IMG/VR virus record: IMGVR_UViG_3300044998_001256
Span: 1-39,283 of that record
Length of the DNA: 39,283 nucleotides
Source: a virus
Direction: 5' to 3' (one strand)
The stretch's first letter is position 1. Each line of letters begins with the position of its first letter. The notes below the pieces were generated by a model, which saw nothing but the letters and a program-made list of their open reading frames with translations, was not told the origin of the DNA and searched no databases. The position numbers were made by a program, and so were the translations under genes. Positions 1 through 39,283 of this stretch are shown piece after piece.

Positions 1-176
1 GTCGGCAATGACCCCCTTTTGGTCAGCTTCACGGACTTATCAACCGGGGCGCCAACCTCTTGGTTATGGGAGCGGCGCCTTATAGGCACGGAAGATTGGT
101 TTACTTTTTCCGAGGTTCAACATCCATCAGAGATCGAGTTTAACTTTGGTTGGTGGGATATTCGGCTAACGGCAAC
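1..176. repeat. Terminal direct repeat, left copy
   Basis: The first 176 bases recur at 39108-39283 with one mismatch (C at 128, T at 39235). Assemblers leave an exact or nearly exact terminal repeat when a circular or circularly permuted molecule is closed. The unique genome is therefore about 39,107 bp and the window ends are arbitrary: they fall inside a gene. A true packaged terminal repeat is possible but less likely, since it would interrupt a coding sequence. Confidence 0.93.
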
Positions 177-237
177 CAACGGTTCGGGGAGCCATTCAAA
201 GACCGAGCCGGCGTACATCCAAGTAGACGCTGCTTAA
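1..237 (+). CDS. PKD-domain protein, 3' part (starts at 39024)
   Basis: This is the 3' part of a gene that begins at 39024 and crosses the circular junction; together it encodes about 106 residues. The reading frame is open from base 1, and the stop is at 235-237. The sequence follows the PKD/Ig-like beta-sandwich pattern: VSFTDLSTG, then SWLWE, then a closing strand pair WWDIRLTATNGSG. PKD domains are extracellular adhesion or spacer modules, found in bacterial surface proteins and phage tail tips. The gene follows a spike-base gene with a 1-base overlap, so I infer a small accessory protein of the adsorption apparatus. The usual PKD WDFGDG motif is changed here to WERRLIG, so the fold is probable rather than certain. 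Confidence 0.75.
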   Translation, partial: VGNDPLLVSFTDLSTGAPTSWLWERRLIGTEDWFTFSEVQHPSEIEFNFGWWDIRLTATNGSGSHSKTEPAYIQVDAA

Positions 238-277
238 GCTTTTTGGGCACTTCGAACTGACCGAGTATAGTCGAACC

Positions 278-487
278 ATGAACAACACGCTGCGCGATCT
301 CTGGACCACGATTGTCGTTCTTTTGCTGACCGCTGCGCTTGCGGCCGGCGGTGTCTATGCGGGCTATTTGCACTTCAAACTCGAAGCGGCTAAAGATAAC
401 GCCTGCCCGTGCGGAAAAAATTGTCCTTGCAAGCCGGTAGGGCCGCCCCACCGCCGCCCGACCGGCGATCTGCCTACAAGTCCTTGA
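278..487 (+). CDS. Small single-span membrane protein with CPCGKNCPC motif
   Basis: 69 residues. The N-terminus is short (MNNTLRDLW), followed by one strongly hydrophobic span at about residues 10-30 (TTIVVLLLTAALAAGGVYAG), then a short soluble tail with a clustered CPCGKNCPC motif that could bind metal or form disulfides, and a proline-rich end. I do not recognise a family. It opens a run of five small membrane genes around a large membrane-anchored papain-like protein, all on the same strand and closely spaced. A holin-like or accessory lysis role is possible from context only. No strong ribosome-binding site is visible before the ATG. Confidence 0.65.
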   Translation: MNNTLRDLWTTIVVLLLTAALAAGGVYAGYLHFKLEAAKDNACPCGKNCPCKPVGPPHRRPTGDLPTSP

Positions 488-498
488 CGGAGACCCTG

Positions 499-702
499 AT
501 GAAGGCATTCTTGGCAGCGCTGCTCGCACGCGGCGCTAGTGTGAGCATCCGCACGTTCGTCTTCGTGGCAATCATGTTGATCGGAGCTCTTGTGTCGTGG
601 GCGAGCCCGTTTGCATTTTTTGTTGTCGCCAATCTCGTGCTCGGATGTGCCTGGTTTGACCTGGCCCGCATTGGGCCTTCAGCACCGACCAATTCCAGCT
701 GA
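499..702 (+). CDS. Small membrane protein with two hydrophobic segments
   Basis: 67 residues, starting at the ATG at 499. The frame is open further upstream, but GGAGA at 490-494 sits five bases before this ATG, which decides the start. Two adjacent hydrophobic stretches (TFVFVAIMLIGALVSW and FAFFVVANLVLGCAWF, about residues 18-55) suggest a hairpin that spans the membrane twice. Size and topology fit a class II holin, but no family can be named from sequence alone. It lies between two other one-span membrane genes and upstream of the papain-like gene. Confidence 0.65.
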   Translation: MKAFLAALLARGASVSIRTFVFVAIMLIGALVSWASPFAFFVVANLVLGCAWFDLARIGPSAPTNSS

Positions 703-712
703 GACTTGATGG

Positions 713-835
713 ATGCGTGCCCCGCGTTTTCTCGGCTGCCTGGCCTCAGCGTTACTATTGCTGCTGATCGTTCACTTGGCGGGCCCTTTCTTGGTGATTG
801 TCCTTGGGATGATCGCCATGGCGATCCTTGGGTGA
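713..835 (+). CDS. Tiny hydrophobic membrane peptide (40 aa)
   Basis: A 40-residue open frame from the ATG at 713 to the stop at 833-835. After MRAPRFLG it is almost wholly hydrophobic (ALLLLLIVHLAG, then FLVIVLGMIAMAILG), enough for one long or two short membrane spans. The positive charge lies before the span, as in a cytoplasmic N-terminus. Its stop overlaps the start region of the next gene (GTG at 840), so the two are probably translationally coupled. It is short enough to be missed by size-filtered gene callers. Role unknown; it belongs to the membrane cassette. Confidence 0.55.
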   Translation: MRAPRFLGCLASALLLLLIVHLAGPFLVIVLGMIAMAILG

Positions 836-839
836 TGGC

Positions 840-2549
840 GTGAGACGCTTCCCTTTATTCTTGGTGTTGGCAATATTGGTGTTGGCGCTGGCCGCACTAA
901 ATTTCAAAAGCGTGGTTGATTCTTTTATTCGGTGGCCGGCGTTCGAGCCGCAACCGATTCCGATTCCAATTCCTTACCCCAACCCCTCCCGTCCCGGACC
1001 GTGGCGACCCGACCCGTCACCGTGCCCTGGGCCAGGACTTTGCCCAAGTCCTCGGCGACCCCGCCAGGCGTGGGGCCCACGGTCCGGCCTTCTTATTGGC
1101 GATCCTTTTTTGGCTCTCGGCCGCGAGGCGAAAGCGCAATTCGTCGTTAGTGGACCGGAGTATGAAGGTATTGAAGTAGCGTGTGATCTGCCCGCCGACC
1201 GCCACTTGCAAAACGCGCCCGGCTCCGATGGGGCCGGGCTCTGCGTTTTCACCACGATCGACATGGTGGCCGACTGGTGCGGCGAACGCGTGCTGCTGGG
1301 GTTTCGCGATTGGATGCGCACCAAACCAGGTGGTGGATTTCCGGACAAAGTGACCGCGATGATCACGGCAATCGCCGCCGAGCGGCGCATGCCCGAGCCG
1401 GAATACATTCAGGTCACCAATGGCGATGCCAAAGTACTCGAGGCCGCCGTGAAAAGCAGACGCATGATCGGCATCACTTATTCAGGCCGCGACGGCGTGT
1501 TTTATCGACAACGCGTAGCGCATATGGTGGCGTGCGTTTATTTCGATTCGACCACCAACTTTGCGGCAATCCTCGACAGCAATTATCCTGGGAAGCTGTT
1601 GTGGATGCGGTGCCCCGATCTTTTGGAGCGCTGGCGCGAATTGGGCGGTGGTTGGATGTTCGCGCTGCGGGCCCCGGGTCCGCCGCCGATACCCACCAAT
1701 AGTCCGAGCTTTGGAGCGCCGCCCATGTATTGTCCCAACTGCCCCCCACCCCCGCCGGCCATCGTTGCGCCAGCGCCCACACCGCCGGCGACCGCTGCAG
1801 GCAGCATCGGCGATCGTTACGAATGGGTCCGATTCGCCGATGGTGATCGCGACTTAATCGCGCTGCGCAAGAACGGCCAACAAGTTGGCGCTTATCGCAT
1901 CAGCACCGACAAGTACTTCACGCTGAGCACCACTGGGTTCATTGACGATCAATTGCCGCCGGTGCAGATCCCGGCCGAGTATTGGCCCCGACAACCGGTG
2001 CGGCACGACAAGCTCTTCGGCGTGGTTGATTCGCGGTTGAAAGGCCCGGCTTACCAGATTGGCGGCCGAGCCGCATCCCAAGGTGAGGTGCTCGGCAACC
2101 TGCAAGCCGGATTGCCAGACACCCGTGAACAATTATGGTTGGTCATCCATGGCGGCACGGACGCCCAGCGTGCCGCCGTGGTCAACGACATGGCCAAGCA
2201 CCCCGCCCTCGCCTCGGTTCGTAATCGCGTGGTGGTCAAGAATTACGCCGCCGGCGAATGGCCGCTCAATGTCGGCTTTGTTGGTGACGGTACGCCGACG
2301 ATTCAACTACTGGGCTATGAATCCGCCGGCGGCAAAGCGCCGGATTATGGCCGGCTCACCAGTTACCCGGGCGCCGAAGCGCTCGCAGAGTTTTTGGTCG
2401 AAGGCATACGCAAGGCCGATCCGAATTACAAGCCGGAGTTGGCCCGCCGCGCGACCCCTTGGGATTTCGACGTCGAGAAGGCAGCGCCGGTTCTGGCGCT
2501 TTTGCTCGTCGTGTTACTCTTAATTGTCGTTGCCCCGCGGCGACGTTGA
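840..2549 (+). CDS. Membrane-anchored papain-like (C39-like) protein with thioredoxin-like domain
   Basis: 569 residues from the GTG at 840 (a TTG at 828 would add four residues). Order of parts: an N-terminal membrane span at about 6-20; a proline-rich spacer at about 36-75 with PIPIPIPYPNP-like repeats; a papain-fold domain at about 100-280; a second Pro-rich spacer with a YCPNCPP motif; a thioredoxin-like domain at about 425-525; and a C-terminal span ending in RRR. The papain-like domain shows Cys135 in GLCVFTTIDMVADW, His228 in VAHMVACVYF, and Asp246/Asn248 in LDSNYPGK, the spacing expected of a C39-type catalytic triad. The thioredoxin-like domain lacks CxxC. Function is inferred: either a peptidase acting at the envelope in lysis or entry, or a pseudo-enzyme scaffold. 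The surrounding small membrane genes suggest one complex. Confidence 0.8.
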   Translation: MRRFPLFLVLAILVLALAALNFKSVVDSFIRWPAFEPQPIPIPIPYPNPSRPGPWRPDPSPCPGPGLCPSPRRPRQAWGPRSGLLIGDPFLALGREAKAQFVVSGPEYEGIEVACDLPADRHLQNAPGSDGAGLCVFTTIDMVADWCGERVLLGFRDWMRTKPGGGFPDKVTAMITAIAAERRMPEPEYIQVTNGDAKVLEAAVKSRRMIGITYSGRDGVFYRQRVAHMVACVYFDSTTNFAAILDSNYPGKLLWMRCPDLLERWRELGGGWMFALRAPGPPPIPTNSPSFGAPPMYCPNCPPPPPAIVAPAPTPPATAAGSIGDRYEWVRFADGDRDLIALRKNGQQVGAYRISTDKYFTLSTTGFIDDQLPPVQIPAEYWPRQPVRHDKLFGVVDSRLKGPAYQIGGRAASQGEVLGNLQAGLPDTREQLWLVIHGGTDAQRAAVVNDMAKHPALASVRNRVVVKNYAAGEWPLNVGFVGDGTPTIQLLGYESAGGKAPDYGRLTSYPGAEALAEFLVEGIRKADPNYKPELARRATPWDFDVEKAAPVLALLLVVLLLIVVAPRRR

Positions 2550-2556
2550 GGTCATC

Positions 2557-2787
2557 ATGTTGATGTGGTTATTGGTTTTCGCGGCGGTCCTGTTCGTGTG
2601 CGGGTGGAAGTACTGGCCGGACATTTGCCGGTCAATCGTCAACACCGGCCTCGAAGCCGACAAGCCGAAGGAACCCACCGCCGTCGAGCGACTGCACGAA
2701 GTCGTGCACGGGCCACCGCCGATCCGAGCCGATCCGGCGGCCGCGGCATTGTCCAACTTGCTCAATAAGCCCACGAGCGCCAAGTAA
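2557..2787 (+). CDS. Small N-terminally anchored membrane protein
   Basis: 76 residues from the ATG at 2557. GAGG at 2548-2551 lies five bases upstream and overlaps the stop of the papain-like gene, which favours this start over an upstream TTG in frame. A single span at about 2-17 (LMWLLVFAAVLFVCGW) is followed by a soluble acidic and proline-containing tail (AVERLHEVVHGPPPIRADP). The topology is like an i-spanin or a small adaptor, but no lipoprotein partner is evident. It is the last member of the membrane cassette, and its stop overlaps the next ATG by one base. Confidence 0.65.
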   Translation: MLMWLLVFAAVLFVCGWKYWPDICRSIVNTGLEADKPKEPTAVERLHEVVHGPPPIRADPAAAALSNLLNKPTSAK

Positions 2788-3032
2788 TGTTTCCCGCGAC
2801 CTTCAAACCCGAGACGATCGCCAAAGCCCGTCAACTGGCGGAGCTCAAACAAACCATCGCCGTCAAGCAAACGAGCGGCGACGAGATCCTGCAAGGGATC
2901 GTCGAACAACTCCAGAAGTTTCGCGACTTGCCCAACGAGGTCGCGGAGCTCTCACGTCAGGCCGAGGCGCTCGAAAAGAGCTTGGTGGAAGACCTCGCAA
3001 CGGAGTTGGTTTCCGCCGTCGGCGTTGCCTAA
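2787..3032 (+). CDS. Small helical coiled-coil protein, function unknown
   Basis: 81 residues, starting one base inside the previous stop (TAATG). The sequence is strongly helical and amphipathic, with heptad-like leucine spacing through LAELKQTI, LQGIVEQLQKF and VAELSRQAEALEKSL. No catalytic motif is visible. The tight overlap places it in the same operon as the membrane cassette and the following small genes. Nothing in the sequence identifies it further. Confidence 0.6.
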   Translation: MFPATFKPETIAKARQLAELKQTIAVKQTSGDEILQGIVEQLQKFRDLPNEVAELSRQAEALEKSLVEDLATELVSAVGVA

Positions 3033-3063
3033 CGCCGCGGCTCACCACCAGGTTCTCTCGTCA

Positions 3064-3312
3064 ATGGGCCAGGACAACACCCCCCCCGCCGACGCGGCCG
3101 CGCGGCCGGCCATCGACCCCAAGTCCCTGATCGAGAAATCGCAACGCGTGCTCGAATTTGCTTGGGGCACTGGCGTCCTCGATCTCAATTGTGCCGAATA
3201 CGCCGAGCTCATGAAGCTCTTGTATCCGACAATTTACGGCACCAATCAGAAGATCGAGCGCCGGATCAGCGAGTTGCGTAACCGCAAAGCCAACCTGTTT
3301 GGATTGAGTTGA
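3064..3312 (+). CDS. Small hypothetical protein
   Basis: 82 residues from the ATG at 3064; a TTG at 3025 in the same frame would overlap the upstream gene. The N-terminus is disordered (Asp/Pro/Ala-rich), followed by a predicted helical domain with RVLEFAWGTG, YAELMKLLYPTIYG and a basic end RRISELRNRKANLFGL. No family is recognised. It ends directly against the next ATG (tgaatg), so the genes are cotranslated. Confidence 0.6.
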   Translation: MGQDNTPPADAAARPAIDPKSLIEKSQRVLEFAWGTGVLDLNCAEYAELMKLLYPTIYGTNQKIERRISELRNRKANLFGLS

Positions 3313-3690
3313 ATGTTTGACCGAACGCAAGCTCTGACGTTGCCCCATGCCCGCCATCACCGGATGGCCGGCATGGCGGTCCGCGTTCGTTCGTGGCCAG
3401 ATTTCGACCCGATTCTCGGCCCGCACGTGGTGATCGATTGGTTCGATCGCTTGTTCGACGAATCCGTGTTGTTATCGCCGCGTGATTGTGCGTTTGGTTA
3501 TCGCGTCCGGCACGCCTATGCCGGCAAATTGGCCGATCACAATGCGGTGGTGATTTCCAATCTGCATCGTTTAACGGTGGTGCACAACACCGACCTCATT
3601 CTCGAGCCGACAGTTCACCTGTCCATGTCGGTCATTCCAACGCCCATGGCGAGTCGCCCCCATGTCAACACACGAATCCATAGCCCGTGA
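3313..3690 (+). CDS. Hypothetical protein
   Basis: 125 residues, starting immediately after the previous stop. The first 20 residues contain several histidines (LPHARHHR), followed by a beta-rich region with VVIDWFDRLFDESVLLSPRDCAFGYRV. The VIDWFDRLF phrase resembles the YVIDWWDRL phrase of the 8196-8474 product encoded in the early operon, which may point to a shared small fold. Function unknown. Its last 29 bases overlap the next gene. Confidence 0.55.
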   Translation: MFDRTQALTLPHARHHRMAGMAVRVRSWPDFDPILGPHVVIDWFDRLFDESVLLSPRDCAFGYRVRHAYAGKLADHNAVVISNLHRLTVVHNTDLILEPTVHLSMSVIPTPMASRPHVNTRIHSP

Positions 3691-4075
3691 TCTCGATCGA
3701 CTGGCCGATCTGAAACGCGAGATCGAGGAACGACACTCGTTCTTTACCAAGAAGCGTGAACGGTTGCTCAAGAAACTGCAGCCGCAACTCACACGCATCG
3801 CCAACGATGAAGCCGGCGATCTCCGCGACGTCACCAAGGCTCATGACGAGTTGGTGCAATCGATCAAAGCGGCCACGATCGCCGCCGGCGAAACGCAAAA
3901 GGGCCAAGACCTGCAATGTGTCTTTTACGGCCCGCGGGCGTCGTGGAATGACGACATGTTACGAGGGATGGCAGCCAACCTGCCGCAAATCATGACCGCT
4001 CGTTCGGAGACCGAGCCTTCGGCCCAAATCCGACCCAACGGGAAATCCCAAGAAAAGCAGGACAAAAAGGCCTGA
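3662..4075 (+). CDS. Coiled-coil protein resembling phage Gam-like/nuclease-inhibitor-type small proteins
   Basis: 137 residues. The first 75 residues form a charged coiled coil (DRLADLKREIEERHSFF, KKRERLLKKLQPQ). The second half carries a phrase, FYGPRASWNDDMLRGMAANLPQI, followed by EPSAQIR. This matches the general pattern of a common phage family that pairs a coiled coil with a short tryptophan-containing motif, sometimes annotated Gam-like. I recognise the pattern but cannot prove the family or function. It is the last plus-strand gene before the convergent junction and ends two bases before the terminator hairpin. Confidence 0.6.
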   Translation: MSTHESIARDLDRLADLKREIEERHSFFTKKRERLLKKLQPQLTRIANDEAGDLRDVTKAHDELVQSIKAATIAAGETQKGQDLQCVFYGPRASWNDDMLRGMAANLPQIMTARSETEPSAQIRPNGKSQEKQDKKA

Positions 4076-4076
4076 A

Positions 4077-4106
4077 TGCCGAAGCGCAGGATTCTGCGCT
4101 TCGGCA
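4077..4106. terminator. Bidirectional hairpin terminator between late and early blocks
   Basis: TGCCGAAGCGCAG pairs with CTGCGCTTCGGCA around a GATT loop: 13 perfect base pairs. It lies exactly between the last plus-strand gene (stop at 4073-4075) and the last minus-strand gene (stop at 4128-4130), where a terminator working in both directions is expected. There is no long T tract on either side. The same 12-bp arms recur at 25700-25727 with a different loop. Confidence 0.75.
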
Positions 4107-4127
4107 CTTCGCGCTAGTGAGTGCAAC

Positions 4128-4361
4128 TCATTTCGGCAAGAGTGACGGACCGTTTTTTGCATGGCCCGGTCGTTCGATCACCAGGTTGCCGGCCGGCACG
4201 AGATAGAGCCGGCCGTCGATTTCGACACAGTGATTTCGTGGCCGACCGCTACCCGGCACCACCACCGAGCCGATCTTGCCGTGCAACGGCATGTATGGCG
4301 CCACTTGCGGTCGATAATGAACGCGCACCTTTTGGCCACGGCTCGGATTGAGCAGCATCAC
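4128..4361 (-). CDS. Small basic SH3/KOW-like protein, last gene of early operon
   Basis: 77 residues. The core is beta-rich with glycine turns (GQKVRVHYRP, MPLHGKIGSVV, RPRNHCVEIDGRLYLVPAGNLV), which resembles the small SH3-like or KOW-type modules that bind nucleic acid or ribosomal proteins. The ATG overlaps the stop of the upstream ATPase gene by four bases (ATGA), so the two are translationally coupled. It is the final gene before the shared hairpin terminator. The fold is inferred from pattern and the role is unknown. Confidence 0.65.
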   Translation of the reverse strand: MMLLNPSRGQKVRVHYRPQVAPYMPLHGKIGSVVVPGSGRPRNHCVEIDGRLYLVPAGNLVIERPGHAKNGPSLLPK

Positions 4362-6112
4362 AAGCCTGGCGGAAACAACAACTCAGTTGGCCGCACGACG
4401 CCGGCACGGCGTTCAATCAATCCAATCGTCGATAATGGGCCGATGCTGTTACTGAAATAACCGCCGGTCGTGTCAATCGCCGCGGCGTCGCCGATCTCGG
4501 CATTGGTGACATCGCGACCGCCGGCGTCGATTACCACGTCAAGAATCGCGATCGTTTTTCCGTTGCTGGATCGATGGCGGCGGACACGTTCGCGCATCAT
4601 GTCGTGATACTCGGCCAATGACGTTGTGTGTTGCGGCACGGTGGCCACTTGACGGCCGGCATCCGTGAGCCTGGTCGTGCCCATGCCGCGTTCGATCAAG
4701 CCCGTCGATGACAACGGACCAGCGACGTTGCTGAAATACCCGCCGCTCGTGTCGATCAACGCAATGGCCCCGAGCTGGGCGTTGGTGGGCTCATTCACGC
4801 CAATGCTCTCCCACCAAGCCAACGCGTCGAGGATCTGTTGCTGCTTGCGGTTGAGGCCCTCAGCCGGCGCCGCGGTTTGTGGCCGCGGCCGAGGATGACC
4901 GCTCGATCCGCCGATCGGCGGCCGTCGCGAAGGTTGTACCGGTCGACTGGTCGGCGCAGGACCTGCGCGGCCAATAGGCCCGGCCGCGCTCGGCGTGGTG
5001 GCCGTAATCACAGAATCACGTAACTTCGTGATTTGTTCCACCATGATCTTGGTCACCGCCTCGGCTCGATCGATGATCTTCTCAGTACGATCGAGTTGAC
5101 CATTCTTGAGAACAGGAACCTCGCGAATCGTTTCCTTGACCTCGACCTTCGTTTCAGCGGGGCGGGCTTTAAGGTCATTTTCCAACGTCGTGATTCGCCG
5201 CCGCAACTCTTTTGGATCATCGGCCTTGGCCTTCTCGACGGTCGCCTTAATCTGATCGCCGAGTGCGTCGAGATCAATCTTGGCCATCGACTTTGGTTTG
5301 CGGACCGCCTCGCCGGGCTTCGGTGTTGCGCCGCTGTCGAAAGTCTCACGCCGGCGAACGGCGACCTTTTGCAAATTGCCGAGCCAACCCGGCGACCAGA
5401 ACCAGGCAGTGCCGATCGGCAATGCCGGCAGATCCTCAATCATCGACTTGGCGGTGGCTGGATCGGCGTGAACGTTCACCCATTCCTTGATAGCTTCTAT
5501 GTCTTTGGGGTGAACCATTCGTAATGCGACAAGGATCTCGCATTGGGTGAGCACATTCTTATTCAGCACGGCCGGCCGCTGCGTGATCAAAGTGCATCCG
5601 ATGCCCCGCTTGCGGCCGCGGCGAACGATATCTTCCATGGCGCCGAGCATCCGGTTCTCATCGCCGCCATAGTTGCGAGCTTGCGGAGCGACAGCGTCGG
5701 CTTCGTCGACAAACAAGTGCAGCGGTTCCCGATTCAGTCGATAAAGAGTTTCGGCGAAGGCCACCATGAAGCGAATCATCTGGCCCTTGCGAAACAAGCT
5801 GAGATCGATCACCGCGGAGAAACGATTCTCGACAATCGACCGGGCGACGACTTCGCCGGCGGACTCTTCCAATGGCACGTCGGCGTGTTCACCGCCAAAG
5901 ATGACGATCGGAAAACCGGACCGCAATCCCCACCAGGCGCCGGTCGGATCCAACGCGACGATCGCCTGGCTGGCCTTGAGCATTTCCTCGGCCAGCACCG
6001 AGGCAGTGTAACTTTTCCCGACACCGCGTTTAGCGAGGATGGCAAACGTTTGCGTGACCGCATCCGCGGGCAGTGATACGCCGGCCCCAATAAAGAGTTG
6101 TGGCGCAGCCAT
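4358..6112 (-). CDS. HerA-type P-loop ATPase with two C-terminal winged-helix repeats
   Basis: 584 residues from the ATG at 6112 (a GTG three bases earlier is possible). Walker A is AKRGVGKS at residues 27-34, Walker B is LHLFVDEAD at about 131-139, and a TQRP sensor-like motif is at 177-180. These mark a HerA/VirB4-type ASCE ATPase of the DUF87 kind. A coiled coil follows at about 280-370, then a Pro-rich linker. Two repeated winged-helix units follow (about 420-490 and 515-584), both with IDT(S/T)GGYFSN and GLIER. HerA relatives are hexameric DNA pumps or translocases. Here it probably works with the ParB protein two genes upstream. It overlaps both neighbours by 1-4 bases. Confidence 0.85.
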   Translation of the reverse strand: MAAPQLFIGAGVSLPADAVTQTFAILAKRGVGKSYTASVLAEEMLKASQAIVALDPTGAWWGLRSGFPIVIFGGEHADVPLEESAGEVVARSIVENRFSAVIDLSLFRKGQMIRFMVAFAETLYRLNREPLHLFVDEADAVAPQARNYGGDENRMLGAMEDIVRRGRKRGIGCTLITQRPAVLNKNVLTQCEILVALRMVHPKDIEAIKEWVNVHADPATAKSMIEDLPALPIGTAWFWSPGWLGNLQKVAVRRRETFDSGATPKPGEAVRKPKSMAKIDLDALGDQIKATVEKAKADDPKELRRRITTLENDLKARPAETKVEVKETIREVPVLKNGQLDRTEKIIDRAEAVTKIMVEQITKLRDSVITATTPSAAGPIGRAGPAPTSRPVQPSRRPPIGGSSGHPRPRPQTAAPAEGLNRKQQQILDALAWWESIGVNEPTNAQLGAIALIDTSGGYFSNVAGPLSSTGLIERGMGTTRLTDAGRQVATVPQHTTSLAEYHDMMRERVRRHRSSNGKTIAILDVVIDAGGRDVTNAEIGDAAAIDTTGGYFSNSIGPLSTIGLIERRAGVVRPTELLFPPGL

Positions 6113-6426
6113 CACACCATGCCTTCGCGACAGCGGAGCAAAAAGTCATCCAGCCCCAAACAAGTCTTCCCACCCAAATCCTCGATCTTGCGAGCGCGGC
6201 CGTCGCGGCCGAGGACCACCAGGTCCGCGCCGCGGCCGAGTAAAAACCCGGCATACAGCCAAGCCAACTTGCCGGCCGCCGGCACCAACACGCCGGCGTT
6301 CGCGCGGCAAGTGAATTCGTCGGTTACTGCTAAACCCGCCTCGCGCAGAATCACGCGGAGGCGCTGGTCTTCTTGCACGTCGGGACCGCTGGGCGCCAAC
6401 ACTGTCCACAATCGATCAGTTGACAT
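6112..6426 (-). CDS. Small hypothetical protein between ParB and HerA genes
   Basis: 104 residues from the ATG at 6426. A GAGG nine bases upstream supports this start over the in-frame TTG at 6444. The sequence alternates hydrophobic strands and helices (LRVILREAGLAVTDEFTC, LAWLYAGFLLGRGADLVVLGRDG, CLGLDDFLLRC). No family is recognised. Its stop overlaps the HerA start, and it sits directly after the ParB stop, so a partnership with these two DNA-handling proteins is likely but unproven. Confidence 0.6.
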   Translation of the reverse strand: MSTDRLWTVLAPSGPDVQEDQRLRVILREAGLAVTDEFTCRANAGVLVPAAGKLAWLYAGFLLGRGADLVVLGRDGRARKIEDLGGKTCLGLDDFLLRCREGMV

Positions 6427-6444
6427 GGGATCCATCCTCGTCAA

Positions 6445-8145
6445 TCAATGGGCCGCTGGTTTCTTTTTACGAAGCAACCCCACCGCTTCGTCGACGAGCT
6501 CATCCCACGTGCGATCAATGCAATCGGCCCAATCGTCGTGGCGAAGGCCGTCGTCGCCGACGATATTGCCGCGGTCGATCAGGTAGCATTCAAAAAAGAA
6601 TCCAAGCATTTGCGCGGGCTGGGCATGATCGAGCCATTTGACCAAGCCGTCGATTACGGCCGACTCGTCAAAACCTGGTCCCGGCGGCGGCACGTCGATG
6701 CGTTGCCGAGCCACCGCGAACAAGCAGTCTTTTTCGAAGGAAATCCCGTCAAGGCCTTGGTCGCACAAAGCGCGGATCGACTTCGCAAAGAACTTGTTGC
6801 TATCCCACTTCTTGGCGTCGAGGTGTTGATAGTTCGTGTTGGCGGCGACGCGGTCGCCAACGGCTCGGGCCAACTCAAAAAAGGCCCGGCGCTCGGCCGC
6901 CGGGCCCGGACCTCTCGAGGCGGACGACGATGCGGCGGGTTTCGGCTCGTCCTTCAAGTGGCCCAATTCCTTCAAATACTTGTCAGCAGTCGATCGCCGC
7001 ACGACCCAATGCGGCATCGCGTGCTCATCGTGCACGAGGAGGACTTCCTTCTTATCGAGCACGACCTTAAACAAATCGCGATAAAGTTTGCCGTTGGCCT
7101 TGCCCAAATAACAAGCGTCCGCCAGGTCGACGAATTCCGGCGACACACCTCCCCAGGTTTGAAATACCCGTGATCGCTCCCCGTGCGGGACGATCTGCAT
7201 TCCCTGCTTGCGTGCGTCGGCCTCGGTGCGGGCGCGTTGTGCCTCGAGCTTGTCCCGGAAACACATCGGATCCGTGCACACATTGCCGGGCACGCCCTGC
7301 CGCGGTTCGGGGTCGTTGCCCGTGAGCTTTGGGCACGCCTTGCAGGACCCCGCCTTGGGCAACAGCGTCATCGAATCGACATCGAACGGCACAACCTTCA
7401 AGCTGATCATGAAGTGCTGCTCGACGAGTTCCTTGGTTTCGCGATAGCTGAGCGGTTCGCTGCCTTTGTCGGAACGCCCGCCCTTGAGCCATTTCGGATT
7501 TTGCACGTTGGCGAGCACGCACTGCGCGGCCAGTTCCCGCAGCTCGGGGTTGGGTATCCGCGCCACCAATTCGCAGGTTGCCTTGGGGACGCGTCCATTT
7601 TCCAGCGCCGCGGCGAGAACTTTCGGCAGCCGCAGCAAACGCAAATACGTTCGCACCGTGGACACTGACTTATCGATCTTCTTGGCAACTTCCTCAATCG
7701 GCACGCCCCGATCAATCATGTCCTGATAGCCGCCGGCCCGCTCCAGCGGGAGCACATCTTCGCGTTGGTCGTTTTCGACCACTTGAATGGTGATTACTTC
7801 CAAATCGGTCAATTGTTGGATCTTGGCTTCGATCTGTTTCAGACCGGCTTTTTTTGCTGCCCGGTACCGGCGTTCGCCGACCACCAATTCATAAGCGATC
7901 GCCCCCTTCGGTTTGGGGTGCGGCCTTACGACCACTGCTTGCAACTGGCCGAGCTTCTTCATTGAGTCGGCGAGTTGAGCGAGTTTGTCGGGATCAAAGT
8001 GCTTACGGTGATTGAACGGGCTGGGGGCAATAGCGTCGATTGGGATCAACTTGGATCTCAGATCGGCCCGTTCGTGCGCGGGGGAAGGCGGCATTCCGTG
8101 CCCATTGCGGGAGGGCGAAACTCGAGACGTCATTTTGGCAGACAT
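6445..8145 (-). CDS. ParB/RepB/Spo0J-family protein
   Basis: 566 residues. The N-terminal ParB CTPase/nuclease-like domain starts near residue 32. It has GERRYRAAKKAG at 90-101 (CTP-binding box) and ENDQRED at 124-130 (second box). A helix-turn-helix follows at about 147-175 (EEVAKKIDKSVSTVRTYLRLL). The middle part has four cysteines (268, 271, 290, 295) that could bind zinc. The long C-terminal half, after an Ala/Ser linker, is not recognised. ParB proteins load on a centromere-like site. No ParA is seen, so the HerA ATPase downstream may be the motor. A GAAAGGA site lies eight bases before the ATG, and a 20-bp palindrome lies just upstream. At 566 aa it is about twice the usual ParB length. 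Confidence 0.85.
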   Translation of the reverse strand: MSAKMTSRVSPSRNGHGMPPSPAHERADLRSKLIPIDAIAPSPFNHRKHFDPDKLAQLADSMKKLGQLQAVVVRPHPKPKGAIAYELVVGERRYRAAKKAGLKQIEAKIQQLTDLEVITIQVVENDQREDVLPLERAGGYQDMIDRGVPIEEVAKKIDKSVSTVRTYLRLLRLPKVLAAALENGRVPKATCELVARIPNPELRELAAQCVLANVQNPKWLKGGRSDKGSEPLSYRETKELVEQHFMISLKVVPFDVDSMTLLPKAGSCKACPKLTGNDPEPRQGVPGNVCTDPMCFRDKLEAQRARTEADARKQGMQIVPHGERSRVFQTWGGVSPEFVDLADACYLGKANGKLYRDLFKVVLDKKEVLLVHDEHAMPHWVVRRSTADKYLKELGHLKDEPKPAASSSASRGPGPAAERRAFFELARAVGDRVAANTNYQHLDAKKWDSNKFFAKSIRALCDQGLDGISFEKDCLFAVARQRIDVPPPGPGFDESAVIDGLVKWLDHAQPAQMLGFFFECYLIDRGNIVGDDGLRHDDWADCIDRTWDELVDEAVGLLRKKKPAAH

Positions 8146-8168
8146 GGGTTTGTCCTTTCAAGAGGATC

Positions 8169-8188
8169 ACCGCGGCGATCGCCGCGGT
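8169..8188. promoter_or_regulatory. 20-bp perfect palindrome upstream of parB-like gene
   Basis: ACCGCGGCGATCGCCGCGGT is a perfect palindrome lying 24-43 bases before the ParB-like start codon, in the short gap after the preceding gene. It could be an operator or loading site bound by the ParB helix-turn-helix, or form a hairpin in the mRNA. It contains GCGATCGC, which is frequent in this genome, so part of the symmetry may be chance. It does not resemble the canonical chromosomal parS sequence. Confidence 0.4.
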
Positions 8189-8195
8189 CCCGGGT

Positions 8196-8474
8196 TCACT
8201 TGACAACGACCTCCACCAACTCGGAATCGTGAAACAGAAAAGTCGCCCCCTGGGCAATTACCTGTACCACGTCATCGAGCGGGAACATTTTGAATTGAGA
8301 CCGGATGGCATAGGCTTGCACTGCGGGAATCTTGAAACAGGTCATCCACGAATGACGATGCAGCCGATCCCACCAATCAATGACATAAACTTCCTCGCCG
8401 GCGAATGGTTGATCGGGCCTAGTGGTGATGACGGCATGCAGGCCGGCGAAGCGGTGAGCTGAGACGTGTTGCAT
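8196..8474 (-). CDS. Small hypothetical early protein
   Basis: 92 residues from the ATG at 8474, which overlaps the stop of the upstream gene (TAATG). The frame is open upstream, but that part is Arg/His-rich out-of-frame shadow. It contains EEVYVIDWWDRLHRHSW and a Phe/Val-rich beta region ending in LVEVVVK. The VIDWWDRL phrase resembles VIDWFDRL of the 3313-3690 gene. No function can be assigned. Confidence 0.6.
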   Translation of the reverse strand: MQHVSAHRFAGLHAVITTRPDQPFAGEEVYVIDWWDRLHRHSWMTCFKIPAVQAYAIRSQFKMFPLDDVVQVIAQGATFLFHDSELVEVVVK

Positions 8475-8866
8475 TACGCCCTCAGGGTGGCGACGGTGGG
8501 CCGGGGTTTCAATTGCAGAATGAATCGACTCACGTCGACTTCGCGTTCGAATGGGCAAATGTAGACGTCGATGGTGCGACCGTCGGCCGTTTTGCCCCAA
8601 AGATGCAGAGAGGATGGGCCGATCTGCAGCAATTGCCCAACCTTGGCACCGTCGAATTGAACGACGAATTCAATGTTGGGCCCGATTGAATGTTGTCGAA
8701 ACAGCTCATCGACAACCGCTTCACGCCCATTGCGAAATGCCCGGCGCGCCGTCCATTCATGAAACCGATCGACCCACGCCGGCGATCGGCCGAGCACGAA
8801 CTGGCCGATCCCCTCGAGCGGATGGGCCATGCAGTTGTGAATCAATTGCCAAAGACGTCGGTTCAT
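8474..8866 (-). CDS. Hypothetical early phage protein with HNCMAHPL motif
   Basis: 130 residues with GAGGTGA just before the ATG. The N-terminal part RLWQLIHNCMAHPLEGIGQF plus WVDRFHEWTARRAF follows a pattern common in phage early regions (an HN..AHPL stretch followed by a D..HDWT-like phrase), usually annotated as hypothetical. The second half is beta-rich (IEFVVQFDGAKVGQLL, TIDVYICPF). Role unknown. It is coupled to the next gene by a one-base overlap. Confidence 0.65.
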   Translation of the reverse strand: MNRRLWQLIHNCMAHPLEGIGQFVLGRSPAWVDRFHEWTARRAFRNGREAVVDELFRQHSIGPNIEFVVQFDGAKVGQLLQIGPSSLHLWGKTADGRTIDVYICPFEREVDVSRFILQLKPRPTVATLRA

Positions 8867-8874
8867 TTTTCACC

Positions 8875-9060
8875 TCAAAACGGAATCGCGTCGCTTTCCA
8901 TGTGCCGGCTGGCACAACGCTCGCAAAGCCAATCGCCTTCGACGATCATGCACGGTTCAATTCGTTGCCCATCGACCAATTCCCAACACTCGAGGTTGGT
9001 GTCGATCCGGCAATTGCAACTCGAGCACCGATCTGGGGCCGCTGGTCGGGAGGTCGTCAT
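8875..9060 (-). CDS. Small zinc-ribbon protein
   Basis: 61 residues from the ATG at 9060, which overlaps the upstream stop as ATGA. Cysteines are arranged as CSSCNC near the start and CERCASRH near the end, with ECWEL and EPCMI between, so one or two zinc sites are likely. Such small zinc-binding proteins are frequent in phage early operons and act as nucleic-acid or protein adaptors. The specific role is not visible. Confidence 0.65.
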   Translation of the reverse strand: MTTSRPAAPDRCSSCNCRIDTNLECWELVDGQRIEPCMIVEGDWLCERCASRHMESDAIPF

Positions 9061-9542
9061 TCCATTTCCACCACATTCGTGGGCCGACCTTTCAAGGGCC
9101 GCGGAGCGGGAAGGCCTTCCGCCTTGAGCAACGCGTCTAGGCAAGATTGGCAATAGGGAATTTTCTGCTGCGGCCCCCCAATGTCGGCCCAATTACAGAC
9201 AAGCAGCTTGGCCGCATCGGCCCGGCACCGCACGCACACCGGCGGAAACATGGTGAGTGGCAAATCTTCGACCTTCCAAGCCTTGGTGGTGCGTGATGTC
9301 GCAGCCATTGAGAATCTCTTAAACGGAGTTGAACTCTTCTTTTCAAAGCCTTGGACTTCTCGAATGACTTGCTCTTGAATCTGAGCAAGTTCCATCAATG
9401 AGATTCGGTCGGCCAAGTAATCGGAATACGCTCGGCTGATCGTCCTTTGTTGCGTTCCATTGAGTCGAAACCAATGGCGACGGCACGCAAACTGACGAGA
9501 GGGAATCGCCTTGCCACAATGGTTGAACGGACATGTCCGCAT
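9057..9542 (-). CDS. Two-part zinc-finger protein
   Basis: 161 residues. The N-terminal module has CPFNHCGKAIPSRQFACRRHW, a C-x4-C...C-x2-H arrangement often seen in small phage zinc-finger proteins whose partner helix continues WFRL. A charged helical middle follows. A second module has VCVRCRADAAKLLVC and YCQSC near the C-terminus. The gene begins two bases after the upstream stop. It is probably a DNA- or RNA-binding early protein; the exact function is unknown. Confidence 0.65.
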   Translation of the reverse strand: MRTCPFNHCGKAIPSRQFACRRHWFRLNGTQQRTISRAYSDYLADRISLMELAQIQEQVIREVQGFEKKSSTPFKRFSMAATSRTTKAWKVEDLPLTMFPPVCVRCRADAAKLLVCNWADIGGPQQKIPYCQSCLDALLKAEGLPAPRPLKGRPTNVVEME

Positions 9543-9544
9543 GG

Positions 9545-9832
9545 TCAGTCGTCCTTCCGGAGATCGAACGCGGCCGCGGCATCCATGGCATCAGCCAGGG
9601 TCGTGGCGGCGCCGTTATCGATCAGCACGTCAAGCTCATTGCCGTCGATCGCGTGGCCGCACCCGTCGACGCTGCAACTAAAATGCGAACCCAAGTTGTA
9701 GTAACTGAAATTGCCGCATGCCGGGCACAAGATTAACCAGATCTCGGTCGGCTGCTCGCCTTCCCGCAACCGCGTGGCCACGAGCGGATCGTCCCACGCG
9801 TTGCGAAACCGCACGTCGCTAGAGATTCCCAT
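9545..9832 (-). CDS. Small zinc-ribbon protein
   Basis: 95 residues. CPACGNFSYYNLG and FSCSVDGCGHAIDG form a clear four-cysteine ribbon (CxxC...CxxxxC). The C-terminus is an acidic, alanine-rich helix (LADAMDAAAAFDL). AAGGGG precedes the ATG, and the gene overlaps the 3' end of its upstream neighbour by 14 bases. It is one of five cysteine-rich small proteins in this operon. Confidence 0.65.
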   Translation of the reverse strand: MGISSDVRFRNAWDDPLVATRLREGEQPTEIWLILCPACGNFSYYNLGSHFSCSVDGCGHAIDGNELDVLIDNGAATTLADAMDAAAAFDLRKDD

Positions 9833-10238
9833 GTTGCAACCCCTTGGTGATTTCGTCGAGCGCCGGCAACGGCGCCGACAAGGCGGCGGCGATCGCCGCC
9901 TTCAACTCGGCCAAGATCCGCCCTCGGCGTGGACCGTAGAAATCGGATTGAGCCAACGCTTCATAGGCCGTGCGGCAACCGCACAACAACGCCCCCCCCG
10001 CCATGATCAGCCGAGCATTGGCCGCGAGTTCCATGCGAATTGCCTGGCTATCGAGCTGATCCAGAATGTCCGGAGCCCGCGGCCGCAGACTTGCTTTGAG
10101 ATCGGCGATGACCACTCCGGCCGGTGTTCGATTTAGTGCCGACAACTCGCCGTTGAACGGGTCGCGGCCGACGATAAGCAGGTCCCCGGTTATTAACCAT
10201 GGTGATGGCGTCCCTTCAAATGGTTGACGATCCGACAT
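9819..10238 (-). CDS. Hypothetical early protein
   Basis: 139 residues, starting in the stop of the upstream gene (TAATG). The N-terminus is WLITGDLLIVGRDP; two predicted helices follow (QAIRMELAANARLIMAGG and YEALAQSD), then an Ala-rich helix (ILAELKAAIAAALS). No motif is recognised. Position and overlap make it a member of the early operon. Confidence 0.55.
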   Translation of the reverse strand: MSDRQPFEGTPSPWLITGDLLIVGRDPFNGELSALNRTPAGVVIADLKASLRPRAPDILDQLDSQAIRMELAANARLIMAGGALLCGCRTAYEALAQSDFYGPRRGRILAELKAAIAAALSAPLPALDEITKGLQHGNL

Positions 10239-10591
10239 TAGGCGACCTCCAAGCGACCGCGGCGTTTAACGTTCACGAGGCCGCGGCGGCGTTTGGTTTT
10301 GAACAACGACAACGGCAGACCAATCTCATCGCCGGCATCGTTCGGATGAAACAACGACTCGCGTCGCTGCGCTCGTTTCCGCAAGATCGCAATCTTCGCC
10401 TTCGAGCCCGGCATGGCCATCGTCGCCGTCGCCGGCAATGGCGTCTTGCCATTGAAGTCTTGCGACGGATACGAACGGGCACACTTCAATGCGAAACGAT
10501 CGCGGATGCCGCGGTTTTTCCAGCACGGAGCGCATAGACCACGGGCAGCAATCAACCGACACTGGCCGCAGTTAACACACACCGCATTCAT
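10238..10591 (-). CDS. Zinc-ribbon N-terminus plus basic tail, early protein
   Basis: 117 residues. The first 25 residues hold CVNCGQC and LCAPCW, a likely zinc knuckle. The middle has GSKAKIAILRKRAQRRESLFHPNDAGDEI. Its pattern (a helix followed by ESLFHP.D) is one I recognise from small phage proteins of unknown function. The C-terminus is basic (KTKRRRGLVNVKRRGRLEV), suggesting nucleic-acid contact. Confidence 0.6.
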   Translation of the reverse strand: MNAVCVNCGQCRLIAARGLCAPCWKNRGIRDRFALKCARSYPSQDFNGKTPLPATATMAMPGSKAKIAILRKRAQRRESLFHPNDAGDEIGLPLSLFKTKRRRGLVNVKRRGRLEVA

Positions 10592-10662
10592 TAACGCTCA
10601 CTCCGAAATACAAGTCGCGGGGCGGATGCACATTCCTTGGTCACCGCGGAGAAGTTTGACAT
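10591..10662 (-). CDS. Possible 23-aa micro-ORF, coupled to next gene
   Basis: An ATG at 10662, with GAGG six bases upstream, starts a 23-residue frame (MSNFSAVTKECASAPR...) whose TAA overlaps the ATG of the next gene by one base, as is typical throughout this operon. It fills an otherwise empty 125-base gap. It may be a real peptide or a leader that couples translation. It is too short to judge by composition. Confidence 0.3.
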   Translation of the reverse strand: MSNFSAVTKECASAPRLVFRSER

Positions 10663-10716
10663 GAACAACCTCGGTTAAACTCCGCCCCACCCCCGGGCGC
10701 CCCGCTTCTTGTTTCG

Positions 10717-10944
10717 TCACCGGCTCTTGCGAGCCAGGTCCTTGGCTGCCTTAATCTCCTGGGCCCGGATCCGGGCGCCGGCGAGATAGATCTCCGAATA
10801 AGGCACGAAGTATCCATGCTGCCGACCTTTTTCGCGAATGCGGACCCCGAGCCCGCCTTCGGCGAGCTCGATCACCAACGGACGCCGCGACCGCGGATCG
10901 ACGACGCTGGTTTGCCGCACCACTCGGCGAGCGAGTTTGATCAT
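10717..10944 (-). CDS. Small basic DNA-binding-like early protein
   Basis: 75 residues with a high Arg/Lys content (KLARRVVRQTSVVD, RSRRPLVIEL, GVRIREKGRQHGYFVPYSEIY). The beta-rich core followed by a basic helix (AQEIKAAKDLARKSR) fits a small nucleic-acid-binding protein. The ATG overlaps the stop of the upstream gene (ATGA). No named family is recognised. Confidence 0.6.
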   Translation of the reverse strand: MIKLARRVVRQTSVVDPRSRRPLVIELAEGGLGVRIREKGRQHGYFVPYSEIYLAGARIRAQEIKAAKDLARKSR

Positions 10945-11312
10945 GTCGCCCCCGGGTCGAGGGTAGCCGCCAAGTCAGCCGGCAATTCAATTCCCGATGC
11001 CGCATAAATGGCACGCAGGTTTTGCCGCCACAACAACCGAACCGATCGCGAGCAATGGTTCATTGCATCCGACCAGGTCGGTGGCCGTTTATGCGTCTGC
11101 TGGAAGTTGAATTGATAAAGCAACGAATCGCGATCGTGCGGCCAATCGCGTTCATGACGGCAACCGCATTGTTGACATGGCGGTGGCATTTCGTTCATCA
11201 ACTTGGCAAACGCCACCGGTGAGATCGGCATGCACCAGACGTGCGACGAATGCAAGCCCCCAATCTTGACCGGCGACGGCGGTCCGTTTTTCTTCGGTGC
11301 AAGCATCACCAT
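10941..11312 (-). CDS. First gene of the early operon, hypothetical
   Basis: 123 residues. The ATG at 11312 is chosen because a perfect AGGAGG (11321-11326) lies eight bases upstream; earlier in-frame starts would place that site inside the gene. The protein has PPCQQCGCRHERDW (possible zinc site) and a helical region WSDAMNHCSRSVRLLWRQNLRAIY. Function unknown. Its strong ribosome-binding site and first position suggest high early expression. Confidence 0.6.
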   Translation of the reverse strand: MVMLAPKKNGPPSPVKIGGLHSSHVWCMPISPVAFAKLMNEMPPPCQQCGCRHERDWPHDRDSLLYQFNFQQTHKRPPTWSDAMNHCSRSVRLLWRQNLRAIYAASGIELPADLAATLDPGAT

Positions 11313-11439
11313 GATCTTTGCCTCCTGAGGCACCCGCCGACGGCGGGCGTCATGTCATCGTGTGAAAGTTGGTGATCGATTGTGACTCTCGCGGTGTTCC
11401 CGTCACTGGGTCCCCGCTACCTATTACCGATCACCAAGC

Positions 11440-11517
11440 ACCGAGGGCAGGATTCGAACCTGGATCTCCGGCGGGATTCACAAACGCCGGCGAGCTAACC
11501 GTTGCTCCATCCTCGGT
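11440..11517 (-). tRNA. tRNA-like gene with enlarged anticodon arm
   Basis: On the minus strand ACCGAGG and CCTCGGT form a perfect 7-bp acceptor stem. GAGC...GCTC forms a D stem around AACGGTTA. CAGG-TTCGAAT-CCTG is a normal T arm. The anticodon arm is odd: CCGGCG/CGCCGG form six pairs around an 11-base loop containing TTGTGAA, so the total length is 78 bases, and one extra base lies between the acceptor and D stems. If TTGTGAA is the loop, the anticodon would be GTG (His), but the extra bases make this uncertain. No CCA is encoded. It lies just upstream of the early operon on the same strand. Confidence 0.55.
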
Positions 11518-11675
11518 CAATTGCCGGCAGATCTCGGTGCCGGCGGTTCGGTGGGCGGTTCCAACTTGCGATCTTTACTCTCCGACGCCGAGCCGAAGTT
11601 GATTCCCGTCCATCGCTTCTAGGGAATCGAGACACTCGTTTGGCACTCCGCCCCATCAGCAAGTGAGTATTTCGA
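11518..11675. other. Gap without a supported gene
   Basis: About 158 bases between the tRNA-like gene and the exported peptide gene. Open frames exist on the minus strand but are arginine-rich shadows or lack a start codon. I see no clear promoter or hairpin here. It may hold the promoter of the tRNA-like gene and early operon. Confidence 0.3.
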
Positions 11676-11897
11676 TCACGCACACCACGGGCAGTCGGCA
11701 TACGACGACGGCGGGCTCGGCCCGACGTGGTCGATGCGCTGCCCCGGCGGCGGCGTGGTGCATTGCGTGGCCGGACAGCACCGCGTCCTACGGTGGTGTC
11801 GCACGCCGCAATGACCACGCCGGCCGCACGCCACGGCGTCGCCGGCGATCGCCGCGACGATCGCAATCGCTGCGAGTGGCTTCCAAATTCGTTTCAT
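11676..11897 (-). CDS. Small exported cysteine-rich protein
   Basis: 73 residues. It has a classic signal peptide: basic start MKRIWK, hydrophobic core PLAAIAIVAAIAG, and a likely cleavage near AVA-C, so the mature N-terminus may be cysteine (lipoprotein-like, though the lipobox is imperfect). The mature part is rich in Cys, His and Arg (CGRRGHCGVRHHRRTRCC) and ends in a Pro-rich tail. A G-rich run (GGGGGGC) precedes the ATG. It probably acts in the periplasm or cell surface of the infected host. It could be expressed from the prophage to alter the envelope. Confidence 0.6.
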   Translation of the reverse strand: MKRIWKPLAAIAIVAAIAGDAVACGRRGHCGVRHHRRTRCCPATQCTTPPPGQRIDHVGPSPPSSYADCPWCA

Positions 11898-12067
11898 GAC
11901 TGCCCCCCAACTAAGTTCGCGGCCGATTCAAAAAACGGGACGGATCGATGACCGCAACCGATCGCAGCAAATCCGTTTTGCAACATCCATGTGCTGCCCC
12001 CCGACTCAAGGCGTCCCGCTGACACGCAACGACGGTCCCCGGCGCTGCGATGGCTCGTTGTTTTGTT

Positions 12068-12634
12068 TCAGGCTGATCGTTGTTGAAACGGAATGGTCGC
12101 AGCCGATCGACTTCCTGGCACGACAGCTGTCGGCTCGGGTCGACGAATGCCCCACATCGTTTCGAGGTATCGGCAAACGTCGAATGGTTCACACTTCGGA
12201 AACGCCGTGGAGATACGTTCCGTCGGATGGACCTTATACTCGTTTGGCTTGCCGGGTTTTTGAATCACTTTGAAGACAAGGATCTGGTTTTCCCAATCGT
12301 CGATCGTTTGAAGCGAATTATTGAACGAATTGTTGACAGACAATACGACCGACTGCCATCTTGGCTCAGGATCATTCAAGTAAAGTAAAGCGGCCGCGTA
12401 GCCATTCCAACGTGATCGCGAGGCCGCCTTGCATCGAAAGCACTCGGAACCGAAACACGGCATTGATCGGCCGATTGACTTTGAGTCGGGATCATGTTCT
12501 TTTCCGCCGACCCAATGAATCCAAGTGCCGAAGATCGGCGACAGGATTCGCACAGCGGACATAGACTTTGGGGTGTGAAGTGGAACCGGCAGACGATTAG
12601 AACCGCCGCCAATCTCCCAATGAATGGAAGGCAT
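12068..12634 (-). CDS. 188-aa hypothetical protein with FGTWIHWVGG motif
   Basis: Starts at the ATG at 12634; in-frame starts further upstream add a sequence without coding character. It contains VRILSPIFGTWIHWVGGKEH, then CFGSECFRCKAASRSRWNGYAAAL, a cysteine cluster with a W-x-GY phrase, then a beta-rich region (WQSVVLSVNNSF, NQILVFKVIQKPGKPNEYKV). The mix of a small zinc-like site and an OB-like strand pattern suggests a nucleic-acid-binding protein, possibly single-strand-binding in type, but I cannot name a family. It stands last in the lower-GC minus-strand group, downstream of the structured non-coding region. Confidence 0.6.
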   Translation of the reverse strand: MPSIHWEIGGGSNRLPVPLHTPKSMSAVRILSPIFGTWIHWVGGKEHDPDSKSIGRSMPCFGSECFRCKAASRSRWNGYAAALLYLNDPEPRWQSVVLSVNNSFNNSLQTIDDWENQILVFKVIQKPGKPNEYKVHPTERISTAFPKCEPFDVCRYLETMWGIRRPEPTAVVPGSRSAATIPFQQRSA

Positions 12635-12759
12635 AGGGAACCCTTGCTTTGAGACGGTTGCAGTTGGAACACCCGAAGCGGGTGGTGAGATACCTTCTGC
12701 AATCCGAAGGAAGAGCTTAACGACGGCCGTGGCGGAAGTCAACAAAATTCCGCGCAATT

Positions 12760-13080
12760 CTGCCTTGCCCTGTTTTTGCCTTGCAAAGCCAAGTCCTTAA
12801 AAGCTGAGCTCTGCAAAGACAATACAGGGCAAGACATGCTTTGCGCCCTCGACCTAACCACCGTCAAGGTGGTCAGGCGTGCGCTGTGCGGGCGCGCGCC
12901 CTGCGCATGTTCAGTACACGCATAAAAGAACGTTTGCGCTTTTTCGAAAATGCTCGTAAAAACATGAGCGCCCATTTTGACAACATGAACTGGCGTGCGC
13001 TCTGAACATGCGCGCGCTGTTGGCCGCGAAAAAACTTGAAAAAAAGTTGCGCGGAATCGCGTGTTAAAATGGGCGCTTCG
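12760..13080. other. Structured non-coding region with interleaved inverted repeats
   Basis: This gene-poor stretch holds several exact repeats. CTTGCCCTGT (12764-12773) is inverted at 12824-12833. ACCACC-gtcaa-GGTGGT forms a hairpin at 12857-12873. GCGCATGTTCAG (12903-12914) is inverted at 13002-13013. AGCGCCCATTTT (12967-12978) is inverted at 13066-13077. GGCGTGCGCT is repeated directly at 12876 and 12992. CCGCG...CGCGG (13024-13054) encloses an A-rich AACTT/AAGTT hairpin. The two 12-bp pairs interleave with the same 99-base offset. This may be a replication origin, a regulatory site or a pseudoknotted RNA. Confidence 0.5.
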
Positions 13081-13119
13081 GTGGTCAATGAAGAATGCTC
13101 AGCCCTTCCCCACGTCGTT

Positions 13120-13722
13120 CTATTTCAGATCGACTTCACGGTTGGCGATCAAGTACATGGCCAACCCAAGCAACGGAGTCATGCCGACGATGCACCACAG
13201 CGGGGTTTCAGCCCCGCGGCCTTTTGAATGCGAAGCAATCCAAAAAGGTGAAAGCAAGTAACTGATCGCCGCCAGTACTGTGAGAACCAAGGCGGCCAAT
13301 TCAAGAACCACATCACTGCTCGTGGTTCGGAGCTTTGGCGACGAAAACCATGTCATTAAGATGTACGGCACAATAAAAACGACTTGAAGAAATAATAGGA
13401 TGACGCCGTTTCGCAGCGATCGTTGCGGTCGTCGATCGAGCCTCCAATAACGACGACCGCCAAAGAACTCATCACTATTCGGGTTGTCAGGTTCCCTGGG
13501 CCCAGGCGGCGAAGCTGCCGGCGACTCACTTTGTGCCGCCGATCGCGGCGGCGGGCTCGATTCCTCGACGATGTCAATGACCTCGCTGGCCATCATTCGC
13601 GCGGATGGCTCGGGCACGATGCCCTTGGTTTTGCACTTCGGGCATGTGACTGTCTTCAGGGCAAAGTCAATCGGCACTTCACGCGAGTAACCACAGCGAC
13701 CACAGGTAAAGTCAATTGGCAT
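13120..13722 (-). CDS. Zinc-ribbon plus three-span membrane protein
   Basis: 200 residues with AGGAG before the ATG. The N-terminal ribbon has CGRCG (7-11) and CPKCK (27-31). A disordered Pro/Ser/Glu linker follows to about residue 85. Three hydrophobic spans come after it: VILLFLQVVFIVPYILMTWF, LELAALVLTVLAAISYLLSPFWI and IVGMTPLLGLAMYLIA. This ribbon-linker-membrane layout is common in bacterial proteins of unknown role. It is the third gene of the lower-GC cargo group and lies 14 bases after the four-span membrane gene. Confidence 0.65.
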   Translation of the reverse strand: MPIDFTCGRCGYSREVPIDFALKTVTCPKCKTKGIVPEPSARMMASEVIDIVEESSPPPRSAAQSESPAASPPGPREPDNPNSDEFFGGRRYWRLDRRPQRSLRNGVILLFLQVVFIVPYILMTWFSSPKLRTTSSDVVLELAALVLTVLAAISYLLSPFWIASHSKGRGAETPLWCIVGMTPLLGLAMYLIANREVDLK

Positions 13723-13736
13723 GTTAAGCTCCTAAC

Positions 13737-14315
13737 TCACTCATCGAGCTTGTTCTGGGCTATCAGTTCTTCGGCTTCCTTCTCGAAATGTTGGTACATG
13801 TAATCGAGATTCTTCCACATGAAATAAAGTGAAAACGAAAGCAAGGCAGTAGCACCTGCGGCAACCGAAAGACAGATGGTTGCCGCACTCACAAAGGGAA
13901 GAAGGCCTACCGAGAATTGCAACAACGCTGTGAACAAGGTTGCGCCCACATTGGTCGTAAGTATGTCACCCATGCTCTTGAGGGGCCGATAAATCTCAAG
14001 CGCTGCTTTCTTCCGTTCGGATTCGTTGGCTTCACGGTCAAACGAATTACGGAAATCCCTAATTGTTCGCAGGTAGGTCTTGGTCGAATAGACTTCCTTT
14101 TTCATGTTCAGGACGATGAACGTCTTTGCCGTTAACAGGAAACCGCTGAGGGTGAAGAACCCCGTGAACAAGGCAGGACGCATTCCTTCGTACACATGGA
14201 CGATCTTGCCGTAACAAACAAACCAACATAAGAACGCCACGGCGATCGTAGCCAACACAGGTACATAAACCTCCGGCTTGTCCCATCTCATGCTCAAGGA
14301 GGGCGGTTTGGACAT
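13737..14315 (-). CDS. Four-span membrane protein, candidate effector of cargo module
   Basis: 192 residues with a strong GAGGTGA ribosome-binding site. Two N-terminal spans (VPVLATIAVAFLCWFVCYG and ALFTGFFTLSGFLLTAKTFIV) are followed by a basic, charged cytoplasmic segment of about 55 residues (TYLRTIRDFRNSFDREANESERKK). Two further spans come next (LFTALLQFSVGLLPFV and ICLSVAAGATALLSFSLYFMW), then a charged C-terminal helix. Eleven bases separate it from the soluble 300-aa gene upstream. A soluble-sensor plus membrane-effector pair in a phage cargo position is typical of defence or superinfection exclusion, but no family is recognised. Confidence 0.65.
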   Translation of the reverse strand: MSKPPSLSMRWDKPEVYVPVLATIAVAFLCWFVCYGKIVHVYEGMRPALFTGFFTLSGFLLTAKTFIVLNMKKEVYSTKTYLRTIRDFRNSFDREANESERKKAALEIYRPLKSMGDILTTNVGATLFTALLQFSVGLLPFVSAATICLSVAAGATALLSFSLYFMWKNLDYMYQHFEKEAEELIAQNKLDE

Positions 14316-14326
14316 GAATGATCACC

Positions 14327-15229
14327 TCAATTGAAGATAGCTGGCCGCTGATTAGCTTCCTGAATCATGAGCTGAATCAAAGGCGATTGCCCCAAGTCGT
14401 TATGAAATAAGTCGGCTTCCCCTACCACATCGTCGTATTCAAGTTCATTTAGAGTGACAGGTATTGATCCCGCGAGGTCGATGCGATCATCGCTGCCAAG
14501 CTCATTTTTGCCAATAATTCTCATTGCGCTAGCGCGGTTGTGCTGCTGATCGTTTGTTAACTGAAAGATTCGCCGAATCAACGATGGCTTCTCAACACTA
14601 CGGTGAAACACAATACGTTCTGATCGCCATTTGACAGTAGGGTCTTGCGGAAAGTAGTTCGGAAACTCAGCTGGCGTTTTATAGACAAGTTCCAGCTCTT
14701 TGATTTGCTCCCACGTCGCTAGGATGGCCCTTGCCTGTCGATTGTTGGCGATGATGGCGCCCTCGACCGCAGTTCCTTCGTATTTTTCTTTGATCTCGTC
14801 TTCCTCTTCCTCATCATCTGCGGCGTTTATCTCCGAAGTCATCTTGCGATGGAGTTCGTTCAGTCCAGCCCGTTCAAACAAATTCCATAGGAATGACAAA
14901 CCTGCCGACTCGGAGTAATGTGCGAGGATCCCACAGAGCGATTGCTTCGCAATGATAAAAAAATTAAACCCAGAGAACGTGTTTCCATTCGGAAGGCCGC
15001 CGACAGTAACTCTGTCGGTTTCTTGATTCATCTGCGTGAATTTCTTCATGCCGCGATCGGTGTCTATCCGGCCGAGAATGTACTTCCTGGTTTCGCCTAT
15101 CCTGATGACACGTTCGTGCAGTGAAATCCTTTTTCGAGTGCCTTCTAGTCGTTTGAGCGATTGAATAAACTCAGTGACTGTCAGTTCGTCATGTAACGTG
15201 ATACTGAATGCCGACAACTTGACCTTCAT
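14327..15229 (-). CDS. 300-aa soluble protein, candidate sensor of cargo module
   Basis: AAGGGG stands eight bases before the ATG. The protein begins with beta strands (VKLSAFSITLHDELTVTEFI). It then has RKYILGRIDTDRGMKKFTQM and GFNFFIIAKQSLCGILAHY, a helical part, an acidic run (DDEEEEDEIKEKYEG) and a long C-terminal domain. No catalytic motif is obvious. GC content here is near 48%, against about 60% in the structural genes, which suggests separate acquisition. It is the promoter-proximal gene of the group with the four-span membrane protein. Function unknown. Confidence 0.65.
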   Translation of the reverse strand: MKVKLSAFSITLHDELTVTEFIQSLKRLEGTRKRISLHERVIRIGETRKYILGRIDTDRGMKKFTQMNQETDRVTVGGLPNGNTFSGFNFFIIAKQSLCGILAHYSESAGLSFLWNLFERAGLNELHRKMTSEINAADDEEEEDEIKEKYEGTAVEGAIIANNRQARAILATWEQIKELELVYKTPAEFPNYFPQDPTVKWRSERIVFHRSVEKPSLIRRIFQLTNDQQHNRASAMRIIGKNELGSDDRIDLAGSIPVTLNELEYDDVVGEADLFHNDLGQSPLIQLMIQEANQRPAIFN

Positions 15230-15379
15230 TTGAATACCCCTTGGTACGCAGAGGTAACTCCGGCTGGCAGCGCGGTTTGGAATGGGCCTCTGTTTGAGTC
15301 AAGAAGGTTTGGTCCGCGATTCGTTATCAGACGTCGAAAGGCGACCAACCCATGTTTTTAAGGAAACCTGCGCACGGTC
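15230..15379. promoter_or_regulatory. Upstream region of cargo module
   Basis: About 150 bases before the 300-aa gene hold no supported open frame. On the minus strand a TTGACT occurs upstream of the start, but no convincing -10 box lies at the right distance. This is the likely promoter region of the cargo genes. It lies between the start codon and the second terminator, so the cargo is insulated from tRNA-like transcription. Confidence 0.3.
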
Positions 15380-15421
15380 AAAAAACGGGAGGCGGAGCAG
15401 GTATCACGCTGCTTCCGCCCC
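15380..15421 (-). terminator. Intrinsic terminator 2, minus strand
   Basis: On the minus strand GGGGCGGAAGCAG pairs with CTGCTCCGCCTCCC around an 8-base loop, with an A/T interruption, and is followed by six T residues (AAAAAA at 15380-15385 on the plus strand). This is a typical Rho-independent terminator. It is a diverged copy of the terminator at 15464-15505, 84 bases away. Confidence 0.75.
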
Positions 15422-15450
15422 GTTTGACCGGCCAGCAAGGCCTCCGGCCA
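15415..15450. repeat. 36-bp direct repeat, copy 1
   Basis: Identical to 15499-15534. Each copy holds the outer arm of a terminator stem (CCGCCCC) and a small GGCC-rich hairpin (GGCC-agcaa-GGCC). The period of 84 bases covers a whole terminator unit, so the tandem terminators arose by duplication. Confidence 0.9.
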
Positions 15451-15463
15451 ATTCCATTGATTG

Positions 15464-15505
15464 AAAAAACTAAGGGCGGCACGGATCTCACACCGCAACC
15501 GCCCC
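15464..15505 (-). terminator. Intrinsic terminator 1, minus strand
   Basis: On the minus strand GGGCGG pairs with CCGCCC, continued by CGG/CCG, and ends in a T-rich run (TTAGTTTTTT; AAAAAA at 15464-15469 on the plus strand). It follows the two tRNA-like sequences and would stop their transcripts before the cargo genes. Confidence 0.7.
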
Positions 15506-15534
15506 GTTTGACCGGCCAGCAAGGCCTCCGGCCA
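15499..15534. repeat. 36-bp direct repeat, copy 2
   Basis: Second exact copy of the 15415-15450 sequence. It lies directly beside the acceptor end of the tRNA-like element at 15537, whose transcript would enter the terminators here. Confidence 0.9.
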
Positions 15535-15536
15535 GT

Positions 15537-15613
15537 GAACCTGAGGGGAATCGAACCCCTGATCTCTTGATGGACTACCAAGAGGCACCTGCGGTTCTAA
15601 CCCATTGGACCGA
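15537..15613 (-). tRNA. tRNA-like element A next to integrase
   Basis: On the minus strand there is a perfect T arm (AGGGG-TTCGATT-CCCCT, 15544-15560). A 5-base variable loop follows, and then a 17-base anticodon arm (CTTGG/TCAAG with loop TAGTCCA, which would read GTC, but with A instead of T at position 33). A D-arm-like GGT...ACC with AATGGGTTAGA lies upstream. About nine extra bases separate the D and anticodon arms, and no 5' strand pairs with the acceptor end CAGGTTC. It is either a degenerate tRNA, an unusual one, or an attachment-site remnant. Confidence 0.45.
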
Positions 15614-15646
15614 CGCCGGTCAACCGGCGATCGGGGACGGGTCAAT

Positions 15647-15694
15647 GGACCTGAGGGGATTTGAACCCCTGACCTCTTGAATGCCATTCAACCG
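15647..15694 (-). other. tRNA 3'-half element B, candidate attP core
   Basis: On the minus strand the 3' half of a tRNA is well formed. The anticodon arm has loop ATGGCAT (GGC). A 5-base variable loop, a perfect T arm (AGGGG-TTCAAAT-CCCCT, 15654-15670) and an acceptor end CAGGTCC-A follow. No matching 5' acceptor strand exists upstream. A 3' tRNA half next to an integrase is the classic form of a phage attachment site, because integration restores the host tRNA. Its T arm is nearly the same as that of element A. Confidence 0.5.
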
Positions 15695-15743
15695 GTCGCG
15701 CCAATTTTGCAGCGATTTCGGAATGTTCTGATTGCGCGGTAGG

Positions 15744-15758
15744 TGTGGCCAAGCCACA
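15744..15758. promoter_or_regulatory. Inverted repeat upstream of integrase
   Basis: TGTGGC-CAA-GCCACA, six pairs around a three-base loop, lies about 60 bases before the integrase ATG and inside the presumed attachment region. It may be an arm-type site for integrase or an operator. The size is modest, so chance is possible. Confidence 0.3.
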
Positions 15759-15818
15759 GCGTCGGATTGCCTAGCTTGCCCTTTTGGAAAAATCCGCAGT
15801 TAACGAATACTTCCTTTT

Positions 15819-16703
15819 ATGTCCGCGCTCTCCACGCCCTGCGAGCTCGTGGCAGCCTTCTTGCGTTTTTATGACGCGCAGGTTTTAGCCGGCGAGTCTC
15901 GCCCCAAGACGGTTGACTACTATCGACACCAACTCGAGAAGTGGCTCAAGACACTTCCCGGGGGAATTTCGGTGGCCGATTTGCGCCCATTTCACGCGTG
16001 CCGCGGAGGTGAATCGTGGCACGATGTACAAGCTGTGCAGAGATTGTTCAATTGGGCCGTCACGCTCGGATACTTGACAGAAAGTCCGTTCGCTCGGCTT
16101 CGGCGCCCGCCGCTTGGTCAACGCGAACGCGTCCTCGGGCCGGAACAATTGGCCAAACTAATTCGCAATCTGAGCCGGCCTCATCGGCGGTTTGTGGTTT
16201 TTATGCGGCACACTTTGGCTCGGCCTGGCGAGATCCGAGATCTTCGTTGGCGGGACTATCATGCGGACACCAAGTTGCTTTGTCTGAGCTCGTTCAAGGC
16301 CAAAAAGCGACGCAAGGACGGTGTCGCGGTCCGAGCAATTCCGGTTGACCCTTATCTTCAACGATTGCTGCAGCGATGGAAGAGCCGGCGATCGCCGTTA
16401 CCGGAACATCACCTTTTTGTGAATCAGCACGGCAAGCCCTACACGGGAAGTGCAATTCGCCTCGCGATCAAACGCGCTGCGATGCGGGCCGGCTTAGTTG
16501 CCGACGGCGAAGAAGCCGTCGTTCCCTACACCATGCGGCACACAGCGGCGACTTTTGCAACGAAAGCAGGAGTACGAGATCGTGTTCTTGCTACGATCAT
16601 GGGTCATACGTCAACACGCACGACGGCCAGGTATCAACACTTGGATGTCGCTGAGCTCGGTGGCGCGATCGAGGTTGCGACGTCACGAGGACGAAACAAA
16701 TGA
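15819..16703 (+). CDS. int: Tyrosine recombinase / phage integrase
   Basis: 294 residues. The N-terminal SAM-like core-binding domain spans about 5-95. The catalytic domain follows, with Arg135 (ARPGEIRDLRW), Lys160 (SFKAKKRRK), Arg240 in YTMRHTAAT, His263 (MGHTS) and Tyr272 (ARYQHL) as nucleophile. The first residue of the HxxR box is Tyr237 instead of His, a change tolerated in some family members. No ribosome-binding site is obvious, so expression may be low. The tRNA-like elements 120-280 bases upstream make this the integration module. The stop overlaps the HNH gene start by four bases. Confidence 0.92.
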   Translation: MSALSTPCELVAAFLRFYDAQVLAGESRPKTVDYYRHQLEKWLKTLPGGISVADLRPFHACRGGESWHDVQAVQRLFNWAVTLGYLTESPFARLRRPPLGQRERVLGPEQLAKLIRNLSRPHRRFVVFMRHTLARPGEIRDLRWRDYHADTKLLCLSSFKAKKRRKDGVAVRAIPVDPYLQRLLQRWKSRRSPLPEHHLFVNQHGKPYTGSAIRLAIKRAAMRAGLVADGEEAVVPYTMRHTAATFATKAGVRDRVLATIMGHTSTRTTARYQHLDVAELGGAIEVATSRGRNK

Positions 16704-17032
16704 AGCCATTGTTTCCATCGATCAGCCATAACACGTCCAGAAAGGTGCCTACGATCGGATCCAAGGCGACGAAGCGACCCAGCGCTTCGAAGCGAGGTTA
16801 CACAGCCGCCTGGCGTCGCCGGCGAAAGAAGCACCTCGTGTTGCACCCATGGTGCGAAGATTGCCTCGAGCTAGGGCTAAAGGTTAAAGCAACTGACGTC
16901 GACCATGTCAGGCCACTTGCCGGCGGCGGCGCCGACGACGATTCTAATTACCGCAGCCGATGCCATTCGCATCATAGTTCAAAAACGTGCCGAGCCGATG
17001 GCGGGTTTGGCAACCGCAAGAAAACACATTAG
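16700..17032 (+). CDS. HNH endonuclease
   Basis: 110 residues. After a basic N-terminus (KRPSASKRGYTAAWRRRRKKH) comes a standard small HNH fold: HPWCEDCLELG gives the first zinc pair, DVDHVRPLAGGG the catalytic HxxP strand, and NYRSRCHSHHSSKT the final helix. The last zinc ligand, usually Cys-x2-Cys-His, reads C-H-S-H-H here, so the second cysteine is replaced by histidine. Small HNH proteins often sit beside terminase and assist packaging. Here it is coupled to the integrase and is 2.3 kb from the terminase. Confidence 0.85.
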   Translation: MKPLFPSISHNTSRKVPTIGSKATKRPSASKRGYTAAWRRRRKKHLVLHPWCEDCLELGLKVKATDVDHVRPLAGGGADDDSNYRSRCHSHHSSKTCRADGGFGNRKKTH

Positions 17033-17170
17033 TCTGCGTTTGGCCGGCCAGGGGCTGCAGAGCGATGGAAACCGCGTAATTCTCCCGCGACTCCGTCGCA
17101 ACCGTCACCCTTCGGATTATCGCTGCGTGCAGCCGGCGATCGACTCTCAGCGTTGTGATACGATTCGTGC

Positions 17171-17440
17171 ATGATTGAGACGTATTGCCCTCGAGTGTTC
17201 GATCAATCGCAGCAATTGCTCCGTTGCCCGGAGTGCCGATGGCGAGGCGTTGGTTCCGCCACTTTGCTGGAGGATGACTCGCTAGTCACTTGTCCCATTT
17301 GTCGCGCGAATGTTTGCCATGTCTCTTTTGATGGCGATTACTTAAACCTTGGACTGGACGGTCGCAGAATTGACGTTGGCGAGGTTTGCATCCTGACAAA
17401 ATGGAAAAGAGTGCGTGGTCATTTCTATATACGAGCATGA
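17171..17440 (+). CDS. Small zinc-ribbon protein
   Basis: 89 residues. CPECRW and CPICRANVC form a typical four-cysteine ribbon in the first half (RCPECRWRGVGSATLL, then LVTCPICRANVC). The second half is a beta-rich domain (FDGDYLNLGLDG, ICILTKWKRVRGHFYIRA). There is no close upstream gene, and 138 non-coding bases precede it, so it may have its own promoter. Function unknown. Confidence 0.55.
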   Translation: MIETYCPRVFDQSQQLLRCPECRWRGVGSATLLEDDSLVTCPICRANVCHVSFDGDYLNLGLDGRRIDVGEVCILTKWKRVRGHFYIRA

Positions 17441-17447
17441 ATGGGTT

Positions 17448-17558
17448 GTGAGTTATGTTGTTGTGATAGCCGAAGAGGGCCGGTTGAAACGACTGTCAGT
17501 CAAACCGGATGAATTGACGCCAACCTGGAGGCCGTGTAAGCAATGGGCCGGATCGTAG
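17448..17558 (+). CDS. Possible 36-aa small protein
   Basis: A GTG at 17448 opens a 36-residue frame with a protein-like sequence (VVVIAEEGRLKRLSVKPDEL, then TPTWRPCKQW). It fills the gap between two small genes and overlaps the start of the next gene by 16 bases. It has a GTG start and only a weak G-rich stretch before it. It could equally be a remnant of a larger gene. Confidence 0.3.
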   Translation: MSYVVVIAEEGRLKRLSVKPDELTPTWRPCKQWAGS

Positions 17559-17731
17559 CCGCAATCGGTTTCTTGGCACAGGTCGTGTGCGTTTGGTTTG
17601 CGCTTTCCGTGTGCACGATCGGCTACACTTGCTACATGCATGGGGACCGGGGGCCCTATCCTGAAGAAGCGTGGATCCCCTGGCTGTTTCCCATGTCGGT
17701 GTTCTTAGTTTTCGCGATTCGGAGGAAATAG
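17543..17731 (+). CDS. Small two-span membrane protein
   Basis: 62 residues. Span one is IVAAIGFLAQVVCVWFALSVCTIGYTC (about 4-30), and span two is WIPWLFPMSVFLVFAI (about 44-59), joined by a short acidic loop (MHGDRGPYPEEA) and ending in RRK. GGAGG lies 12 bases before the ATG. It may be a membrane accessory of the integrated phage; no family is recognised. Confidence 0.55.
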   Translation: MGRIVAAIGFLAQVVCVWFALSVCTIGYTCYMHGDRGPYPEEAWIPWLFPMSVFLVFAIRRK

Positions 17732-17735
17732 TCGA

Positions 17736-17933
17736 ATGAAGCTGTTTCGCGTAATTGCCAAACTCTATAGATTCGCGACCTGCGCACACATCAACACGTG
17801 CGTAAAACTGAAGTGGGACGACTCAACCGAAATGTGTACTTGCACACACTGCGGTCGCGTCTTATGGATCACCGATGAAGGACATTCCCGGCACAACCCA
17901 CATTTGCTGAGAGACAGATTGGATCCACGATAG
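17736..17933 (+). CDS. Small cysteine-containing hypothetical protein
   Basis: 65 residues with GGAGGA upstream of the ATG. It contains FATCAHINTCVKLKW and MCTCTHCGRVLW, a likely zinc site (C...C...CxCxxC), and a charged C-terminal tail. It starts four bases after the preceding gene stop, so it is cotranscribed with it. Role unknown. Confidence 0.55.
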   Translation: MKLFRVIAKLYRFATCAHINTCVKLKWDDSTEMCTCTHCGRVLWITDEGHSRHNPHLLRDRLDPR

Positions 17934-17950
17934 GCTAGGAGGGTCAATCC

Positions 17951-18235
17951 ATGAATCGTCGCATGTTCCTTCGAAATATCGCCGGCTTCGCCATTACTGG
18001 CCCCGCGGCCGCGGCGATCGCCGACCGGTCGCCAACAATCCACGTTGATTCTTGCACCGTGGATCTGCACTCATTCTCGGCACTGATAGTTGTTTGCCCG
18101 GCGCCATTGTCGGATGTGGAACGTGCGAGACTTCGCGATGAATGGGAAGCCATCACAAAGCGGCCGGGCAAGATCGAGGTGCTAAGTCGAGCGGTTGTGA
18201 TCAAGTTTGACGATTCACAAGTTGAAGCGATCTAG
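17951..18235 (+). CDS. Small exported protein with Tat-type signal
   Basis: 94 residues with a very good AGGAGGG site seven bases before the ATG. The N-terminus reads NRRMFLRNIAGFAITGPAAAA, a twin-arginine type signal: RR-x-F-L, then a moderately hydrophobic core with an Ala-rich cleavage area. The mature part is a small alpha/beta domain (LHSFSALIVVCPAPLSDVERARLR, VLSRAVVIKFDD). Export of a folded phage protein by Tat is unusual and hints at an effect on the host envelope. It ends 23 bases before a convergent minus-strand gene. Confidence 0.6.
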   Translation: MNRRMFLRNIAGFAITGPAAAAIADRSPTIHVDSCTVDLHSFSALIVVCPAPLSDVERARLRDEWEAITKRPGKIEVLSRAVVIKFDDSQVEAI

Positions 18236-18258
18236 GGCAAGTCATTGTGAGTGTGTTG

Positions 18259-18708
18259 TTAGGCTGAGTTCACAAAGAACTCCGTTGGCACGTGATGGAA
18301 CGATCGCACAAAAAGAGAAAGCTCACGCATGTCGGTGGCCAAATGAACCTTGCCCCTCTCCTCGTGAAAGTCGGCTTGAATTGACCAGAACAATGGATCG
18401 ACCGCTTGTGACGCGCTAGGATGCCAAAGGGAGTATTCTAGTCTCCGGCTTAAGCGTGGGTTGTTTACAAACGTAAGTCGGCGCAACATGCGATCGTTGA
18501 ACGAGACCACGAACCCCTGTTGACCGCTTAAGAGAAAAAGCATTCCACAGTCGGCAAGTGATACTGAAGTTAGGGTTGATTGAAGATGGAAAGCAAAACG
18601 TAGTTTCTTTAGGTCGATGTCGACCTCGATTTGATGGCTGATCAAGGCCTGCACGCCCCGGGAATGCAGGATTCGCGTGTTGAACATGCCGGTATACACA
18701 TAAGTCAT
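18259..18708 (-). CDS. Hypothetical protein
   Basis: 149 residues from the ATG at 18708 (a TTG at 18714 is an alternative). The sequence is mixed alpha/beta with IEVDIDLKKLRFAFHLQSTL, LFLLSGQQGFVVSFNDRML and DPLFWSIQADFHEERGKVHL. No motif is recognised. It lies 15 bases after the stop of an upstream minus-strand gene and converges with the Tat-signal gene. Confidence 0.5.
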   Translation of the reverse strand: MTYVYTGMFNTRILHSRGVQALISHQIEVDIDLKKLRFAFHLQSTLTSVSLADCGMLFLLSGQQGFVVSFNDRMLRRLTFVNNPRLSRRLEYSLWHPSASQAVDPLFWSIQADFHEERGKVHLATDMRELSLFVRSFHHVPTEFFVNSA

Positions 18709-18723
18709 TGCCAACTGCCATGG

Positions 18724-18963
18724 TCACGGTAGTTGTTGCGAGGCTTTTATTTCTCGCCATCCGTCGAGTCGCCGGCGACCGAACACAGTCAACCAAAGCC
18801 GTTGCCAGCCAGCGAGCCCACTCCACTTGGTCGCACCATGGTTACAGCGCGGACATCGAGCAATCTTATCACTTCCAATTGAGCAATCGATGACGAAACC
18901 AAACCAGGCACATGGCCAACACGCCATGCGAATAAACGCACTCGATCGACTTAGTGTTTTCAT
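18724..18963 (-). CDS. Small hypothetical protein with CPRC motif
   Basis: 79 residues. The ATG at 18963 is chosen because GGAGGT lies eight bases upstream. It has a short hydrophobic section (MACWPCAWFGFVID), then IARCPRCNHGATKW (half of a zinc site) and WQRLWLTVFGRRRLDGW. It is the first gene of a two-gene minus-strand unit that diverges from the terminase genes. No function is assigned. A control role is possible by position only. Confidence 0.45.
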   Translation of the reverse strand: MKTLSRSSAFIRMACWPCAWFGFVIDCSIGSDKIARCPRCNHGATKWSGLAGWQRLWLTVFGRRRLDGWREIKASQQLP

Positions 18964-19309
18964 GGTGCCCGACCTCCATGTTCGAGCCCAACATAACGTC
19001 CAACTTGGACGTGGCCGCATCGTGCGACATTGTGAGTTTCAACATGATAGCCGCTCGCCAGCAAGCGCGCTAACAACAATGACATAACGACTTACGCCAT
19101 AATAACTTAGGCATTTCTTTGCCCGCCATACTGGCATACCCCCCTGCCATTTCTGCAGCCTCGCGCGGAGACCGCGTGCGGCTCCGGACAGACAATTCCG
19201 CAGGTATTGAAGGTCGCTGTCCACCAATAAGGAGTTGGGTCGATTTTGGATCGCGCAGTTGGTTGCCTGTCGTTTTGTCGTCGTCGTAAGTTTCGATGAT
19301 CATCGGACC
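18964..19309. promoter_or_regulatory. Divergent control region before the late block
   Basis: About 345 bases between a minus-strand gene and the small terminase. It is not covered by any supported gene. The open frames on both strands here lack start signals and read as shadows. It is the obvious place for the main late promoter and for cos or pac sequences recognised by the small terminase. I could not identify convincing -35/-10 boxes or iterated binding sites by eye. Confidence 0.4.
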
Positions 19310-19840
19310 ATGGCTCGACGTGGACCACCTCCGACACCAACCAATCTCAAGAAGCTGCGCGGCAACCCGGGCAAGCGCAAGATGCCCGCGAAACAAATCC
19401 CTTCCACCGGTCAGCCGGTTGTTTGTCCCAATTGGTTATCCAAAGAAGCGCGGCAGGAGTGGGACCGCATCGTGCCGTTGCTCCTGAAGATGGGGTTGGC
19501 CGACGCCGCTGATGAAATGGCGCTCGCCGCTTACTGCCAGTGCGCGGCCGAGGTGATGATCGCCACGCGGCAACTCAACAAGGACGGCCGCTATGTCAAG
19601 ATCGAGATCCGCGATCGCAACGGTTACAAGGTCGGCACTCGCAGCGAGCCGCATCCCATGCTCGTCGTCCAGCGGGAAGCGCTGGGCAAGCTCCGGCAGT
19701 TTCTTGTCGAGTTTGGATTGTCGCCGGCGGCGCGGGCCCGCATCGAAGTCGATCGCGACCGACCCGGTGATCAAAAAGGGCACGACGATCTCGCGAACCT
19801 GATCCTGCAATTCAACCAACCGCCGCCGACAACCGGATAA
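19310..19840 (+). CDS. terS: Terminase small subunit, P27 family
   Basis: 176 residues from the ATG at 19310. The opening MARRGPPPTPTNLKKLRGNP and KRKMPAK, followed by PSTGQPVVCPNWLSKEARQEWDRIVPLL, is the characteristic P27-family N-terminus. The helical core covers LADAADEMALAAYCQCAAEV. The C-terminal SEPHPMLVVQREALGKLRQF and FGLSPAARARI are also typical. It recognises the packaging site and directs the large subunit. The frame is open upstream, but that extension has no family resemblance. Confidence 0.92.
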   Translation: MARRGPPPTPTNLKKLRGNPGKRKMPAKQIPSTGQPVVCPNWLSKEARQEWDRIVPLLLKMGLADAADEMALAAYCQCAAEVMIATRQLNKDGRYVKIEIRDRNGYKVGTRSEPHPMLVVQREALGKLRQFLVEFGLSPAARARIEVDRDRPGDQKGHDDLANLILQFNQPPPTTG

Positions 19841-19853
19841 CCTGGCATCGCCC

Positions 19854-21524
19854 ATGCCCTGCGATTTCACTACTGCCTATGCTGCCGACGTCGTGGCCGG
19901 CCGCATCGTCACCGGCAAGCTCGTTCGCCAAGCGTGCAAGCGTCACCTTGAAGATCTAAAGACTGCCGGTTCGCGCGGTTTGTATTGGGATCCGCGTGCT
20001 GCCGAGATCGTGTTCAAATTCATGGGCTTGTTGCGACATTGGAATGCCCGGTGGGTCGGTAAGCCTTTTGTTTTGGAACCGTGGCAAAAGTTCATCGTCG
20101 GATCTCTTTTCGGTTGGAAGCGCAGCAACGGTCGGCGCCGGTTTAAGTTCGCCCATGTCGAGGTGGCTCGGAAGAACGGCAAGACCGCGTTGGCTTCGGC
20201 GATCGCCTTGGTGTTGTTGATCCTCGACAACGAAGCCGGCGCCGAGGTTTACACGGTAGCCACCAAACGCGACCAGGCACGCATCACGCACAACTACTCG
20301 TTGCGGATGGCCAAGGCCTCGCCGGCGATCCGCCGTTACGTCACGTTTTTGAAAAACGTGATCGCCATCGAATCGCGCGGCAGCAAGTACGAGCCGCTGT
20401 CGGCCGACGCCCACACCCATGACGGCCTGAGCCCCAGCGGCGCGATCATGGATGAGCTGCACGCGTGGAAGCAACGCGAGCTGTGGGAAGTCGTCGAAAC
20501 CGGCATCGGCGCCCGCACGCAACCGATGATGGTGATCACCACCACGGCCGGGTTCGATCAACACGGCATTTGGTGGGAACGCCGTCAGCTGGCGGTGTCC
20601 ATCCTCGCCGGCGACCATCGCGACGACGAAGTCTTTGCCTACATTGCGACCCTCGACGAGGCCGACGATTGGACCGATCCCAAGGTTTGGATCAAAGCTA
20701 ATCCGAATCTCGGCGTGACGATTGAAGCCGAGGAGCTGGCCGCGGTTATCCGCCGGGCCCAGATCACGCCCGGCAAGCAAGGCGCTGTCAAACGATTACG
20801 GCTCAACGTCCCAACCGATGTTGCCATCGCTGCCTTTGACATTGCTCGTTGGGACTTGGCGGCTTACGAATTCGACGAAGATATGTTGCTCGGTCGGCCA
20901 TGCTTCAGCGGCTTTGACCTTTCCAGTCACCGCGATCTCACGGCGCTCGTGCATGTGTTTCCGCCCGAGGATGACGACCCCAACGATCCGTACGTTTTCT
21001 TGCCGCGGTTCTTTCTGCCCAAGGAAGACATTATCGAGAAGGGCCGCCAGGATGGTTTTGACTACCTCCAGGCGGAAAAGGACGGCGAGATCTACCTCGT
21101 CGAGAGCCGCATCATTGAGGAGGATTTTGTCGAGGACGTAATTCGCGCCGACAGCGAGAAGTTCGACATTCGCAAAATGGCCATCGATCGCTGGCGCATG
21201 GGCCGGATTGGCACTCGCCTCATCGAAGCTGGCCTACCAATTTATCAGCACGGGCAGGGTTTCAAGACCATGCCGACGTCGCTGAATTTCTTTGAAGCTC
21301 TCCTGGAAAGCAACCGCGTCGCTCAAAATGGCAGCAAACTATTCCGTTGGTGCATTGGCAACACGGCCGTTGAACAGGATGCCACCGGCAATCGCAAGCC
21401 AAGCAAGCGCCGATCGGCAAAGCGGATCGATGGAACCGTTGCTGCTATTATGGCGTGCGGCGCCATCATTGATGGCGAGGATGACATGAGCATTTATGAC
21501 CGCGGAGAATCGCTGGCCCTCTAA
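19854..21524 (+). CDS. terL: Terminase large subunit (HK97-type)
   Basis: 556 residues, the usual length. The ATPase domain shows Walker A VARKNGKT (104-111), Walker B AIMDE (197-201) and coupling motif ITTTAG (228-233). The nuclease domain begins with Asp355 in FSGFDLSSHRDLTAL, and further acidic residues follow (VVESRIIEED-like region and MAIDRW). It cuts and pumps DNA into proheads. The DPRAAEIVFKF and EPWQKFIVGSLFGW phrases near the N-terminus are characteristic of this group. It starts 14 bases after the small subunit. Confidence 0.95.
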   Translation: MPCDFTTAYAADVVAGRIVTGKLVRQACKRHLEDLKTAGSRGLYWDPRAAEIVFKFMGLLRHWNARWVGKPFVLEPWQKFIVGSLFGWKRSNGRRRFKFAHVEVARKNGKTALASAIALVLLILDNEAGAEVYTVATKRDQARITHNYSLRMAKASPAIRRYVTFLKNVIAIESRGSKYEPLSADAHTHDGLSPSGAIMDELHAWKQRELWEVVETGIGARTQPMMVITTTAGFDQHGIWWERRQLAVSILAGDHRDDEVFAYIATLDEADDWTDPKVWIKANPNLGVTIEAEELAAVIRRAQITPGKQGAVKRLRLNVPTDVAIAAFDIARWDLAAYEFDEDMLLGRPCFSGFDLSSHRDLTALVHVFPPEDDDPNDPYVFLPRFFLPKEDIIEKGRQDGFDYLQAEKDGEIYLVESRIIEEDFVEDVIRADSEKFDIRKMAIDRWRMGRIGTRLIEAGLPIYQHGQGFKTMPTSLNFFEALLESNRVAQNGSKLFRWCIGNTAVEQDATGNRKPSKRRSAKRIDGTVAAIMACGAIIDGEDDMSIYDRGESLAL

Positions 21525-21536
21525 CGCGATCGCCCA

Positions 21537-22853
21537 ATGACCTCGCCCTACTTCTCGATCGACAGCAACCAGGTCGCTATTTGCCCCGTGCCGGCGGCCG
21601 CGGCCAAGCTGGGCACGCCGCAACATATTTCCAATCCCAATGTCCTCGAAGTGTTAGCGGTTCAACCGCCGGCTGCCGGGATCCGGATCTCGGAACGCAA
21701 CGCCCTCACGTTGTCGGCGGTGTGGTGTGCGGTCAATCTGAAAGCCAACACGATCGCCCAACTGCCTTTGCACCTGTTTCGCCGCAAGGACGACGACAGC
21801 CGCGAAGTCGCAACCGATCATCCGATCCATAAGAAACTGATCGCACAACGTCCCAACCCGTACATGTCGTGGTTTGTGTTCACGCGGACGTTGCAAGCTC
21901 ATTTGGAAATGTGGGGCCGGGCCGCCGCCGAGATCGAACGCAACAACGCCGGCGATCCAATCGCTCTATGGCCGATCCTGCCCGATGAGATCATGCCCGA
22001 CATCGACGACGCCGGCACGCCGTTCTATTGGTATTCCGGCACCGTGCCGATCGAGGCCGAGGACATCATCTGGTTGCCAGGCCTGGGTTACGACGGCCTG
22101 AGCGGCTATTCACCGATCGCCATGGCCCGCGAGTCGTTGTCCGGCGTCGCCGCGGCCGAACGATACGGGCACAACTTCTTCGGCGCCGATGGTCGGCCCG
22201 CTGGCTTGCTCAGAAACAAAAAGAAGATCTCGCCGGAAGGCCGCGAGGCGATGCGCAAGGAATGGCGGTCGCTCTATGGCGGCGGCGGCAACAGCGGGCG
22301 CATCGCGATTTTGCAGGAAGACACCGAGTTCTTTCCACTCACGACGCCGCCCGAAGATTCTCAGTTCTTGCAAACGCGCAAGTTCGGCATTGTCGAAGTC
22401 GCGCGTTGGTTCAACGTTCCGCCGCACATGCTCAAGGATCTTGATCGAGCGACCTTCAACAACATTGAGGAACAGGGCTTTGACTTCCTGATCTATTCGA
22501 TCTTGCCCGTCGCGGTGTTGTGGACCCAGGAGCTCGCCTACAAGCTGCTCACGGCCGAAGAACGTGCGACACACTACTTCGAACACACCTTTGAACACAT
22601 CCTTCGTGTCCGAGTTCGCGATCGCTATGCCGCTTACAACGTGGCCCGGCAATGGGGTTGGATGTCGGTCAACGACATCCGCCGTCGCGAAAACATGCCG
22701 CTCATCGGTCCCGAGGGCGACGTGTACATGGTGCCGGCGAACATGATGCCGGCCCGCAACTTCTTGCCGGGCAACCGGCCCGCCAAACAACAAGCCGGGT
22801 TGCTGGGCCCCGATGGTCGATCGATTCAAGAATGGATGAGGGTTGCCGTATGA
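21537..22853 (+). CDS. Portal protein, HK97 family
   Basis: 438 residues. ISERNALTLSAVWCAVNLKANTIAQLP is the typical wing/stem entry, with FRRKDDDSREVATDHP and LIAQRPNPYMSW following. GYSPIAMARESLSG and FGIVEVARWFNVPPHMLKDL are strongly diagnostic of HK97-type portals. It forms the dodecameric ring through which DNA enters and to which the connector binds. Its stop overlaps the protease start (ATGA). Confidence 0.94.
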   Translation: MTSPYFSIDSNQVAICPVPAAAAKLGTPQHISNPNVLEVLAVQPPAAGIRISERNALTLSAVWCAVNLKANTIAQLPLHLFRRKDDDSREVATDHPIHKKLIAQRPNPYMSWFVFTRTLQAHLEMWGRAAAEIERNNAGDPIALWPILPDEIMPDIDDAGTPFYWYSGTVPIEAEDIIWLPGLGYDGLSGYSPIAMARESLSGVAAAERYGHNFFGADGRPAGLLRNKKKISPEGREAMRKEWRSLYGGGGNSGRIAILQEDTEFFPLTTPPEDSQFLQTRKFGIVEVARWFNVPPHMLKDLDRATFNNIEEQGFDFLIYSILPVAVLWTQELAYKLLTAEERATHYFEHTFEHILRVRVRDRYAAYNVARQWGWMSVNDIRRRENMPLIGPEGDVYMVPANMMPARNFLPGNRPAKQQAGLLGPDGRSIQEWMRVAV

Positions 22854-23782
22854 ACCGCAATTTGACCAGCGCGTTTTACGCCACGCCGTGGGCATTGCAC
22901 CCGCCCAAGCTCCGGGAAATCGAAGCGGTGATTCGCAACCGGTTCTTCGTGCAACGCGGCGCCGGCCGGCCACGACGAATCAAATCGTTTCAGGACGATA
23001 ACCCTCCCGAGCCCAAAGCCGGTCCCCACAATGAAAAGCCTTACGTGGTGATGGGCAAAGTGGCAGTGCTGCGCTTGTCGGGAATCATCTGCCAGAAAAT
23101 GAACCTGATCGCCGAGTTTAGCGGCGGCACGTCGACGGAGATCTTCGGCCGCCGGCTCGACGCGGCGATCGCCGACGGCGACGTGGCCAGCATCGTGATC
23201 GATTGTGATTCCCCGGGCGGATCTTGCTTTGGTGTGCCCGAATTGCACGCCCGCATGATGGAAGCCCGGCGTGCAAAACGAATGGTCGCGGTCGTCAATC
23301 CGCTGATGGCCTCGGCCGCTTATTGGATTTGTTCGGCGGCCCACGAGATCGTGCTGACCCCGTCGGGCATGGTCGGGTCGATCGGCGCGTACATTTTGCA
23401 CGAGGACCTCTCCGGCATGTATGCCAAAATCGGCATCGATCCGACGTTGATTTACGCCGGCAAGTTCAAGGTCGAGGGGAATGAATTCGAGCCGCTCAGT
23501 GCCGAAGCCCGGGCCGACATTCAATCCATGGTGGACTATTGCTACACACAATTCGTGACTGCGGTGGCCCGCGGCCGCGACAGCAATCCCGAAGCGGTGC
23601 GCTCCGGCTATGGCGAAGGGCGAGTCCTCACCGCCGAGTCGGCCTTGTCCGCCGGCCTGGTTGATCGCATTGCCACCTTCGACCAGGTCCTTCAGGAAGA
23701 GAATCGCCGCCGCGACGATCAGTTGTTCACCATGGCCAAGGCCAAGCAACAACAAGCTGAAGCCGAGTTGCTCGACGCGTGA
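22850..23782 (+). CDS. Prohead protease, S49 (SppA/ClpP-like) family
   Basis: 310 residues from the ATG that overlaps the portal stop. The ClpP-like core includes VAVLRLSGII, SIVIDCDSPGGSCFG, the nucleophile Ser155 in LMASAAYWI, and a probable Lys base (205 or 207) in YAGKFKVEG. Phage members of S49 replace the U35-type protease and cleave the capsid delta domain, scaffold and themselves. Gene order (portal, protease, capsid) supports this. The C-terminal helix (KAKQQQAEAELL) could interact with the capsid scaffold. Confidence 0.92.
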   Translation: MNRNLTSAFYATPWALHPPKLREIEAVIRNRFFVQRGAGRPRRIKSFQDDNPPEPKAGPHNEKPYVVMGKVAVLRLSGIICQKMNLIAEFSGGTSTEIFGRRLDAAIADGDVASIVIDCDSPGGSCFGVPELHARMMEARRAKRMVAVVNPLMASAAYWICSAAHEIVLTPSGMVGSIGAYILHEDLSGMYAKIGIDPTLIYAGKFKVEGNEFEPLSAEARADIQSMVDYCYTQFVTAVARGRDSNPEAVRSGYGEGRVLTAESALSAGLVDRIATFDQVLQEENRRRDDQLFTMAKAKQQQAEAELLDA

Positions 23783-23856
23783 TTTCCGCGCACGCCCCGC
23801 GTGCCTTAGAGTGTTCCCGGTTGAGGGGGTGGTATTCCTCACCGCAATAGGCCCAC

Positions 23857-25164
23857 ATGTCTCGCCAACTCGTTGAAACCAAGCGACAGCAACGCAAAGC
23901 ACTGATCACCCAGGCCCGCGGCATTCTGGAAGCGGCCGAGCGCGAAGGCCGCGCCCCCGACGTGAGCGAGCGAGAGAACTTCGATAAACTCCACGCCGAA
24001 GCCGCCACCCTATCCGAGGACATCAAGGGGCTCGAGGCGGACTACCTGCGGCAGAAGGCGGCCGAAGAATCACTCGAAGAGAGCCGAGGTCGCCGGACCA
24101 GTTTGCTGCGTTCGCGCGACGCGCGTGATCCCAACGGTCCGGTGGTTCTGTGGCATGGTCGCGATTCCCGCGGTCGCAAAAAGACGTCACGCGTGCGACC
24201 TGGCTCGGCAGCGTTCCGCCGCTGTCAACCGGAATATCGCCGTGCCTTTCGCAGCTACCTCGCCGGCGACGGCGTGAGCGCGGTATTGCAACAAGACGTC
24301 GGAACCAGCGGCGGCTACCTGGCCCCCGAACAATTCCATGCCGAACTCATTCGCGAGCTCGATGACATTTTGTGGATCCGCCAATTGGCGCGGACCTTTA
24401 TGATCGACGCCCCGTCGATGGGCGTGCCCTATCGATCGGCCAAAATTTCGTCACTCACGCGCGGCGCCGAGCTCGGTTCGCCGACCGCCGACACCGCTTA
24501 CAAGGTCGGCAAGCGGACCTTCAAGCCCGAACCCATGACCGGCCAAGTCAACTTGAGCCGCGATTTGCGGCGGTCGTCCGCGATCAACGTCGAAGCGTTG
24601 ATTCGCGAAGAGATTCAACTCGAGGTCGGCAACTTCGAAGAAAGCGAATTCATGATTGGCACCGGCGCCGCCCTGCAGGCGTTGGGCCTGTTTGTTCCGT
24701 CGGACGATGGCATCCCCACGTCGCGCGACGTGGCCAGCACTTCGCCCACCGAAATGGATCCCGACCTGGGCCGCCGCGCGAAGTACGCGCTTAAGCAGCA
24801 ATACCGCAATTCGCCGTCGGTGACGTGGATCTTCCACCGCGACCTGGTGTCGCAACTCAGCCGGCACAAGACCGCCGACGGCGAATACTTGTGGCAAGAG
24901 GGGCTGCGCTTTGGCGACCCCGACATGTATCTCGGCGTGCCCGTGCGGGAAAGCGAATTCGCCCCCAACACTCTGACCACTGGCAGCTATGTTGGTTTGC
25001 TGGGCGACATGAAGTACTACTGGATCGTCGACGGCATGGGCATGGAAATCCAAGTACTCGTCGAAACTGGTGCAAAATCCAATCAAGACGAGATCATCTA
25101 CCGCCGCAAGATGGACGCGCAACCGGTGTTGCCGGAGGCTTTCGTCCGCTTGAAGCTCGGCTAA
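23857..25164 (+). CDS. Major capsid protein, HK97 fold
   Basis: 435 residues. Residues 1-85 form a charged coiled coil (delta/scaffold domain: RQQRKALITQARGILEAAER, LHAEAATLSEDIKGLEADYL), normally removed by the protease. The shell domain includes TSGGYLAPEQFHAELIREL, PYRSAKISSLTRGAELG, FEESEFMIGTGAALQALGLF and a C-terminal YRRKMDAQPVLPEAFVRLKLG, all typical of HK97-type capsids. It forms the icosahedral shell. Confidence 0.95.
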   Translation: MSRQLVETKRQQRKALITQARGILEAAEREGRAPDVSERENFDKLHAEAATLSEDIKGLEADYLRQKAAEESLEESRGRRTSLLRSRDARDPNGPVVLWHGRDSRGRKKTSRVRPGSAAFRRCQPEYRRAFRSYLAGDGVSAVLQQDVGTSGGYLAPEQFHAELIRELDDILWIRQLARTFMIDAPSMGVPYRSAKISSLTRGAELGSPTADTAYKVGKRTFKPEPMTGQVNLSRDLRRSSAINVEALIREEIQLEVGNFEESEFMIGTGAALQALGLFVPSDDGIPTSRDVASTSPTEMDPDLGRRAKYALKQQYRNSPSVTWIFHRDLVSQLSRHKTADGEYLWQEGLRFGDPDMYLGVPVRESEFAPNTLTTGSYVGLLGDMKYYWIVDGMGMEIQVLVETGAKSNQDEIIYRRKMDAQPVLPEAFVRLKLG

Positions 25165-25220
25165 CCTTCGCCGCCGGCGTCGGCGGATCCTTGTTCACTC
25201 AAAACGACCACGGTTGAATC

Positions 25221-25664
25221 ATGCACACAGAACTCAGCAACAACATGAAGATCATCGTCGCCGGCAACGCCGCCGGTGCCGCGACGACCACGATCGACGG
25301 CACCGTCGTCGTCGACACCGCTGGCTATCAGCGCACGCTGTGGCTGGCGATTCTCGGCGACATCACCGCCACGTCGGTCTTGAACTTTAAGGTCCAAGAC
25401 AACACGGCCAACTCGACGTCGGGCATGGCCGACATCACCGGCGCGACCACCGGCGACAAGACTGCCGGAGCGTCGGACTACGACAACAAGGTGCTGGGCG
25501 TCGACGTGAAAAACGGCAAACGCCGGTACCAGCGCTTTTCACTCGCCCGCGGCACCGCCAACGCCGTCGTCCAAGCGGTCATCGCGATTTGTTACAACGG
25601 CGACAAGATCCCGACCGGGCTGGTCGGCGACCTCAAGGCTTTGACCCAGGCGATCGCCGCCTAA
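25221..25664 (+). CDS. Probable head decoration / minor head protein
   Basis: 147 residues, directly after the capsid gene. It is beta-rich with many Ala/Thr/Gly residues (ATTTIDGTVVVDTAGYQRTLWL, LNFKVQDNTANSTSGMADIT) and a helix near the C-terminus (ANAVVQAVIAICY). Small beta-rich proteins at this position usually decorate the capsid surface. No named family is recognised. It is followed by a strong hairpin, so it is probably expressed at high level together with the capsid. Confidence 0.6.
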   Translation: MHTELSNNMKIIVAGNAAGAATTTIDGTVVVDTAGYQRTLWLAILGDITATSVLNFKVQDNTANSTSGMADITGATTGDKTAGASDYDNKVLGVDVKNGKRRYQRFSLARGTANAVVQAVIAICYNGDKIPTGLVGDLKALTQAIAA

Positions 25665-25699
25665 TTGCAGTCGCTGCGAGTTTATTGAAATAACGCCCC

Positions 25700-25727
25700 G
25701 CCGAAGCGCAGAGCCCTGCGCTTCGGC
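25700..25727. terminator. Hairpin after capsid genes, same arms as 4078-4105
   Basis: GCCGAAGCGCAG-AGCC-CTGCGCTTCGGC, 12 perfect pairs with a 4-base loop. The arms are identical to the hairpin at the convergent junction. It lies between two genes on the same strand, just after the capsid and decoration genes. It may attenuate transcription or stabilise the capsid mRNA end. There is no T tract. Confidence 0.65.
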
Positions 25728-25761
25728 ATGAAGATGCAACGATTACCGAGGAAAATGAGCC

Positions 25762-26241
25762 ATGGTGAAGCCGACCGGTGTGTCCCCAGGACGCGCGTTC
25801 CGTGATCAACTCACGGGCGACCATTGGCTCAACGGCGCCGATCTATTCGACTACGCCGATAAACCCGTGCCGCAACGGATCTCGATTGTCGGCGCTGCCG
25901 GGTCGACCAACATTTGCGAAGTGACCTTCACAATTCTCGATGCTCGCGGCATCGCGATCGCCGGCGTTTTTAACTTTGATGTGTGGCTTTCCGATGCGGC
26001 CACCGGCGCCGGCTTAACCGGAACCTCCGCGTCGGGGACTGTCGTCGCCAAGACATCATCCGGTGTGGACCTGGTCACACTCGTTGCCAAAAAGGCACTG
26101 CGTGTGCAAACGCTCGCCACCGGCGTTTACATTTTGCAGATCACCGACTCCGCCAAGACTGGCTTCTATCCCTGCGCCCAGCTCCCGGGCCTCGGCCGCA
26201 CGGTGGTCGGTGCGCAGTTGGTCACCGGCAACTATGGCTGA
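25762..26241 (+). CDS. Probable minor structural protein, Ig-like
   Basis: 159 residues. Alternating strands (RISIVGAAGSTNICEVTFTILD, GVFNFDVWLSDAATGAGLTG, SGTVVAKTSSGVDLVTLVAKK, TGVYILQITDS) suggest an Ig-like beta sandwich. It lies between the capsid hairpin and the connector genes, so it is probably a head protein. No exact family is recognised. Confidence 0.6.
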   Translation: MVKPTGVSPGRAFRDQLTGDHWLNGADLFDYADKPVPQRISIVGAAGSTNICEVTFTILDARGIAIAGVFNFDVWLSDAATGAGLTGTSASGTVVAKTSSGVDLVTLVAKKALRVQTLATGVYILQITDSAKTGFYPCAQLPGLGRTVVGAQLVTGNYG

Positions 26242-26278
26242 CCGCTAATTGGCGGTGACCTAACTCAAGGACAATATC

Positions 26279-26677
26279 ATGCGCGTCAAACTCACCAAGA
26301 CCTGGGCTTCTGCCGACGGGTGCGGCAAGGAAGGCGACATCGTCGACGTGCCCACCAAGGTCGCCAAGCAATTGTTCAAAGCCGACGCTGCGCAGCCGTT
26401 GCGCCTGATCGAGCCACCGACCGAATCAACCAATCCCGACTCGGCTCCTCGCGATCCCGATCCGCCAATTGATCACGATGTTGATCCGGCGGATCATAGT
26501 GAATCCGAGGAGCCTTCTTCTGAAAGCACCGCCGCCGACGCGCAGGGCGACGATGCAGCCAACGGTGCGGATCCCTCGGCCACACAACCACCCCCGGCCG
26601 AGGGAACGCCCGGAGGCCGCCGACCGCTCACACTTGCCGCGGGAAAAAGTAAACGAACCACGATCGTGGATCGATAA
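26279..26677 (+). CDS. Small head-region protein with acidic tail
   Basis: 132 residues. The first 45 form a small domain (MRVKLTKTWASADGCGKEGD, IVDVPTKVAKQLFKAD). The rest is a disordered acidic Pro/Asp/Glu/Ser tail ending in a basic KSKRTTIVDR. The N-terminal domain shares the GK.GDI..DV pattern with the next gene, so the two look like tandem relatives. Function unknown. Confidence 0.55.
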   Translation: MRVKLTKTWASADGCGKEGDIVDVPTKVAKQLFKADAAQPLRLIEPPTESTNPDSAPRDPDPPIDHDVDPADHSESEEPSSESTAADAQGDDAANGADPSATQPPPAEGTPGGRRPLTLAAGKSKRTTIVDR

Positions 26678-26700
26678 ACACTGATGCGTTAGGGTTGACC

Positions 26701-26952
26701 ATGAAACTGCAATTGGTGGGCAACTATCACTCGCCCGTGCTCTCGGGCAAAGGCGGGGACATCTTTCCCGACGTCGATGAGCGCGTCGGGCAAGGTTTGA
26801 TCGATGCCGGCTATGCGGTGCGTCTCGATGCTCTGCCCGAGGATTCCAAGAACACTGTCGAAGAAATGCCGGACGTCGGTCCCGCAGACGAAGTAACTCC
26901 GTCGTCTGCCCCGATGGTCCGGCGCCCCTTAAAAATGCCGCCCAAGAAATAA
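26701..26952 (+). CDS. Small head-region protein, relative of preceding gene
   Basis: 83 residues from the ATG at 26701; a TTG six bases earlier is in frame. The N-terminal domain (LVGNYHSPVLSGKGGDIFPD, RVGQGLIDAGYAVRLD) matches the layout of the previous gene product, followed by a shorter acidic/Pro linker and a basic KMPPKK end. It lies directly before the connector gene. Confidence 0.55.
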   Translation: MKLQLVGNYHSPVLSGKGGDIFPDVDERVGQGLIDAGYAVRLDALPEDSKNTVEEMPDVGPADEVTPSSAPMVRRPLKMPPKK

Positions 26953-26955
26953 CCC

Positions 26956-27549
26956 ATGGCTCTCGGCCTCAAGTTGATCACGCCGGCAACGGCCAAGCTG
27001 TTCACGGCGGCCGAGGCCCGCGAACGCGCCCGGCTCGCCTCATCGATGAGCGATGCCGCGATCGACGACCTGGTCGGCGAGGCCACTCGGTTTGTTGAAA
27101 GCGACCTATCGCGACAGTTGCTCTCGGCCATTTGGCGGCAAACCCAAGACGGATTCAGCAACGACGAAGGCCGGTGCGTGTTGTTTCGCAATCCGGTAAT
27201 CGAAGTGGACTCGATCGAGTACTTGGATGGCGACGGTGATTGGGACGAGGTCGACGATTGGGAACTGGATGCCGACCACGAGCCGGCGATCGTTTTTCCA
27301 GCGATCGCTGACGGCGAATGGCCGGAGGTCTATGATCGCGGTTCAAATGTTGCGATCACTTTCGAGGCTGGTTACGGCGCTGATCCCGCCGACGTGCCAC
27401 CGGATCTCCGCCGCGCGGTCATCATGATGGTGAGTCATTTCCACGAGCACCCCGAGGCCGTGGGCCTGGGCGCCGATGCCCGCACCTTCGAAGTGCCGCT
27501 CGGCGTGGCGGAGATTCTCGACCACTACCGTTACGGTCGCCGCTTTTGA
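26956..27549 (+). CDS. Head-tail connector protein (HK97 gp6-like)
   Basis: 197 residues. An N-terminal helical part (SDAAIDDLVGEATRFVESDL, RQLLSAIWRQTQDGF) is followed by a beta region (NPVIEVDSIEYLDGDGDW) and a terminal helix (DLRRAVIMMVSHFHEHPEAV). This is the typical arrangement of the gp6/gp8-like adaptor that docks on the portal. It starts three bases after the previous stop. Confidence 0.82.
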   Translation: MALGLKLITPATAKLFTAAEARERARLASSMSDAAIDDLVGEATRFVESDLSRQLLSAIWRQTQDGFSNDEGRCVLFRNPVIEVDSIEYLDGDGDWDEVDDWELDADHEPAIVFPAIADGEWPEVYDRGSNVAITFEAGYGADPADVPPDLRRAVIMMVSHFHEHPEAVGLGADARTFEVPLGVAEILDHYRYGRRF

Positions 27550-27558
27550 GGTCGAACC

Positions 27559-27918
27559 ATGGCCGTCACGCACGCCGGCGAACTGCGCTATCGAGTCGTG
27601 TTGCTCGAGCGGCACAAACACCTTCCCCGACCAAGTGGCTTTATCGAATCCGATTACAAACCGTGGACCGGTCTGCCGGCTGCCGGCGAGCCCGCCAAAA
27701 TCGAAGAAGGGCAAGGCAGTGAATCCAGCGGCCACGCCTCGATCGATGCCAGCGTGCCAGTTCTGGTCACGATTCGTCATGACTTGCCGCGCCGCCCGGG
27801 CCCCGACGATTGTGTTAAATTGCTCGACGGCACCGATCGCGTGTGCAACATCGTCGCGGTGCGCGATCCGGACGGTCGCCGGCGGTGGTGGGAATTGAGT
27901 TGTCGAGTTGCCGGATGA
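27559..27918 (+). CDS. Head closure / head-tail joining protein
   Basis: 119 residues. It matches the phage head-tail joining pattern: AGELRYRVVLLERHK at the start, a WTGLPAAGEPAKIEE bridge, a VLVTIRHDLPRRPGPDDCV middle and a VCNIVAVRDPDGRRRWWELSC end (stopper protein, SPP1 gp16-like). It closes the connector after packaging. The stop overlaps the next ATG by four bases. Confidence 0.82.
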   Translation: MAVTHAGELRYRVVLLERHKHLPRPSGFIESDYKPWTGLPAAGEPAKIEEGQGSESSGHASIDASVPVLVTIRHDLPRRPGPDDCVKLLDGTDRVCNIVAVRDPDGRRRWWELSCRVAG

Positions 27919-28535
27919 GCAATCTCAAAGGTATTAAGGTTCGCATTCAAGTCGATGTCGACGGTTCGGTCGGCGGTCTTCAGATCATTGACAAACGCCT
28001 CACCGCGATTACCCGGTCGGCCGCCAACAAAGGCGGGTCGGCCGCGGCCAAGGAAGCCAAGCGGCTGGCGCCGGTGCGCGACGTCTTCGTGGGCAAAAAG
28101 AAATCGATTCGCAAAGGCGCCCTGTTGATCAAGAACAAAGGCCGCTATCGCACTTATAAGGAGAAGCAAGGCGACCAGGTCGTCACCAAATACCGCGGCG
28201 GGTTGCTCAAGAAAGCAATCGGATTCAAGGTCAAGCGTTACAAGAAAGTGATCAACGTCGCGATCGTTGGCGTACGCCATGGCTTCCGGCAACAGATCGG
28301 CGTGGTCACCCGCGGCGGCAAACCCAACATGAAAATGTCGCGTAAGAAACCACGCAAGGTGGGTCAGCCCATCTACGCCGATCCGGTGAAGTATATTCAC
28401 TTGATCGATCGCGGCACTCGGAACACCAAGGCGAATCCCATCATCGAGCCAGCGTCTCGGGTTGGCGGCAACATTTGCCTCGAACAAGTCAACGCCGGCT
28501 TGGAGTCCGCACTGCAAGAGGCTGCCCGCGCATGA
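27915..28535 (+). CDS. HK97 gp10-like tail component
   Basis: 206 residues from the ATG that overlaps the preceding stop. The protein is very basic (RAANKGGSAAAKEAKRLAPV is followed by Lys/Arg-rich strands and GLLKKAIGFKVKRYKKVINVAIVG). It ends with KYIHLIDRGTRNTKANPII, the typical HK97-gp10 phrase Y..L...GT....A.PF. Members act at the head-tail interface and in tail assembly. Confidence 0.8.
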   Translation: MSNLKGIKVRIQVDVDGSVGGLQIIDKRLTAITRSAANKGGSAAAKEAKRLAPVRDVFVGKKKSIRKGALLIKNKGRYRTYKEKQGDQVVTKYRGGLLKKAIGFKVKRYKKVINVAIVGVRHGFRQQIGVVTRGGKPNMKMSRKKPRKVGQPIYADPVKYIHLIDRGTRNTKANPIIEPASRVGGNICLEQVNAGLESALQEAARA

Positions 28536-28954
28536 TCGACCAACTCGAAGAAGGCCTGGTGGCCCTGTGGAAAGCCACGCCGGCGATCACCCGGTTTCTG
28601 GGGGATCGGTTTTTCCAAGGCGTCGCGCCCGCCGGCGTCACGGACTATTTGGTGTACCGCAACATCAGCGAAGACAAGCGTTACTATTTGAACGGCCGCA
28701 GCGATGGGGTGCCGAAGTACGCCTACACGATCGAAGTGTGGAGCCAGGATCCCGACATTGCCCGGGACGCGGCCGCCGCGGTCGTTGACACGATCAACAA
28801 TGTCGGTCGGGATTGGGTGGGCGGAGCATTTTGCAAACGGATCAAAGCGACCCATGCCGGATCCAGCGAAGAGCCGGAAGATGACGTGAACGACACCTGG
28901 TGGCATTCACGCCGAATCGATGTGGTCGCCGACGTCCGGCAATTGCTCCCGTGA
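28532..28954 (+). CDS. Tail terminator / tail completion protein
   Basis: 140 residues. The ATG overlaps the preceding stop. LEEGLVALWKATPAITRFLG, DYLVYRNISEDKRYYLNG, YTIEVWSQDPDIARDAAAAVVDTI and IDVVADVRQLLP match the DUF3168-like tail completion fold of this genomic position. It caps the tail tube at the head end. Confidence 0.78.
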   Translation: MIDQLEEGLVALWKATPAITRFLGDRFFQGVAPAGVTDYLVYRNISEDKRYYLNGRSDGVPKYAYTIEVWSQDPDIARDAAAAVVDTINNVGRDWVGGAFCKRIKATHAGSSEEPEDDVNDTWWHSRRIDVVADVRQLLP

Positions 28955-29019
28955 TTTGGAGGCCTGAGGCACTTCGGTGATAGTGGGCGAAACGGATCCC
29001 GCCCCGTCGAGATCGCCCC

Positions 29020-29430
29020 ATGTCCGCCGACGTCGAAGTCAGTCTCAATACCAAGCTCGAGTATGTCTCCACCCCGCCGAGCACCTACAGCGAAATCGCA
29101 GAAGTGTACGACGCCAATGGCCCCGAGCACATGCGCAAGGTCATTGGTTTGTCCGCATTACGCGATCTGATCGCGCGGAAGAAAGTGGGGCGGGCCGACT
29201 CCGGCTCGGTCACACTCACGTTGGGTTACACAAAAACCGTCTATGCCCTGGTCTTGGGTTTCTTCAAAGCCGGGGCCGCGAAAACTTTTCGGTTCACCAT
29301 GCCGGAAGGGTCCACCGACGTATTCAGCGCCTTCGTCACCAAGGTCGGCCGACGCGTTCCCGACGACGACAAGATCACGTTCCAAGTCACCTTAGAAATC
29401 GACGGCGACAACACCTTCACAGCGGCCTAA
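29020..29430 (+). CDS. Major tail protein (tail tube)
   Basis: 136 residues. The position, immediately before the frameshift chaperone pair, identifies the tail tube gene. The sequence is beta-rich: VSLNTKLEYVSTPPSTYSEI, SALRDLIARKKVGRADSGSV, KTFRFTMPEGSTDVFSAFV and KITFQVTLEIDGDNTF. The final strand resembles the usual N..T..L...G tail-tube ending. It polymerises around the tape measure. Confidence 0.82.
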   Translation: MSADVEVSLNTKLEYVSTPPSTYSEIAEVYDANGPEHMRKVIGLSALRDLIARKKVGRADSGSVTLTLGYTKTVYALVLGFFKAGAAKTFRFTMPEGSTDVFSAFVTKVGRRVPDDDKITFQVTLEIDGDNTFTAA

Positions 29431-29441
29431 TCGGAGTAATC

Positions 29442-29864
29442 ATGGGCGAATTTGCTACCGCGCAACAAATCGAAGATGCGCCCGAGCGCATCTACATGAA
29501 CATTTATGTGCGTGATTGGAAACTCAATGTGCGGTTGCGCAGTTGGAATGCGGGCGAACGCGCCGACTTCGACGCCGAATCGGCACTCCTGCGGGAGCAT
29601 CTCGAAGAGGATGACTATGCACGCCTGGTCGTGCCCCGAGCGTTGGCTCACTCGATGGTCGACAGCGACAACAAACTGTTGTTCCCACCGCCCGGAGCCA
29701 AGGCACTGCGAAAAGCGGTCCGGGACAAGAAACTCGACGAGGCGCTGGCCAAGTATTGGCTCTTGGAAAAGAAAGGCGCCAAGCCGCTCGCGAAACTTTA
29801 CGACAAGATTTGCGATTTGAACGCCTTAAGCGAAGTCGATGAGGACGAGATCGAAAAAAACTAA
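29442..29864 (+). CDS. Tail assembly chaperone (gpG-like)
   Basis: 140 residues from the ATG at 29442, with GGAG six bases upstream; an upstream frame extension is shadow. It is a short alpha/beta protein (IYMNIYVRDWKLNVRLRSWN, ALRKAVRDKKLDEALAKYWL) ending in DEDEIEKN. Like lambda gpG it lies between the tail tube and the tape measure, and its 3' end carries an A-AAA-AAC slippery site. The unshifted product ends at 29864. Confidence 0.82.
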   Translation: MGEFATAQQIEDAPERIYMNIYVRDWKLNVRLRSWNAGERADFDAESALLREHLEEDDYARLVVPRALAHSMVDSDNKLLFPPPGAKALRKAVRDKKLDEALAKYWLLEKKGAKPLAKLYDKICDLNALSEVDEDEIEKN

Positions 29865-30205
29865 CTGAGGGCGGCGGCCTGTTTCTGGTGCGTTTGGCCC
29901 TCGCCCTCGGTTGGTCGATCGAGCAAGTGCGCCGGCGGATTTCCGCCCGCGAACTAGTGATGTGGGAAATCGCCGATTGCGTCTCGCCTTTTGGGGATGT
30001 CCGCGGCGATCTGCGGGTCGGCAAGCTCGGCAACATCCTGTTGGCACTGCACGGCAACGACCCCTTCAAGCTCGACAAGTACTTGGTCAAGGGCAAGCCG
30101 CCAAGTAAGGTGCGGTCCGATCGCAAAGGTTCGGTTGGTCTCCGCGTCGCGGAAATGTTAGGCCTCACGGTGCATCCGCATGGCGACCGACATCAAAAGC
30201 GTTAA
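29442..30205 (+). CDS. GT-type frameshift product of tail chaperone
   Basis: A -1 shift at 29855-29861 joins the 140-residue gpG-like protein to a 114-residue extension read from 29861 (LTEGGGLFLVRLALALGWSI...). The extension has no plausible start of its own that would give the same full domain. It contains GWSIEQVRRRISARELVMWE, which fits the gpT-like partner, and ends by overlapping the tape measure start by 26 bases. The fused product of 254 residues would be made in small amounts and bind the tape measure during assembly. Confidence 0.8.
29855..29861 (+). other. Programmed -1 frameshift site, A AAA AAC
   Basis: In the reading frame of the chaperone the sequence is GAA AAA AAC TAA, so A-AAA-AAC matches the X-XXY-YYZ slippery consensus exactly, one codon before the stop. 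After slipping, the next codon starts at 29861 and the -1 frame stays open for 114 codons. A GC-rich stretch (GAGGGCGGCGGCC) follows closely and could form a stimulatory structure. Confidence 0.85.
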
Positions 30206-31325
30206 CACCAAGTTGATTTGCAACGGGGAAGATCTCTCCAAGAAGCTCAACGACGGCGTGGCCGACGTCGAGAAGTTCGCCAAGGCCGCCTCGAAAGAGA
30301 TCACCGTGCCCGTCGGCACCAAGTCGATCGAGTCGCAGAAGCAAACGCCGGCCGGAGTGCAGACGGCCGAAGCCTCAACCGGCGGCGGCGCGCGGTCCTT
30401 CTTCACAGGTTTGGGGCGTGATCTATTGCAACAAGCCAAGACAGCCGATCCCACCAAAGGGTTTGAGATCGGCAAAGGCATCGACTCCGCAGTCCATGCG
30501 GTTTCCGCTGGCCTCTCGGCACTCGGACCGAAAGGAATTGCGGCGGCGGCGGCGCTCGAAGCCGTCAACTTTGCCGGCCAAAAAGCGATCGGTTGGTTGA
30601 CGGACCTGTTTAGCGTGGATCAATCCGCGGCCCGCAAACAAGATCCGATGGACTCGCCGTTCCTGCGCAATCTCAAAGCCGCGGACAATGCCTTCAATGA
30701 CCTCAAGGGGTTCAACAAGTCTTTGACGGATCGCATTGCGACAGCCGGCATGACTGGCGATCAGGCCAACCTGTTCCACATAGAGCAACAACTAAAAGAG
30801 AAAGGCATCACGCCGAACCCGGAGTTCGTCAAGGAACTTGATCGCGCCCGGCAGTTAGTCGCGCAAAACTCGAAGATCGAGGCCGACAAGATTGCCGAAG
30901 CAAATCGCCAGCGGGATCGCGAATTCCAAGCTGCTCAAGCACGGGCCTTCACCGAAGGCCTTGGCGGGCCAGTGGGCCGCGCCCGCGGCGACGTGCGCGA
31001 CATGACCAATTGGCTCAACGCCGATTTGATCAATGAGCGGCAATTCGGCGAAGGTGCTTTGAATACGATCGATGGCCTCGAACGGCAGCTCGGCCTTGGC
31101 GGCCGCGGTCGCGCATTGGCCGGGGCCGCGTCCGCCGATTCGGTTGAAGGGGTGAACGCCATTTTGTCCGCACAAAACGTCGACGGCCCGCGCACGATGG
31201 AAGAGCGGTTGAAAGACCTGAAGACCGCGATCGAGAAGAAAGGCGACGACACGACCAAAAAGATCGACGAACTATTGAACCTGCTCCGCAACCGCCCCGG
31301 CCTGGTGGCCGGTCTTTTCCAATAA
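30180..31325 (+). CDS. Tape measure protein (short)
   Basis: 381 residues, right after the GT pair. The N-terminus LICNGEDLSKKLNDGVADVE with KFAKAASKEI has the usual tape-measure opening. It is largely helical, with Ala-rich parts (GPKGIAAAAALEAVNFAGQKA) and charged coils (KIEADKIAEANRQRDREFQ). The C-terminus has a helical coil (KTAIEKKGDDTTKKIDELLN). At about 0.15 nm per residue this implies a tail near 57 nm, which is short for a siphovirus. Confidence 0.75.
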   Translation: MATDIKSVNTKLICNGEDLSKKLNDGVADVEKFAKAASKEITVPVGTKSIESQKQTPAGVQTAEASTGGGARSFFTGLGRDLLQQAKTADPTKGFEIGKGIDSAVHAVSAGLSALGPKGIAAAAALEAVNFAGQKAIGWLTDLFSVDQSAARKQDPMDSPFLRNLKAADNAFNDLKGFNKSLTDRIATAGMTGDQANLFHIEQQLKEKGITPNPEFVKELDRARQLVAQNSKIEADKIAEANRQRDREFQAAQARAFTEGLGGPVGRARGDVRDMTNWLNADLINERQFGEGALNTIDGLERQLGLGGRGRALAGAASADSVEGVNAILSAQNVDGPRTMEERLKDLKTAIEKKGDDTTKKIDELLNLLRNRPGLVAGLFQ

Positions 31326-31329
31326 CCAA

Positions 31330-32343
31330 ATGAGCACGATTCTCGAAATCGAAGAAATGGTCGAGGAACGATCGGGCAAGATCAGCCTCGACAACGTCAC
31401 GCGCGAATACAAGCGCACGTGGAAGGTGATCACCTCGGACGCCGGCGCCGAGCAGCTCCAGGTAATGCTGGCTTACTTGAGCCCCACCCGGCGGATCCCA
31501 CGCTGGGGTGAGCCGTACATTTCGAATAACTGGCGCGATTACGGCGCGTTGGTCGTCGATATTGACGCCAAAAACCCTGACAAAGACCTGCCCACTTTTT
31601 GGCTCGTTACCGCGACCTACCGTTCGCGTTCGGGCAACCCGGCCGCCCAGCAAGGCGCCGATGGTGGACCTGGCGGCGGCGGTGGTGGCGGTGGATCCGG
31701 CGACTCGCCGCAACTCACGCATCCGATTTTTCAGCGGCCGCACGTTACGTGGGGCACCAAGAAGATTATGCGGCCGATTCTCAAAGACGTCGATGGGAAG
31801 GTCATCGCGACTACGGCTGGCACTCCATACGATGTGCAAACCGAAGAGGTGCCGCTGCGCACCTTAACACTCGTCCGCAACGAGTTGCAATTCTTGCCGT
31901 TTAGCAGTCGCATATACATTGGCCGCGTGAACGCCGATACGTTCCAGCGCACGCGTCCCGGTTATGTGTTGTGCGAGGACATCCGGCACCAAACCGCCTT
32001 CAGCGACGGCATCGATTACGCAATTGTCACGTACGAGTTTACCTTTGAAGACGATGAGGATCCGGACAACAGGTGGCCGTGGTACTTGTCGCTCATCGAC
32101 AAAGGCCCCAAGTATGTGGAAAACCCCGGATCCGGTTCGGCCCGCGTAGTCCGTTACAAGGACGCGACGGGCCTTGGCGGCGACGAAGTTTTTCTCAATG
32201 GGATCGACGGTGGCGTCCATGAAAGTTTCAATCTCGACACCGGGCAACTGGCCGCCGGAGCCAACGCCAAAATCAATCGCTTCCGCCGCCGCAAGTCCAT
32301 CATCTTTGGTGAATTGAAACTTCCCGACCCCGCCTGGTTTTAA
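31330..32343 (+). CDS. Tail tip / baseplate protein, unrecognised
   Basis: 337 residues, four bases after the tape measure. It has two beta-rich parts separated by a Gly-rich linker (GGPGGGGGGGGSGDS at about 111-125). The first part contains WRDYGALVVDIDAKNPDKDL and FWLVTATYRS; the second has LTLVRNELQFLPFSSRIYIG and YAIVTYEFTF. Position corresponds to distal tail or tip proteins. I do not recognise the family. It may be a hub or distal tail protein special to this phage group. Confidence 0.65.
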   Translation: MSTILEIEEMVEERSGKISLDNVTREYKRTWKVITSDAGAEQLQVMLAYLSPTRRIPRWGEPYISNNWRDYGALVVDIDAKNPDKDLPTFWLVTATYRSRSGNPAAQQGADGGPGGGGGGGGSGDSPQLTHPIFQRPHVTWGTKKIMRPILKDVDGKVIATTAGTPYDVQTEEVPLRTLTLVRNELQFLPFSSRIYIGRVNADTFQRTRPGYVLCEDIRHQTAFSDGIDYAIVTYEFTFEDDEDPDNRWPWYLSLIDKGPKYVENPGSGSARVVRYKDATGLGGDEVFLNGIDGGVHESFNLDTGQLAAGANAKINRFRRRKSIIFGELKLPDPAWF

Positions 32344-32355
32344 GAGGCTTCGCCC

Positions 32356-32847
32356 ATGTCCGCACCGAGCGTCATTCAAGGCAACGTTCACATCGCCGGC
32401 AACCTGAGCGCCAGCGGTGTAACGCTTCCGTCCAAGGTCGTGTCGAACAACAACATCGCCGAGCAAGCCGGCATCGACGCGACCAAAGTCATCCAACAAC
32501 ACCGCGTCGAATTGCAGCGTGCAGTGCCGGCAGTCGAAGAGGCCACCGTCCATCTCGCCAACGCCCAGGGCGCCATCGTCCAATTCAGCGCTTCCTGCCG
32601 CACTGCCCCGGCTTCGGGCAAGTCGTACAAAGTGGACCTCGAGGTCAACGGCACATCCGTGTTGACGGCGCCGCTCGAATTCACCAATTCCACAACTCCG
32701 CTGGCGCGGCAAATCGCAACGCTGGATGAAGCCGCATATGCGGCCGAAGACATCTTTTCAGTCGTCATCACCAGTTCGACCGGCGGAACGCTTGGCACGG
32801 ACTTGCTGTGCGACCTCATTCTCCGTGAGTTGCCGATGGAGCCGTAA
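32356..32847 (+). CDS. Tail-associated protein
   Basis: 163 residues. It starts with a surface-type repeat strand (VIQGNVHIAGNLSASGVTLP), then AEQAGIDATKVIQQHRVELQ and a beta-rich C-terminal domain (YKVDLEVNGTSVLTAPLEF, IFSVVITSSTGGTLG). The GNVHIAGNL opening resembles the beta-helical collars of tail fibres. The stop overlaps the next ATG by one base. Confidence 0.6.
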   Translation: MSAPSVIQGNVHIAGNLSASGVTLPSKVVSNNNIAEQAGIDATKVIQQHRVELQRAVPAVEEATVHLANAQGAIVQFSASCRTAPASGKSYKVDLEVNGTSVLTAPLEFTNSTTPLARQIATLDEAAYAAEDIFSVVITSSTGGTLGTDLLCDLILRELPMEP

Positions 32848-33449
32848 TGCCGGAAGTCGTCGGCCTGACGCAACAGGACTTCGATCGCCTTCGGCGCATG
32901 ATCAAATGGTTCGAGGGCCGGCCGCCCGACCGCGCCCACGTCGCCGGCGGCGAGGTGCCCAACTGGCAACATGTGCGCATCACCGGCCCGGCGATCGGCG
33001 AGGGCAGTGGATCTAGTTCAAGTTCAGGACCCGAAGACGGGTTGCGCTACTGGCCGGCGGTCGTCGAAGTTTGGGACGCGTTCACGAATGAGCCCATTAT
33101 TCTGGCCAACGTGTGGGTCCTCGATCGAAACGACTTTGATCTCCAATTGCAACAAGTTTATGTCGCCCGCGAATCCGGCCGCAAACAAGTCGAAGGCGAC
33201 ACGCGTGATCTGTTCATCCACGGCCAAGGCTTGAGCTATCCGCGCCTCGAGGACGATGGCTCCGGTTCCGACAACGGTTCGGGCGGCGATTGCACTTCCT
33301 CTACCGCCAATTCACACACTTTGCGGTTACCCGTGAGTTGCGATGCCTACGGCAATCCGGTTTATCAGTGCGTCACCGTAACTTCGCCGTTGCCGTTGCG
33401 GGTGAGCGTGTGCGGCGGCGATCAATGCGGCGAAGGGAGCGGCGGGTAA
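32847..33449 (+). CDS. Tail protein with Gly/Ser linkers and cysteine-rich end
   Basis: 200 residues. It has a helical N-terminus (LTQQDFDRLRRMIKWFEG), a Ser-rich linker (GEGSGSSSSSGPEDG), a beta domain (VVEVWDAFTNEPIILANVWV), a second linker (DDGSGSDNGSGGD) and a C-terminal piece with four cysteines (CTSS, SCDAYG, YQCV, VCGGDQCG). No family is recognised. Linkers and cysteines suggest an extended fibre part. Confidence 0.6.
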   Translation: MPEVVGLTQQDFDRLRRMIKWFEGRPPDRAHVAGGEVPNWQHVRITGPAIGEGSGSSSSSGPEDGLRYWPAVVEVWDAFTNEPIILANVWVLDRNDFDLQLQQVYVARESGRKQVEGDTRDLFIHGQGLSYPRLEDDGSGSDNGSGGDCTSSTANSHTLRLPVSCDAYGNPVYQCVTVTSPLPLRVSVCGGDQCGEGSGG

Positions 33450-34894
33450 TGGCGTACACAGAGTTCTATTGCGATGCAGCTTCGGGCAGCAACATGAACG
33501 GCGGCAGCGATGCTGGCGCGGCATCTTACTCGTCCAACAACGGCAATTGGAACGCTACCACCGGAGTTTTCACGCCGACCAGCGGCGACCCATCAGCGTC
33601 GGTGACTGTTGGGCAGTTTGCGTCGGTTTTCAACGACGGAGCGACGACGCCGGTTTTCACTGGCCGTGTGACGGCGGTCAATGCCACGACGATTACAGTG
33701 AGTGTGGCAGCGGGGAGTTCGTGCGGCACCGCGCCGACAACGAACGCGACCGGTCGCAGTATTATCGTTGGCGGCGCATTCAAAGGGCCGAACGGCACCG
33801 ATCAATTTCCGATGAATCGTGCTGGCTGGAATGCCTGTCGCAATGCGGCGGGCGACCCAACGCGAATCAATCTCAAGAGCGGCACGAATTACGCCATCAC
33901 CGCCGCGGTGACGGTTTCGACCACGAATAACGACGGCATTACCATTCAAGGATACACCACGACGCCGGGCGACGGTGGGCGGGCCACCATTGACGGTGGA
34001 ACGTCGGGCGCGAGTTTTATCCTGTTATCTTGCTCGGCCAAGTCGCTGATTGCCGACATCATCTTTCAGAACAACGGAGCGACCGGGTCGGCATCAGGAA
34101 TCAGCGTTGGCATTAACAATAATGGGGCAACAATCGTAGAGCGTTGCAAAATCGCGAATGTGCGAGGCAACGGCATCAATGGGAACACGGGGCAATTGCA
34201 ACTACACGATTGTGAAGTCACCGGCGCGAATCAATCGAACACGTCCGGTCTTGCGGGCGTTGCCACCAATTCGTCCTACACGATTGTAATAAACCGCTGT
34301 ACGATCAGCAGCAACACCGGCAGCAACACCAACGGCATTCGGATAGGTTCGCCGTATTCGGCCGTCATCATTAACTCAACGATTGCGAACAACGGCAAAG
34401 AGGGCGTTTTTCACGCTAGTACGGGGCACCTGTTTATGTTGGGATGCCGAGTTCATGGCAACTCCGGCGACGGTGTGGAATTCAATGGGACAAATCCAAA
34501 CATTACCGGCTGGTTTGAAAATTGTCTTTTCACAAGCAACAGTGGATTCGGGGTGACTTCGGCAGCGAATCGTCCTAACTTTCATTTCCGCAACTGCGGT
34601 TTTTATGACAACACCAGCGGCGAAGTAAACGCGAACATCTACAACCGCATCGGGTCAGTCACGCTCACAGGCTCACCATACAACGACGCGGCTAATGGCG
34701 ATTTTGCACTTAACACCACCGCCGGGGCCGGGGCCGCATGTCGCGGTGCTGGCATCGGCACGTTCACTGACACGATCTATTCGGGAGCGACGACATCGTA
34801 CCCCGACATCGGCGGCGTTCAACATCAAGACTCAGGCAGTAGCGGTGGCGTCATCGTTCCCGGCGGCATGTCCGGCGGGATGCAACGGAGTTAA
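33449..34894 (+). CDS. Right-handed beta-helix tail spike
   Basis: 481 residues from the ATG that overlaps the preceding stop. After a short capping domain it becomes a parallel beta helix with many Asn, Gly, Thr and Ser residues (DGITIQGYTTTPGDGGRATI, VERCKIANVRGNGINGNTGQ, TIVINRCTISSNTGSNTNGI, GHLFMLGCRVHGNSGDGVEF). This fold is typical of spikes that bind or cleave surface polysaccharides. No catalytic residues can be identified by eye. Likely receptor-binding or depolymerase. Confidence 0.82.
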   Translation: MAYTEFYCDAASGSNMNGGSDAGAASYSSNNGNWNATTGVFTPTSGDPSASVTVGQFASVFNDGATTPVFTGRVTAVNATTITVSVAAGSSCGTAPTTNATGRSIIVGGAFKGPNGTDQFPMNRAGWNACRNAAGDPTRINLKSGTNYAITAAVTVSTTNNDGITIQGYTTTPGDGGRATIDGGTSGASFILLSCSAKSLIADIIFQNNGATGSASGISVGINNNGATIVERCKIANVRGNGINGNTGQLQLHDCEVTGANQSNTSGLAGVATNSSYTIVINRCTISSNTGSNTNGIRIGSPYSAVIINSTIANNGKEGVFHASTGHLFMLGCRVHGNSGDGVEFNGTNPNITGWFENCLFTSNSGFGVTSAANRPNFHFRNCGFYDNTSGEVNANIYNRIGSVTLTGSPYNDAANGDFALNTTAGAGAACRGAGIGTFTDTIYSGATTSYPDIGGVQHQDSGSSGGVIVPGGMSGGMQRS

Positions 34895-34896
34895 TC

Positions 34897-35739
34897 ATGG
34901 CTTTGACCAGTGTCATTCGTTATGTTCGCGCCGTCGATACCACGCTCACCACGGGCGCGGGCAAGACCGGTCTGGCGCACGGCGACGTGACGGCCAAGTA
35001 CCTGACGCAAGGCGGCACGCTCACGTCGTTGACGCCGGAAACGATTTCGACGTTGGGAACGTATCAGGCACCGACCAGCAACGCGCACATTCGCATTAAG
35101 GAATTGAACAGCGCGGACCCAACGAAAGGCATCTACGAAGTTCATTTTCACAATGATCAGGTGGCCGAAGCTGGCAAGCGACTGTGGCTGTTTTTGTCGG
35201 CGACCAACGCGCTATTTCAGCCGTTGGAAATGGACCTTATCGATTACGCCACGCGGTTGGCGGCTATCGAAACCGACACGGCGGAAATCGGTGCCGCCGG
35301 TGCCGGTTTGACGACGTTGGCCAGTGCGGCGAACTTGGCGACGGTCGCCGGGTATCTTGACACCGAGATTGCGGCGATTCTGGCCGACACCAACGAATTG
35401 CAAACGGATTGGGCCAATGGCGGGCGACTGGATGCTCTCATTGACGCGATCAAGGCAGTCACGGACCGGTTGGCGCATTCGTCCAAATGCTTGATTTACG
35501 GCACGGTTGACACCGGCGCGTCGGTGACTTCGATTCCGGCCAAGACATTGTCCATCGCGTCGGCGACCAACAACCAGTGGCGGAATCGGACGCTGTGTTT
35601 TGAAAACGACACGACGACCGCCGCGCTGCGCGGCGTGATGACGCAGATCATCGCTTACAACGATTCCACGGACACGTTCACGGTGTACCCGGAGTTGCCC
35701 GCGACCCCGGCTGAGGATGACGCCTTTTCGATTCAGTAA
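34897..35739 (+). CDS. Tail fibre / receptor-binding type protein
   Basis: 280 residues. An N-terminal module with the pattern KTGLAHGDVTAKYLTQGG ... GIYEVHFHNDQVAEAGKRLW resembles the BppU-like attachment modules of phage baseplates. A trimeric-coil-like segment follows (AAIETDTAEIGAAGAGLTTL, LADTNELQTDWANGG), then a small C-terminal beta domain (NRTLCFENDTTTAALRGVM). It starts two bases after the spike stop. Confidence 0.7.
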   Translation: MALTSVIRYVRAVDTTLTTGAGKTGLAHGDVTAKYLTQGGTLTSLTPETISTLGTYQAPTSNAHIRIKELNSADPTKGIYEVHFHNDQVAEAGKRLWLFLSATNALFQPLEMDLIDYATRLAAIETDTAEIGAAGAGLTTLASAANLATVAGYLDTEIAAILADTNELQTDWANGGRLDALIDAIKAVTDRLAHSSKCLIYGTVDTGASVTSIPAKTLSIASATNNQWRNRTLCFENDTTTAALRGVMTQIIAYNDSTDTFTVYPELPATPAEDDAFSIQ

Positions 35740-35741
35740 TC

Positions 35742-36575
35742 ATGGCGTTGCTGTCATCGCTATCTCTGTCCGGCGGCATCGGCCCACGGTTCGTGGCAGC
35801 GGGGTTGTGGGGCGTTGCCGTCGCCATCAGCGACTTGGGTTTGGCGGCGACGCCAGAGCGTGCCGCGGCTGTCGGTCTCTTGGAACCGGGACCGGCGCAA
35901 ACTGACGCGGGCGATTGTGAAAAATCGTGTGTTCCCGGCGGGCTCCAGGTCGGTGCCGATGGCTCGGCGACGCTCACGTTGGCGACCTGTTGCGGTTGCG
36001 CGGGAAGCGGTGGCAGCGGTAGTGGTTACGATGTCGATCCGGCTGAACTGGAGTGCCTCGACGACAACTTCTTCGATTGCGGCGGATCTCCGTGCGCCCC
36101 ATCGCATGTCGTGTCCCGCTATTGGTGTTTGGAAATCGATGGTACGCCACCAATCGACAGCGCGTGTCAACGGTTGTTTGGCTACTCTTTTCAACTCGAT
36201 CTGGATGGCGCTGAATGCGGTTGGGGCTGGAATTCAGCGGACGAGGCCACGGCACATGGGCAAGACATTTTTGAATGGTGCACCAATGGCCCGACGCTTG
36301 GCACCCGGTCGGCCGAGGCTGTCATGCGACCGATTGGCGCTGGCGGTACGGTTGGCGGCACTTCGATCACGGCGCCGAGTTGCGGCTTCTATGTGCGGAT
36401 CACAACTTCATTCAACGGGTCCACGTCGATCGCCGTTTACTTCGTTGACAAAGACGCGTTCCAATGCACCGCACCCAACGTTTTAGATTTGATCGGTGAG
36501 GAAACCGACGTCGGCGTGTCAGAGGATTGGCCGGCGACGATCACGCTGACGCCTTGTCTTGCGGATGACGTCTAA
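35742..36575 (+). CDS. Cysteine-rich tail-region protein
   Basis: 277 residues. The N-terminal 40 residues are Ala/Gly/Leu-rich. The rest holds many cysteines (GDCEKSCVPGG, TCCGCAGSGGSGSG, CLDDNFFDCGGSPC, YWCLEIDG, AECGW, CGFYVRI), probably disulfide-linked, with beta strands between. It sits in the fibre gene cluster and overlaps the glycosyltransferase start by one base. No family is recognised. Extracellular exposure on the virion is likely. Confidence 0.6.
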   Translation: MALLSSLSLSGGIGPRFVAAGLWGVAVAISDLGLAATPERAAAVGLLEPGPAQTDAGDCEKSCVPGGLQVGADGSATLTLATCCGCAGSGGSGSGYDVDPAELECLDDNFFDCGGSPCAPSHVVSRYWCLEIDGTPPIDSACQRLFGYSFQLDLDGAECGWGWNSADEATAHGQDIFEWCTNGPTLGTRSAEAVMRPIGAGGTVGGTSITAPSCGFYVRITTSFNGSTSIAVYFVDKDAFQCTAPNVLDLIGEETDVGVSEDWPATITLTPCLADDV

Positions 36576-38695
36576 TGTTCCCCGACGAGTGCCAATGTCC
36601 CTCTGCTGGTCACTGCCCGCATGCCAATCGCGCCATGTCGGCGACGATGCACGGGCATTGCCAATCCGACAAAGCATATCGATACACGCTTGCCGGTGTT
36701 CCTTTTCAGCAGCGGCCTAATGATGCCCGGCGCAGTGGATTGTCCGCGGCGATCGCCGCCACTTCGGCCCGCGTTGAATTGCCATGCGTGTATCGCAGCG
36801 AGGACGAGATCGAGCACGCACCGTGTGGCTGCCACGTTTATCAATGCGCGATCCATCAAGTCTGCGTGCCCTGGCGTGGCTACAAACTCAAGCCCGGCAT
36901 CCACGTGTGCGACGAGTGCACTGAACGCCGGCTGACACTACCGGCCATGCCCGAAGCCATTGAGCCCGACCATTACTTCGCATTGCGAAAGACGTTGCCG
37001 ACCGATGTGGTGCCAACGCCGGCGGCGATGCAAACGGGATTACGTGCCGTCGCCGAGAGACGCACCGCCATGCCGGCCGACAAACGCGGCCGCGGCATCG
37101 TGTTTGCCGCCGGCGGCTGGCGCTTCTTGTGTGGTGTTTTTGTGTCCACACGAATGATTCGGTGGTTAGGGTGCGAATACCCGATTGAGGTTTGGTACAA
37201 CGGCGACCTCGACGGCGAGTTTACTCCGGATTACTTGCGCGTAATGGATGGGCTCGGCGTGACTTTTCATGATGCCGCCGCGGAGCTTCGCCGCCTGGGC
37301 ATCACGCGCCGATCGGCGCTCAATGGCTGGCCGCTGAAACCGGTGGCTTACTTACTGTCCTCGTTCGCGGAAGTCCTTGGGCTCGATGCGGACTGCTACC
37401 CGGTGTTGGATCCGCGGCCGCTATTTGAGCACCCTAAATATCGCGAGCATGGTGCGGTGTTGTGGCCGGACCTGTCAAAAAACAAACACGGCGCCCCGCT
37501 CGAGGCGGCGCAATGGGAGATCTTCGGCCTCGCCGATCGGCGCACGCCGGGTATCGAATCAGGCCAGGTCCTAATCGATAAAAACAAGCACTGGCATTCG
37601 CTCGCCATCACTAGTTGGCTCAACGACCATCATGATTTCTGTTATCTGCCGACCGGGCCCGCTGGAATGCTGGGCGACAAAGACACCTTTGCGATCGGGT
37701 TCCATGCCGCCGATGAATGGGGCGGTGATAAGTCACACAAGCCCTACGTCAATGCGCCGCCGACCAGGTGGCTGCATGTCGCCTTCATGCAGCATGGGCT
37801 CGACGGTGAAACTATGTTTGTGCACAGATGCCGGGACAAACCGCGGGTTGGCCCCTTCTCTTACGGCACGCCGCAGCGGGACCGCCTTGGCCGAATGATT
37901 CGCTGCGACGCCGAAGGCAAAAAAAATCCGCCGATCGCCCATGAATGGAAGATCCACGAACTCGTGGCGGAATACGCCGCCAAACTCAAACCGTCGCCGG
38001 CGGCCTGCGCCGCGCCGATTGCCGCAGGGACCGGCCCACCGATCCAGGTCTTGGTACCGATGATCTTCAAGCCCGATCTCAATCCATGGTTGTTGCGCCG
38101 CATGCGCGAAAACCTGGCCAAGCTCATTCGTTGCAATCCCCGCTTCGCGATCGACGTGGTTGAATTCGATGAACCATTCACCAACGAACCGGGCGAGCGG
38201 ATCTGGGCTAAGGTTGGCCGCGCACGCAACCACGTGATCGAGCAACAACTGTTGCGGCGCCACGAATATGTGTTGTGGATCGATGCCGACATTGTGCGGT
38301 ACCCGGCCGACATTCTTACTACGTTGCATGCCGCCAACCCCGACGGCATCACCGCGCCGGCAGTGATGATTGAAGATGACAACAAGTTTTACGATTGGGC
38401 CGCCTTCGTTGAACAAGACGACGCCGGCGATCTGGTGACCTTCTCGCCGGAAGCACCCTATTGGAGATTCCCTGATCGGATTCAGAACGGCCGACTCGAG
38501 CTCGCCGGCGTCGGCAGCATGTATTTGATGCCGGCCTGGCCGTACAAACTCGGTGCCCGCCATGCAGATACGCCATGGACCGACCATTGGCCTATTTGTG
38601 AGACGGTGCGCCGGGCTAATTCGAAAGTTGTTTGCTTAACTGAAGTGCGCGTCGATCATGCCGAGTTGCCGCGCTATGGCGAACCATGGCATTGA
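36575..38695 (+). CDS. Two-domain glycosyltransferase, eukaryote-like
   Basis: 706 residues. Residues 1-120 are cysteine-rich (CQCPSAGHC, CGCHVYQC, CDECTERR) and may bind zinc. Residues 170-420 look like a GT71/Mnn1-type mannosyltransferase: GIVFAAGGWRFLCGVFVS, EVWYNGDLDGE, GWPLKPVAYLLSSFAEVLGL and DAD (271-273). Residues 490-706 are a second GT-A domain of Anp1/GT62 flavour: IQVLVPMIFKPDLNPW, ARNHVIEQQLL, then DAD (570-572) in YVLWIDADIVRYPADIL, and a C-terminal TEVRVDHAELPRYGEPWH. Both DxD motifs bind metal and sugar nucleotide. It probably glycosylates virion fibres or host surface glycans. Confidence 0.82.
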   Translation: MFPDECQCPSAGHCPHANRAMSATMHGHCQSDKAYRYTLAGVPFQQRPNDARRSGLSAAIAATSARVELPCVYRSEDEIEHAPCGCHVYQCAIHQVCVPWRGYKLKPGIHVCDECTERRLTLPAMPEAIEPDHYFALRKTLPTDVVPTPAAMQTGLRAVAERRTAMPADKRGRGIVFAAGGWRFLCGVFVSTRMIRWLGCEYPIEVWYNGDLDGEFTPDYLRVMDGLGVTFHDAAAELRRLGITRRSALNGWPLKPVAYLLSSFAEVLGLDADCYPVLDPRPLFEHPKYREHGAVLWPDLSKNKHGAPLEAAQWEIFGLADRRTPGIESGQVLIDKNKHWHSLAITSWLNDHHDFCYLPTGPAGMLGDKDTFAIGFHAADEWGGDKSHKPYVNAPPTRWLHVAFMQHGLDGETMFVHRCRDKPRVGPFSYGTPQRDRLGRMIRCDAEGKKNPPIAHEWKIHELVAEYAAKLKPSPAACAAPIAAGTGPPIQVLVPMIFKPDLNPWLLRRMRENLAKLIRCNPRFAIDVVEFDEPFTNEPGERIWAKVGRARNHVIEQQLLRRHEYVLWIDADIVRYPADILTTLHAANPDGITAPAVMIEDDNKFYDWAAFVEQDDAGDLVTFSPEAPYWRFPDRIQNGRLELAGVGSMYLMPAWPYKLGARHADTPWTDHWPICETVRRANSKVVCLTEVRVDHAELPRYGEPWH

Positions 38696-38745
38696 TTTGG
38701 TGTCAGGGGCCGGCACCATTAAGTTGAAGCGATCGAGGTGTACCC

Positions 38746-39024
38746 ATGCCTATCGTTGCCGAGGTTCCATCGCCACTGCCCGATCCCGGCCTCGTTGGGC
38801 CCGGGCGCCATTGTTGGTCCGTCACGCCGAGCGACGCGGATGAACTCGTGCGCGTCGCGCGAGCTCTGCGCGTCGGGTCCACGGCTGGCAATCTCGCGGT
38901 TGTGTCGCTCGACGGCGTGACCACAGTGATCCCCAACGTGCAAGTCGGCGAGACGATTATCGGGTTGTTCAAGCAAGTCAAATCGACCAGCACCACCGCG
39001 ACCGGCATCACGGCGTTTGCGTAA
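38746..39024 (+). CDS. Spike-base protein, RCAP_Rcc01079-like
   Basis: 92 residues with GAGGTG before the ATG. TPSDADELVRVARALRVG, then GNLAVVSLDGVTTVIPNV, then QVKSTSTTATGITA matches the small spike-base protein family seen in gene-transfer agents and siphoviruses. It forms the hub between the tail tip and spikes. The stop overlaps the PKD gene start (TAATG). Confidence 0.88.
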   Translation: MPIVAEVPSPLPDPGLVGPGRHCWSVTPSDADELVRVARALRVGSTAGNLAVVSLDGVTTVIPNVQVGETIIGLFKQVKSTSTTATGITAFA

Positions 39025-39283
39025 TGCGAACATTCGAAATCAATTTGTGGCGAATGTTGCGGCGGCGGGCAGTCACATTGACCGCGAATTTCGCGGGCAC
39101 GCCGCAAGTCGGCAATGACCCCCTTTTGGTCAGCTTCACGGACTTATCAACCGGGGCGCCAACCTCTTGGTTATGGGAGCGGCGCCTTATAGGCACGGAA
39201 GATTGGTTTACTTTTTCCGAGGTTCAACATCCATTAGAGATCGAGTTTAACTTTGGTTGGTGGGATATTCGGCTAACGGCAAC
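39024..39283 (+). CDS. PKD-domain protein, 5' part (continues at 1-237)
   Basis: The gene starts at the ATG at 39024, overlapping the spike-base stop. Its first residues are MRTFEINLWRMLRRR, then AVTLTANFAGTPQVGNDPLL, which leads into the PKD-like domain described at 1-237. The terminal repeat begins at its codon 29 (39108). In the full circle it is an ordinary 106-residue gene. The window merely cuts it, so it should not be called partial in the genome. Confidence 0.8.
   Translation, partial: MRTFEINLWRMLRRRAVTLTANFAGTPQVGNDPLLVSFTDLSTGAPTSWLWERRLIGTEDWFTFSEVQHPLEIEFNFGWWDIRLTA
39108..39283. repeat. Terminal direct repeat, right copy
   Basis: Same sequence as 1-176, with T at 39235 where the left copy has C at 128. 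In the reading frame that crosses the junction this changes a serine codon (tca) to leucine (tta). The difference is either strain variation in the sampled population or a read error. Its presence shows that the two ends were assembled from different reads. Confidence 0.93.

Follow-up and report, generated by a model that had tools for sequence, protein, structure and literature searches.

Phages of Gram-negative hosts possess SAR (signal-anchored) endolysins, such as P1 Lyz, which have an N-terminal hydrophobic anchor and are periplasmic wall hydrolases before triggering. To our knowledge, the known SAR endolysins are of the lysozyme or transglycosylase type, and lysis cassettes are not known to include a thioredoxin-fold partner. 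In mycobacteriophages, the N5 domains of LysA are predicted cysteine proteases, with an HHpred match to a C39-like peptidase of B. anthracis (Payne and Hatfull, 2012; PMC3314691). Planctomycetes are reported to possess peptidoglycan (PMC4432640). The opening of their unusual envelopes by phages is largely unexplored, and the literature search turned up no description of a lysis system in a planctomycete phage.

The window analyzed here is the whole of IMG/VR virus record IMGVR_UViG_3300044998_001256, 39,283 nt in length. It contains a module that is conserved among planctomycete-type phages, yet undescribed. The obligate core of this module is two domains or genes, A and B, and a small membrane protein, C, is nearly always next. 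The first and last 176 nt of the window are identical at 175 positions, and the record closes into a circle of about 39.1 kb. Head genes were recognized by PHROGs, and genes for a tail tube, tail completion, a beta-helix protein, and a glycosyltransferase are present at 28.5-38.7 kb. Since the record is circular, the cassette comes after these genes, as a preliminary description of this DNA had stated in placing it behind the tail genes. The A-B module is also behind tail genes in most related records, and it was found in every contig of the G009 clade that has enough downstream DNA. Its placement differs among records, where it can be after the tail genes, before the terminase, or beside the head genes.

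In the window, A and B are fused in one protein of 569 amino acids (840..2549; this and all features below are on the + strand), as indicated by the structure model, the family alignment, and the comparison of fused and split relatives. The reading frame is open from a TTG at 828, and the natural start is the GTG at 840. The protein consists of a membrane span, a proline-rich linker, a papain-fold domain (A), a second proline-rich linker, a thioredoxin-fold domain (B), another span, and a basic tail ending in RRR. AlphaFold modeled the N-terminal membrane helix at residues 4-30 (849..929; hydropathy 2.63) and the C-terminal one at residues 545-564 (2472..2531; hydropathy 2.95), directly before the basic tail. 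The hydropathy peaks of the protein, residues 4-22 and 548-566, agree with these helices and with the span at both ends and the proline-rich spacers that had been noted previously.

Domain A (residues 98-292; 1131..1715) has a papain superfamily (clan CA) fold in the predicted structure. When folded alone with AlphaFold, it gave a pLDDT of 91 and a pTM of 0.88. With Foldseek, the best match in the PDB was the phytochelatin synthase Alr0975 (MEROPS C83; E 1.1e-5, TM about 0.5), and matches were also found to the C39-like protein 3erv (TM 0.54/0.52, E 3.2e-3, probability 1.00), staphopain, and cathepsins. The putative nucleophile is Cys135 (1242..1244, in GAGLCVF), which is invariant in both family alignments, of 24 and 33 sequences, and in distant homologs. 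His228 (1521..1523, in AHMV) is the putative catalytic histidine; it is invariant in the same two alignments, and the distant homologs have HMV or HAI. A third catalytic residue is possibly provided by Asp246-Ser247-Asn248 (1575..1583), which corresponds to the family motif DNN. D246 and N248 are invariant in the alignments, and the D and final N are invariant in the distant homologs. In the model, Cys135 opens helix 135-147, H228 is on strand 226-236, and D246 follows strand 241-245. The order Cys, His, Asp is the one expected for a papain-superfamily fold. Domain A would be a cysteine peptidase or amidase with a putative Cys135-His228-Asp246 triad.

Although domain A shares its fold with phytochelatin synthase and the C39-like peptidases, it has its own motif (GxGLCVF / HMV / DNN), is membrane-anchored, and matches no profile. 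No C39 profile was matched in Pfam (24 members, E <= 1) or in NCBIfam, and none of the members tested matched phytochelatin synthase (C83) by sequence in Pfam, NCBIfam, or the PDB. The preliminary description had named a papain-like, C39-like domain. The papain fold was predicted by the model and is in keeping with the Foldseek matches and the invariant Cys, His, and Asp. The C39 label holds for the fold, through 3erv, but not for the family, as no C39 profile was matched and the phytochelatin synthase fold is closer.

Domain B (residues ~392-531; 2013..2432) was modeled with high pLDDT across residues ~430-526. Its many Foldseek matches are to thioredoxins, and also to PDI. Like thioredoxin and TlpA-like proteins, it has the thioredoxin fold and a G-x-PTI element; it differs from these in its C-terminal membrane anchor, in being always paired with a papain-fold enzyme, and in having no CxxC in the window. 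The model and the matches thus support the previously suggested thioredoxin-like domain without CxxC. No cysteine is conserved among 29 B sequences. However, the distant B of locus L199 (gene 5156-6220) carries CQPC, of the thioredoxin type, where such a motif would be expected, and the neighboring A has an extra cysteine beside the nucleophile (SCVQC). Cysteine pairs are also present in several membrane-proximal linkers, in a minority of loci. Sequence matches of the protein to "Thioredoxin h" and DsbA were not significant.

The module is not confined to this phage; it is widespread among phages associated with planctomycetes. Searches for exact 8-mer peptides of the whole protein gave no match in viral or genome contigs, and tblastn gave none in phages or plasmids; by themselves, these results would have pointed to an orphan. 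The family was recovered only by a degenerate DNA motif, GxGLCVF[ST]xI, which identified about 60 loci in phages, prophages, and planctomycetes. None of these loci has a sequence match in Pfam, NCBIfam, PHROGs, or the PDB. Both A and B are present at every locus with enough DNA, either fused or as two adjacent genes, and the fused and split states have interchanged at least five times. The arrangement is not an assembly artifact, since it recurs in many independent contigs. Many of the relatives appear to have signal peptides rather than an N-terminal anchor. The A-B-C order is also found in more distant planctomycete prophages and phages.

Gene C (2557..2787) encodes a protein of 76 amino acids with an N-terminal span and has positional counterparts in relatives. 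Its start was taken as the ATG at 2557 and not the TTG at 2524. Its ribosome site (GAGG) shares bases with the A-B stop codon, and the C stop codon overlaps the next ATG. Directly behind the module, a small ORF with an N-terminal span is present in 15 of 17 records, vs. 43 of 465 control genes (9%; Fisher p 3e-13, with the records being related and hence not independent). Gene C resembles phage holins (PHROG 297 and 526) in being a small membrane protein beside a putative wall enzyme. The C-position proteins of the G005/G009/G010/G011 clade have two spans, and for two of them these holin families were the sole PHROG matches (E 0.14-0.23, far below significance). C in the window has a single span and no match to a holin family, and no significant PHROG match to a holin was obtained for any of these proteins. 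Matches of C to a "Zot-like toxin" (E 0.12-0.2) were rejected.

The absence of an ordinary endolysin, which had been claimed previously, was confirmed in two ways. Pfam identified none among the predicted proteins of the window, and Amidase_2, Phage_lysozyme, SLT, M23, Amidase_3, M15_4, and NLPC_P60 were absent from the DNA of 20 records, several of the related ones being fragments, in searches where the controls were detected. Relatives with the gene next to a clear endolysin were also sought; there were none among these 20 records, nor, by Pfam, in three related phages whose structural gene sets are nearly complete. Tail- and TerL-based scans for related phages with an endolysin in place of the module returned the same clade, nothing, or phages that for the most part lack the module and are otherwise seemingly unrelated. 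An unrecognized endolysin could be hidden among the uncharacterized proteins, and A-B is the only recognized candidate wall hydrolase in the phage. The closest viral folds to domain A in Foldseek are phage lysins, Lysin A of Mycobacterium phage MOOREtheMARYer, the endolysin of Gordonia phage OneUp, and the S-CBP1 lysozyme, with weak E values (3e-3 to 3e-2) and probabilities of 0.99-1.0. The Lysin A N5 domains are a close parallel, being phage-encoded C39-like domains of lysis enzymes that rank among the top viral matches; N5 matched the C39-like peptidase of B. anthracis, and domain A matched 3erv. However, there is no detectable sequence similarity between them. A-B lacks both a central amidase or glycosidase and any recognized cell-wall-binding domain, and its domain A is tethered to the membrane and linked to a thioredoxin fold.

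An exit or lysis role appears to be the best reading of the cassette. On balance, the region is likely to serve as a lysis module for a temperate siphophage whose hosts are of the planctomycete type, and it probably stands in place of the usual cell-wall-cutting enzyme at virus exit. The computed support consists of the folds, the conserved residues of the putative triad, the hydrophobic anchors at both ends, the obligate A-B linkage, the small membrane gene that follows, the position after the tail genes, and the lack of a recognized endolysin. As in known lysis cassettes, the late position is accompanied by small holin-like membrane genes. From the topology, A and B would both be periplasmic and tethered to the inner membrane, with the N-terminal anchor before A and the C-terminal anchor and its basic cytoplasmic tail after B. 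A would cut the thin peptidoglycan in place of the missing endolysin. B, an obligate partner of thioredoxin descent that may be redox-inactive in most members, would hold A at the membrane and probably keep it inactive or correctly placed until lysis time. C, with a putative holin function, and a two-span ORF upstream of A-B could then collapse or perforate the membrane. A-B shares an N-terminal hydrophobic anchor (span 4-30) with the SAR endolysins, but it has a papain fold and an obligate thioredoxin-fold partner, and its second, C-terminal span speaks against a simple SAR endolysin. It is possible, though rather doubtful, that the module represents a planctomycete-phage exit system unlike any described, in which a double-anchored periplasmic cysteine peptidase, belonging to a papain-fold family not described before, is gated by an obligate thioredoxin-fold partner in the membrane that was formerly a redox switch, as the CxxC of a distant member would suggest, and is now a non-redox regulator.

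Against a lysis role, the top PDB fold of the domain A model is phytochelatin synthase, which acts on glutathione and is not a wall enzyme; the lack of a recognized wall-binding domain, the thioredoxin-fold partner, foreign to known lysis cassettes, and the chromosomal A-B of L056-L058 with no phage gene seen nearby count against it as well. The nearest fold, together with a two-end tethering that is unusual for an endolysin, would fit A-B as an envelope-remodeling or surface-exclusion device, a tethered periplasmic cysteine enzyme that modifies a receptor, a wall peptide, or a protein of the host envelope, perhaps in superinfection block or non-lytic release. Chronic release of a planctomycete phage has been reported (PMC10945688), but that phage, ZRK32, is a different element, 21.9 kb and extrachromosomal. 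The absence of nearby phage genes at some chromosomal A-B pairs would also suit such a device. It is nevertheless unlikely, as it would leave these phages without a recognizable lysis enzyme, and the late position and small membrane proteins are lysis-like. Redox control of the peptidase is less probable still. Here B would be, or would have been, a thiol-handling partner that keeps the active-site cysteine of A reduced or delivers it, which would make the module a thiol switch, and the B of this phage would be a later, non-redox version. The CQPC and SCVQC of L199, the recurring linker cysteine pairs, and the placement of a Cys enzyme in an oxidizing compartment are consistent with this. However, L199 is a single lineage, the linker pairs are confined to a minority of loci, and the B sequences have neither CxxC in the window nor any cysteine in common.

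It is quite improbable that A-B-C is packaged in the virion or digests the wall locally during DNA entry. The module is linked to structural genes, and in loci L059-L063 and G022 it is behind head genes, and no tail genes were noticed there. However, small neighboring membrane proteins, and membrane anchors or signal sequences at the N and C termini, typify inner-membrane proteins and not virion parts, and the module varies in position relative to the structural genes. The least probable explanation, with very little in its favor, is that A-B originated as a chromosomal gene pair of the host, has a housekeeping role, and is carried by phages as cargo. In L056, L057, and L058, A-B is in the chromosome among apparent host genes with no phage gene seen nearby, and in L058 it is near apparent secA and metK genes. 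However, the position is conserved in phages, and a housekeeping role is unlikely because A-B was found in no more than 4 of the 392 planctomycete genomes sampled, at least three of these with adjoining phage genes.

The lysis reading would make A-B a possible new family of wall-cutting enzymes. It also presents a rare case in which repeated gene fusion ties a thioredoxin fold to a putative membrane-held cysteine peptidase. As a conserved, taxon-linked module without a Pfam, NCBIfam, or PHROG entry, it provides a concrete gene set to test and a means of recognizing planctomycete phages in metagenomes.

The remaining small ORFs are less conserved. Tiny membrane proteins had been described as flanking the large one, and the ORFs at 278-487, 499-702, 713-835, and 2557-2787 do each have one or two predicted spans. 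The suggestion that these four and the large protein form a five-gene unit stands only in part, and the five do not always co-occur: the A-B core and, nearly always, C recur, but the upstream mini-ORFs are not recognizably conserved, and only C has positional counterparts. Directly after C, with its start overlapping the C stop codon (TAATG), is a soluble helical protein of 81 amino acids (2787..3032), for which no relatives were found; whether it is part of the module is uncertain. None of the three ORFs upstream matched a database entry, and their coding evidence is weaker. The 40-aa ORF at 713..835 has one span (hydropathy peak 2.8 at residue 13) and stops just short of the start of the large gene. 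The 67-aa ORF at 499..702 has a holin-like layout with two spans (hydropathy peaks at residues 15 and 38) and a GGAG before its ATG, and it has no PHROG match. The 69-aa ORF at 278..487 has an N-terminal span (hydropathy peak 2.08, residue 8), a CPCGKNCPC motif, and a proline-rich tail; its coding evidence is weak, and it has no clear ribosome-binding site. A metallothionein assignment for it (Metallothio_2, E 0.003, below the cut-off) was dismissed as an effect of biased Cys composition. Segments resembling this ORF, CxC-rich and either small or part of a linker, are found near A or B in L010, L046, L049, L064, L164, L172, and L173.

The cassette at 278-2787 is probably a lysis module, which is its best supported reading. 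Its large gene begins at GTG 840 and encodes a protein of 569 aa (840..2549, +). A structure model built from 24 sequences contains an N-terminal helix (residues 4-30), a proline-rich disordered stretch, a confident papain-like domain (A), a second proline-rich spacer, a confident thioredoxin-like domain (B), and a C-terminal helix (545-564), and the tail ends RRR. The layout claimed in the preliminary description, a C39-like Cys/His/Asp domain and a thioredoxin-like domain with proline-rich spacers and a span at each end, is borne out, with C39-like as a description of the fold. Both ends carry positive charges and are therefore likely to be cytoplasmic, which would place both domains in the periplasm. 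Modelled alone (residues 98-292), the papain-like domain reached pLDDT 91 and pTM 0.88. Its nearest Foldseek match in the PDB was Nostoc phytochelatin synthase (E 1.1e-5), followed by C39-like 3erv, staphopain, PeiR, and cathepsins; TM was ~0.5 against both phytochelatin synthase and 3erv. Among viral predicted structures, phage lysins were the top matches to the full-length model. Cys135, His228, Asp246, and Asn248 are invariant across family alignments. No conserved cysteine was found in B across 29 sequences.

Many relatives have A and B as separate genes. The reading frame ends after the papain domain, and the next gene is the counterpart of the window protein's C-terminal half (E 6e-56 to 4e-22 for the majority of split viral records). 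By domain models, 39 rows were fused and 27 split, in a list that counts some loci more than once as re-fetched copies. Family loci without B are cut off by the contig end, except L044, where the next gene has the layout of B and scored below threshold. When 31 non-redundant A domains are placed on a tree, the fused/split state changes six times, with at least five of the changes forced by well supported branches. That two neighbouring genes have fused repeatedly argues strongly for a joint function of A and B. A third gene, C (2557..2787, + in the window), encodes a small protein with an N-terminal membrane span. Such a gene starts at the module end in 15 of 17 records, versus 43 of 465 other genes in the same records. 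C has two spans in the clade of records G005, G009, G010, and G011; two such proteins matched only holin families in PHROGs, at non-significant E 0.14-0.23.

The absence of an ordinary endolysin, also claimed earlier, held up. A Pfam scan of the predicted window proteins gave no lysozyme, amidase, transglycosylase, or known wall endopeptidase. Neither did scans covering almost every protein from three relatives whose structural gene sets are nearly complete (for the third, the best 25 of 26 families). The same scans did detect terminase, portal, capsid, tail, and replication families. Seven endolysin families were sought in 20 records and none was found, while control genomes were positive; no relative in either set carries the module beside a clear endolysin. 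In the G009 clade, all contigs that continue far enough past the tail gene contain the module, followed by the small membrane gene in each contig long enough to include it.

As a lysis module, papain-fold A would cut the cell wall, for which the C39-like N5 domains of mycobacteriophage lysins are a precedent (PMC3314691). B would be an obligate partner anchored in the membrane, and small membrane proteins would supply the trigger; we infer the enzyme activity, the substrate, the role of B, and the holin function. The main rival, that A-B serves envelope remodelling or exclusion, is rather improbable; the phytochelatin-synthase-like fold of A, the double membrane anchor, and a few chromosomal A-B pairs with no phage genes seen nearby keep it under consideration. 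A housekeeping role is unlikely, because only 4 of 392 planctomycete genomes surveyed have the module, at least three of them with phage genes alongside. Lysis by a phage cassette with a cysteine-peptidase endolysin is already known as a kind. The databases searched held no precedent for the family, the thioredoxin-fold partner, the double anchor, or the planctomycete association, and no description of the module was found in the open-access literature searched.

Searches with the window protein sequence alone found no relatives; the family was recovered by a degenerate DNA pattern for GxGLCVF[ST]xI. Fifty viral contigs match this pattern and 49 encode A. An alignment-based scan added 12 contigs from genomes; those with a taxon name are mostly Planctomycetota (Gemmatales, Gemmataceae, Planctomycetaceae), with one labelled Chloroflexi. 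The 24 members tested had no significant match in Pfam or PHROGs, no consistent significant match in NCBIfam, and none by sequence in the PDB. Pairs in Gemmatales/Planctomycetota chromosomes (L056, L057, L058), with phage genes not seen nearby, are possibly remnants or domesticated copies; that of L058 lies near secA- and metK-like genes. Planctomycete clusters L059, L060-L063, and record G022 (L087-L089) have portal, protease, capsid, and connector genes with A-B among host genes. Tail genes were not noticed, and in L063 a GroES-like gene sits between portal and capsid. These are possibly capsid-only satellites or gene-transfer-agent-like elements.

Planctomycete genomes in which the match to A is very weak (L115-L117, regions L162-L164) have the order A, B, C among phage genes, adjoining terminase in L162 and L164. 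Viral contigs L172 and L173 repeat this order and additionally encode a small protein rich in cysteine. Near A and B, small proteins with one span, a CxC/CxCxxC motif, and a proline-rich tail recur (window 278-487; L164:6485-6955; L172:1011-1451; L173:6261-7007), possibly as a fourth component. In a distant A-B pair (L199:4532-6220), B carries CQPC, a thioredoxin-like CxxC, and A carries SCVQC, with a second cysteine beside the nucleophile, so B probably derives from a true thioredoxin; this pair may be an ancestral redox switch. Trypsin-like serine proteases with a signal sequence, spotted by eye and not by profile, lie shortly after A-B-C in record G017 (L076:13361-14164) and record G008 (at ~75.5 kb, L098).

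The window, of 39,283 bases, is a temperate siphophage genome with an integrase, TerS, TerL, portal, prohead protease, HK97-type capsid, head-tail adaptor, head completion, tail completion gp17, tail tube, and tail T. Its terminal direct repeat (1-176 and 39108-39283) is identical at 175 of 176 positions. The map is therefore circular, at ~39.1 kb (~39,107 bp), and the cassette comes right after the genes at the far end; the mismatch suggests strain variation or an assembly error. Upstream of the cassette are a beta-helix protein, a glycosyltransferase, and a small PKD-like protein. A large protein matching Mannosyl_trans3 and Anp1 glycosyltransferase (36575-38695) follows the tail genes shortly before the cassette. 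On the other strand, a HerA/DUF87-type ATPase adjoins a ParB-like protein (4358-6115, -, and 6445-8145, -), and the phage encodes an integrase as well. The two look like an unusual partition or maintenance pair and may point to a phage-plasmid stage. Beside the integrase, the translation of ORF 15358-15687 resembles read-through tRNA sequence (SGVQIPSGP, GFDSPQVH, WPEALLAGQTGR repeated), possibly an att site or tRNA remnants uncalled by ARAGORN.
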